The notes beneath the pieces were generated by a model that was given only the letters and a program-made list of their open reading frames with translations, ran no database searches and was not told the origin of the DNA. The position numbers were made by a program, and so were the translations under genes. A stretch of 50,127 nt of DNA, taken from the NCBI GenBank assembly GCA_003693705.1, contig RBZT01000816.1, positions 1 through 50,127 on the forward strand, read 5' to 3'. Every line of letters starts with the position of its first letter. The first letter of the stretch is position 1. Of the stretch, positions 1-50,127 are shown one piece after another. The stretch is from Polymyxa betae. Its lineage: Eukaryota > Endomyxa > Phytomyxea > Plasmodiophorida > Plasmodiophoridae.

Positions 1-230
1 CGTACTGGCCCGGCCAAGTCCAAGTCCGCGACGAGGTCGCGTGCCGCCAAGGAGGCCGACGCGACGGACTCCGAGGCACGCGTCCAAGATCTTTATAAAT
101 TTGTTCCCGGGCCTGTCTCTGGCCACTCTACTATCAGCTCTCTTCCTGTCACCCATTTTCCATTCCAAATAAACCCAGATCCATTGCCATTGATTTGTAG
201 GTTCCCCTTTCGGTTCATTTCACTATGATA
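1..230 (+). CDS. Possible 3' end of a gene cut by the window edge
   Basis: The first ~110 bases are GC-rich and coding-like. Reading from base 1 they give a Lys/Arg/Ala/Ser-rich stretch (KSKSATRSRAAKEAD), open to a stop near 228. The other two forward frames are also open for a while, so the frame is not settled. An AATAAA lies near 168-174. Composition falls to AT-rich after about 95, which may mark the end of the coding part. I do not recognise a family. Confidence 0.25.
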
Positions 231-445
231 GCCCTACATATCATCTAACTTGTTTAATGGAGCAGACACAACATGCTTTAACTCTCTTCCCACCGGTCAT
301 CCTTATCTATGGCAGCGCCTGAGAACATAAAAGGCATTGATTCTAACGAAATTAGCAGATGACATCGCTTCGCTTTTCGGCGTCAGTACGAATTGAACAA
401 TCTCCATTGATTATATTCAGATAAATATAGACGCGAACGCCATCA

Positions 446-3345
446 TTAAACAGATCCGGATACGAAATCATCGGCAGATGGCGACGATGGCTCTGCCGCT
501 CCAGAGGCTTTCGGATCTGGAGCACTGCGTGGTTCTCCGAAGAAGATGGCGCCAATCTGTAATGCCGCCGACATCCCATCATCATGTCCGGAGAATGCTC
601 CGAACTGGACCGGTACGGCCGTGACATGATCTCCGCCGACATCTTCCTCAAGGCTCTGCATCATATGAGCTCGTGTAGCCTCCATCTCACGAGCTTGAAG
701 TCGCCGTTTCCGGCAGCAATAGGTGAGCGAGGCGAGCAGCACGCCGATCACGACGCCGCCGCCTGCGATCCGGAACGATGTTGAGTTCAGATCGATCACG
801 ATTCGACCGGATTCCGACATCGAATAGGGTTCGGCACCGGGCGATTCTGTCTGCAGCAAAGGCAGATCACGATATCGACTCGATGTCGCATCCATCATCG
901 ATGTTCTGAGATCAGCGGTAAATTTACAGATTCAATCGCTGAGATGGGCCGAAACGATAACGAAATGGAAAATGAAGGAAGGAGGCTTACTGAGGTTGAT
1001 TATTATCATTAGATTGTATAGATGCGGGAGATGTTGTATGAGTATTTGATATGATGGATATTATGGAGGGAATTGGTCGAGATGGATTCAATGATAATGC
1101 AGATCTGGAAATCATGTAATGGGAAAGAGTGGTGTTGTGACAATGTCCGGGATACCTGGCTGGTGGTTTAGAAGAGGCTGGGCTGCGAGACACAGATTTC
1201 GGACTCGACGAAATCTTCGATTGTGGTGACGAACTCGAAGGCGGTGATGAACTCGGTGATGCCTTCGAGTTCGAGCTACTTGATTTCGTTCTAAGAAATG
1301 TTAGAAAGGAGCGCACAATGCAAAGCAAACGAAGGATATTTGATATACAGAATGTGAACTGAAAAGTACGACAGGATGGAGTAAGAAGAATCCGCAACAG
1401 GAATCGAGTAAAGCGAATTGTTAATTTGACAACTTTCAGAAACCTCATAAAAAAATAGAATATAGAATACGAACCTGGGTGAAACTGCAGAGGATTTGTT
1501 GGTATTTTTCGAAGGAAAAAAATTGATTGAATAGGAGCTACTGAGTCTTCTGATACTGATAGCTGACTTAGATGGTGATGGCGTATTGGACTGTGATGGA
1601 GACGGCGTTGATGGTGACGGCGTATTAATCGGTGACGATATTGGCGTATAAATCGCTGACGGCAACGACGTATTGTTTGGAGATGGCGACGGCGTATTAA
1701 TCGATGATGATGATGGCGTATTAGCCGGTGATGGCGACGATGTATTATTCGGTGATGGTGAAGGCGTTGACGGTGTCGTCGGCGACGATTTTCGAGTCGT
1801 ATATGGCGACGTCTGAACACACAGAGCACAGGTCAGTGACAAGGGCGTACTGGCTCGCCGTGCGGACCTTTGGTGATGATGGACTTGGACTGGAAAATAC
1901 GTTCGGGGTGCGCCATGGGGTCTCATAGGGATATGAATACCCCATTGGGGTCTTATATGAATACATGAGTGATTGCCATCCAGCCTGATCATACGAATAT
2001 TGATAGAGAGGATCAGGACCAGCATCGGGTCGTAGGGCGTCTGCCATTGTCTTGGACCAGATCGCTGATACACCCTTGATCACGTCATAATGATTATAGA
2101 TGAGATCCCAGCTGGGCCTCTCCAGCCCACGGGATACATCAGAAATAGATCCGTATACAACGCCATCCGCCTGGAAGGGCGTGTACGGCACATGGTACCT
2201 GAATGCCATCAGTAGATGTTTGTGGGAACGCAACAAACAGTGGAGTGAGAATTGCAGAAAACCCTAAACCCTACCCGAGATTGTATTTGGCGATGTATTC
2301 TGATCCACGGAGGATCAGGTTATGGTTGTATGAGAACAGATCACATCCCTGATTCCATGCCGTCTGTGCAATCGCACCCATCATCGGTATCAGTAACGTA
2401 TTCACGGTCTGATTATATCCGGCCTGGGGCGACTGGGCCAGTCCGAACATCGCCTGATCGTACTTGAACGTGTTTGGTAACGAATACGACACCGAGCTGT
2501 CCTGGAAATACCCCATCGCTGTAACATCATGATTAACGAAATTCTCCTCAAATCCCAAAAAATAATAAAATTTCACGTGATTTAAGAAACAGTTCGTGAA
2601 AACGATGAGCACATTCTGATGAAAAAAAAATAACAAATCGTAAAAAAGATGAACACATTTCTTCTGCAGCCATTGACGACTGACCTTGATTGTATATCTC
2701 CGGAAGGTCACATAAGACTCCGATCGACATCATGGTCTGTATCATGGACAGCGCCCTGGTCGAGTACGCCCCCTGATCGGGTCGTGCCATCCATTCCTGA
2801 CATCGTGGTAGGAACACGTTCACCATCATATTCTGAAATCGCTGTATTCGTCCTAATGGCCATCCATCATAATCACGCATTAATTCAGCTGCATTAGCGA
2901 ATATGTGACCACGGGTACCCGTTACATAATACAGGTCTATGTTACCATCCACGGACTTTAACGTCTTCGAATACAGGTCTAATATCCGAGTGCAACGTAA
3001 TGCGTAACGTGTATCGTTAGTGAGTCTCCATAACAGAGCGAGTTGATAGGCGCTATGAACATCCGCACTGAATATGTCATCGTTACGTCCGGTAACGTTG
3101 CCGCACTGGATGACGGGTTCCACGGAGAGCGACGATGTCAGTGAAGCGAGCGGACTGCTGAGCAGTTGATTGTAGGCCGTAGTCCACGGATCTTGATTCA
3201 GTCCGAGCCAGTATCGGACCCAGGTAAACTCCGCATCTGTGTGTAACAGTCCGGGATGTTGAAATGCGGACGGAGTTGCACAGGTCGCACTCTGGGTTGG
3301 TGCAGGCAGATGTAACGTCATGGCCAGAGCCACAACCAGCAGCAT
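446..3345 (-). CDS. Secreted, membrane-anchored alginate-lyase-like protein
   Basis: Six exons (3345-2685, 2518-2275, 2198-1868, 1812-1475, 1290-991, 905-446) join in frame to 777 residues. An N-terminal signal peptide (MLLVVALAMTLHLPAP) is followed by a domain of about 390 residues like the alginate-lyase Pfam family: HPGLLHTDAEFTWVRYWLGL near residue 30, then RPSWDLIYNHYDVIKG near the domain end. Next come a Ser/Pro/Asn/Thr-rich stalk of SPSPNNT-type repeats, a second Ser-rich stretch, one transmembrane helix (VVIGVLLASLTYCC) and a tail starting with RKRRLQAR. This is a type I surface protein with the enzyme outside. The family cleaves uronic-acid polysaccharides by beta-elimination; the true substrate is unknown. 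Intron 2 begins with telomere-like GTAGGGTTTAGGG. Start chosen for the signal peptide. Confidence 0.85.
1564..1795 (-). repeat. Degenerate tandem repeat coding the Ser/Pro stalk
   Basis: About nine imperfect copies of an 18-30 base unit built on the codons for SPSPNNT, SPSPANT, SSINT and SPINT. It lies in exon 4 of the alginate-lyase-like gene and codes a flexible, probably O-glycosylated stalk between enzyme and membrane. NNT and ANT-type units also offer N-glycosylation sites. Repeat number probably varies between strains. Confidence 0.8.
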
Positions 3346-4486
3346 GATGTTACAGATATTAATGTTACCACCACTGACAATTTCGGTACAAATGTCGCAT
3401 GCCGCCTTTGAAATATCTTCCAGGGTCCAACCAGTTTCCTTTCAATGGAACGTAAACCGGCGGTGTCCGCCATCCAGTCCGGCCCGTTATCCGTTGGGCA
3501 GGTACGGCATCGAGAGCAGGCTGCACTTCTGCTTCCATATTGTATTCTATTCGAAGAGATAGAAAGGATGGCGAGGCGTTGATGAATATGTTGACAATGA
3601 ACCAGAAGCTCACAGTTCTATTGACGAACGTAAATCGTAGAGATGTCAGGAATATCAACAGACAAGTACGACGATGATTGAGCTTTCAATGTTGTTCGTC
3701 ATTGAATCTGTAAGCGCCCTGACAATCAGCACCATAATCTTACGAATCCGATCTGTTGATAATATTGAAGACCCCATCCAATTCCATCACAATCTGATGC
3801 TCAACAAATATTCACCAATGTCGCCGTGTTGATCCGAACACGATTGAACTGAACTGATTCTCCTCCTTGATCATCCGCAAACCAAACAGAGACCGACCAC
3901 AGAACTGATTGGATTCATCGAAGCCCGAACAATATTCGACTACCGTCTTTCCCAGCATAAATCGCTTATAAGGGGAGAATTTCTCTCTACAAATAATGCT
4001 TCAGCAGTGATTGCCTCCCATATTAGATACGTCTTATACTCATAATATGCCATCAATTCGAGGTTCAAATAGCTTTTATGGCAACGGGAACTTTTCTCTG
4101 GCTTTCACCATAATATTCGATCAGACAACCATATTTACAAAGGTGCATTGAAATGATATCACCGTCTATGGCTATCACTATCAATGCCAACATAAATCCC
4201 AACGACGAATTCGGGTCGGTTTATCAACAGCTCTCAATAACCGACTTGAACTCAATTTGGCAGAAAATCAGGTTTTAAGATTCGTGCTGTTTCCACAAAA
4301 TCTCAAATCGAAACAGCTTGAATGTCTCTCTGCCAGCCGAGACTTCTTAAATGATGATGAATATGAGCAAATCGAAACATTCAAGAGCGGACTATTCCCG
4401 CATCCAGTTGCTCATATATTTGGTGGTTTATTGGTACAAGAACTCCATACAAACTACAATCTATTGCAATCTCATATTTTCGTCTA
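3346..4486. other. Intergenic stretch, nothing recognised
   Basis: AT-rich DNA between the start of the lyase-like gene and the end of the F-box gene. The 5' side should hold the lyase promoter. I see no tRNA, repeat or coding-like reading frame. Confidence 0.5.
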
Positions 4487-5896
4487 TCACCATGGCGGAT
4501 CGGTCAGGGCGGACTCGGTCTGCACGTCATCCGGCGACTCGCGCGGCATCAGCGTGCCCAGTACGCCTTCGTACAGGGCCGGGGTCTTGGCCGCATACTG
4601 CAACAGCCAGAGTTTACAATGTTGCGGGACTGCATGAAAGAAGGGATGCGCGATCAGAAACAGGAACAGATCGACCTCTCTGTTCTCGATTAAATGTAAA
4701 AGATACATCATGAAATCATCAATAGCAGAGAGAATCACAGTTGAGAATCCGCACACACTCAACAGATCGTTCTCACGGACCAGGAACAGCAGGTGGAACA
4801 GCGTCGTACCGGCCCGCGTCTCCTGATACAGGTTGATATTGGGGACTTCCAGGAGAAGTTTGACGGCGTCGTACGCCTGTTTGAAGAGAGCGTAGAAGAG
4901 CGGCGTCCGATGATGATTGTCGATGGCGTTAACGAGGTCGTAGAAGAAGGGTTTATCGAGCAGACGCTGAATATGACCGTATTTGTGATGTTCGATCAGA
5001 TAGAAGATCAGCTGAAGGAAATCGCGCGGATTCGATCGAATTCGAAATCGGAAGACCGGAGTCGCCAGCAACGCATCCAGATGCCGTGACGTCTGATGGC
5101 CGAGATATTTCTCCGGCACGCTCGCGATGTCGTCGGAGTACAGCAGCGGGAGAATGTCCGGGACGTGGTGAGGATGGATGGCCACGGACTTGAGGAACTC
5201 GCGCATCCCGAACCGGATCCCGTACCGCTGCAGGGCCAGCAGCATCGCGGGCGTCGTGATCGCCGACGGGAAGTTCTGGCACAGATACGTGGCGAGTTCC
5301 GGATTGCGCGGGAACACGCGGTCGAAGGGCGCCGGATAGCGTCGTCGTACTGCCTCAATCAGATCCGGATCGAACTCCGCCGACGGTTTCTGTGAATCCT
5401 GAAGATAGGCGTCGATATAAGGCAGGAGCCAGGGCGGCAATCCGTCCAGGTCCTTCGGCACGTCCAAGTCCGGAGCGTTCGCGACGAGTTCGGCGAGGTC
5501 CGGACGCAGCGGCGGCGACGCCAACACCGATTGGAAGACGGCGCGATTCACGACGCAGAGCAGCGTCTGCAGTTCGAGCTTGACGTCGACGGAGAGGAAG
5601 GGCGCCTGCAGGACGTGGTCGTACAGGCTCGTGGCGACCTGCGGCGTGATCAGCTGCGTGTATCGTCGCAGACCCGGCCATCGATGCAGGTCTTCGGCGA
5701 GTTCACGAAGGCGCTGGGCGATCTCGACGTCGTCGACCTGTCCGTGGACGAAGTTCTGGATGGCGCACGGCACCCGACAGAGCCGATGCAGACGATGACA
5801 CGTCTGACCGAGCTGAGCGACCTCCAGGGCGGCCGTGTCGCCGATGATCTCGGCGACGAGATCGTCGGGTAATGCGTCCCAGCTGCTCTGTAGCAT
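4487..5896 (-). CDS. F-box-like protein with ankyrin-type repeats
   Basis: One exon coding 469 residues. I chose the ATG at 5896 (MLQSSWDALPDDLVAEII), which puts an F-box-like motif at the very start: L-P-D-D-L-V-A-E-I-I followed by LGQTCHRLHRLCR. An in-frame ATG 36 codons upstream adds only a Pro/Arg-rich lead. A long helical region follows, and near residues 340-400 there is an ankyrin-like stretch (HHRTPLFYALFKQAYDAVKL, then TTLFHLLFLV). Such proteins usually bring targets to an SCF ubiquitin ligase or act as adaptors; no partner can be deduced. The gene is clearly more GC-rich than its flanks. F-box/ankyrin proteins are common in plasmodiophorids, which partly guides my guess about the organism. 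Confidence 0.75.
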   Translation of the reverse strand: MLQSSWDALPDDLVAEIIGDTAALEVAQLGQTCHRLHRLCRVPCAIQNFVHGQVDDVEIAQRLRELAEDLHRWPGLRRYTQLITPQVATSLYDHVLQAPFLSVDVKLELQTLLCVVNRAVFQSVLASPPLRPDLAELVANAPDLDVPKDLDGLPPWLLPYIDAYLQDSQKPSAEFDPDLIEAVRRRYPAPFDRVFPRNPELATYLCQNFPSAITTPAMLLALQRYGIRFGMREFLKSVAIHPHHVPDILPLLYSDDIASVPEKYLGHQTSRHLDALLATPVFRFRIRSNPRDFLQLIFYLIEHHKYGHIQRLLDKPFFYDLVNAIDNHHRTPLFYALFKQAYDAVKLLLEVPNINLYQETRAGTTLFHLLFLVRENDLLSVCGFSTVILSAIDDFMMYLLHLIENREVDLFLFLIAHPFFHAVPQHCKLWLLQYAAKTPALYEGVLGTLMPRESPDDVQTESALTDPPW

Positions 5897-6454
5897 CGGA
5901 TCGGGATCCACCGCTCTCAACCGATTGTTTCGAATCGGTTGAATTGTTGATACGTTACCAAGCGGCCAGCGGGGGGGGGGTGGGGGGCGAGTACGACGAC
6001 ACACAGGGATGGCAGGCTGCGCTTCTGAATATTCATTGATTCGCGCGTCATGAATGCATTGGAAACCCTAAACCCCCTTCCACCTGAATGAATCAAGAAC
6101 CAGGTCCTCCGATCGCCAAAATTAATATGAATTCGAATTTTTTGTAAAAAAATGAAATATGTTTTCCACCATTCGGAGTTGTTTCACGATCTCACAGATC
6201 CGATGTTGATAATGAAATGATCGTGGTCATCTGATCGTATGATCATCGAATATTCACCTCGATGATCATGAAGGCGGAAATGTACGATGGTGATTTCGAG
6301 CTTGACAATGGCCATGACAGACTAGAAGCGCGAGGATCACAATCATAATTGGGTATCGGGACAATTAGATGGTCTCAGCAGAGCGAAAGACCGGAAACAA
6401 TCACACTATGTCACCTTGACAGTGTTTATTGCTGCATATTTGATCAACAAATAT
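5897..6454. other. Upstream region of the F-box gene with G-tract and telomere-like word
   Basis: It holds an interrupted run of G's (about 5970-5988) that could form a quadruplex, and a telomere-like AAACCCTAAACCCCC at about 6063. Both lie within 200 bases of the F-box start and are G-rich on that gene's template-complement (sense) strand or the opposite one respectively. The rest is AT-rich. Confidence 0.5.
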
Positions 6455-6526
6455 GGAGGATTGGCCTAGGGGCAGGGCGTGGGATTCCAGACCCCAAGAT
6501 CGGCGGTTCGAATCCGTCATCCTTCA
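6455..6526 (+). tRNA. tRNA, anticodon CCA (probably Trp)
   Basis: Full 72-nt cloverleaf. The acceptor GGAGGAT pairs with ATCCTTC. The D arm is GCC/GGC and the anticodon loop is TTCCAGA, giving CCA. The T arm is GGCGG/CCGTC with loop TTCGAAT. A-box-like TGGCCTAGGGG and a perfect B box GGTTCGAATCC are present, and a run of eight T's (Pol III stop) follows at 6530. The anticodon stem has one A-C mismatch at its inner end, so the identity is slightly less certain than the fold. Confidence 0.8.
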
Positions 6527-7084
6527 TCTTTTTTTTCGAAAGAATGCGATCGTCATGACCAGCAGGACGTGCCTTCGTATGTTGGTTCATCTTGTCTACG
6601 TAATCACGCTTGCTCTAGGCCTGAGGCCGCTTTCTTGTTGGGCGCTTTCTTCAACGGTGCGGTTTTGACCGGAATTGACACAATAGGCGAATGCTTTCAG
6701 GCCAAAAGTTCAAGTAATCGGGAAACGTCTTTCGTCTCGCGAATCTCGATAACATTGTTAATCGACTTGATGTCGGTGAACGAGATTCGCCCTGAAAAAC
6801 TCTTCAGCAATACATTCACAGGAAGTTGCGAATTGGGACTGTTTTCTGAAATCGCTCTTTATGGCTTTGAATGAATTCCAAATCGAATACTGTCAAATGA
6901 TTGCCATACAGGTCCTAAGAGCGGAAGTACAGCTGAGAGTTGTCAACATGTCATGATTCGTTGACATTCCGATTCCGCCTCCTGCAATTCCTGCCTTCCT
7001 GCAAACAGGCAATCTGCGCGAGACTCGTTGCTACACGCGATTAGGGTTTTCTGCAGTACGCGATTAGGGTTTTCTGGACATTTG
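6527..7084. other. Region between tRNA-Trp and Mia40; possible small minus-strand gene
   Basis: On the minus strand, about 6860-6690 reads as a coding-like stretch (FTDIKSINNVIEIRETKDV) ending in a stop, with further open frames up to about 6960. I could not splice these into one model and do not recognise a family. Close to Mia40 there are two copies of a telomere-like GCGATTAGGGTTTTCTG at about 7039-7076. Confidence 0.3.
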
Positions 7085-7696
7085 ATGCTGGTTTCGAGAA
7101 TGTCGTCCTTTATCCGACCTCTAGCCGCATCAGTGCTAGGGCTCGGTCTTGGTCTGCATGCTGTACGTCAAAGCCAGGCGGACGTCGAACCTGTACCAGC
7201 AGCTGGGCGCGCGTCCTTGATCGATTTGAACCTGGAACGCGAGGCCGAGGACATCATCGCCGACGCCAAATGCCCATCCTGCCTGAGAGAGGCGTTGAGT
7301 GGCCCATGTGGTGGTGCCTTTCTGCTTCTGTTTCGATGTCAGGATAAGGTCACTGATGCCGACATCGAGAATGGCGCTTGTGATACTCAATGGAGAAATT
7401 TCAGTGAATGCTACAGGTGGACATTTTTCTATATTTTTTTCATATTTTTCCTATATTTTTCATCTCATCAATTAGCATTGTTGCAAAAGATTCGTTTTAC
7501 ACAGCGAAATTACTGAATGCATTTTGTTTTCGCTGTCGACTTCCTGTTTATTCTGTTTCGCAGGAGTAATTTGGCATATTATGACGAGAGGCGACGGCTT
7601 TGGGAGGAGGAAGATCGGAAGCACCAGGACAGTGAAGCTGAAGCGTCAGCTACTGGTGAGATGGATGACGTCATCGCCTCTCCATCTTCTCCATAA
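7085..7696 (+). CDS. MIA40: Mia40/CHCHD4-type twin-CX9C oxidoreductase
   Basis: Two exons (7085-7416, 7564-7696) code 154 residues. Mia40 oxidises cysteine-rich proteins in the mitochondrial intermembrane space and so traps them there. The core is CPSCLREALSGPCG, then C-x9-C (CGGAFLLLFRC), then a second C-x9-C (CDTQWRNFSEC), followed by the typical aromatic and acidic tail (YRSNLAYYDERR). Spacing matches the family except that the redox motif reads CPSC rather than CPC. Residues 1-25 (MLVSRMSSFIRPLAAS plus a Gly/Leu-rich helix) look like a targeting sequence with a membrane anchor, as in fungal Mia40. The start could also be the ATG five codons later (MSSF). The intron is 147 nt, longer than most here. 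Confidence 0.85.
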
Positions 7697-7957
7697 ACTT
7701 ACCGATTGTCCATTGTTTCACTAAATTGCCTAAATTAGCATTATTCTCGGTCGTGTTTCAAATCTAAGTTTCTTAAAATCTGTTTCCTATCTTCAATGAC
7801 CTTACAAGAGAAATGCAGGATACTCTTCACAAAGCATTTGGATTTTCCTTGATGAAGGTGATTGACGATAATGATCTGACAGAAAGGGATGCCAAAAGAA
7901 ATGTTGCTAATTTGTATTAGCCAAAATAAGAATGATGGACAAGCAGCCACGATGCTC

Positions 7958-9353
7958 TCAGTTTTCGCCATCTCGAACGAGAACCATGCGATAACGAACC
8001 GCGTTCTTCTCGATCTTCGCCATAGCCTCATTACAGGTCTGTTCATTCATTGGCAAAATCTCAGTCATAGCCTAACGAATAATCAACCAAGTTATCAGAT
8101 AGCCGAGACACAGAATGACCTCAATCTTATGGTCTGCAGCGAATTGAAGCATCTCGACAATCTCGGATTTGCTGGCAAGGAAAGACCCCATCAAGGTTAG
8201 TTGGCCCACCACAAGCATTGCAGAGCTGAATTCGACCTTGGTCGTCGCAGCAACAGTGGCCAATTTACCCTCTCTTTTCAACAGACTCAGATACGGCGTC
8301 AAATCGAGAGATTTAGTTGAAACAGTCGACAAAAGGACATCTGTTATCAATTGACATTCTTTTCTTATAGAAACAGATTCTTCTTACCGCAGGTGCCATT
8401 ATGGGCCATCACTTGCTGCTTATCGGTGATGTTCAAGAAGTGTTGGGCGCCTAGCTTCATGGCTTCATCTTTCTTGTTCGCAGATGTGGAGATCGCCTAC
8501 AATCCATGATCATCGAGAACAACGCACGAAGGAATGGATCTTGCAACTGTCTCACAGCCGAGTTTACTGGCAAACTGAATAGCAATATGGCCTAAGACAA
8601 AGATGAGCGATGCTGGAAATGATCGAATCAAGTTGAAGTACCTAAACCACCGATTCCAATGATACCGACTTTACTGCCCTGCTTAGCGCCGCTTCGTATC
8701 AAAGGTGCCCATGTTGTGATACCAGCACACATCAGAGGAGCAGCTTTCGCCTACACGATCACAATCGTTAACAACAGCGCTCACAGAATAGCAACAGAAC
8801 ATCAACAACGCGAAGTGAATAGAAAGATTCATAATCTCAACTAACTGTGTCGAGTCCATCAGGAATCGGGAAGACCCATTTCGACGAGCATCGAACTCGG
8901 TCAGCGAATCCTCCAAACGTGAACGGCTGCCTTTGATCACCGGTTCTCGAGTTGTAGTTCTGCTGTTGCTTGGCGCAGATGTTCTCTTTGCCGGATTTAC
9001 AGGAAGGGCATTGCTCACAGCAGCCGATCTGCGGTCCACAGCCAACTCGCTGGCCGATTCTCACCCCAGAAGCCTTCGGTCCTGTAGATCGTATTAGCAT
9101 CGACAATCGTAGATGTGAGCGCTTTACCCATAGCGACGATTTTCCCGATAACCTCATGACCTGGAACGAGCGGGTAATTCCCAATGTGCCAATCGTTGTT
9201 GATCTGATGGAGATCAGAGTGGCAAACACCGCAGGCGAGAATTTGGATTTCGACATGATCGTCAGCTAATGGCAAAGGCTTGTAATTGAATGGGACCATT
9301 GGCCCTCCAGCCTTCATTGCAGCGAATCCATGGAATTCAGCGTCACTTGACAT
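7958..9353 (-). CDS. Zinc-dependent NADP(H) alcohol dehydrogenase, CAD type
   Basis: Seven exons (9353-9128, 9081-8846, 8750-8642, 8591-8548, 8496-8388, 8340-8120, 8071-7958) code 352 residues, the usual length. The family interconverts aldehydes and primary alcohols. Visible features: catalytic-zinc motif [13 protein letters not shown] in PGHEVIGKI, four structural-zinc cysteines ([16 protein letters not shown]), nucleotide loop GIGGLG, and STSANKK after beta-2, which favours NADP(H). It is most like cinnamyl-alcohol dehydrogenase and yeast Adh6/bacterial YahK. All key residues are present, so it should be active. It converges with the Mia40 gene, whose stop lies 261 bases away. Confidence 0.95.
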
Positions 9354-10402
9354 GATGATCGTGAAGTAGAAGTCGATAAAAGAACTGAAGGTGTTGTAAA
9401 AGTCGATTTAAGAAGTGGAGAGAAGTCGATGGAAAGGGTTCTGACATTGGGGATCGTGCTGCTCTGATCCGATCGTCTGTGATGGGCATCGGATCTGAGA
9501 CCAAAGTGCACCTTTACCATGACTATGATAGAAACCTCTGGAATCGTCAGATGCTGCTGGATTGAGTCGTGACCCAATTCTCTGTGATGGGCACCTGCTG
9601 ACCCTGATATGCTGAGACCAGAGTCCACCTTCACCAATGCCTATCATAGAATGATCTGTTGAATGAGAATGATCTATTGAATGCTCGAAGACAGTCCGCC
9701 TGACTGCATGACATGTGAAAGAACCGCCTTCGCGATCATACAACCGACGAGTCATAAAAAGGTCAATAAGGCCATGGCTGTACGATTGCAATCAGCGGTC
9801 GTGTGTGTGTGGGTGACGACTTAAAACGGCTCTGCTTCCAGTTTAGCTGTATTTTGCTGACCATCGGCCTACGTCCCATCTTCTCAAGATCTTCGATCAA
9901 ACCAGCAGATTCTTTCGGCGACGTTTTGTAAAACGTGTTTCTGTATCTAAAAATATTGAAGATGTTCCATCGTTGTTCTCGAAAGCTGCTACGCCAATAC
10001 AATAGACAAAATAGTGTTGTCGCATAAATCAACTCAAAGTAAACTGGGTTTTGTTTCGATCAAGCTGGCTTGCGGATTGCAGTTCTCTCACATCCATTCT
10101 TCGATCATGATGAAAGCAGAAAGAAACTATCAGTAACCATGACATGATCTTGTTCGTGGAATGAGGGTCCGAATCCTAACCTTTCTCATTTGTACGTCAT
10201 ATTTTCCGAAATCATCAGGCGATAGAGCCTTCTGTATATCTGAGATTTAGAAAATACATGAAGGCGACTGATTGCAATCGGATAGTTAACCTGAACAAGT
10301 GTTTTTGTTAAGAAATAGACAGTGAGTGAGTAGGTCATACAGATTATATACAATTATACATAGAATGATAGTTAATAGTACAAGATAAATCTGTAGAGAA
10401 CG
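9354..10402. other. Intergenic: imperfect direct repeat and possible small minus-strand gene
   Basis: An imperfect direct repeat of about 110 bases occupies roughly 9465-9665. Both copies carry CTGTGATGGGCA and a GAGACCA...CACCTT block. Further along, the minus strand at about 10245-10185 reads LSPDDFGKYDVQMRK ending at a GT, and about 9960-9830 reads SAGLIEDLEKMGRRP. Both look coding. I could not join them reliably or name a family. Confidence 0.35.
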
Positions 10403-11777
10403 CTACAGCGATTTCTTGAAAACACATTGCAGCCATCGGCGCTGCATTTCCAGGTTTTCCTTCCGATTCACGACAACTTTCTCGACGATCGTGCTGGAGA
10501 CTACCTCGAAACCTTGGTCCATAAACAGCTGCTCTAATTCCTCCTGACAAAGCACGACTCAGTCATTACCTCATCAATGAAGCAGCCGAACATAACAAAA
10601 GCGGCAATAATTCGTGCAAATTTTGCAGCCTTTAATTACCTTTTTGAAGAAATATGACAGGGTCCCATCACCACGAATATATAGATCGGTATCAAGTCGA
10701 GATTTGCAATCAAACCTAAACACAGCCATTGAATAACGGACATGAAAGCTTTGTAAGAGCAAGATGAAGAAAGTTTCTGAGCTGAGCAAAAAATGTACCT
10801 GAGTTGGGTCATGTCTTTGTGAGCGTAATCACGAATGACAACGATGCCGCCGCCTCTTAGTACGTTTCGAATATTGTCGACGACGCGCCTAGACAAAGGT
10901 CAAACAAACACGAGCAGAAAGAAGAAGCTCAGCAAAACACTCAATTCATAATAAGCGACGATGACAGTAAAACAGTGATTTCAATAGATTTGCGATCAAT
11001 CAAACAAATAGTAAAAACACAATGTTGAGAGTTACCGCAAGCTGATGGGGACGATCGCTGACAAGGCGAACAGCATGGTGCAAATGTCGACGTTGCGAAC
11101 TGTCTCAGGAAACGGCTGCGTCATATCGTGAACAAACGCTGTGATACGTTCAGGATCGAATTCGGCATGGTTTCGCAACATGTTGATGGATCGATCGGAG
11201 AAGTCCACGGCGACAGCATCGAGGTTCGGGAGCGTCGCTAACAGCGGGAATAGAGCGTTCCCAACACCACAGCCACATTCTGTTGATAGATCAGTTGAAA
11301 CCAGCAAGCCTCTAATTCCAAGTTGAAAAACGAAACGATCAACAAACAGGATGTGATAAGCCAAATGTTCGAATGTCAAAAATCCACCTAGTAAAAGCGG
11401 GCGGCGATCGGTGATCGTTCGAATAGCGTCGAGTTCAGGAAATTCGTGCAGAAGGTAATGTCGATCCTGATCACATGAACTAAGCAACAGCAATCATTCG
11501 ATTTGCTGCATCGAGCACCGAAACAAACATGCTGCGAAACGGCGAAAAAAACTCTCGAGATTCTGACAGAGCAATCCAGTATGATTACCTTGAAGAAACG
11601 ATCTGTATTATCTCGATAGAAGAGATCCCAATGACGCCGAGTCTCGGTACAGTAATAGGATTTGAGCTTCTCGGGGATGGAATGGCGCTCGTGCTGGGCC
11701 AGGATATCGTCCTGCGACAGCGTCGGAACCTGAGCGGCGTCGACGGCTCGGCCGCAGACGTAGCGCTGCGAGGCCAT
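10403..11777 (-). CDS. METTL6: METTL6-type tRNA(Ser) m3C methyltransferase
   Basis: Six exons (11777-11589, 11466-11388, 11279-11036, 10888-10799, 10715-10640, 10543-10403) code 272 residues, close to animal METTL6. The family methylates C32 of certain tRNAs, using S-adenosylmethionine. Order of motifs: HWDLFYRDNTDRFFK then DRHYLLHEFPEL, the SAM-binding loop ECGCGVGNALFPLL, AVDFSDRSI, FVHDMTQPFP, FALSAIVP, GGGIVVIRDYAHKD, YIRGDGTLSYFF, and the end VNRKENLEMQRRWLQ. WDLFY favours METTL6 over METTL2/8. The start is the ATG before ASQRYVCG; another ATG 55 bases upstream is in a different frame and would need an extra splice. The gene shares the window with ELP3, another tRNA-modifying enzyme, but is not next to it. 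Confidence 0.9.
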
Positions 11778-12751
11778 GAAATCGTCGACGAATCTGATCG
11801 GTCAACGACTCCGTGACGGACGCCGACGCCATTCTGTCTTCAGAAGAGCTTTAAGGTGGAAGAAGCTCCGAATATTACTTAGTACGAGCTGCTGCTCTCG
11901 CAGAGCGTTTTACAGAAGTTGCAATACGGTTGAAAACATAAACTGACTATTCATTTCGATTGCGATCGTTTCTGATTCGGTCCAGCTTCAAGCGTTTGCC
12001 ATTTCGGGGAACAGATACTGAACATCCCATTCTGCTGCTGCATCCGTGCACACCGTTGTTTTCGGAGAAAGTCGGGCCGATGAGCGGTAAGGGCTCGAGC
12101 TCCATCACGATGTTGATTACAGCCAAGAATCTGGCCGCGATATTAGCTATGCTCTTTCTTTCTCTCTCTCTCAATGCTGTTCTGGATTTCTGATATGTTC
12201 CGATTTGATATTCTGTTTTACTGCTGTCATTGCCAACCTGATCGAATTGTGTTCTTCTGATAGGTGAATATTCCACATTGGAAATGTTTGGCGAAGTTTT
12301 CCCAGACTCCCTCATAATAGGAATATCACAACTTTCGTTGGTGCTTTCATAAAGGCTCGACGATTTAAGAGCAGTTTAGATGGAATCTGTGTCTGATCTG
12401 CTGTGTTTTAGCTCGTTGGGGATCATCTGCTGCCTTGATTGCCTGAATATAGTGTTTTCCAATCAGAGTTAAATAAGTGAAATAAGTATTAGCGATCTGT
12501 TACAGTTGGACTTGAAGGCACTGGAAATTGACTTCAATCCGTTGGCAAAAAGTCAATTTGTGATAAGAAAAAGTGCGCATCTTTTTAAAATTTCATCGAA
12601 TCTGCCTGAAGCTCACAAGCCTTATGTGTGGAGCAGCCTCCTTACTGGCGACGTGACCAGGCGATGTTGGTGCGGAGGCGCGGACTTCTGCGATCGGCTC
12701 TCTCTCCTTCATCAGAATCGATCGCTGCCCTATTTGTTGTCGTGGAAAACT
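11778..12751. other. Shared upstream region of METTL6 and REEP genes
   Basis: The two genes diverge from here, so both promoters should lie inside. The frame of the REEP gene is open for about 80 codons upstream of its ATG, but the sequence does not resemble the family and is taken as leader. No RNA gene or repeat seen. Confidence 0.45.
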
Positions 12752-13518
12752 ATGTCCATCGTCCAGAGCGCCACCAAGCAGTTCGAGGCCGTTAAGGCCG
12801 ACGGTATTGCGACTTACAAGTCGCTCGATGCATGCCTCAGCAAAGTCGATCTGCTGAAGAAGATCGAGGGTCAGACTAAGGTTAAGCCGATCCATGCTGT
12901 GAGCGGGATCGCTGTCTCCTCGGTCCTGTTCCTGCTGTTCGGCTTCGGAGCTAACGCGCTAACGTCGGTTTGACGACCCCGTTTGACTCAATGGATCTGA
13001 TTATGCATACAGTAACCTGGTAGGATTCATCTACCCTCTGTATGCTAGTTTCACAGCCTTGAAGTCTCCGTCCAGTGAAGACGACACGTAAGTTCTTTTA
13101 TTTATTTTTCTAGGTGTGTTCTTCCTACCCTGAAATTCTAACGAGAATAGTCTATTCCTGTCCGACTTTGCTCTTATGATGCGTTTTTCTTAGAATAAGT
13201 TTGCTTTGCTGTGATTGTTTTCTTTGTTTGCTATGTTTCTCATTGATTGTCGTGCTCAGGTTCTGGCTGACGTACTGGGTCGTCTATTCTTTCTTTGGAC
13301 TGGTTGAATCATTCATGGACATGACTATGGGATGGGTTCCCTTCTACCATCTCTGCAAGCTTGCCTTCTTGGTCTGGTCCTTTCTTCCCCAGACCAAGGG
13401 TGCTCAGTTAATCTTCACTATGGTCGTTGATCCAGTCATGGCTCACATCCCCGCCTGCTGTGGAGGAGTTAACCTGAACGTACAGCGTTCCACCGCTTCC
13501 ACCAAGAAAGTCGAATAA
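12752..13518 (+). CDS. REEP5: REEP5/Yop1/HVA22-family ER-shaping membrane protein
   Basis: Three exons (12752-12963, 13013-13087, 13260-13518) code 181 residues, the normal length. These proteins bend ER membranes through paired hairpins. The first hydrophobic stretch is GIAVSSVLFLLFGFGANALT, followed directly by NLVGFIYPLYASFTALKS and the family signature FWLTYWVVYSFFGLVES, then WVPFYHLCKLAFLVWSFLPQ and a soluble tail. A preceding C-terminus-facing helix carries the conserved spacing. The first donor is an unusual GTCGGT; only that choice keeps TNLVGF in frame. An AATAAA lies about 50 bases after the stop. The gene converges with the TTLL gene. Confidence 0.92.
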
Positions 13519-13832
13519 ATGATCCCGTGATCAGACTGCATTTCGGATTTTAATTGCATAAGTTCGAATAAACCACGTTTAACCTAAAATAGGATCTGTT
13601 TTCTGGTTATTCTGGCAAGCCATTACTCATTTTCTAGCGCAAATCTCCTTTAAGCCATCAGGCTAGCTAAACATAGCAGATAACAGCAGGTTAAAAGGCA
13701 GACTTAATCATTTTATCTATAGGCAAAAGACAAGTTCGTACCTTCTGTTTCGCCTTTTCATCAAAAATTCTTTGATTATTTGCAAGCAGTTTGGAGATAA
13801 CCGAACCGGGTTCGTCATCACTGATCTAAGAG
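13519..13832. other. Convergent 3' ends of REEP and TTLL genes
   Basis: AT-rich spacer of about 310 bases. It holds GAATAAACC about 50 bases after the REEP stop, a likely poly(A) signal. Nothing else seen. Confidence 0.5.
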
Positions 13833-15938
13833 TTAGTATGGCATGTCGTAGTGAAGACAATCGTACCAGGAAACTTCAGGCAGAATCACTTTGAATCCGG
13901 TTTTTTGTGCTCTCTGAAGTTCAAGGTTCTGTTGTTTGTTAACGCTTTCTGTTCGATTTAGCTTGGAGATAGGCTCTGTCAAGCGATCGTGAAAAGAAGC
14001 CTTGGGTTTCTGACCGTGCTCTGGAACAACAATAGCGAACAAGTCCCGGAGCATTTTACTCTTGACCTGCAAACAGATCAGATGACCAGGAATTTCTATT
14101 AAAGCCTCACAACGAACATTGTGATCAAGTGGAGTATCAGATTTTAAGCTTGGATTTCGGTTAATTTCAATCAGCCATGGTTTCAAATCTTGATCGAGTA
14201 AAACATCGAATCCAAGCAACTGAAATGATAATGCCCCGTTGCTGTGAGAGCAAGGTTCAACACAGTTAAGAGCAAGTTGATAGACAGATACTTAGGAGTT
14301 GGATAGTTGGCACGATATTGATGTCGAAGATGTGCAGATCCTGATATAACAGCTTTGGCGACGACCTGGTGGATGTCTGGCCATATCGCAGCAGCGTCAG
14401 CGTCGTCATTGCTAGCTTCAAGCCCTAGATGCTCTGTCATTGCAATGTATCAAGAACACCAAGAAGGAGCTTGAACTGATTCAATAAAGGCAAACGACGC
14501 CAAGGATAGTCGTGAATAATACTCACATTTAAAAAACGATTTCAGAGTCCACTTGTTACCAGAGTCAGTTTTCTTTTCGTCTTGGTTGAACTGGTAGGCA
14601 TCACTGCTCTTGTTGATAGCGTAGTTCGTCAAATGCATAAACGAACGGGATAAATTGCAGGCATCAGGCGCACTATAGACAACCGCACTAAGACTGAAGA
14701 TAGAATGACCAAAACCTTCCATACCTGTATGATTCAGTGCAAAGCCTAACAAGGCCATCATCATACACAAACACACGAAGTGGATCGACGGACGTTATCA
14801 GAACATACAATCTTAAATCGAATTTAAACCCATTAATCAGATAGGGCCGATCCAAATATAACTGGCAGACCTATAAAACTACAATCAGCAACTAAGCTTG
14901 CCTGAGATGACTCAGAATATGCATGAAATAGGCGAACACCAAAGCTTAAACAGATAAATAAATGCTTACCTGATTTTCGTGACGATCAATATCGGCAGAA
15001 TTCGAGGTCAAGAAAATCCCTCTCCCTTGACATCGTCCATCAGGCTTGACGATGACAACCGACTTTGGATTCTTCTCCAAATACTTCACCAGAAACGGGT
15101 ATTCCTCTGGCAGCAACCAGGTTTGGGGGAATATGTCGTATTCTTGAGGGCAAATAGCCCGCATAGCATTCAAATTTCGACACAGATTCTTTTTCCTGGA
15201 CAGCTGCTCCATTCCCTTGTAAAGATAATGAGAAAATCATTGCCGGTGAGAACTAGAGGCAATACAGGTGTCTGGCTGACGCGCTGGTGAGATCGAATCT
15301 GACGGTAGAAGTTCAGGTCGGCGGATTCGATCCAGCCGATGTCAAACGGAGGCCTACAAATCGCAGCTGTTAGTGCCTTGCCATTGGAAATTAGAGAAAT
15401 CATGAAATTAAAGCGCAGAAAACTGAAGATGCACCTAGAGAACAAGATTGAAAAGCAGCAAACAAGAAAGCTAATGCAAAGGCTCAACTCAGAAATACAA
15501 TCTCCCAACACAAAACCAAGAGCTGGCACTTTTGATCGACAGCCTTTACAAACAATAATGAAAACCTAATGTTGACAATTCTTTGGCAAATATTTAGCTT
15601 TAATGATGACACCTTTAGTTAACAGCTGAAAATAACGATGAGTCTTAAAACTAAGGAATTCAGATACCAAACATCATCCAGCAAAAAAGACACGACAAAG
15701 CGAAAGCGAAAATATTAAAAGTTAATAAGTACAAGAGCACGATATAAATCAGAGTGGAAGACGAAATAACAAGAGCTGCTTACAGCTGAGACTGAGCTTT
15801 GCATTTGTTAACACGCCTCCATTTAAATGATTTTACAGTTTCATGGACAACTGCTTGCCGCGATACAAGGTAGATCTTTCGTGGTCTAGCAGCTTCCCCA
15901 TGGAGGAATTTCGTATCCAGATCATCGGAAGATGACAT
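13833..15938 (-). CDS. Tubulin tyrosine ligase-like polyglutamylase (TTLL family)
   Basis: Eight exons (15938-15784, 15353-15266, 15215-14970, 14870-14725, 14672-14527, 14424-14292, 14241-14118, 14066-13833) code 423 residues. TTLL enzymes add glutamates to tubulin tails and tune flagella and spindles. Seen in order: [41 protein letters not shown], the ATP-grasp loop [69 protein letters not shown]. The catalytic E and N of EIN are present. It is closest to TTLL6/13 and short, without a long C-terminal tail. Intron 14117-14067 is 51 nt with no stop, so its retention would insert 17 residues. A small exon inside the 430-nt first intron cannot be excluded. Confidence 0.93.
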
Positions 15939-16479
15939 TCCCTGAATCGCTGTGCCTTTCCAGTAATGCACCGACGAACGACGATCCAAGAGGTGTGACG
16001 ATCCAAGCAATTAGAATCGTGAATGGATTGATGATGGCAGCACCCTTGAATGAAGAATAGAAGGTGGTGGGATTCATTATGACGCCGCCTTCCATGAAAC
16101 GTTTCTCATGTCGATGGCCAAGCGTTGACCCTGTATGCAGGATGGGAACGGTTGAATTCAAAGAGGCCGTTTTTAAGGTCCGGGGGGCACATTTAGGCCA
16201 AGAAAGTAAAGATCAGTATGAGGTCAAGAGAATAAGGATTCAGTATGTTGTGTTTTGCATAGAATAACTACGACAGTACGGTTTCATTGCAGTAAACTAT
16301 GGGATTGTTCCATGTCAACAATAAAGCAAAAGCAGATTCTTTCTGAGAGCGTGGCGAGTAACGAACACTATCAGGGCACCCGAGCAACTGAAATTAAAGC
16401 TACATCTTCCTGACCCTTAACAAGCGTCTGACCGACCTCATCTGTATTTCATAGAAAAAATCGATTTAAAGTTGCGAAA
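15939..16479. other. Divergent promoter region of TTLL and SYF2 genes
   Basis: About 540 bases between two gene starts pointing away from each other. Some minus-strand reading frame remains open upstream of the TTLL ATG but has no family likeness. No RNA gene or repeat seen. Confidence 0.45.
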
Positions 16480-18303
16480 ATGCGTAGCTATCAGCCACAT
16501 TTTTATCGTCGCTGACGATGGGGGTGATCACACTTCGAGTGTCGATTTCAGACGCAGGCAGCGATAATGCTGATGAGTCTGCCTGCGGTTACTTGCGGTT
16601 TAAGACAGTAACCGGGTCGTTGACAGGTTCTCTCGCCGCCATAACCAGTTTGCACCATCTAATGTTGTCGCAGATGATGAATGGCAGGCATTCGCTGAGC
16701 AGCTACCCAACCTCAAAATTGAATGTATTGCACATCGAAAATCCATTCGGTTCCAGTCTATCAAGGTATGCAATTGTTGTTTCTCGACTCTATGGGTTCA
16801 CTGCATTTCTTTTGGCTTTTTGTATAATGGTGCTGTCACTTGCGGAATCAAACCTCAATTTGTGTAGTGATCACATTTAACTTTATGCTGTTCGCAATAG
16901 TGCGCCTGGTTTGGGTTTGAGAGGAAAATTTTTGACACTTATTGTTCTAACTTGTTTTACTTAGAAAAACTGGGATGTCAAAGTAACGGGAACCGCCAGG
17001 TTTGGATCGCTCAAAGTCACTCCGGCCAAAAGGGGATATATTCTGTTTGAAATCGTCCTTGACGATGACGAGCATGAGGGTATTGTTGCCGAACTTTCTA
17101 GTGGAGACGAAGTTCTTAAACAGCTTGCTGAATCTGTTAACTGGAGAACTATGAACCCGTCCCTGCCTCTCAGAATCGAATCCTGGTAATCACAAAGTCT
17201 TATCGACACTATTGTTGCATTAATGATAATATCAGCTCGTATGACACGCTGGATGGCACTGATTTTGCATCTGAAGAGAGTGATGATGAGCCACAGGATA
17301 CATCCGAGCCCGTGGTTGCCCCTTCTGCAACATCACAGGAGCATCAGAAACGGCTATTCGATCTTCGGATGAAGATGAACCAGGCTCGAGCTTTGAATAG
17401 GAAGCAGATTCAAGAGGAGGAGGCCAGGTTGACGGAGACACCAGCTCAACGAAAGAAACGTCTGGAGCGGGAGTATCGAAAACGTCAACAGGAAGAGAGG
17501 GAGCAGCATCCTTTAACGGTATGTGGCTGGTTCTTTCATATTATTGCTGTCATTTTCTATTTAATATCATTATGGTTTGCTCAAATAACGTTGGTACAGA
17601 AAGAGGATAAAGAACAGCAGCTTCTGCATGAGACAGCTGAATCAGTTGAGGCACAGCGTGTTCGCGAAAACAACAAGAATCCGGCTGCGTTTGGATGGGA
17701 TGGTAACTGAAAATTCTATCAGCTTGTGTTTTGTTTTCTTCCTCCATTTGTTTATCTACTTTTTTCATTGTTGTATAACTCTGTTTTCTTATCATTGTTG
17801 TAGTATTCAATCAAGATGCGTTGTATCGAGCTTACAAGAAGCGTACGAAAAACATTCCTGTTGGTGCCGAAATCGATATTGTTGATGCCGAAGATGCTGC
17901 TTTGAACTACGGTCTAACCCCAAGACCATCTAATGTACGCTCCGATCGTTCTCCTGAATCTTTCATCTCATTGTTTGGTTATGTTTTCCTTTTCGGCTTC
18001 TGGTTCTTTTACTCCCGAGGTTTTGAGCTTGATGATTTGTGGTCGTTAGTTTGCTGCTTTCTCTGCATTTTTTGGCGTCACTCTAATATGGCCGGTGGTT
18101 AGGCTGCAATCGACAACATGGTAGCAGAGTTAACAGCTACACACGAAAGACGTTCGAAGTTCAGCCGTCGTCGACAGTTTTATGAAGACGAGACTGTCAG
18201 CTATATCAACGAGCGCAACAGGGTGTTCAACAAAAAGGTTGCCAGGTTCTTCGATCCTTATACACAAGAGCTTAAGGCAAATATCGAAAAGGGTACCGGA
18301 TAA
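16480..18303 (+). CDS. SYF2: Pre-mRNA splicing factor SYF2 with an extra N-terminal region
   Basis: Seven exons (16480-16507, 16605-16765, 16965-17185, 17236-17518, 17600-17702, 17804-17934, 18103-18303) code 375 residues. SYF2 is a small NineTeen-complex-associated protein of the active spliceosome. Its domain fills residues ~170-375: KRLFDLRMKMNQARALNRKQ, FGWDVFNQDALYRAYKKR, AAIDNMVAELTATHERRSKF, SRRRQFYEDETVSYINERN, and the conserved end ELKANIEKGTG. Before it lie ~140 residues I do not recognise (WQAFAEQLPNLKIECIAHR, VTGTARFGSLKVTPAKRG) and an acidic linker (FASEESDDEPQD). The SYF2 frame has no usable ATG without the upstream exons, which argues for a true single protein. The first exon is short (28 nt) and the least certain part. 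Confidence 0.85.
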
Positions 18304-18362
18304 TTTACTGTACTTAAACATAATATTCTGACCATTTTTGTTTTTGGGATTTTCTGCTTTAT

Positions 18363-18442
18363 GGTACTGGAACTCGACTCTCGGTACTCGAACTCGACTG
18401 TCGGTACTCATACTTGACTGTCGGTACTCGTACTTGATTCTC
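18363..18442 (+). repeat. Four tandem copies of a 20-base unit
   Basis: Four exact-length units start at 18363, 18383, 18403 and 18423, each beginning GGTACT and ending in (A/T)CTC or TGTC. They differ at a few bases. They lie about 60 bases after the SYF2 stop, probably in its 3' untranslated region. Confidence 0.9.
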
Positions 18443-19151
18443 ACAACTGATGGCGTCCGCTCGTCCTGGGCTATCAGCAGTTCCACGTACCCTCAAGTTA
18501 GTCAACACCCTTTGATTGGATCCTGCGAAGTACGTTGCCGCCTCCAATGGGATTTGATCATCTCTTTCCTTTGATTAGAAATGCACTACAGCTTGGGCAG
18601 TATCCGCTATCCAGTTCTGCGAATCACAAACATGCTCCCTCAAACAACTCATTCTGCTTCCTTGGGCTCCATGATTTCACCCAGGAACTCCCAAATACTT
18701 CAAGCTATAAATTGCATTGGCTCGATGTTTTTGCAGCTGATCATATCTCTTGCTGAACTCAACAATGTTTCAGAACTAAGGCTATTGGATAACCCACGAA
18801 CTGACACCGAAATCGAAACACAGCAGTATTACGATCGATTGAAGTGTTTCGATTTGCCAACAAATCTTTGGTTGAAAACGCCATTTACGCAGACCATTTC
18901 CTGTTAGTTACAGTAACATATCCATCATGCTTCATCGATCAGGCTCTTCAGGACCGGGTTCTCTAACCTCAATGATGTGAACGCCAGCCAAGCCGACTCA
19001 ATATGAAGAACATACCATAGACCCAGGTCTAGCTGCGAAAGGAGATCCATTTCTACCAGTCGATCTCGATCTGGTCACCAAATCATTTTCTGAAAAGAAA
19101 CAACCTGGTACCCTTGGTCCAGGTCTTGGTTCGGACAGCGTCCGCAGCTCC
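18443..19151. other. Intergenic with a short coding-like stretch
   Basis: On the plus strand about 18755-18895 reads AELNNVSELRLLDNPRTDTE and then YYDRLKCFDLPTNLW, which looks like part of a former coding exon; no flanking exons could be found. GGTCTAGCTGCG at 19026-19037 recurs upstream of the second kinase gene. Confidence 0.35.
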
Positions 19152-21796
19152 ATGATCGTCGACGATGCTCGCTATTCTGGCCCATCCGCATCGCTCTATA
19201 CGCTGAGCGACGCCTCGACCGAGTTGCCAACCCCGACGCTCTATCAGCTGGCTTTGAATTCGCCCCGTCTCACCAATACATTGCTGGTCGCCATCGCCAT
19301 CTGTGGCGTCACGGCCGGCGTGATCGTCAGTGTCGTACTGGTCGAGGCGGGATCCCGGTCTCAAGAAGAATCCGACCAGGTCCTATGTGACATCCGTGGT
19401 CGCCAGCTGGCCAGGACGGTTAACGATTCTGCCTCGTTACTGTATGCGGTCGCCATGACGCTGCAAGATACAAACGATACGGCGGCGTTTCGCTGGGCGC
19501 TCAATATCTCATTGGCGGCCGGGTTTCCGACCGCAGCTGTTACAGCCTCGGTCCGAAACGGGATCGACGGCTCTGTTACGTATCCGTTATTGGCGTCGGC
19601 GAACAACAACGACCGGATCGGTGTCGATCTACGTCTGGGCGCGAACAGCACCAGCGCTGCACTCCTATCTATCAATGGTGAGCACTCGCCCATACAATCT
19701 CGACCCATGACGAAATGTGACTATAACGTTAGGACAGGTACGGAGACAGTCCGCGCCTGTATAGCGATCACGGTCGTCGCACGAGGAGCCAAATGCATCA
19801 TCGTCGCTCCGATCTGCGTCCGCGATGCCGTGGGCCAGTACGCCGCCGCCGACGTGCCCGGCGCCGATATCGTCACGGTCGCCGACGATGGTGGCAGAAT
19901 CCTGGCGGACGCGGGCCCAGCGTCGTTCGCAGCGCGAACGTCGACGTCGGTGTCTGTGCTGGACCGGACCTGGGTCGTGCACTGCACAGCGCCGACGCCG
20001 GAAGCCTCCGCGCTTCCAGTACCGCTTCATGTACTAGTTGGCGCCCTGGTGGCCGGTGCCGTACTGGCCCTGGACATGATGCTGGGCGTGCACTTTTCGC
20101 AAATGCGGACGACGAACGACTGCTGGAATAAGAAGGCGGTGGAGCTGCGGCAACAGAACCAGGAGATGACGATGGCCGAAGGTCACCGCATCCTGTTCGT
20201 TGAGCTGCTCTGTCGGCGCCTGCAGACCATGTCCAAGGCCATCGAACAGCTGACGTCGTTCTCATTGCAGCCGGCTGCCGGTGAACGACTGAGCCGAGAT
20301 CAACGATCCAGTCTGAAACTCATGGAGCAGCATGTCAATCTCATCAACTCGATCTGCGATCAGTTCTGTAACGTTGAATCGGGTTTACGTTTCCATTATC
20401 TGTTTACGTTTCCATTATCGTTTTATTTTTCCATTATCGTTTTACGTTTCCGTTATCGGGTTTACGTTTCTATTGTCGTTTTACGTTTCCGTCTCCATTT
20501 AAGTCAAGTGACTGCTGTTTACGCGCATCTGTTTCGGGGTCAATCAGCTCCCAGTTAACGTCAACACCGAGTGCTTCGTTACTGATGATAATGTTACAGA
20601 GTGCTGGACTTAACCAATATCGACGGTGGTCGATTCCGACTCGATCATAAGCCCTTCTCGATGCGTGCCATCTTCGACCGTTTGGAGAAACGAATGCGCC
20701 CTATTGCTGAATCGAAAGGGCTTCGGTTCGTGGTTGCCGCTGATACCACCCTCCCAACGACAGCGATTGGTGATGAACGACGTATTGATCAGATCTTGTT
20801 CAATGCTGTATCAAATGCGATCAAGTTCACCGAGAACGGTGGCGTCACGGTCACCGCAAGATCCATCAGTAACAGAATCGATCACGATACCAGCACACAG
20901 TATATCACCATTGAGTTTGCGGTTACAGATACAGGTAACGTGACTTTCCTGAAACCCTAAAACCCTAACCACAGTTCAATTCCAGGCCTGGGGTTTTCGT
21001 CCACGACGATCGATACGTTGATGAACGTCAGCGACGATTTCATGGCAACTGGTGAGGTCGGTCTCGGGTTCATCACCATGAAGAAGCTCTGCGCCCTGAT
21101 GGGCGGTAACGTGACCATCGAATCGGACGCCGGCACATCGTCCCGGGTCCGCCTCCGATTCGTGGTCGTGTACGGTCGCGCCTGTCTCGATTTCGAACTG
21201 GCTCTGCCGACGTCGGGAAAGACGTCGCCTCGCTCCACAATCACGACGGCGTCCGGAAAGGCCGCCATCGAAATCCTGCTCGCTGAGGATAACATGACCA
21301 GCGCCAAGATCGCCCAGCGCATGCTGGAGAACGTAAACAGTGTCGGTGTAACGTTAGTCCAGGACGGGGTCGACGCTCTCGCGGCTGTTGGTATTCCGGA
21401 CCCAAGCACGAAGGTCGCCGAGTTCGCTCTCATTCTCATGGATATCAGTCTTCCCAAACTGGTAACGTTACATTTTACGTTTCTGTGGAACGTTGACAAT
21501 CGGTGCAGGATGGTAACGAAGCGGCTCGTCGTATCCGTGCCGCTGGAATGACGTTACCAGTCATTGGTATGACGGCGTCATCACTACCACATCAACATCG
21601 CGAAAGCTTAAGAGCTGGAATGGACGATATTCTATTAAAACCATTCTCAAGACAACAACTGTTACAGATGATTCGATCCTATGGTAGGATCATCATAGAA
21701 GATGATACTCTTACTAGTCCTGGAGATCAATCAACAAGAACACAACCTGCTCTATGTCCTACGCCGCAGAAGATTCCTCTCCATCTCAGCTTCTAA
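19152..21796 (+). CDS. Membrane hybrid histidine kinase 1 (H-box histidine missing)
   Basis: Five exons (19152-19677, 19738-20367, 20602-20934, 20986-21461, 21509-21796) code 750 residues. TM1 (residues ~37-61) and TM2 (~271-292) enclose an external sensor-like domain of about 210 residues. Next come a coiled linker, a dimerisation-like region, a histidine-kinase ATPase domain (N box RIDQILFNAVSNAIKFTE, G1 VTDTGLG split by an intron, G2 GLGFITMKKL) and a receiver domain with its acidic pair (LLAEDN), phospho-Asp (LILMDISLP), Thr (GMTAS) and Lys (LLKPFS). Where hybrid kinases read LCHELRTP the sequence is LCRRLQTM, so the phospho-acceptor His (about residue 335) is Arg. ATP binding and the receiver look intact. 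The first intron is 60 nt and stop-free. Confidence 0.9.
20383..20495 (+). repeat. Minisatellite inside a kinase intron
   Basis: Six imperfect units of 18-19 bases, consensus GTTTACGTTTCCATTATC, in the 234-nt intron 2 of kinase 1. This intron is several times longer than its neighbours, apparently because of the repeat. A TTACGTTTC word also occurs near 21474, 22246 and 34941. Confidence 0.9.
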
Positions 21797-22340
21797 CATG
21801 GTCCAGCAATCATGATTTCCGACACCCTCAGCGTGTGACCTCCGCCTACCAACATCAACGCCGTTCAGGGAACGCTACTTTGTTGTGCAAGATGATCGTG
21901 ACGGGAATCTTCAACGATGGACAATTTGCTGTAAAGTAACACAGCTGAGAGCGGGAGACAGGACAGTCAAGGGAGTCCGGGAGGCCGGGAACATGGATTG
22001 GTCAACACACAGCCGATAATTAGTCATACAGCATCTACATAAACACGCCCAATGATCCACGGTCTAGCTGCGGACAGAACCGGGGGTCGGTACGCCCTTC
22101 ACACTCGACCGACTGTCAGGTACCTAACAAAGCGATCGATGGAAATGGCGCCTGGATCAAATCGATCCGTAGCTGGGACCGTACCGGCCCGTTGGCTCCA
22201 GCGTCGGTCGGAATCGTGCAGCCTCCCTGTCCCTCTCGGGTCGGGTTTTACGTTTCACCGATTAGATCCTCCTGGACCTGCTGGCACGGACTTATTGCAA
22301 TAGGGCGGATTAAGCACGCGCAACCTTTCATGTCATCTCG
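21797..22340. other. Spacer between the two kinase genes
   Basis: About 540 bases. It contains GGTCTAGCTGCG at 22061-22072, the same 12-mer found 126 bases upstream of kinase 1; it may be a shared promoter element left by the duplication. Nothing else recognised. Confidence 0.45.
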
Positions 22341-25211
22341 ATGATCGTCGGTTCAACGGAGTCCGTGACGGACCCGACCACGACTCGATTCGGACGTCCG
22401 GAATCCCTACTGCACAAGCTGGTGATGTCCAAGAGATTGAGAGCGGTCGTACTGGTTTGTGTGAGCATGCTTGGAGTCGGACTTGGGATCGCTATCGGTG
22501 TAGCGCTCCGTTCTGCGGACAAGCACACATCACAGACAGTATGTGATCTTCGTGCACTGGTGATCAGTAACGCAGTTAACGATATGTTGGCCTATCTGAA
22601 TGCGATCGGATCCGGTATTGAAGGCGATCTTACAACCGACTACCTGACTGGTGATGCATCCCGTAGCACTAGGATTAATGTTACACATGCACAGCCTTCC
22701 TATCACAGGTGACTGTTCTCCGATCACAGACTTTTTCAATTGTTAGATGTATCCGAGTAGGGTTTAGGGTTTCGCTCTAGCAGTAATGTAAACATGGCTG
22801 GCGTAGGCCTGGATATTGGACTGATCTGGAGATGCCAAGAGGATTAAAGTCCGTGGTTATGACCGTGGCGATCCGGAATGTCACGCGCTTTCACGCACTC
22901 TATCCACATATCCGAATGATCACTTCGCAAACCGCGGACTCCGCAATTTATTACCCCATCATATGCTCGACGAGCTCGAAGCATCAGCTCGGACTTGACC
23001 TGAATCTGCCCGCACTCCGGGACCGTGTCCATTTCACTGGTAACGTACCATCTCCCGTTACACGCCCGGCAATCGCCGTCCAGGATCATCACCTGATCCG
23101 CTCCGTGGTCGTACAGAGCCACGGATTCATTCTGGTCGGAGAACTATCCCTGGACGACGTACTGGCCCTCACGGATATCACGGTCCGCAGCAACCACAGT
23201 CGCGTGCTGTTCTCGCACATGTCGACGTCGAGGACAGCGTTGGCGGCCAGCACGACCGTATCGATCGCCGGTCGTCCGTGGCCAGCTGTCTGCTGGGCTT
23301 CGGCCAGTGACTCGGTCGTACCGGAGCTGCTGGGCGCCGTCTTGGTCGTGTTGACGTGCGTCCTGGTAGGGCTTCTGTCGTTGAATCTGAATCAGGCGCG
23401 GACTGCGCTCTACAGAGCCCGGAGTACGCCTTCTTTCAATCCGGGACTGCACTGTTCGGAAAACTTTCGTTTCTTCACTTTAGCATCGTCCTTTTGAGAT
23501 CAAAAGTTTCGGCATTTTTGGTAAATTGCATTTTTTTCAATTTAACGTTTTATGTTTCCTAATTTTTATGATTTTTTTTTCTTAAAAAATTAGACGGCTG
23601 AGATGATATTCAGGCAGCACCGAATTGCAAGGACATACTGGCTCATTGGCGGAGTTCCTGTGCCAAAGGTTTCTGGAGCCTGCGTGCGAGGCCGAGGCCA
23701 ATATCCGTACGGTGCTGGACCATGATGAGAAATGGCCCCAGCTGGCTCTTGATCAGAGACACGCACTGATTAACTCCGAGCATCAAGTCCGCATTCTACG
23801 CTCGATGTGCACGCAGTATGTCCTGATCCATGCTCGTGTGTCACGGACTCCGAAACTATTTCACCCAGGATTGTGGATCTGTGCGAGCTGGAATCCGGCG
23901 CCGCAACTCTGGACTTGAAACCGTTCGATGCTGTCGATCTGTTCCGGACTGTCGAGCGAGATTTCGCTTCCCGAGCCGAAGCTCGCGGTGTCCGTCTGTC
24001 CGTTCAATTGCCGCCGTGCTTACCTCGGTTCCTTATTGGAGATCGGCATCGTCTCGAACAGATCCTGTTCGATGCTCTCTCCAACTCCGTCACTGTAACA
24101 CCGCCAGGCGGCATCATCCACGTTGATGTCCGCGTGTCGGCCGTACTGGACCTGCGATCCGTCCAGCAACGTGTACAGCTGTCGGTTACAGTCACGGATT
24201 CAGGTATCTTATTTACTGTCATCACTGTTTTCGAGGTGCCGAATCTTGAAAACCCTAAGCCCTAACCATTCTCCGTTTACTTCGATTCCCGAGTGCGGCC
24301 AACGACTGACACGGTTTTGTGGGTCTTAGGTCCCGCCGTACCGGACCACATTGTTGCGGAGATGGGAGATCCGTGTACGAGCCTGGTCTGTAGTCCGAAG
24401 TATGGCGGGCTCGGCCTCCTGACCATCAAGAAGCTCAGCGCTCTCATGAACGGCACCATTAAATTAAAGACCAGGCCCAATCGTCTCACAATCACCCTTC
24501 AATTTCGATATGAACGCCGACGGACAGAGCCCGGGGGCAGTACGCCATCCGCCAGAATTTCGGCGGCATCATCAACATCAGCAGCTCCGCGGACCCCGTC
24601 CGGCATCCTGCTCGTGGTGGGCTCCGATCTCGAGTCGGCTTCGTTACTCCGTGCGGCTGTCGGGGACGCCCGCGGCTGGCAACTGCAAATGATCCGTGAC
24701 GGAGATGACGTCATGCGGGCCCTGGACGTACCGGCCCCGGGGCGGCCCGAGACCCGGGTCGCACTTATCGTCATTGACCTATCTGGCACTCTCGTTACGG
24801 TTTGACATTTTTTTCCATTTTTTTTGTGGCTTTCAGCTGGAAAGTTTTGCTTTCATCAAAAGCTGAAATCGTTCGTTGCAGAATGGAGCCGAATTGATTG
24901 GACGGATTCGTCAGGCGGGTTTCAGAGTACCGATCGTGACGCTGTCGGTGGCTACAGGCGATAAAGGCGTCTTGATATCGGCAGGATCGGACGCTGTATT
25001 ATGGAAGCCATTGTCTCGTAATCAGATACAGAGTCTAATCGAGTCCATGAACGTGGACGCCCCTGGCCACCGACCCCAACCTGCGACAGTTCGTGCTGCA
25101 TCCCGGACTTCGAGGGCGTTCGGGAGTCGTTTCATGCCGCAACTGGACTCGTTCGATATCATTTCCAAATCCGCAAAACTTGTCTCGAAATCTTCCAGTA
25201 TTGGGTCGTAA
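22341..25211 (+). CDS. Membrane hybrid histidine kinase 2 (degenerate H-box and receiver)
   Basis: Six exons (22341-22708, 22840-23423, 23614-23815, 23869-24203, 24330-24793, 24882-25211) code 760 residues. Layout matches kinase 1: TM1 (VVLVCVSMLGVGLGIAIGVA), external domain, TM2 (LLGAVLVVLTCVLVGLLSL), dimerisation-like part, ATPase domain (RLEQILFDALSNSVTVTPPG; VTVTDSG; YGGLGLLTIKKLSAL) and receiver. The last three introns fall at the same points and phases; up to the G1 intron both coding sequences are exactly 1489 nt. The H-box reads LCQRFLEP, Gln instead of His. The receiver's acidic pocket is weakened (LLVVGSD), though Asp (VIDLS) and Lys (LWKPLS) remain. It is probably a signalling scaffold or inactive partner of kinase 1. 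The first intron's acceptor is the least certain junction. Confidence 0.85.
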
Positions 25212-28176
25212 TCTGCATCAAAATGCCCAGACAATGGTATCCATCATTCCATATTGAAAGGATGTGAAAGATGACGTTGCAACATTGCAGCAAAAATGAC
25301 ACGATTAAAGAATGTATCACAGCTCCTGGTTGCTGACGAATCCGCTGACAGTCCTGCTGTTAAGCAATCAGTGATCATGATCGGATGCTGAATGGTAATT
25401 GTGTATGCAGAGATGCAATAAAGCATGCTCATGTTGAGATTCGGATTAGATGAGCTGATTGTCATATATCTCGAGATCGCCGTTCACATGCATCATTGTC
25501 TCGGTCAGCTCAGCTCCTACAAAATCTTTTTGCGACGACCTTATCAGACCAGTTCTCGATGCGTCCATTTTTCTAGCCGTGAATTTCGACATCTTCAATG
25601 CTCTATAAAATGTCAGATTCAAGCACGTGTAAAACCAGCGTTTATCTCAATCAAAATTCGAATATTGAAGACAAATAGACTGTTTGAGGTCAATAATGCC
25701 AGATGATACTCATAATGCGATGAATCCATCAATACAGAACAGAAAGCAAAAGGAAGAAGGCGCTCTGCGAGAGAGGGTTAAGCACGATGATGACCATGAT
25801 GAATAAAGTTTTTATATTTTACTATTTATGCATGCGAAAATGCTCAACCCATCGATTTTGGTTATTTGCTGTATATAGGTATTCATGGTGTAAGCGCCAT
25901 CAAGCCTGGTATTAAGGGTATCATTCTACCAAACAGAGAGAGCAGCATTCCGCATCCTGAAATCATTCGAGTGAGCAACCTTTTGGCGCTGTGAAATATT
26001 CTAAAAAGGAGTCTACAGCACATACAGAAGCGCTTTGTCCCTGTTTGTCGATCTTTGGGTTTTGTAGTCGTGTTTTTTTCTTTGAAAAAACATACGTTTT
26101 GACCGCGATTCAAAGACAGGTAATGACAGGCGCAGCCCCAACCCTATCGTAAGTCGTAACACTTCCTATCTGTTCGACACATTTGTCTTTGGTTGGTCCG
26201 ATTTACAAGACTCGCTAGGCTGTGAGGCACGTCGGGAAGAGGAAAGCATCGCCTTAGACGCACGCAGGCTGGACGGCAATTTCATCTAACTTTCGTAGCC
26301 TGCAATGCCTCGGATCTCCAGTTCTTTGATCTGTAAGGATCGTCGGTTTCTATGGTGACCTGCATCAACGGTTCAGGCGACGGATTCTCCCAAATCAGGC
26401 TTTTGTACAAGTGTTTTGTGGTTATGAAGACGCGCTAGCATCTGATGCTCCCTCTGTTGCATCCCATTCAAAACCTGAACCGTCTCCAGCTCCGACAATG
26501 CTTGCGAAAGGCGAGCATCTCGCTTGCTCACAACATTCGAGTCAATTGTGGCTGCAAGAATGCGCCCAGGTTACCAAATACTCATTGAAACAGTTGAGCT
26601 TTTACAAGCTCTGTTTGATTGCTTTTGTAGTATGAAGGTTGGGTTATCATCCAAAAGATTCTTTAGAATTGCTGTGTCACCATTCACAACAAACTTTCAA
26701 CAAACATTGATGAGATTCATCACCAGGGGTTGAATGCTATCTCCGACGAATCCAAATTTGCATTTTGCTGTGTCGCTTGTTATTTTTTGTTTCTGCGCGA
26801 TCGTGCTGCAAGCCGTCTTCAAGCTCGATAATCAGGATTCAAGAGCAATCTTGGTTGAAGCCAATGCACTGCCTGCGGGTGAGCCAGCTGAGTGAGTGAT
26901 CTCAATCCGAATCAGATTTTGCTGATCCCGATAACCTCGATGTGCTGTTAAAATGACTTCTACCGGCTGCAAGTAAACTGTATTCCGATTCGGGCTGGCT
27001 ACTAACTCCCCAATTGACGGATTTTATTGAACTTTGCTAACATCCAAATTTGGAACATCCTGTCCATGGAAAACAAGATCGAGCGCAACAAAGCCAACGC
27101 GCTCATTGGTACTATCGGAACCGACACTTGAATAGTTCTCAAGTATGTGAATGGGTTGCTTTCTATGCACATACAGCACAATGTCTTGCGTTCGCGAGGA
27201 ATCATTAGAGCTGCGGCTTGTTCAATCTGCAAGAAGCCATGTTGTTTTAGAAGTTGTATATTGGCCTGCCTGCAGAGGCAGAAGAAGTTGCGCACTCGGC
27301 AGCAATGCTTTCCAAGAATTCGAAACCACATCGCGGTCGTAAAATTATTCAGCAATGCATATCACGATCAGACCGGTCCCCTAGCTCCACGAGTTCTAGT
27401 CTTCAAAACGTTCTTAACTGTGGATTAAGGTCAATCCCAAATTCGTCCTGGACGATTCTCACCATTCGCTGCCGCCAGACCCGGAAGGGCAACTGGGAAC
27501 TGTGCAGGCAGACCGGAGACAGCCCTACCTTGTGCAGCAGGCAGAACCGTATTTGGGCCTAATGCTGAGCAAGATCGACTCCTTAACGTGCAAATCGACT
27601 GCCGTGGAAGCAGTCATTCCTGCACCGATGCTCTCGAATCGATTGCCGAGGAATGCGGTCGAATCGACTATCGAAGAATCAGCCAGGACCTTCAGTCAGC
27701 GGCCATTAACCCTATTGCTGAAGAGTTCCTGAACTGGTACCAATTCATAGACATTCGTTGCTAGCCACGAAGAAATTAATCAATGCCATTTAAAAGTCAG
27801 AAACTTCACAGAAAAACCAAGCGAAAGTACCAACCAAAGAGCATCGGCAACTCTCTGGCTGAATAGAATCTGTTTCAAGACAAGATCGATTGTCGGTTGG
27901 GGAAATCGCTTGACAGCACAACGAATCTGGTATTGAAAAACAAGTAAGATCGACGTTTTGGTTCCACGTTTGCATTTCCATACTCATTCTACGACTGTAA
28001 ACTGAAAAGATTACAAACATTCTTCCATTCATGACATTAGCAGCAGCAGCAGCAGCAACAACTAAACGGAAGGTAGGCGAGTTCCACCTTATCGGCAATT
28101 CAACAAGTTCCCTTGCTACCAACGAACGATTATATAAACGATGAGGGAATGAGAAATAACTGGATTTTTTTTAAGA
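25212..28176. other. Gene-poor region with decayed coding relics
   Basis: Almost 3 kb without an intact gene I can support. Coding-like pieces on the plus strand include about 26190-26290 (SDLQDSLGCEARREEESIAL), 26525-26620 (AARMRPGYQILIETVELLQA), 26810-26895 (LQAVFKLDNQDSRAILVEAN) and 27430-27580 (NPKFVLDDSHHSLPPDPEGQ). Frames and order do not give one model, so this may be one or more pseudogenes, or a gene with exons I could not join. A copy of the end of the virus-like gene lies at 25690-25806. Confidence 0.35.
25690..25990 (+). pseudogene. Degenerate copy of the 3' end of the virus-like gene and its flank
   Basis: Bases 25690-25806 resemble the last ~110 bases of the gene ending at 31690, including AAAGCAAAAG and the end GATGAATAAAGT, but with several differences and a stop inside the equivalent frame. 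About 25890-25975 resembles 31910-31985 (both hold ATTCTACCA and ATTCGAGTG or AATCGAGTG). This is an old segmental duplication; which copy is older is unclear from the sequence. Confidence 0.65.
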
Positions 28177-30850
28177 TCATTTCGATAATTGCTTGACCAT
28201 GTAAGGCCCTTCGAGTTCATATCCAAGCTTTCGATAATAATGCCGAGTACCAACTCCAGAAATAACAGCGATCTGAGTCGATCCATGCTCCTCTCTTGCG
28301 ATACGTTCCGCTTCCTCCATCAGCAGCCGACCAAACCCTCTATGCTGCTGCAGCGTGGTTTGGGCAGCGTCTTCGGCGAGCGTGCTGTCCCCAACAGTCA
28401 CGGCCGTACCGTACACGTGAAGCTCTCGGATCATGGACGTCGGGCTGGATACCAATTCGGGCCGATACGTATGCGGGCCGCATCTGAGCGAGTTGAATGA
28501 AACGGGATAAAGATACGCCCGAACTTACTTTCGTAACCGCAGCATGCCAATGAGAGTATCTTGAACGGGGTCTTCGTAAGATAAGAAAGTCTCCCAGCCG
28601 TCGTTGGCGACGAAATCACGTCGAATCAGCTCAATCTGGTTCGGTACCAGGTTCTGATGGAGCGAGCGCATACCGGCCTCTCTGAATCTCATTAGAATCA
28701 TGACGGTAAATCGTGACAGTTGAGATTGCAAACAACGAACATAATCACAGGAAGCACACAACGATAGAATGAGATCAAAGAAAAAGCACAGAAAGAATAG
28801 GAAGCAAAGCATGTTGACACCTTGTGCGAACATCACGACAGACCAAACCCAGGTCGTTCATTCGCTGCAGAACACATTCACGAAGGTTCCCGGTCTCTAC
28901 GCCCGATGTGGTGACAAGAGGAAGCGGGATATCACGTTGGATTCTGCGGCAATCAATGAGAATACCGTCAGCAAGAACACAGCAGCATTACCGGTAGATA
29001 CGGGTCCAAGGCGGAACCATAGCTAATGCTTGGGCCAACAAATCGATCAGCTGCTGGGACGAATATGGCTTATAGATGCCGGCCTTCCAAAGTTCGTACA
29101 GACCCGTGCCTCGAATGACTAGGGTTGGATAGATCTTGAGTCCATCGGGACGGAAATCCGGATTCTCGAATAGCTCCCGGAACGAAAGCAGATCACGCTC
29201 CATACCGACATTCGGAAGATCCGGCATGATATGAGATACGATTTTGTATCCAGCATCCTTTGCAACCTGAAGCGATGTTAGCATGTTTACAGCATAAAGC
29301 AATGAGTAAAAGTAGGCTAAGATTGGCGAAAATACTATTCCTAAGAAATTAGAAATTATTGAAGAAAAATGGCTTAAAATCAAAAAGTTGTCAGAGAAAG
29401 CATTACTTGAAAAGCTTGGCAGACAGCTTGAACAGTGTGACCACGGTTGGTATCGCGAGCGACATCTTCATATACAGATTGGACCCCGATTTCTAACCTC
29501 GTACAGCCATATGAAAGCATGGCAGAGACGTGAGGACGTAAGCAGTAATCGGGACGGGTCTCAATCGTGATGCCGACACACTTTCTACGTCCTTCTTCAC
29601 TGTAGCGAACAGCTTCCGACACCGAGTTGCTTTCATGACCACTAACGGCGTCATGCAACCGAGAAACAAATTTCTCTCTGTACTCTTTTGACAGCGACAT
29701 AAACGTCCCACCCATGATAATGATTTCAACCTAAAAGACGTGTGAGTTCAGAAAGAGCTTTAGAAGGAAGAAGAGAAGTGGGAAGAGGATAAACATTGAT
29801 TACAAAAAAAGCATTGAAAATGCTGGTAGTGAAAACAAAGAGCAATTCGATGCAAACCTTATCGGTGGCATGCCCAAGCGATTCAAGCTGGTCAAGACGC
29901 TCTCGGCATTGTTCATAGGGGTCGTATCGGGCTCGAATTGCACGAAGAGAAGTGGGCTCATATCCTGAGCGTTGCGATTAAAACTCCATACCAAGGAATC
30001 CTTACGAATCAACAAAACAACCGATGCACTAACTTAGCAAGACCAAATTCGAAGAGAGATATTTTAACATAGCGCATAATGTTAGAGATGAAGCCATATG
30101 CAAAAGCTAAACGAAATCCAAAACGAAACGAAAAACAAAACTTTGAGATTATAAGAAAAAAAGTATTGTTACCGGTATAGGACTGTGTGGAATACTCGAA
30201 ATCGCTATCAGGTCCACCAGGGCAGTAAACACATACATTGCCGGTCATAGCGATGTGAGGGCAACGATGAGGCTTGCACATAACAGCAACAACGGCGACA
30301 CCGGACGCGGTTCGAACTGGCTTCGCTTTCAGAATCGGAAGTAGACGAGAGCGCCAAGGTTTCGGGCACGCGGCGACAAGCTCGACTCGTCGTGGCTGGT
30401 CGCAATGCTGCTGCTTGACGATATGGCGACAGACCTGCGATAATGTTTAGTCGATTCTCTCTGAAGAACGGAAACTGTCGAAATAATGGGTTCATTGACC
30501 ATAAAATAAAGGTGGAAATGAGAAACCGACCAAAACGTGGCAGGAAAAGAATCGTCCAGAAAGGTTTTCACCAAGACTGAACGCAAACAAAAACAATTTA
30601 AAGCAACTACAATTGAGCTCAAAAGACGAATCAAGCAACGAAAACAGAGAAAATCGCGAGCGTCGGTATTGGGGACCTGATGGATGTCGATTTTGTGAAG
30701 CTTCGTTCCAGATTCAATTCGACGAATCACTTCATTGATAACAAGAGTGGCAGCCGCAACACGGCTGATTGCCGGTTTGGACTGGTTGTGTTGCCCGGAT
30801 TGACGTTCTGGAGCCAGTGGAGGCAGCCCAGGGTCCATCACCGTCGTCAT
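28177..30850 (-). CDS. ELP3: Elongator complex catalytic subunit ELP3
   Basis: Eight exons (30850-30677, 30434-30173, 29964-29858, 29730-29407, 29266-28992, 28943-28821, 28681-28529, 28483-28177) code 574 residues. ELP3 builds the carbonylmethyl group on wobble uridine of tRNAs from acetyl-CoA. The radical-SAM part has the Fe-S motif C-x9-C-x2-C ([14 protein letters not shown]), [35 protein letters not shown] and [19 protein letters not shown]. The acetyltransferase part has [32 protein letters not shown] and [20 protein letters not shown]. Every catalytic landmark is present. The start is the ATG giving [11 protein letters not shown]; its first ~30 residues are poorly conserved. It diverges from the virus-like gene with about 200 bases between starts. 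Confidence 0.96.
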
Positions 30851-31051
30851 CAGAGAACAGATCTGGCTGCGACAATCTTCGAACTCAGACGTGTCACGGA
30901 TTCCGAGGTCAGGCAATTGTTCGAAAAAACTGCGCAGCCAAGAAAATAGGCAATATTTTCGTGTTCCGCAAAGTGCGACGCAACGCACAACGCACTCTTT
31001 TTTGTGCGCATATAAATATTTGTTCGCTGAGTCGAAAATGTGCGTCTGAGA

Positions 31052-31690
31052 ATGAATCTCTTTTTTCTTTCATGGAATATCGTCGAGTGTGCCAAGTTCC
31101 ATTGTGATAAGCATGTAGTCAAGATGATACTGGAATCAGCCCAGATGCTGTATACTGCCCATCACTTGCTCAACCTGGATGATAGCTGGAAGCAGAACAC
31201 CAAGCCCTATCGTGTTGTCCATAAGAATCATCCAATGAGTGTTTGGGCGCGAACCAATACTGCCAATTACAAATTCATGGCCGAAGTGGGATTGCAACTA
31301 TGTCGTCAATTTACAGGTCGTTATCAGAAGATTCACGCCACTGAAAACCAGCTGAATTGGCTCCTGAACAATCCTCCTCCAACGTTGACTGAAGCCAAGA
31401 ATTGTTCAGATCCACCTCTTTGTATGCCAGACTTTTGTAAAGTGAAACCCGATGATCCAATATTCTGCTACCGATTATTCTATATTCTGGTTAAACACCC
31501 GTTTGCTACGTACCGAAAAGGGGTTGACGCGCCCGAATGGTTTACGAATAAAACCGAGTGGAACATGCTGACTAAAGAACAGCAAGATAGTATTTATGAG
31601 GCGATGGAATCCATCAAGAAAGAAGAGAAAGCAAAAGAAAGAAGGCGAGCTGCCAGGAAGCGCAAGCGCGGTGATGACGATGATGAATAA
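31052..31690 (+). CDS. Intronless protein of phage/giant-virus type
   Basis: One exon, 212 residues, starting at MNLFFLSWNIVECAKFHCDK. The pattern C-A-x-x-H-C-D-K-H-V-V-K-M-I-L-E followed by Q-M-L-x-x-A-H-H (residues ~12-42), then YRVVHKNHPMSVWART and the NPPP/LPxxC-like segment, is that of a family I know from cyanophages, giant algal viruses and scattered eukaryotes, with no settled function. The tail is strongly basic, then acidic (KRKRGDDDDE), suggesting a nuclear or DNA-associated role; that is inference. Absence of introns contrasts with almost every neighbour and supports transfer from a virus or phage. The stop TAA lies inside AATAAA. It shares a short promoter region with ELP3. Confidence 0.8.
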   Translation: MNLFFLSWNIVECAKFHCDKHVVKMILESAQMLYTAHHLLNLDDSWKQNTKPYRVVHKNHPMSVWARTNTANYKFMAEVGLQLCRQFTGRYQKIHATENQLNWLLNNPPPTLTEAKNCSDPPLCMPDFCKVKPDDPIFCYRLFYILVKHPFATYRKGVDAPEWFTNKTEWNMLTKEQQDSIYEAMESIKKEEKAKERRRAARKRKRGDDDDE

Positions 31691-34090
31691 AGTCCTGTAT
31701 CTTATTCATAACATGCCCAACGCAAGTATGCATTATCATGCTGACATATGGATCCAGATAGTGGTGATGGTGACGATGTGTGATAGATCTGAGCTTGACA
31801 GATCGAGGTAAGACAGCTTGTCGTATGCCAGGGTCGGTGTGGGCTGGTACGAGGATTTCTCGTCATTGGTTCTCTAGTACAGAATTAGTTGAACTGAGAG
31901 ATGTAGCAGACCGGCAAAGCAGCACCATCAAAACCATCGTAATGAGGATATAATTCTACCACAAATGGGGAAACATTCTGAAATTAATCGAGTGAAAGCC
32001 GTTTTTGCAGGCACGACTATCCCAAAACGGATCAGATGCTCAGAATGAATCTAGATGGGCTCGAGTCTGCGAACGAACGATCCAGAAACGTCTTCAGATC
32101 GATGTTGAAATGGTTGCAGTAATGTGTTAAGAGCTGCTGTCAACAGTAGGCACAGCATTGAGCAAAGAACGGCTCTCTATATAGACCTGCTAGAACTTGA
32201 TGACTGTGATAACAGCTAAGGTCAAAGTATAGCATTGAATTCGAACTAATCTCTGATGGAGTCTTTACACGATATAAATCCTGCTCCTGAAGGCATCGCC
32301 TTGCTGGTAGACTTGATGAATCGTTGGGCTTATCTATCGTGAAGCTTCCTGGAGTGCAAAGCGGAAAGATTGCATGATTTTTATGACTCGTGTTGCTCAA
32401 TATTCCACTGCCTGAGCAATTGGGAAATACAGACATCTTTTTCGTGAAGTTTGAGGGATGGGTCGCCCTAATTCTTCGCCGGGAAAAATGGCAGTTGATT
32501 CTGTCATGAAAAAAACTCGAAATTCTAGTATCGGCCAAAGCAGCCTTCAAGTTCCCATTATGGAAGTCAGGAATAAGTTATTTTCAAGAAGGAAATCGAA
32601 TAATTTTGATTCCGTATCCCTGTTGTAAGCCATCTGGCTGTACTGGCCCTGATCGCCAATGGTTTGCAACGCGGTCGCACAAGAATGATGACATTTTTTT
32701 TCAAGCCAGACAAGGATAGAATCTGATTGAAGCCTTCGTAGGAGAAAATTGTCTCAGCTTAGTTGAGTGGCCGTCAGGATCTTATCAACCGGTAGGTCGT
32801 TCTCGTTTTCTGGCTGAAACCACCCAACACGATGCTTTGAGCTTCACAACAGATCTTCACCTGTCCTATCGTCAATCACTACTACAAAAAGAGTGTCGGT
32901 GATCATGGAAGCTTTCTAGGGGTCTGTCAGCAAGCTCCCTATTTCTGACCAGATTCACGACACAGAAGAGAGAATCATCACGGCGTGACGGCGTCCGCAT
33001 TGAAGAGTCCCGGAATCGCCCATTTGCAAAGTGTTCTTCATTGACAACGGCAATAAAGAATGTTTGCTTTACCAACCAACTCTATCCAAGATAAATGCTT
33101 CCGAAAATCCAATAAAATCTTAAGCCCAGTCCGATATTGTGAATATCAAGAAGAAAGCACCTGATGAGCCATGATGTAACCTATCATTCATATAATCGAA
33201 CAAGTGCAATTGAATCGAGAAATCCCCTCCTTAGCTCAGTTGGAAGAGCGGGGCACTGTAGTTGTGCTGTAATGCTCAGGTCACCCGTTCGACCCGGGTA
33301 GGGGGGATTCCTTTTTGATTTCTGCTTTAAATCAAGGAGAAACGGATCTGAATGGCAGAATGATTTTTTCCAGCACTGACCAGTATCATGGATGCTGTCC
33401 AGCGACTGTTTCTAATGCTTTGGTGCAATACATTTCAAGCTGCTGATTGACGGCCATGAAACAAGCTAACAATTTCGAGCAATCTTTGATATCTTCACAA
33501 ACAGTTTTTTTTTTAGATCTCTGGGGGTCTGGCCAGCGCTGAAATCCTCCCTAAGATGGCTCTGTTCACGAGTTTCGTGTTACGTCGGCAAGGATGAAGA
33601 CCGGTCAAGCAGAACCCGCGTTGTCGATGGAGTTACTCGATTTTAAATCAGCTTTTTCAATCATTGAATCGCATCCATAAACTGCAATGCGTTTTGGGGA
33701 TCTTCGATTCGATCGTGGCATCCATCTTGCTGGAATCCCCAAGACTAATTCTGACCTAAGAGACGCTTTTGTCTGGCCAAAATGTGACCTGTTTTAAAAG
33801 TGATTCTGACGAAGGTAAATATCCGTTCGTAAGTTCATTGCGAATGGTGTAATTCAACATTTGAACCTTATGAGGTATAATATTTGCTATGAGAAATAAA
33901 GACGGATTTCATATCCAATGACAAAACTATAATTTCTATGGATTTTTTTGACCGTGTTTCAATCTGGACTGATCCGGTCGGATTAACCCGGGTCTGAGTC
34001 CGTGACCGATCTGCCTTGCTCTAATCACTGGCTGATTCTCTAGTCGGTATTCTAATTAGAAGCCGTGCCCTGGCCCAAGCGCCCTCCCTG
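31691..34090. other. Gene-poor region around tRNA-Tyr
   Basis: About 2.4 kb. Apart from the tRNA I can support no gene. The first 300 bases are the flank that is also duplicated near 25.9 kb. Around 32620-32740 a short plus-strand piece reads LAVLALIANGLQ, which may be a transmembrane relic. T-rich patches at 32693 and 33507. Confidence 0.4.
33225..33307 (+). tRNA. tRNA-Tyr (GTA) with a short intron
   Basis: Acceptor CCCTCCT pairs with AGGGGGG. D arm GCTC...GAGC. The anticodon stem GGGCA pairs with TGCTC, loop CTGTAG gives anticodon GTA. About 10 nt (TTGTGCTGTA) after position 37 form the intron, at the canonical place. T arm ACCCG/CGGGT with loop TTCGACC. A Pol III stop TTTTT follows at 33312. 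Intron-bearing tRNA-Tyr is universal in nuclear genomes, which supports the call. Confidence 0.93.
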
Positions 34091-36550
34091 ATGCTTGTGG
34101 TCGTACTGGTGCTGGCCGTACAGACCGTCGCATCCCAGCTCAGGCTTGATGTGGATCCGGACCCCTTCGCCACCGAGACCCCATCCTATTATCGTGATTT
34201 CGCCGATTTTCTGGACAACGAGGCCGTGGTCTTTGGTCATGACAACTCGACGTCCGTTCTGGAGTTCCTGGGCCGGTACGAGTCTGAGACGCGCAGCCGG
34301 ATGTACCGTTGCATTCATATCAATTATAAGAACGCCCAAGATTCTCGTATCTGGGGTAACTATCAGCGAGTATTATCATTAGATCCGAAAGGGTCTGAAA
34401 TATCCGAATATCTTTCTCAACACGATCACGAAAAACTGCTTGTGAAAGAGATGCAAAAGCTTAGAAAGTAAGCCTACTACGCTACCTGTTGTCCCTATCG
34501 CTGCTTTTGCTGTTGAAACGTTTACGATATTGTTCGCGTGATTTCGTTTTTGTTGGAATTTCATGGTGTTTGTACAAACCGTCATTTCACGCATTAGGGA
34601 GCTAGACGAACGTGGCAAGCCCAAATGGCGTGAAATGCTGAAGGTTGCTTCGGATTCTGGGATCTATTCGGCCTTCCGATCCGCCGTCCATGTTGTTGCC
34701 AAGCGATCTAAATGTCAGTCTTCGGAAACTATCAAGTACATAATGCGCAGTCTGGATGCCATTCCCAGTCCGGATTCACATTCCGACATCGCATTATGGA
34801 CGTCCCTCTTCATACTTTTAGAAAAACCCGCCAAAATCAACGAGTTCATGTACATCAGGTTCCTAGAAAACCCAATGTAGGTCTTCTGAGACGTGTCCGC
34901 AGTTGCTCACGTTTGCAGCGTGTAACGTTTCCACTGGGCTTACGTTTCTACACGGAATGCTGCCATTGGGCGGACGCTGATTTGCGAATGCTGACCGGGT
35001 TTGTTAGGGCTCGTAGTGTCTGGATCGAACCGGATTGGCTGGAGTATGCGAGGCGGATCTCGGAGCGCTCCTTGACGTTGTCCAAGCCATGTCGTGACCT
35101 ATTCGTGAACCAGTCGCATCACTATCGCTCATTTCACATTGTATTGGACTATATGAAACCTGAAGATCAAATCGAACTCGTTGACGAGATCCTTCAGCAC
35201 ATGTACGTTACACCTTTAGTCGCTTTTTCCTTGATTTTTTTGTTAGTCGAAATCTTTGCACACAAGCGACTACTCTCATTCTGATTTCAAGTTTCGGCTC
35301 TGTTTGTTACGTTTCATTAGCCGCATCTGTCTGTATTGTTCATACGTTGTGTCTGTATCAGGATCGAAACTATGGTCATAGCTGTGACTCCTGAGCCGGA
35401 TATGAACTATATTCAGTCCGTCTACGATGCTATGTTTAGGTTCAATCTAATTGAACCTATTCTTGAACGACTTCTCAAAGTCGATCTGTACGTCTCTCAT
35501 ACCTTATTCATTTCTTTGCTTCAATCGTCTTTGATTGATTTAATTTTTTCTAAACTTGATTCTTTTGGGTATCCAATTTCGATATTAAGAAACATCTTCA
35601 CGATATTCCCCCTTTTTTACCATCTGTTGTTTGTGAAGACCTTCAAATGCTGTGCGCAATTTCCAAGTAACGTAATGCTACAGGATTTTACGAAAGCCGG
35701 TTATGGGTATCGTCTTCACCATCATTTGCCGTTTGATGGATTTCACGGATCCTCAGCTAGAACCTGTCCTTCAGTCTCCAGTCATGGATGACATTGCCCA
35801 GTTAATAGCAGCGGTCAAGCCTTCCATTATAGTTGACCCAGAACCCCTAGTCGCCGTACTGCCCCCAGCCGAGGACGATGATAACAGGTCACTGTGCTAT
35901 AGGGATCGGATCATCGTGGAGCCGGCTGTTCAGATGGCCACCATCAGGGACCGGGTTCCAGCAACCCAAGGTCCAGTACGCCCTGACTCCGTACGGGCGG
36001 CTGAAGACATTCGCATGTTACTAAGGCAAAAGGGTCTGCAAGCGCCTCCTGAGAAGCGGCCTCCAGAGCCTGCACCGGTCTCCGTCCGGGAACGTACTGC
36101 TCCCCGCTGTGGCGAATGCGCTCGGAATCCGGAGCCGGAGCATGGCGTGTCACAGCAACGTAGTCCGGAAGTGGATGAGACAGAGCTCGCGGAGCAACCC
36201 CCTTCGATGGAGCAGCAACCCACCTCTAAGCAGAATGATAATGTTACAAACCATCATGAACCCGAATCCAACCTACAGCCATCATCTAATATGCTCGAGA
36301 ATGTGGAATCACGTAGGTGATATGATGTAACATGATTATGTGGCTAACTGACGTGCTGTTTATAGGTCGATTTCAACTGATATTCATGATAGTAGCTGGA
36401 TCTACAGTGATAGGCAGTATCGCATTGTTTCTAGCTAAAGCGAAATTTCAACAAGACCCAACTAATGATGATACTAATGATAGACATCTTCGTCATCATC
36501 ATCATAACTTTATACATACAGACACTGCCAGGCCCTTCACACCTGGATAA
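34091..36550 (+). CDS. Type I membrane receptor-like protein A (paralog of B)
   Basis: Six exons (34091-34467, 34598-34876, 35008-35202, 35362-35487, 35684-36312, 36366-36550) code 596 residues. A signal peptide (MLVVVLVLAVQTVASQ) is followed by a helical external domain of about 350 residues (RMYRCIHINYKNAQDSRIW; VWIEPDWLEYARRISERSLT; MDFTDPQLEPVLQS), a Pro/Glu-rich stalk of ~180 residues, one TM helix (residues ~538-560, LIFMIVAGSTVIGSIALFLA) and a His/Asp-rich tail (HLRHHHHNFIHTD). I do not recognise the domain. Exons 3 and 4 have exactly the same lengths (195 and 126 nt) as in gene B, and intron phases agree. Gene B has an additional middle section that this gene lacks. A surface receptor or adhesin is the most reasonable guess. 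Confidence 0.82.
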
Positions 36551-36862
36551 CCAAATCATACAATATAAATACATTCGTATCACGTCCATGCTGCTTCCAC
36601 TGTAGTTGTGCTGGACGCTCAGCCCTGCGGCCACGATTGCAGATCGCCACTGTCATTTGCTGCATTTTTTTATCTGTTGTGATTCGCACTTTCCCCTAAG
36701 CGGTAATGGATGGGTTTTCAAGGCCATCATCACCCCAATCTGGTCAGAAAGATGAGTTGAAGTTGGTGTTGATCAAAGGGAAATTGTTGAGTGATTATGG
36801 ATAGTTTATACAATTATTATATTGATTAGATATATGTGATTAATACATTTCATGTATAGAAT
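36551..36862. other. Convergent 3' ends of genes A and B with a tRNA-Tyr-like scrap
   Basis: About 310 AT-rich bases. At 36600-36627, ACTGTAGTTGTGCTG plus GCTCAG repeats the anticodon loop and intron of the tRNA-Tyr at 33225 with a small internal difference. The rest of the cloverleaf is absent. Confidence 0.55.
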
Positions 36863-39800
36863 CTATGCAGATGTATAGTATGGTGTGTGATGTATGAAAA
36901 CATCATCATATGATTCATACTTCATACATTGAAATCGAGATATTGATAATATCACGAGGACAGTAAAGACCACTGTACATGCTCCTATTAGAACGAATAT
37001 GAGGTTATATGAGCCTATACATGGAGCAAATCAGAAATGATACAATTAGGTAACATTACAGCACATACTCGGGTCACATTCATCATCGGGTTTCGGACTA
37101 GTCACGGGCTTGACCGAGTTCCGATAACAGCCACCACTTGGAGCGTTACACTCAACAGCGGGTTCCGTTACATTCCTCTCCGACTGAATTAGTGGTAGGT
37201 TTGAAGCCGAACAGTCCGCCCAGCCATTCACTCTATCAGGCTCGAGATTCGATCCGGAATCTTCTCCGACGTCAACAGGTCGGCAATGCGAACTACAGTC
37301 AGTGTCGTGAGTGGGATTCGGAATTACAGATGGTGGTGGATCCATCAAGTCCGGTGGCGGACTTATACCGACTGGTGGCGGATTAAAATCGATCCGAGGC
37401 GGATCCATGATTTCTGGGGGTTGCTGATCAATGCTGTCTGGCGATGGATCAATGTTGACTGGCTCGAGTTCCCGCGTATCGGCTCGGCGCGTGCCATCCG
37501 CCCGTACCCGTACTGGCCCAAATTTTAATTGAAGACGATCGACAGGATGGTTGACAATGTTGTATGAGATGAGGCGCTTGTCCGCCGTATTGCTCGCATG
37601 AACGGGTGGAGGTGCGGTATCACGGATCGGATCGGGCGGAGTAACGTCATGGACAGGGTTAGCCGGTGTAACGTCAACATCCGGGTCGGGTGAGGCAATG
37701 ATCGTGTCTGGACCGGGTGCTGGGTGACCGTCGGATTGCGGGTCCGGAGTTGGCTCCAGTAGAGATTCAAGTGCGATTTGGTCCGGGTCGGTAACGAAAC
37801 ATTGCAGACGCTGAAGACGGCTAGTGCCGGGGCAGTACCACGGACAGGCAAATTCCCGTTTGAGACGCTGAATAAATTGACGAAAGTAGGTGAGCATTTG
37901 GGTGCGCCCTGGACTGGTTATGTCCGTAACAGTATCCGATAGAGCCGCATCTTGTAATCGGATTAATGTCAATGTCTTACTGTCATGATCATACAGATCT
38001 ACGAGGAAACGTTAGCCATGCTTTACGGAGCCACGTTACAGAAAAGATCAACTGCAACCCGGAAGTCTCTGCCAGCAACCAGGCATATCAAACTTGTTCA
38101 TAATGTAACGAAAAGTATGTAACATAATCAACAAAACTTGTAGAAAATCTTGAAAACAAAACGGGAGAGAATCGTAAAAAATTGCGTGACGAAGATGGCG
38201 ATTGGGGACTACATACAGTGACGTGGATCAAACCGTGCCAATGATATCCCGGACTCATGCAGGGTCTCAAACAGGCGTACGGACTGCGTCACGAGTCCGA
38301 CCACGAGCTCGACGGCCTCTTCGAACTTCTCCGGAACCACGATACGATCCAGCGGCTGACCCACCGCGCCGTCCAGTACGACGAACACCCAACGATTGGC
38401 CTCCACAAACTCGCGCGGACGTACGACGCTGTCGATGGGCGCGACCTTCAGTCGACATAACGCATCCAGTTCGGACTGCGTTCGGACGAAGGCGACGTCG
38501 AATCGCGCTCCGTCCGGATCGGACCGGTAACATAACTCATGTGCGCTTAAGTAACGGAATTCCTGTGCGAGAGCAGCGACTTGGCGGATGGAGACGCCAC
38601 GTTGACGGACTGAAGAGATGGAGATCGGGCCGTGAGTGAATGCGGATTCGGACTCCGGGGCTGGGACCGTGTCCACGGAAGCTGTTAACAACTTCGTGAA
38701 GCTGGCTCTGTTAAACTCCGCCCACTCCATATCATTCGACTGAGAATATATCGCCCCCCTAATCGTCCAACGTAAGCGACCATTTTTCAAAAAAAATCAT
38801 AAAAATAAAGAAACATAGAAAGTTAAAATTGAAAAAAGTGTTTTTTTAAGTGAAAAGAAAAAAAATCGTATCCGTTCATCAATCGCTTATACAGGCTATC
38901 GCTCTGGAAAAAATTTCCAATTTTTTTTTGAAAAAGTATTATACCAAGCCTGAACGGCAGCTTGACGATCACTAGGCGTCAGGGTGGGCCGTCGGAAGAA
39001 TTCCGGGTCATGATCGAGGTGCAGCATGACCAGATGACGAAGCATGCGATGGTCAAGAGGGTTGGCGTGTCCCTGGCAGACGAGATTGGCGAGGCGAATG
39101 ATGTACCGTTCGGAGGCGGCGGCGTCCGCGAATAAGGCTTCGAACTGGGTGACGGCGTCCTGAGCCAGATTCTCCTCGCTCATGAACTGGAATAGGTTCT
39201 GCAATGTCGGAGTTAACAGGTCGATCAGATTCGCCGAAATACTCCTACATTTTGTTTTCAGAAAAATTCTGCAAAATCTTCGAAAAAGAATTAAACAGAA
39301 CCAACAGCTGAAAGAAGAACAGAAACATGAACATAATTTGTTACAAAAAATATGAAAAATTGCAAATAGACGAACAGATGTGATAGGAAGCGTCCCATAT
39401 CGATGGGGCCCTCCATCAAATTGACGACGTCCTGAAATTCCAGTCCATCATGGAATCTGATTAGAAGAATGGCAGATTCGAAGGCGGATCGATTCGGATG
39501 TGCTCCGAACTGTCCATCGCAAAACGTCTGAAATCCTTGATCGTTGATGGTGATCATGGTGCAGTCGTGAAACACGAGAGCCCAGATTAATGGGTCCAGA
39601 TACTGCAGGGATTCATCCCGAGCAAGACATTGGTCCGCATATGGAGATTTCGCAGCCATTTCACACGCCACTTCGATATCAATCAAGCTGCTCCTAAACA
39701 ATGGTAATGTTACAAATCATGGCAGATTCGGCAACCTGGAAAACCCACGGAAAATTGGACTTTTCAACATGAATTAGAGCCAAAACAGGAAAACATTGCT

Positions 39801-41618
39801 GAAAATGGAAAGAAAAATGCTGAAAATGGATTTTTCGAAAGGCGATAAATTCTCAAGGCTGTTTTCCATATGAGCATTGGAGGTCAGAAACAATCTTAGC
39901 GCGAAAAGCAGATAGAATTTTGGTGGCTCATACAGTCATACCTGAGATAGATAGAGAGAAGAATTGGACTATTTTTACAATCTGAATATGATAGAAGGTG
40001 TGGTTTATCACCAGCTATAAGATTGCGAAATGGCAGATCTGCGAATGGGACCACAGACGAAGCCCGGAATAGAATGTTACGAACAGATCCCGCCGTCTGC
40101 ATCTGCTGCACTTTCGGGTCCGAAAAATCCATACAGTTGAAGATAATAGATAGAGCGACCGCTAGCGATTGCTGACTCTGAAACCAGTACGTCCTAATAC
40201 ACAAATCAGTCAGGGCAGAACTTTAATCTGACGGAAATTTAACGATTGATTTAGAGAAAAAACAAAAAAGAGAATGAAAAACGACTCAAATCCGATAAAA
40301 ACAATAGTAAAAATAGCACGAAAACGAAAAAAAAAAATGTACTGAAAAACTGCGAAAGTGAGAAAAAAATTAGAAAAGTCGTGGTAAAAGTGTGAAAATC
40401 GTGAGCGCACGCGTTAAATTTACAGAGCCAATCCATGATAGTATCGATCAGCTGTAGTTCATACAGAGCTTGATACACAGAACGGACCCAGTCGATATCG
40501 GGTTCCTTGACTCCATACGATACCATCATCATCATCCTGACAGCCCTCAATCAGTACATCACGATCATGATCACAATACATCCCTACATATTGTTAAGGA
40601 CCCCATGCAAGATCTCGGCCTGTTTCGCGGGATTCAACCCTCTTAATACGATATGGAAACAGCGACATTTATAGGAGCGTTTGAGAAACTCGCTGCGGCT
40701 GTCCTTGGAGAGCGTCAGGGCCCGAGCCGAAATGAGTTCCGCGCAGGATTCCCACTCCGAGCTGGTCCAGACCGTCCGGTACCTACTGGACACTGAGTAC
40801 AACGTTACTGGGCGTGTGGAGATAACGTTACGTGGGCCTCTCGAAGTAACGAACACCGTCATCACACGGTTTCTGTAACAGACGGAAAAGATAGAGCCAG
40901 AGTGTCGGGTCCGTGTCGATGTGCGGAGATGGCAGGGTGCGGACATAGTCGACGAGGGCCAGTAGGTCCGCACTCGATTGTCGCGTACGACCAAATTTTG
41001 GATCGGAACTGTCGTGTAGAAACGTTTGCAGTATGGAATACAGCCCGGATTGTATCGTGATCTTCTGCATCGCGTGCCAATTCCGCTCACTGCAATACGG
41101 TTCAGGGAAACGTAAACACCAGAAACGTTAGCGCACCGTTTGAACTTTTCTAATCTGTGACGATATCGGCCTTCATGATCGATCTGCAGATATTCTTTGA
41201 TCTGATCTCGATCCGGATCATGGGCCAGCACTTTCCGATAATGGACATAGATGCGACTGGTAGGTTGCTCCCTGTAGTTGTGCGCCACGCACAGATACAG
41301 ACAGCAACGTTGGTGAACCGTGAACTGGGCCAGAAATTTGTCCACAGAGACGGACTCCGCCCACGGATCTGGACTCGACAGATAGGCCCCGAACTGGCCG
41401 AAATACCTGAACAGTTGCGAATCCTTAATACGTAGTACTGGCCCATCCTGTCCCGGGATCCCAGGTGGGCTAGTACAGTCGTCGTCGAGCGACGTATCTT
41501 TCAGTCTGATCGCCCGCGAGTCGGCCGTATCAGAAAGTTCCGAATCGGGATCGGCGGCGCCTGAATCAGCTGAGGCCCGGGTCAGCACGACCAAAAGAGC
41601 CAGGACGATGAGCGTCAT
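36863..41618 (-). CDS. Type I membrane protein B with a kinase-like, catalytically dead region
   Basis: Ten exons (41618-41137, 41089-40832, 40782-40588, 40536-40411, 40193-39942, 39693-39376, 39244-38945, 38758-38217, 37998-37069, 37014-36863) code 1184 residues. Signal peptide MTLIVLALLVVLTRASA; residues ~1-400 match protein A (YVHYRKVLAHDPDRDQIKEY; ISARALTLSKDSRSEFL). Exons 6-9 add ~650 residues. Near residues 800-840, LHESGISLARFDPRHYLYD then SKTLTLIRLQDAAL copies the spacing of a kinase catalytic loop and the strand before DFG, but HRD, Asn and DFG are lost. A Pro/Asp-rich stalk, one TM helix (FVLIGACTVVFTVLVILSIS) and a short tail end the protein. The kinase-like part would be extracellular. 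Kinase likeness is inference from this local pattern only. Confidence 0.8.
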
Positions 41619-43683
41619 GGGAGGAAGGGAAGGCGGCCTTCCAGCAGTAGATGATGGGCTGTACGAAAACGACAGTCAAATAATAATGCAGTTCTGTCTA
41701 TCACCGGGGCAGGTCGATCTTCGGATTTGCGTCGGTTACGAAGATTGCGCGGAATCATGACAAACTGAAACCCTAAACCCCAAGGGGTTCCTGCCTGATT
41801 CTTGTAGCAATGTCGTTCCTGATGTAATGTTATGTTGACTGCGGACTGCATGATACATTTAAGCGTTTGTTCGAGAATATCTGAGAATGTATACGTGGGA
41901 GTCAGCAGGATGTTTTTGATGTCAGTTTACTAGGTGACAGACATCGAGAAGGGAGCCCTTTAGAAATCCATTATTTTCTTCATCTCTGCAAATTCGCTCA
42001 ATCTTAAGGCAAGCACATTTTTTCAAAGGCTGATTTTTGGGAATATTCCCTCGATAGATTTGGCTGAATAATCAGTTGTATGAAATCATGCTCTATCTGA
42101 ACGATATTAACACGATACAGACGATATCACTAACTGATACCCAGCAGATTGTGACGTCTTTTGCAAGACACTTTTTTGCTGCGAAATTTCCCAAACTTAG
42201 AGATCCAATTTCTATCAGCCTTTCTCTTCTTTTAGAGCACACGATTTTTTTGTATCGGATGAGGGTTTGATCATTTGCTGATTTCAATCAGTAGGTGGTT
42301 GATCAATGTTACAGCTGTGCAAGATTCATGAAAAATGCCTCTGTTCAGGTACTCCTACTTTCATTTTCGACATTGCTGATATTTTTACCCGGTTAATGTT
42401 TTGGAAGCTTCAAAAGCCTTGACTAAAATTATCGAAACCGTTTTTCCTCACCTTCGTACAGAATTTCGGCAACTCCGCTCTTCCACTGGACTTGTTGTTG
42501 GCCTTCATTTCTATTAGCAATCAGGTTGTGGTATCATCATAGCAAACAAAATCAACTGAGAGTCTTTAGCTGTTTGTCCAGTGCCAAGATTGCCCTGTGG
42601 TACGAGAATGCCAGAGCTGCATTCATTATGTGACGGCTCAATTCATGCAGAGGTTCATGATGACAGGTGATGCTTGCTTGCATACGATAATAGAATCCTA
42701 CAGCTGTAATTTCATTGACTCGGATAGTTTGGTTCTTGTTCTCGCAGATTGTTTAAGGCCTGATAATGTTCGTCTTTTGTACTTGCTGTCAGAGTAGCCT
42801 AAATTTAGAAAGGTCATTCTCCTCAACCGTATTCATATTATAATATAACTTTTGACATTTAAGGTCACAAGTGTGTATTCCAACATGATATTGAAGGCCG
42901 TGTTTGAGCTATTCGGAATATTTATTGAGAGATCACACATATCTTTCAATTTGCCACGATATACCATTCAGATATTGCTTTTGAATGTGGCTAATCGTGG
43001 ACCATGGACGTTGAGTTGTCAAACCCCGTCAATCGAATACCATCAAGCGACTACAACCAGGCAACCGAGCGACTAAAAACACAATCGCAACAACCCAGCC
43101 GGTCCTGGATCCAGCTCTGGACCTAAGCTCGGGAAGTAACCCAAGCCAGGCTCATAACTGATCTCAACCAATCTGGTACCTGAAGCAAGACCACGCCCCA
43201 GGCCCAGATGCCCAATCTCAAACCCTTGCCTCGAGACCGACCTAGAACCCAGCCCAGGGCTGGACAAGGCAATGCAAGTCTGTCTTCTAACAGATTTGCT
43301 GTTACTTAATTGAATCTGGTGATTTCCTCTCATAACAAGAAAGCAGTTTGCCAATCACTATGCAGCTATATGCAATACAGCATAATTGGGTGAGCAATGG
43401 GATATTGCCGCCCAAACGAGCAGGAGAACTACAGAGAGAGTCGATCATCAAATCGGTTGGTTTTGGCACCACTGCTCAGGTGAAGCTGACCAGTCGGCGC
43501 AGCCTTTGAGGCTGTACTTGGCTGAGAGACACGCAGCCTTTGACTCTGTGGGCGCGGCCTTGCGACTTGCAATGGCGCGGCCTCGCTCAGTCAGAATCTC
43601 TTTAAGTCCCTTCTGTGCCTGTCAACTTCGACATCACTCTTACTTGTGCCCATCAAGGACTCGTCGTCGTTATTCCATTTTCA
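41619..43683. other. Intergenic, 2 kb, no gene recognised
   Basis: Upstream of gene B (about 41771) is GAAACCCTAAACCCC, a telomere-like word. Between 43090 and 43270 the strand is unusually rich in short CCCAGG/CCAGCC-type words, giving a Gly/Leu-rich open frame on the minus strand that I take as low-complexity DNA. 43500-43600 carries small direct repeats (CAGCCTTTGA twice). Nothing else supported. Confidence 0.4.
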
Positions 43684-45096
43684 ATGTCGTCAGTCGATGC
43701 AAGCATTCCGGTTCCCGTAATGTTGCCGCGGTCTCCCAGCCCTAGCAAACGGGCACCCACTCGTCGTTTATTATCAAGCCCTGGACAAAGTTCTGTCCGA
43801 CCAGCTAGACCACCAAGTCCCCCAGTCACTCCTTCAAGTTCCAAACAGACCGCGTTGGGCAGGGGTAGGGAATTCTGCTAGTAGTTTGTATTGAGATATT
43901 TAATCGTTTCAAGGCATCGTAAATTTTCATTCTTATTGCCAGGATCTGATAAGTTTCGATGACTATCCAGATGTATCAGCGCAAGATCGTGCAATTATCA
44001 GCGGATTTCTCACTGGTGATCTTTTGAAAAATGGTAAATCATCATTTTGTACTTCAATTTTGTGATGCGCGTGATTGTTAAATCATTTCAGAAAAGTGGC
44101 GAGAAAAGTTCCCTTCAGGAAAATTTGAATGCACTTTGCAAGCATCTAATGAATCTCAATCTGACGAATTCGGATGTAAAGAGAAGATTGTATTCAAGAT
44201 AGATTTTCAACGAGTTTCTTGTATCAAGGTACTTTGTGAGCTTGCATATCCGACTGAGCATGAATTCTATGGGTTTTCACATCATAAATCTTTGTTCAAT
44301 CAATTTCTCTTGCCAAGAACTATTCCTGCCGTATCGTCTTCAACGTTCTTATTTCAGTTGCCATTTCAACATTTTTCACAATCGGGAAGTTTATTAAGTA
44401 TTTAGAAAGTTAATTTCTGCTCTCGTGTTTTTCGTATGGCATAGATCAACTATTTTTTAGAGTATTACCCGACGTGTATGGTCGTCAAAAACACGTCCTG
44501 CTGATACCGGATCTGAAATCGGATCTGAATCGCCTACTAAAACTCCTAGTATGCGCAGCATTCATTCTCGCAAACGAACCCCCAAACAGAGACGCTCGTC
44601 ATATCCCCAGGAATCGGAGTCACCACGTCAGGACACTCCAAAACGAAGTAATTCTTTCCCCGAAGAGAAAGCATCGACACGCAGGCAGCCTCGTCGAAAT
44701 TTGGATGCGAATGGAGCTGGATTGATTGAATTGGAATCGCCTATCAAAGAGGGTCGTCGCCCGACCCGCAAGACAAACGCAAAGGAATCTGTGAAGCGTT
44801 CGCGATCAGTATCTCAAGCGACTCCAGGAAAAAGTAGGAAATCATCGGTGAAAAAGCAGAAGAAACCCAAAGTTTCAAATCAAGTATGGAATGTAGAATC
44901 CATTTTAGACCACAAAGCGGAAGGCGGAAAGGACTTATTCCTTGTGAAATGGGAGGGAAAAGACGATAAACGAAAGCCGTGGGAAAATACTTGGGAGCCA
45001 AAGGCAAATATTAGTCGCGATCTCATTGATGAGTTTTGGCAAACCCACAAGGGCAAAAAGACAAAGCGATCCACTGGTCCCAAATCGAAAAAATGA
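43684..45096 (+). CDS. Chromodomain protein (HP1-like) with long basic region
   Basis: Exons 2-4 are firm: 43943-44033, 44092-44228 and 44461-45096, ending in a chromodomain. The first exon is probably from the ATG at 43684 (MSSVDASIPVPV, Ser/Pro-rich), but its donor is not settled; a GTCACT at about 43825 would keep frame. The protein is about 340 residues. The middle is Ser/Arg/Lys-rich with PRQDTPKR and TPGKSRK-like motifs. The chromodomain (about the last 65 residues) reads VWNVESILDHKAEGGKDLFL, VKWEGKDDKRKPWENTWEP and RDLIDEFWQTHK. Chromodomains read methylated histone tails. The cage has Trp where Tyr usually stands and Lys where an aromatic is expected, so binding may differ. Nuclear. 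Confidence 0.83.
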
Positions 45097-45550
45097 GGGA
45101 CTACCTTTTCCGTTATACATTTGCATCCAAATTAAGTCATTCAATTTGACGAGATTCTCACAGTTATGTTTCTTGTGTAAATTATAGAATTTATCGTACT
45201 CTGTGATCGCAATGTGTCATGTCAACATTTTGAAATTGAAAATCCGCCATTTTTATGCTACAACTTTCTATGACTGTAGTTCAGAATGCAAATCTTCAAT
45301 CAGCCCAGAATTTAGAGCAGAAACTCTTGCAGCTGATTCATGCGTGTCTCTATTGCAGCGACACCAAAATTTCATGTGAGAATGTCTGTATTCAGAAATT
45401 TTCGATTGATAGCCACAATTTGAACATGCGGTAATTCGAACGCTTCATGCATGCAAGCTGGACGTAAAATTTTGCCGTCAAAACCGATGTTCGAGAACGC
45501 AGACCCGAGATCGGTGATCGGTTTGGTGACCGGATAGTACGAGAAACTGC
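45097..45550. other. Spacer between chromodomain and RING genes
   Basis: AT-rich at first, then GC-rising towards the RING gene start. No coding-like frame, RNA gene or repeat seen. Confidence 0.45.
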
Positions 45551-47679
45551 ATGGGGCGCGGCCCTGTGGTCCGACTCTCTCTCCAGTCAGCTCTGGCCGA
45601 GTCTGATTATGGAACTGCTGCGAGTCATATGCTGCTAATTGCCTCCCTCATCTTGACCATCTTGGCGGATGCCGCCACCAACATCATCGCCGATCCTCTG
45701 CCTCAAGTATCGAGCTCGAGCTCGGCGCTCCCGATCGTCTATAACGGCACCGGCTCGACATCGCTCACATTTCCGTTATCAGCACGCACTCAATTCGCTG
45801 TTTTGACGGTGAGCGACGCCGGCGCCACCGTTAAGGTCCAGATTGCAGCAGCAGCTATGAATGTGCATCCACCATCTATGTTCCTAACCTCTGATCCCGA
45901 TTACACTGATTTCGTACAGAAAAACTGTGCTGTTACAGGTCCTATGATTTCACACATACAACGCCTTCTCCAAATTCACATTATAATTTCCAACCACCGT
46001 TTTCTTTCATTTCCTGTCGAACATTTTTCTGTGAAAACAGCGCTTGAAAGCCATTTCTGAGATGTTATGTGATGTTCACAGATCTGTGCGAGATCACTCT
46101 CAATATCACGACGTCATCTCCCACGACGCCGCTCTTGGTCCGGGGCCAGCAGGGCACGCTGCTGTCGCTGAGCGAGGACCAGCGAGCTCATCTCGATGGC
46201 CCTGACCAGACCCGCATGTATGGTCTGTTTCTAAGCGAAGACGCCTTGCCCGCTCTCATCTCTATGTCACCCGTATGCGGAAACTTTCTTTGTTTTGTTT
46301 CTCAATTTTATGGATTTTATAAGTCTTTTTTTTGTGTTTTTGAGTTAGTTCTCGCTCGACATGGGCCAGTATGGCTGATTGAGTTTATATAGGTGACCGC
46401 CCTCGATTTCGATGTGACAGTGTACACATTAACGGGAGGTGGATTCTCGCAGCAATTCCCAGGCGGGCCCTCGCATCAGAAGAATGCTCATAACAATGGG
46501 CCTGAGAAGGTGCTCGTACAGAACCTGGTCGCCACGTTTGTCCGGGTCGATGTTACGCTCAGGACGCCGGCGCCCGGCGATTACGTCTTACGTCTTTACC
46601 CCAATTGTAATTGTCTTCGATTCTATCAATTTACGGTTTAATTCGTGGTTTCCTGCTTCCTTCATTTTCATGGAATTTTTAGTTTCAACTTGGAGGCCAT
46701 TAACAATGGCTTTTGCACGCACTCTGGTTTCATGTTAAGATCATTTTTCCTGAGAAAAGAGTCTGTTTTGCAGAGCTCAGTTATCAACCGTCCTGCATTG
46801 ATGTTCGCGTTTTGCTGTTAACGCGTTTTGACAGACGATGCGTTCGACCTTTACCAGCTATCACTGGCGGGAACGATCGGGGCCGCCTGTTTGCTTGCGA
46901 TGTGTCTATTGGCATCTGTCTGCGTCATTGTTGCTGTACGTCACATTGCTTAGCTTTGAACTGCTTCTGCTTTTAAATGCTTCTCTATCCCGCATATTTG
47001 AATCTTTGCAATTTTTTCCCAATCACTTTTGTCCTGAAAACATTTTACGCTTCTTTCACTGTTTTGCTTCTGTCAAATTCGTCGTTTTAATTGCTTTCGT
47101 ACTGATTAGCTTTTCAATCTTAATATTGAAACTGTTTCTGAATGATTACTGTGCAGAAGCGGAGTGCAGCTCGTGGTGCCGCGCTATTGGAATTGGGCGG
47201 TCCATTCCCTGGCATTCGTGGCCTGACAGCCGCCGATATCGATGCAGCCACAGAGAAGAAGAAAGCTGTCGATCTGAGCCTCTCTGTTGATGATTCCATG
47301 TCAGCACATTTTCTATTGCTTTGATTATTTCTATTGCTGTGATTACGTGGATTCTGGCGAAGTTTCCGATTGCGGATGTCTCGGTAACTTCTGACCTGCA
47401 TTGATCAGGTGCGTGATCTGTCTGGACGACTATGCTGGCCCCGACGATCTGCGTGTCTTACCATGTGCACATCATTTTCATAGTGATTGTATCGTGACCT
47501 GGTTCAATGAGCACAAACACTGCCCGTAAGTCTCAAGTTGTCGTTTTCATGTCGTGCGAAACCCTAAACCCTAGTTTGGTTGAAGGTTTTTTTGCTGCCG
47601 TTTTCTGAAACGTGTGTGGTTCAGGTTATGCCATCGGGAAATGCCGGAATCGCCAGTCGCCGCACAAAACGTTGTATAA
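45551..47679 (+). CDS. Transmembrane RING-H2 ubiquitin ligase
   Basis: Seven exons (45551-45938, 46082-46272, 46393-46606, 46835-46935, 47157-47299, 47409-47525, 47625-47679) code 402 residues. If translation starts at the in-frame ATG at 45629 the protein opens with a clean signal peptide (MLLIASLILTILADA). Then comes an external domain of ~220 residues with NGT/NIT glycosylation sites, a TM helix (ACLLAMCLLASVCVIVA), a short linker and a C-terminal RING-H2: CVICLDDYAGPDD, LPCAHHFHSDCIVTWF and CPLCHREM, with all eight zinc ligands in C-C-C-H-H-C-C-C order. Such proteins ubiquitylate membrane or endosomal cargo. Topology (domain outside, RING in cytosol) resembles the Goliath/ATL/RNF13 class, though I do not see a clear PA domain. 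Intron 6 holds a telomere-like word. Confidence 0.9.
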
Positions 47680-47929
47680 CGTTCGCGGGCGTATTCCCGG
47701 ACGCGTTCTGAGTCCATTGTGGATTTCGCAGAAACCTTTTCGGATGTAAATACATTCCGCAATTGTCACAAATCACTGCACTTTCGACGCTTCTGCGTTT
47801 GTTTTGTGCGAAATGGCTTCATCTAACTTCTCAGTTTATTATCACTAAATGCCTATATGAGAGTCCGCGCTTGTGTGAGAAAACCTAACAAAATCAGACG
47901 CCAGAAATGCAAGAAGAAGGCATGTGGGA

Positions 47930-48772
47930 GCGGCAGCCTACTTACCCGTTTTGCAATCTGAGGAGTGTATGACCGCCATGATGGCCGCATGCGTACCGAC
48001 CCAGCTCGATAACTTGCCCTGCGATCCTGATCTTAGATTACAATGCGGATTGGCGTAGTCGGGCTCAAAGAGGCTACCGAATGCGGCGTCTTTGTCGGGC
48101 ATCTTTTCTGCTGAAGCGCTGCGTGAAGCTGCGGACGCGGACCTGGCCAACGAGCTCGTCGCCGATCTGCCCGCCTTTCCCGACCTCAGTTTCCTGACAG
48201 CAATTCGGACGCCGCTGGGCGCCGCTTGCTTTTACGATTGTATGCTCGTGTGCGAGGAAACTTCCGAAAACGTCACTGGGACAGTAGGCGACATTCATTC
48301 TGATCTGTCCTTCGAAGGTCTGTCAGTAGTATCAACCGACTTCTAACCCTAACCCTAATACTTCACAGATATTGCTGTTCCTCTTGTTGTCAAAGATTAT
48401 CGTGTATGCTACTCCGTATTTGCAATGTTTTAGTCCACACTTTTAACAATTTGTTCATACAGTGCCTGCCCTGCGCCGCCGTCCTTTGGCTGCTTAGCAA
48501 AGTGGTCAGTGAATGTTCCGAAGCGCGTAACTGCAAGTTATTAATTGTGTCAGCGATACCGGAAGGCATTCGGCTCAATCCGCAAGTAATTCGGATCAAT
48601 ACTGATTAGGGTTTGGTTTCAGTTGTGTCATCGCCTCCCCAGGCCTAGTTGGCGAGCCTTCAGTGCTCGTTTCCTCGCCATCGTTTCAGTCATTTCGCCA
48701 TTCTTATCCTGCTTGATACTCTCAATCGTCTGTATCGTGCTGCTAATTGTAATATGTTTCAAACAATTGTAG
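47930..48772 (+). CDS. Cysteine-rich membrane protein, 5' end unresolved
   Basis: The last four exons join in frame: one ending at 48317 (its start is unclear), 48369-48403, 48463-48585 and 48623-48772. They code FSAEALREAADADLANELVA, RTPLGAACFYDCMLVC, then CLPCAAVLWLLSKVVSECSE, and end in a long hydrophobic helix (SPFLSCLILSIVCIVLLIVI) with tail CFKQL. Just upstream, 47950-48056 reads LQSEECMTAMMAACVPTQLD in the same frame but meets a stop at the GCGTAG near 48055; I found no phase-compatible splice across it. Likely a surface protein anchored by its C-terminal helix, with paired cysteines outside. No family recognised. Two of its introns carry telomere-like words, and the last is only 37 nt. 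Confidence 0.55.
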
Positions 48773-49304
48773 AGTTCCGCTTTAGGCTCTGTGAACTTTT
48801 ATAAGACCGTCATCTGACTAAAGGGGACTGGATAATTTCAAGTCCTCTGGCGTTGTGAGGTCTCACTCAAATGTAGAACTGAGGCTATCACTTTTGGACA
48901 GCTCACAGCGGTTAGCTAGCTCATCCGACCGGTATAATGCGATACTTCCAGCAAATGCATATTGGCGCCAAGAACCTTGATTGCACTCTATATACCACAT
49001 TGTATTTGAGGTCAAGATTCATTCACAGACATGTACGTACGTACTCCTATATATTGTGTGATGCGCCTTGAACCAACGCCATCTCTAGATTGAAACATGG
49101 CCGAGAGACCCAAAACAAGCTCTTCCAGTTGTCTCAAGACGCTATCATCTCACTTTGCTCCAGACATTGAGGATTGCATCTTGATAATTCTAGTTACGTT
49201 TTGTTTTGGTCTAGCATATATGTGAAGAGGGACTTTAGAAAAAGGTAGAAATGTTGTCAAGCCCTTTCGGCCTGTAAAAAAAGGAGCCCCAGAAACAAAA
49301 AAGA

Positions 49305-49389
49305 TGTGTTCGACGGGATTCGAACCCGCGCCCCGCGAACGAGACTAGCGCCTTAAGCTAGCGCCTTGGACCAACTCGGCCACAAACAC
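49305..49389 (-). tRNA. tRNA-Leu (AAG), copy 1
   Basis: 85-nt type II tRNA. Acceptor GTGTTTG pairs with CGAACAC (one G-T). Anticodon stem CTAGC/GCTAG with loop TTAAGGC gives AAG. Long variable arm (CTCGTTCGCGGGG region) typical of Leu, T arm with TTCGAAT, discriminator A as needed for leucine. A run of T's follows on the minus strand (Pol III stop). No intron. Confidence 0.93.
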
Positions 49390-49932
49390 ATAATTTTTTA
49401 TATTACACGGGAGCGTGTTCTAAACTGCTGGAATACGTTTGAAGCAGTGAGTGTATTTCATAGAATGCAATTGGAAGGCAATGCTTCGGGTTGCAGTAAC
49501 GTGAATCGACGCTCTCGATATCTCAAGATTGGTCTAACAGCGCTCATAACGCTAACATTAGGTATCTGGTGAAGATGGTGGTAATTACAGAGCTAGGTCG
49601 GTCTGCACGGTCCCGCCTGAGACTTGATTGGTCCGGTCCGGTCTTGGACCTTACCGGACCGGACCCTGCCCAGGTCTACTTCGTCCAACGCAGGCCTCAC
49701 ATCCTGGGAGCTATCATTCGCGTGACTGGCCTCTAGAGCCTTAAGACCGAGCAGAAATTTCCGACTCCAAATCGAGTAATTCGGCTGTTATCCCATTGAA
49801 AGCAGCACAACAGATGTTGGGACGAGAAGGAATTGAAAGTTTTGTTAGAATATGTATTAGAATATGTATTTCGATGTTGCATATTCAAAAGTTAACTTGG
49901 AGGTGATTCGGGTTTTGGGCTCCAACAAAAGA

Positions 49933-50017
49933 TGTGTTCGACGGGATTCGAACCCGCGCCCCGCGAACGAGACCAGCGCCTTAAACTAGCGCCTTGGACC
50001 AACTCGGCCACAAATAC
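49933..50017 (-). tRNA. tRNA-Leu (AAG), copy 2
   Basis: Same 85-nt gene as the copy 628 bases to the left, differing at only a few positions. One change (GTATTTG acceptor) creates an A-C mismatch in the acceptor stem, and the anticodon stem has two weaker pairs (CTAGT/GCTGG). Anticodon and loops are intact and TTTT follows, so it is probably transcribed but may be less stable or drifting. Confidence 0.88.
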
Positions 50018-50127
50018 ATAACTTGAGGCATCTGGAGATGATGGTGGTGAACTACAGAGATTGAACGTAATTGCTAAAAGCATTTGATCGAAAAACATAC
50101 TTCATAAGAGCATCCACAGCGGTTGCG

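Follow-up and report, generated by a model that had tools for sequence, protein, structure and literature searches.

Why would one of two neighbouring surface-protein genes in Polymyxa betae carry a kinase-like section that its paralog lacks, and on a side of the membrane where such a section would be outside the cytosol? To our knowledge, little is known about the ways in which plasmodiophorids, parasites that live within the root cells of plants, affect their hosts. The locus lies in a window of 50,127 nucleotides, i.e. the whole stretch of DNA analysed here. Placement of the genome in Rhizaria appears supported at the protein level by ubiquilin, one protein, which is nearest to that of Plasmodiophora brassicae. 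Two rhizarian marker insertions are absent: the polyubiquitin monomers are joined directly (GG-MQIF) with no residue insertion between them, and L10a lacks the insertion near residue 103.

The two gene models and the parts of the proteins concerned by the comparison are as follows.

34091..36550, plus strand: gene A, 6 exons, 596 aa (model, GT-AG introns and their phases, hydropathy, codon usage)
34091-34467, 34598-34876, 35008-35202, plus strand: exons 1-3 of gene A
35362-35487, 35684-36312, 36366-36550, plus strand: exons 4-6 of gene A
36863..41618, minus strand: gene B, 10 exons, 1185 aa (model, hydropathy, codon usage)
41618-41137, 41089-40832, 40785-40588 (or 40782-40588), 40536-40411, 40193-39942, minus strand: exons 1-5 of gene B
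39693-39376, 39244-38945, 38758-38217, 37998-37069, 37014-36863, minus strand: exons 6-10 of gene B
Protein A, in order: signal-like N-terminus, N-domain, Pro/Glu-rich stalk, transmembrane (TM) helix and short tail, without kinase section
Protein B, in order: signal-like N-terminus, N-domain, helical modules, pseudokinase, Pro/Asp-rich stalk, TM helix and short tail
39942..41618, minus strand: exons 1-5 of B, signal-like N-terminus and N-domain common with A (blastp against A)
37069..37753, minus strand: Pro/Asp-rich stalk of B (composition, 19.7% Pro)
36863..37014, minus strand: exon 10 of B, TM helix (aa 1140-1158; hydropathy 3.04) and short C-terminal tail

The first-pass annotation had described A and B as tail-to-tail paralogs with a common N-terminal domain, and this description holds: the N-domain (∼320 residues) is 32% identical between them over 328 columns (blastp, E 2e-47). 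All introns of both genes are GT-AG, and the phase agreement also claimed there is recovered, introns 1 to 4 being in phase 2 and the last intron in phase 1 in each gene. Since the choice between several possible splice sites was made by hand and guided by frame and phase, this agreement is not fully independent evidence. As to exon sizes that had been given as equal, exon 4 indeed measures 126 nt in both genes; in A, exon 3 has 195 nt, and in B it has either 198 or 195 nt, as a tandem acceptor (CAGTAG) makes its start ambiguous. The excess of B over A is 589 residues and not about 650. The annotated frame has the best codon usage of the three sense frames in 15 of the 16 exons. Hydropathy shows a hydrophobic N-terminal stretch and a C-terminal TM helix in both proteins; together with reading by eye, it gives A and B the predicted layout of type I membrane proteins, with a signal peptide, one C-terminal TM segment and a short tail. 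A further borderline hydrophobic segment occurs in A (aa 326-344, 1.65).

The N-domain seems to be private to the pair, as a genome search with A returned eight matches, five in A itself and three in B, and no other copy. It has no match in Pfam, and its sole PDB match, an annexin at E about 1, was rejected.

The key to the additional section of B is a kinase family of the same genome, in which three kinase queries found 17 other loci related to that section. PF00069 is matched by all 13 paralogs scanned (E ≤ 0.01), the first paralog scores best in Pfam against Pkinase, and PDB kinases are matched by the family from E 1.8e-16. Across the 13 paralogs of the main alignment, the Lys, Glu, Asp and Asn columns are invariant and DFG is intact in 11, being missing in C290 and changed to DFE in C438. 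In a catalytic-residue comparison of 15 paralog rows, eight keep every residue tested, with Lys kept in 15/15 and the HxD Asp in 14/15. A TM segment and tail follow the kinase in eight of the nine paralog loci examined (hydropathy), and a signal peptide was read by eye in three of the four inspected. The readable paralogs therefore run signal peptide, kinase, TM, an order that by hydropathy would put the kinase outside the cytosol. The region of one paralog from helical module E2 to the kinase gave 105 matches among 7983 candidates scored, with kinase domains and covering 22-33% of the region (two bacteria and one nematode where organisms were named), and no full-length relative among those candidates. 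No PDB relative of the paralogs' helical region was found.

Against this family, the relevant parts of B (all on the minus strand) can be delimited:

39376..39693: exon 6, helical module E3 (genome matches, module profile, kinase positions)
38945..39244: exon 7, helical module E4 (module profile)
38217..38628: exon 8 from around aa 688, with what is left of the N-lobe, helices C through E and the catalytic loop (profile match and alignments)
37999..38216: intron 8, phase 1, at the family's catalytic-loop intron position (donor, acceptor and phase against paralogs)
37754..37998: start of exon 9 (aa 826-907), with the DFG strand, changed to RLQ, and a short C-lobe that contains PWY..PG

From aa 645 on, B matches the family profile with E 1.1e-8 (probability 95.6), most strongly from helix C to the C-lobe, and its score of 63.6 exceeds the maximum of 25.0 reached by 200 shuffles and that of 21.7 reached by 31 other open reading frames of the window. 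The earlier suggestion of a kinase-core-like segment is thereby borne out. A phase-1 intron adjoining the catalytic Asn occupies the same position, in the same phase, in B and in all of the paralogs whose two splice sites could be resolved (13 of the 17). Upstream, exon 6 matches eight other genome loci (E 3e-8 to 0.3), and at each of these eight, all outside the window, a family kinase exon follows downstream in the same orientation. It matches the E3 profile in hhalign with E 4e-18, and exon 7 matches the E4 profile with E 8e-6 (score 34.7 versus at most 16.2 in 60 shuffles). Phase-2 introns separate the modules in B as they do in C47a and C47b; two other introns of the paralogs, that of the Gly loop and that between E4a and E4b, are absent from B. 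Profile, intron position and upstream modules thus place B within the family, but for modules E2 and E5 nothing in B scores higher than shuffled sequence. Intron 7 of B, considered as a repeated element, was dismissed, its only other piece lying within the window.

The residues required for catalysis have fared badly. The replacement of the catalytic Asn by His and of DFG by RLQ, noted from the start, is confirmed; the loop motif is HGD in the paralogs instead of HRD, and it falls opposite LAR (hhalign and one MAFFT run) or SLA (gapless from the intron) and not ARF. Another MAFFT run sets Asp 822 opposite the catalytic Asp; HxD is lost in most alignments. B contains no GxGxxG anywhere, and no alignment places a Lys at the VAIK position, where Val at aa 733-736 was read by eye. 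The helix C Glu is kept. Confident alignment begins at helix C; that of the N-lobe strands is not secure, two alignments placing the N-lobe differently. Hence, the set expected of an active kinase (Gly loop, VAIK Lys, HxD Asp, Asn and DFG) is not found in B. Some results speak against a kinase origin of the section: Pfam gives no kinase for B, full-length B matching no family at E ≤ 10, six-frame genome searches started from the paralog kinases miss it, and an AlphaFold model of exon 8 alone has a low pLDDT of 36.2. In the protein database, no match to B at E ≤ 1 was found among 7997 candidates scored. A weak PAS_10 match of the kinase-like section (E 0.054) was taken as chance. Overall, the section of B is homologous to the paralog kinase domains, shares their exon architecture and has lost catalytic residues; its reading as a degenerate kinase core is supported, most of all by the 17 kinase loci.

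Given the kinases encoded by the paralogs, the homology of B and its residue losses, we propose that B is a pseudokinase, and A its kinase-less relative through B, in a family of type I membrane kinases specific to this lineage, with B working by binding (probability of about 60%). The kinase-like section would face the secretory lumen or the outside of the cell, as originally proposed from topology; this placement, like the paralog layout, comes from hydropathy. B would transfer no phosphate and would act through binding; most likely it would be an allosteric partner of catalytically competent paralogs or compete with them, or it would hold a shared substrate. The helical modules and the N-domain may select the partners, and A would present the same N-domain minus the kinase. 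The family might act on proteins that the parasite itself exports, inside the secretory lumen, or else operate at the plasmodium surface facing host contents.

Alternatively, the kinase section of B may be drifting without function, the pair mattering only via the N-domain kept in A. B is the most diverged member, with by far the longest branch (5.3 versus a median of 0.51) in a tree that has two of 12 inner branches well supported and does not fix the place of B; A manages without the section, and among paralogs catalytic residues are also missing from C522 and C290, and the reading frame of C418 is broken. However, the ten exons of B are open across 1185 codons with canonical splice sites, exons 6-9 equal exons 1-5 in the quality of their codon usage, and the hinge-to-C-lobe pattern and PWY are kept, which makes decay unlikely.

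Somewhat less credible is a model in which B fuses two genes, exons 1-5 of an A-like gene and exons 6-10 of a separate family kinase. Exons 1-5 are unrelated to the N-terminal region of the paralogs, leaving the exon 5-6 join without paralog support; the N-domain shows nothing above shuffles against modules E2-E5 and can exist kinase-free, as in A; and one frame of intron 5 holds an ATG and hydrophobic stretch followed by a stop, possibly a hidden signal-peptide exon. Yet exons 5 and 6 join in phase 2 over 248 nt with a GTATGA donor, and the split would leave the N-domain of B without the stalk and TM present in A. Finally, activity of B by an atypical mechanism is very improbable: kinase activity can survive loss of the Gly loop alone, as in the active WNG kinases of Toxoplasma, and Asp 822 could replace the catalytic Asp in one alignment, but changes also affect Lys, Asn and DFG.

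Beyond the pseudokinase proposal, we tentatively envisage an 'inside-out receptor kinase' system, in which tethered catalytic domains, in place of ligand domains, would point out of the plasmodium towards the host cell and be tuned by B and A with their private N-domain. The genome now offers a concrete candidate set for host action: 17 kinase loci, with an anchor in 8/9 examined and a signal peptide in three with a recognised start. The role of the putatively dead member is directly testable.

A luminal kinase paired with a pseudokinase is known from FAM20A/FAM20C and FAM69, where the pseudokinase is an allosteric partner in the secretory lumen, and the proposed B family would resemble them in this respect. 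Membership in the FAM20/FAM69 type, which the first-pass annotation wanted included in a fold search, is nevertheless not supported: at E ≤ 0.01 the 13 paralogs match eight Pfam families (Pkinase, PK_Tyr_Ser-Thr, ABC1 and APH among them), none of which is FAM20 or FAM69 (under what we take to be their Pfam names), and B matches neither. Small kinases of the Bud32, APH, Kdo and OspG types share with the paralogs an HGD loop as well as a short segment beyond DFG; their models match 13, 7, 5 and 2 of the 13 scanned paralogs, respectively, although NCBIfam scores of the first member, Bud32 included, are far below curated cut-offs.

Secreted kinases are also described from P. brassicae, the nearest named relative: they form a cluster of 20 (PMC12503489), and kinase activity is reported for the secreted SSPbP22 (PMC8595600). 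Since the cluster study excluded proteins with TM segments (PMC12503489), TM-anchored members could not be in that cluster. Two plasmodiophorid secretome studies discard TM proteins (PMC12503489, PMC4471660), and an inside-out system, if real, would be missed by such screens. The FIKK kinases of Plasmodium are a lineage-specific expansion on the secretory route, with 20 kinases in P. falciparum (PMC8893276, PMC1079819); in these respects the proposed A/B family would resemble them, and they differ in being exported into the host cell. The WNG kinases, too, are named in PMC8893276. In Toxoplasma, the dead rhoptry kinase ROP5 is reported to regulate the active ROP18 (PMC3493473). There too, an intracellular parasite deploys secretory kinases with active and dead members, whereas the A/B family belongs to another lineage and has a predicted C-terminal TM anchor and helical modules. 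Beside the rhoptry and FIKK kinases, it would be a further example of secretory kinases that have multiplied in an intracellular parasite, degenerate members included.

Genes A and B, the two candidate surface-protein genes of interest, are arranged tail to tail on contig C32 (the window), in a genome of 24.4 Mb (541 contigs), among the following features of the window.

1610-1801, tandem array with a 24-nt period
2551-3441, minus strand, ORF weakly matching alginate lyase (E 5e-4, below cut-off)
4490-6067, minus strand, 526-aa open frame, weakly matching ankyrin and overlapped by a kilobase rich in GC (62.5%)
6454, tRNA-Trp
33225, tRNA-Tyr, called by ARAGORN only and absent from the Rfam matches
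34091-36550, plus strand, gene A (6 exons, 596 aa)
41618-36863, minus strand, gene B (10 exons, 1185 aa)
44461-45093, plus strand, chromodomain ORF (E 5e-12)
49303-49390 and 49931-50018, minus strand, two near-identical tRNA-Leu(AAG), 628 nt apart

The ubiquilin of the genome is identical to a protein encoded on a 1.5-kb contig. Its best match among named organisms is in Plasmodiophora brassicae, with 488 bits and 58% identity across 72% of the query; lower-scoring matches come at 409, 392 and 365 bits, and plants at 334. Its ribosomal protein L10a is devoid of the rhizarian insertion near residue 103. Plasmodiophorid polyubiquitin carries the insertion; the polyubiquitin at C318:63776-65183 has its monomers joined without it, unlike published Rhizaria, and an intron interrupts its last monomer after MQ. 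The GC content of the window (46.9%) is closer to the values of Polymyxa betae (45.1%) and Spongospora (45.7%) than to that of P. brassicae (58.5%; PMC6328671). On the ubiquilin match and the GC content, with the two missing insertions speaking against it, the organism is tentatively treated as plasmodiophorid-like.

The first-pass annotation had described A and B as paralogs ending in a stalk and a transmembrane (TM) helix. The paralogy is borne out by a protein identity of 32% across 328 columns (E 2e-47). A signal-like hydrophobic stretch opens each protein and a strong TM helix closes it, A having an additional borderline hydrophobic stretch at residues 326-344. The claimed agreement of intron phases also holds (introns 1-4, common to both genes, in phase 2 and the last in phase 1), with splice sites picked manually and the frame taken into account. 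As for the claimed exon sizes, exon 4 is indeed 126 nt in both, while exon 3 measures 195 nt in A, and either 198 or 195 nt in B. Codon usage, trained on ubiquitin, S27a, ubiquilin, L10a and paralog kinase exons, is best in the annotated frame compared with the other two sense frames for 15 of the 16 exons, the exception being exon 3 of B. Intron 7 of B also contains one arm of a 49-nt AT-rich inverted repeat (38789-38837 and 23531-23579, 86% complementary), of which the genome search listing holds no further copy.

Searching the genome with residues 1-645 of B recovered parts of the two genes themselves and, in addition, eight places similar to exon 6 of B (E 3e-8 to 0.3); A/B queries on these loci found kinase sequence downstream at some of them. 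With a kinase exon of contig C47 as query, 18 loci were obtained at E <= 1, and two more kinase queries at E <= 0.1 gave 17 loci apiece, the same set minus C444. We count 17 family loci, C444 excluded and the weak member C424 included (E 4e-4, 6e-6 and 0.05). All eight exon-6 loci lie upstream of a family kinase exon on the same strand; gene B itself was recovered by none of the three kinase queries. Contig C47 (16305-30248) carries three family kinases in ~14 kb, one of them on the plus strand and the others on the minus strand. In the member at C418:13846-14187 the reading frame is broken around the catalytic loop (an assembly error or a decaying copy). The kinase-like ORF at C444:9937-10158 (HLDLKPAN) is more distant; it follows a signal-peptide-like stretch and possibly represents a second secreted kinase family.

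Thirteen kinase domains were assembled across both exons, those of C65 and C25 being short in the C-lobe. Pfam Pkinase and PK_Tyr_Ser-Thr each match 13/13 (best Pkinase E 1.6e-18), with further matches to ABC1 (11), APH (7), Kdo (5) and OspG (2). At E <= 0.01 their profile hits 2234 distinct PDB sequences, the best 60 of which are protein kinases, from E 1.8e-16. Given the short segment that follows DFG and the matches of Bud32 models to every one of the 13, the paralogs look like kinases of small type with a reduced C-lobe.

Judged by profile, modules and introns, B is a member of this family. Residues 645-1185 match the 13-sequence profile with a probability of 95.6 (E 1.1e-8, 139 columns), and the kinase-like section alone (645-907) scores 63.6 against at most 25.0 for 200 shuffles. 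Controls gave 15.4 (B exons 1-7), 19.1 (A) and 10.5 (B stalk and TM); of 32 other window ORFs of at least 150 aa, the top score (32.0) belongs to the frame of exon 9 itself, the remaining 31 reaching at most 21.7. The confident alignment spans helix C to the C-lobe. Upstream, exon 6 matches helical module E3 of the paralogs (E 4e-18) and exon 7 module E4 (E 8e-6; score 34.7, 60 shuffles at most 16.2); exons 1-5 match none of modules E2-E5, and E2 and E5 find nothing in B exceeding shuffles. The family catalytic-loop intron is in phase 1, with an identical donor position in the 14 paralogs keyed and a frame-consistent acceptor in 13 (exception C291; more than one option in five); the remaining loci are C522 (intronless read-through), C418 (frame break) and C424 (partial). 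Intron 8 of B matches it in position and phase, and the nine residues from there to the DFG strand equal the spacing chosen in 10/13 paralogs. Inter-module introns are in phase 2 in C47a, C47b and B, which is without two introns of these loci (E4a/E4b and the phase-1 Gly-loop intron).

A genome search with A placed all eight matches in A (five) and B (three), and the N-domain common to both finds no match in Pfam, no credible relative in the PDB and no detectable relation to the N-terminal part of the paralogs. B thus joins a private N-domain to the modules and kinase of the family, possibly by shuffling at phase-2 introns.

Signal peptides were recognized by eye in three of the four loci displayed (C47a, C47b and C171), and in 8/9 loci examined (C22 unresolved) the next 2.2 kb beyond the kinase encode a TM helix and a short tail that is often basic; the helix was chosen by eye, and several loci list more hydrophobic stretches in other frames. 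Together they predict that the family kinase domain faces the lumen or the outside, in keeping with the location initially proposed for the section of B.

Concerning catalysis, the replacements of Asn by His (before the intron) and of DFG by RLQ stand as first described. The proposed ARF in place of HRD does not: the family HGD lies opposite LAR, or SLA when aligned ungapped from the intron, and in an alternative alignment, where the loop is shorter by three residues, the catalytic Asp faces Asp 822. B contains no GxGxxG anywhere, its N-lobe placement differs between two alignments, and no alignment gives a VAIK Lys, FDVAFV (from residue 731) fitting by eye with Val replacing Lys; the helix C Glu is retained. 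Among 15 paralog rows (17 loci minus C418 and C424), eight have all tested residues. Elsewhere, C212 has YGD, C171 an unresolved Gly loop, C114 and C438 none (C438 also DFE), C290 lacks DFG, C522 has HGS and neither Asn nor DFG, and C291 is partial. With losses in other paralogs too, B is the extreme case, not the sole degenerate member, and is probably catalytically dead.

The most likely role of B would be non-catalytic binding, by which it may tune or compete with the intact paralogs, A being an N-domain-only relative. Simple decay of the kinase section seems unlikely. A fusion of two genes in our model, to which an ATG and a hydrophobic stretch in one frame of intron 5 could lend a start, is somewhat less likely still. 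Activity by atypical means, for which Asp 822 might be invoked, is very improbable given the changes at Lys, Asn and DFG.

Secretory parasite kinases are already known, secreted kinases of Plasmodiophora brassicae among them (PMC12503489; PMC8595600). Our literature search, mostly at title level and with few subscription journals covered, found no description, for plasmodiophorids, of kinases or pseudokinases that are extracytoplasmic and anchored by a TM helix, and TM proteins were set aside in two plasmodiophorid secretome studies (PMC12503489; PMC4471660). B may be likened to ROP5, which is reported to act on ROP18 (PMC3493473); for B, the intact paralogs would take the place of ROP18.
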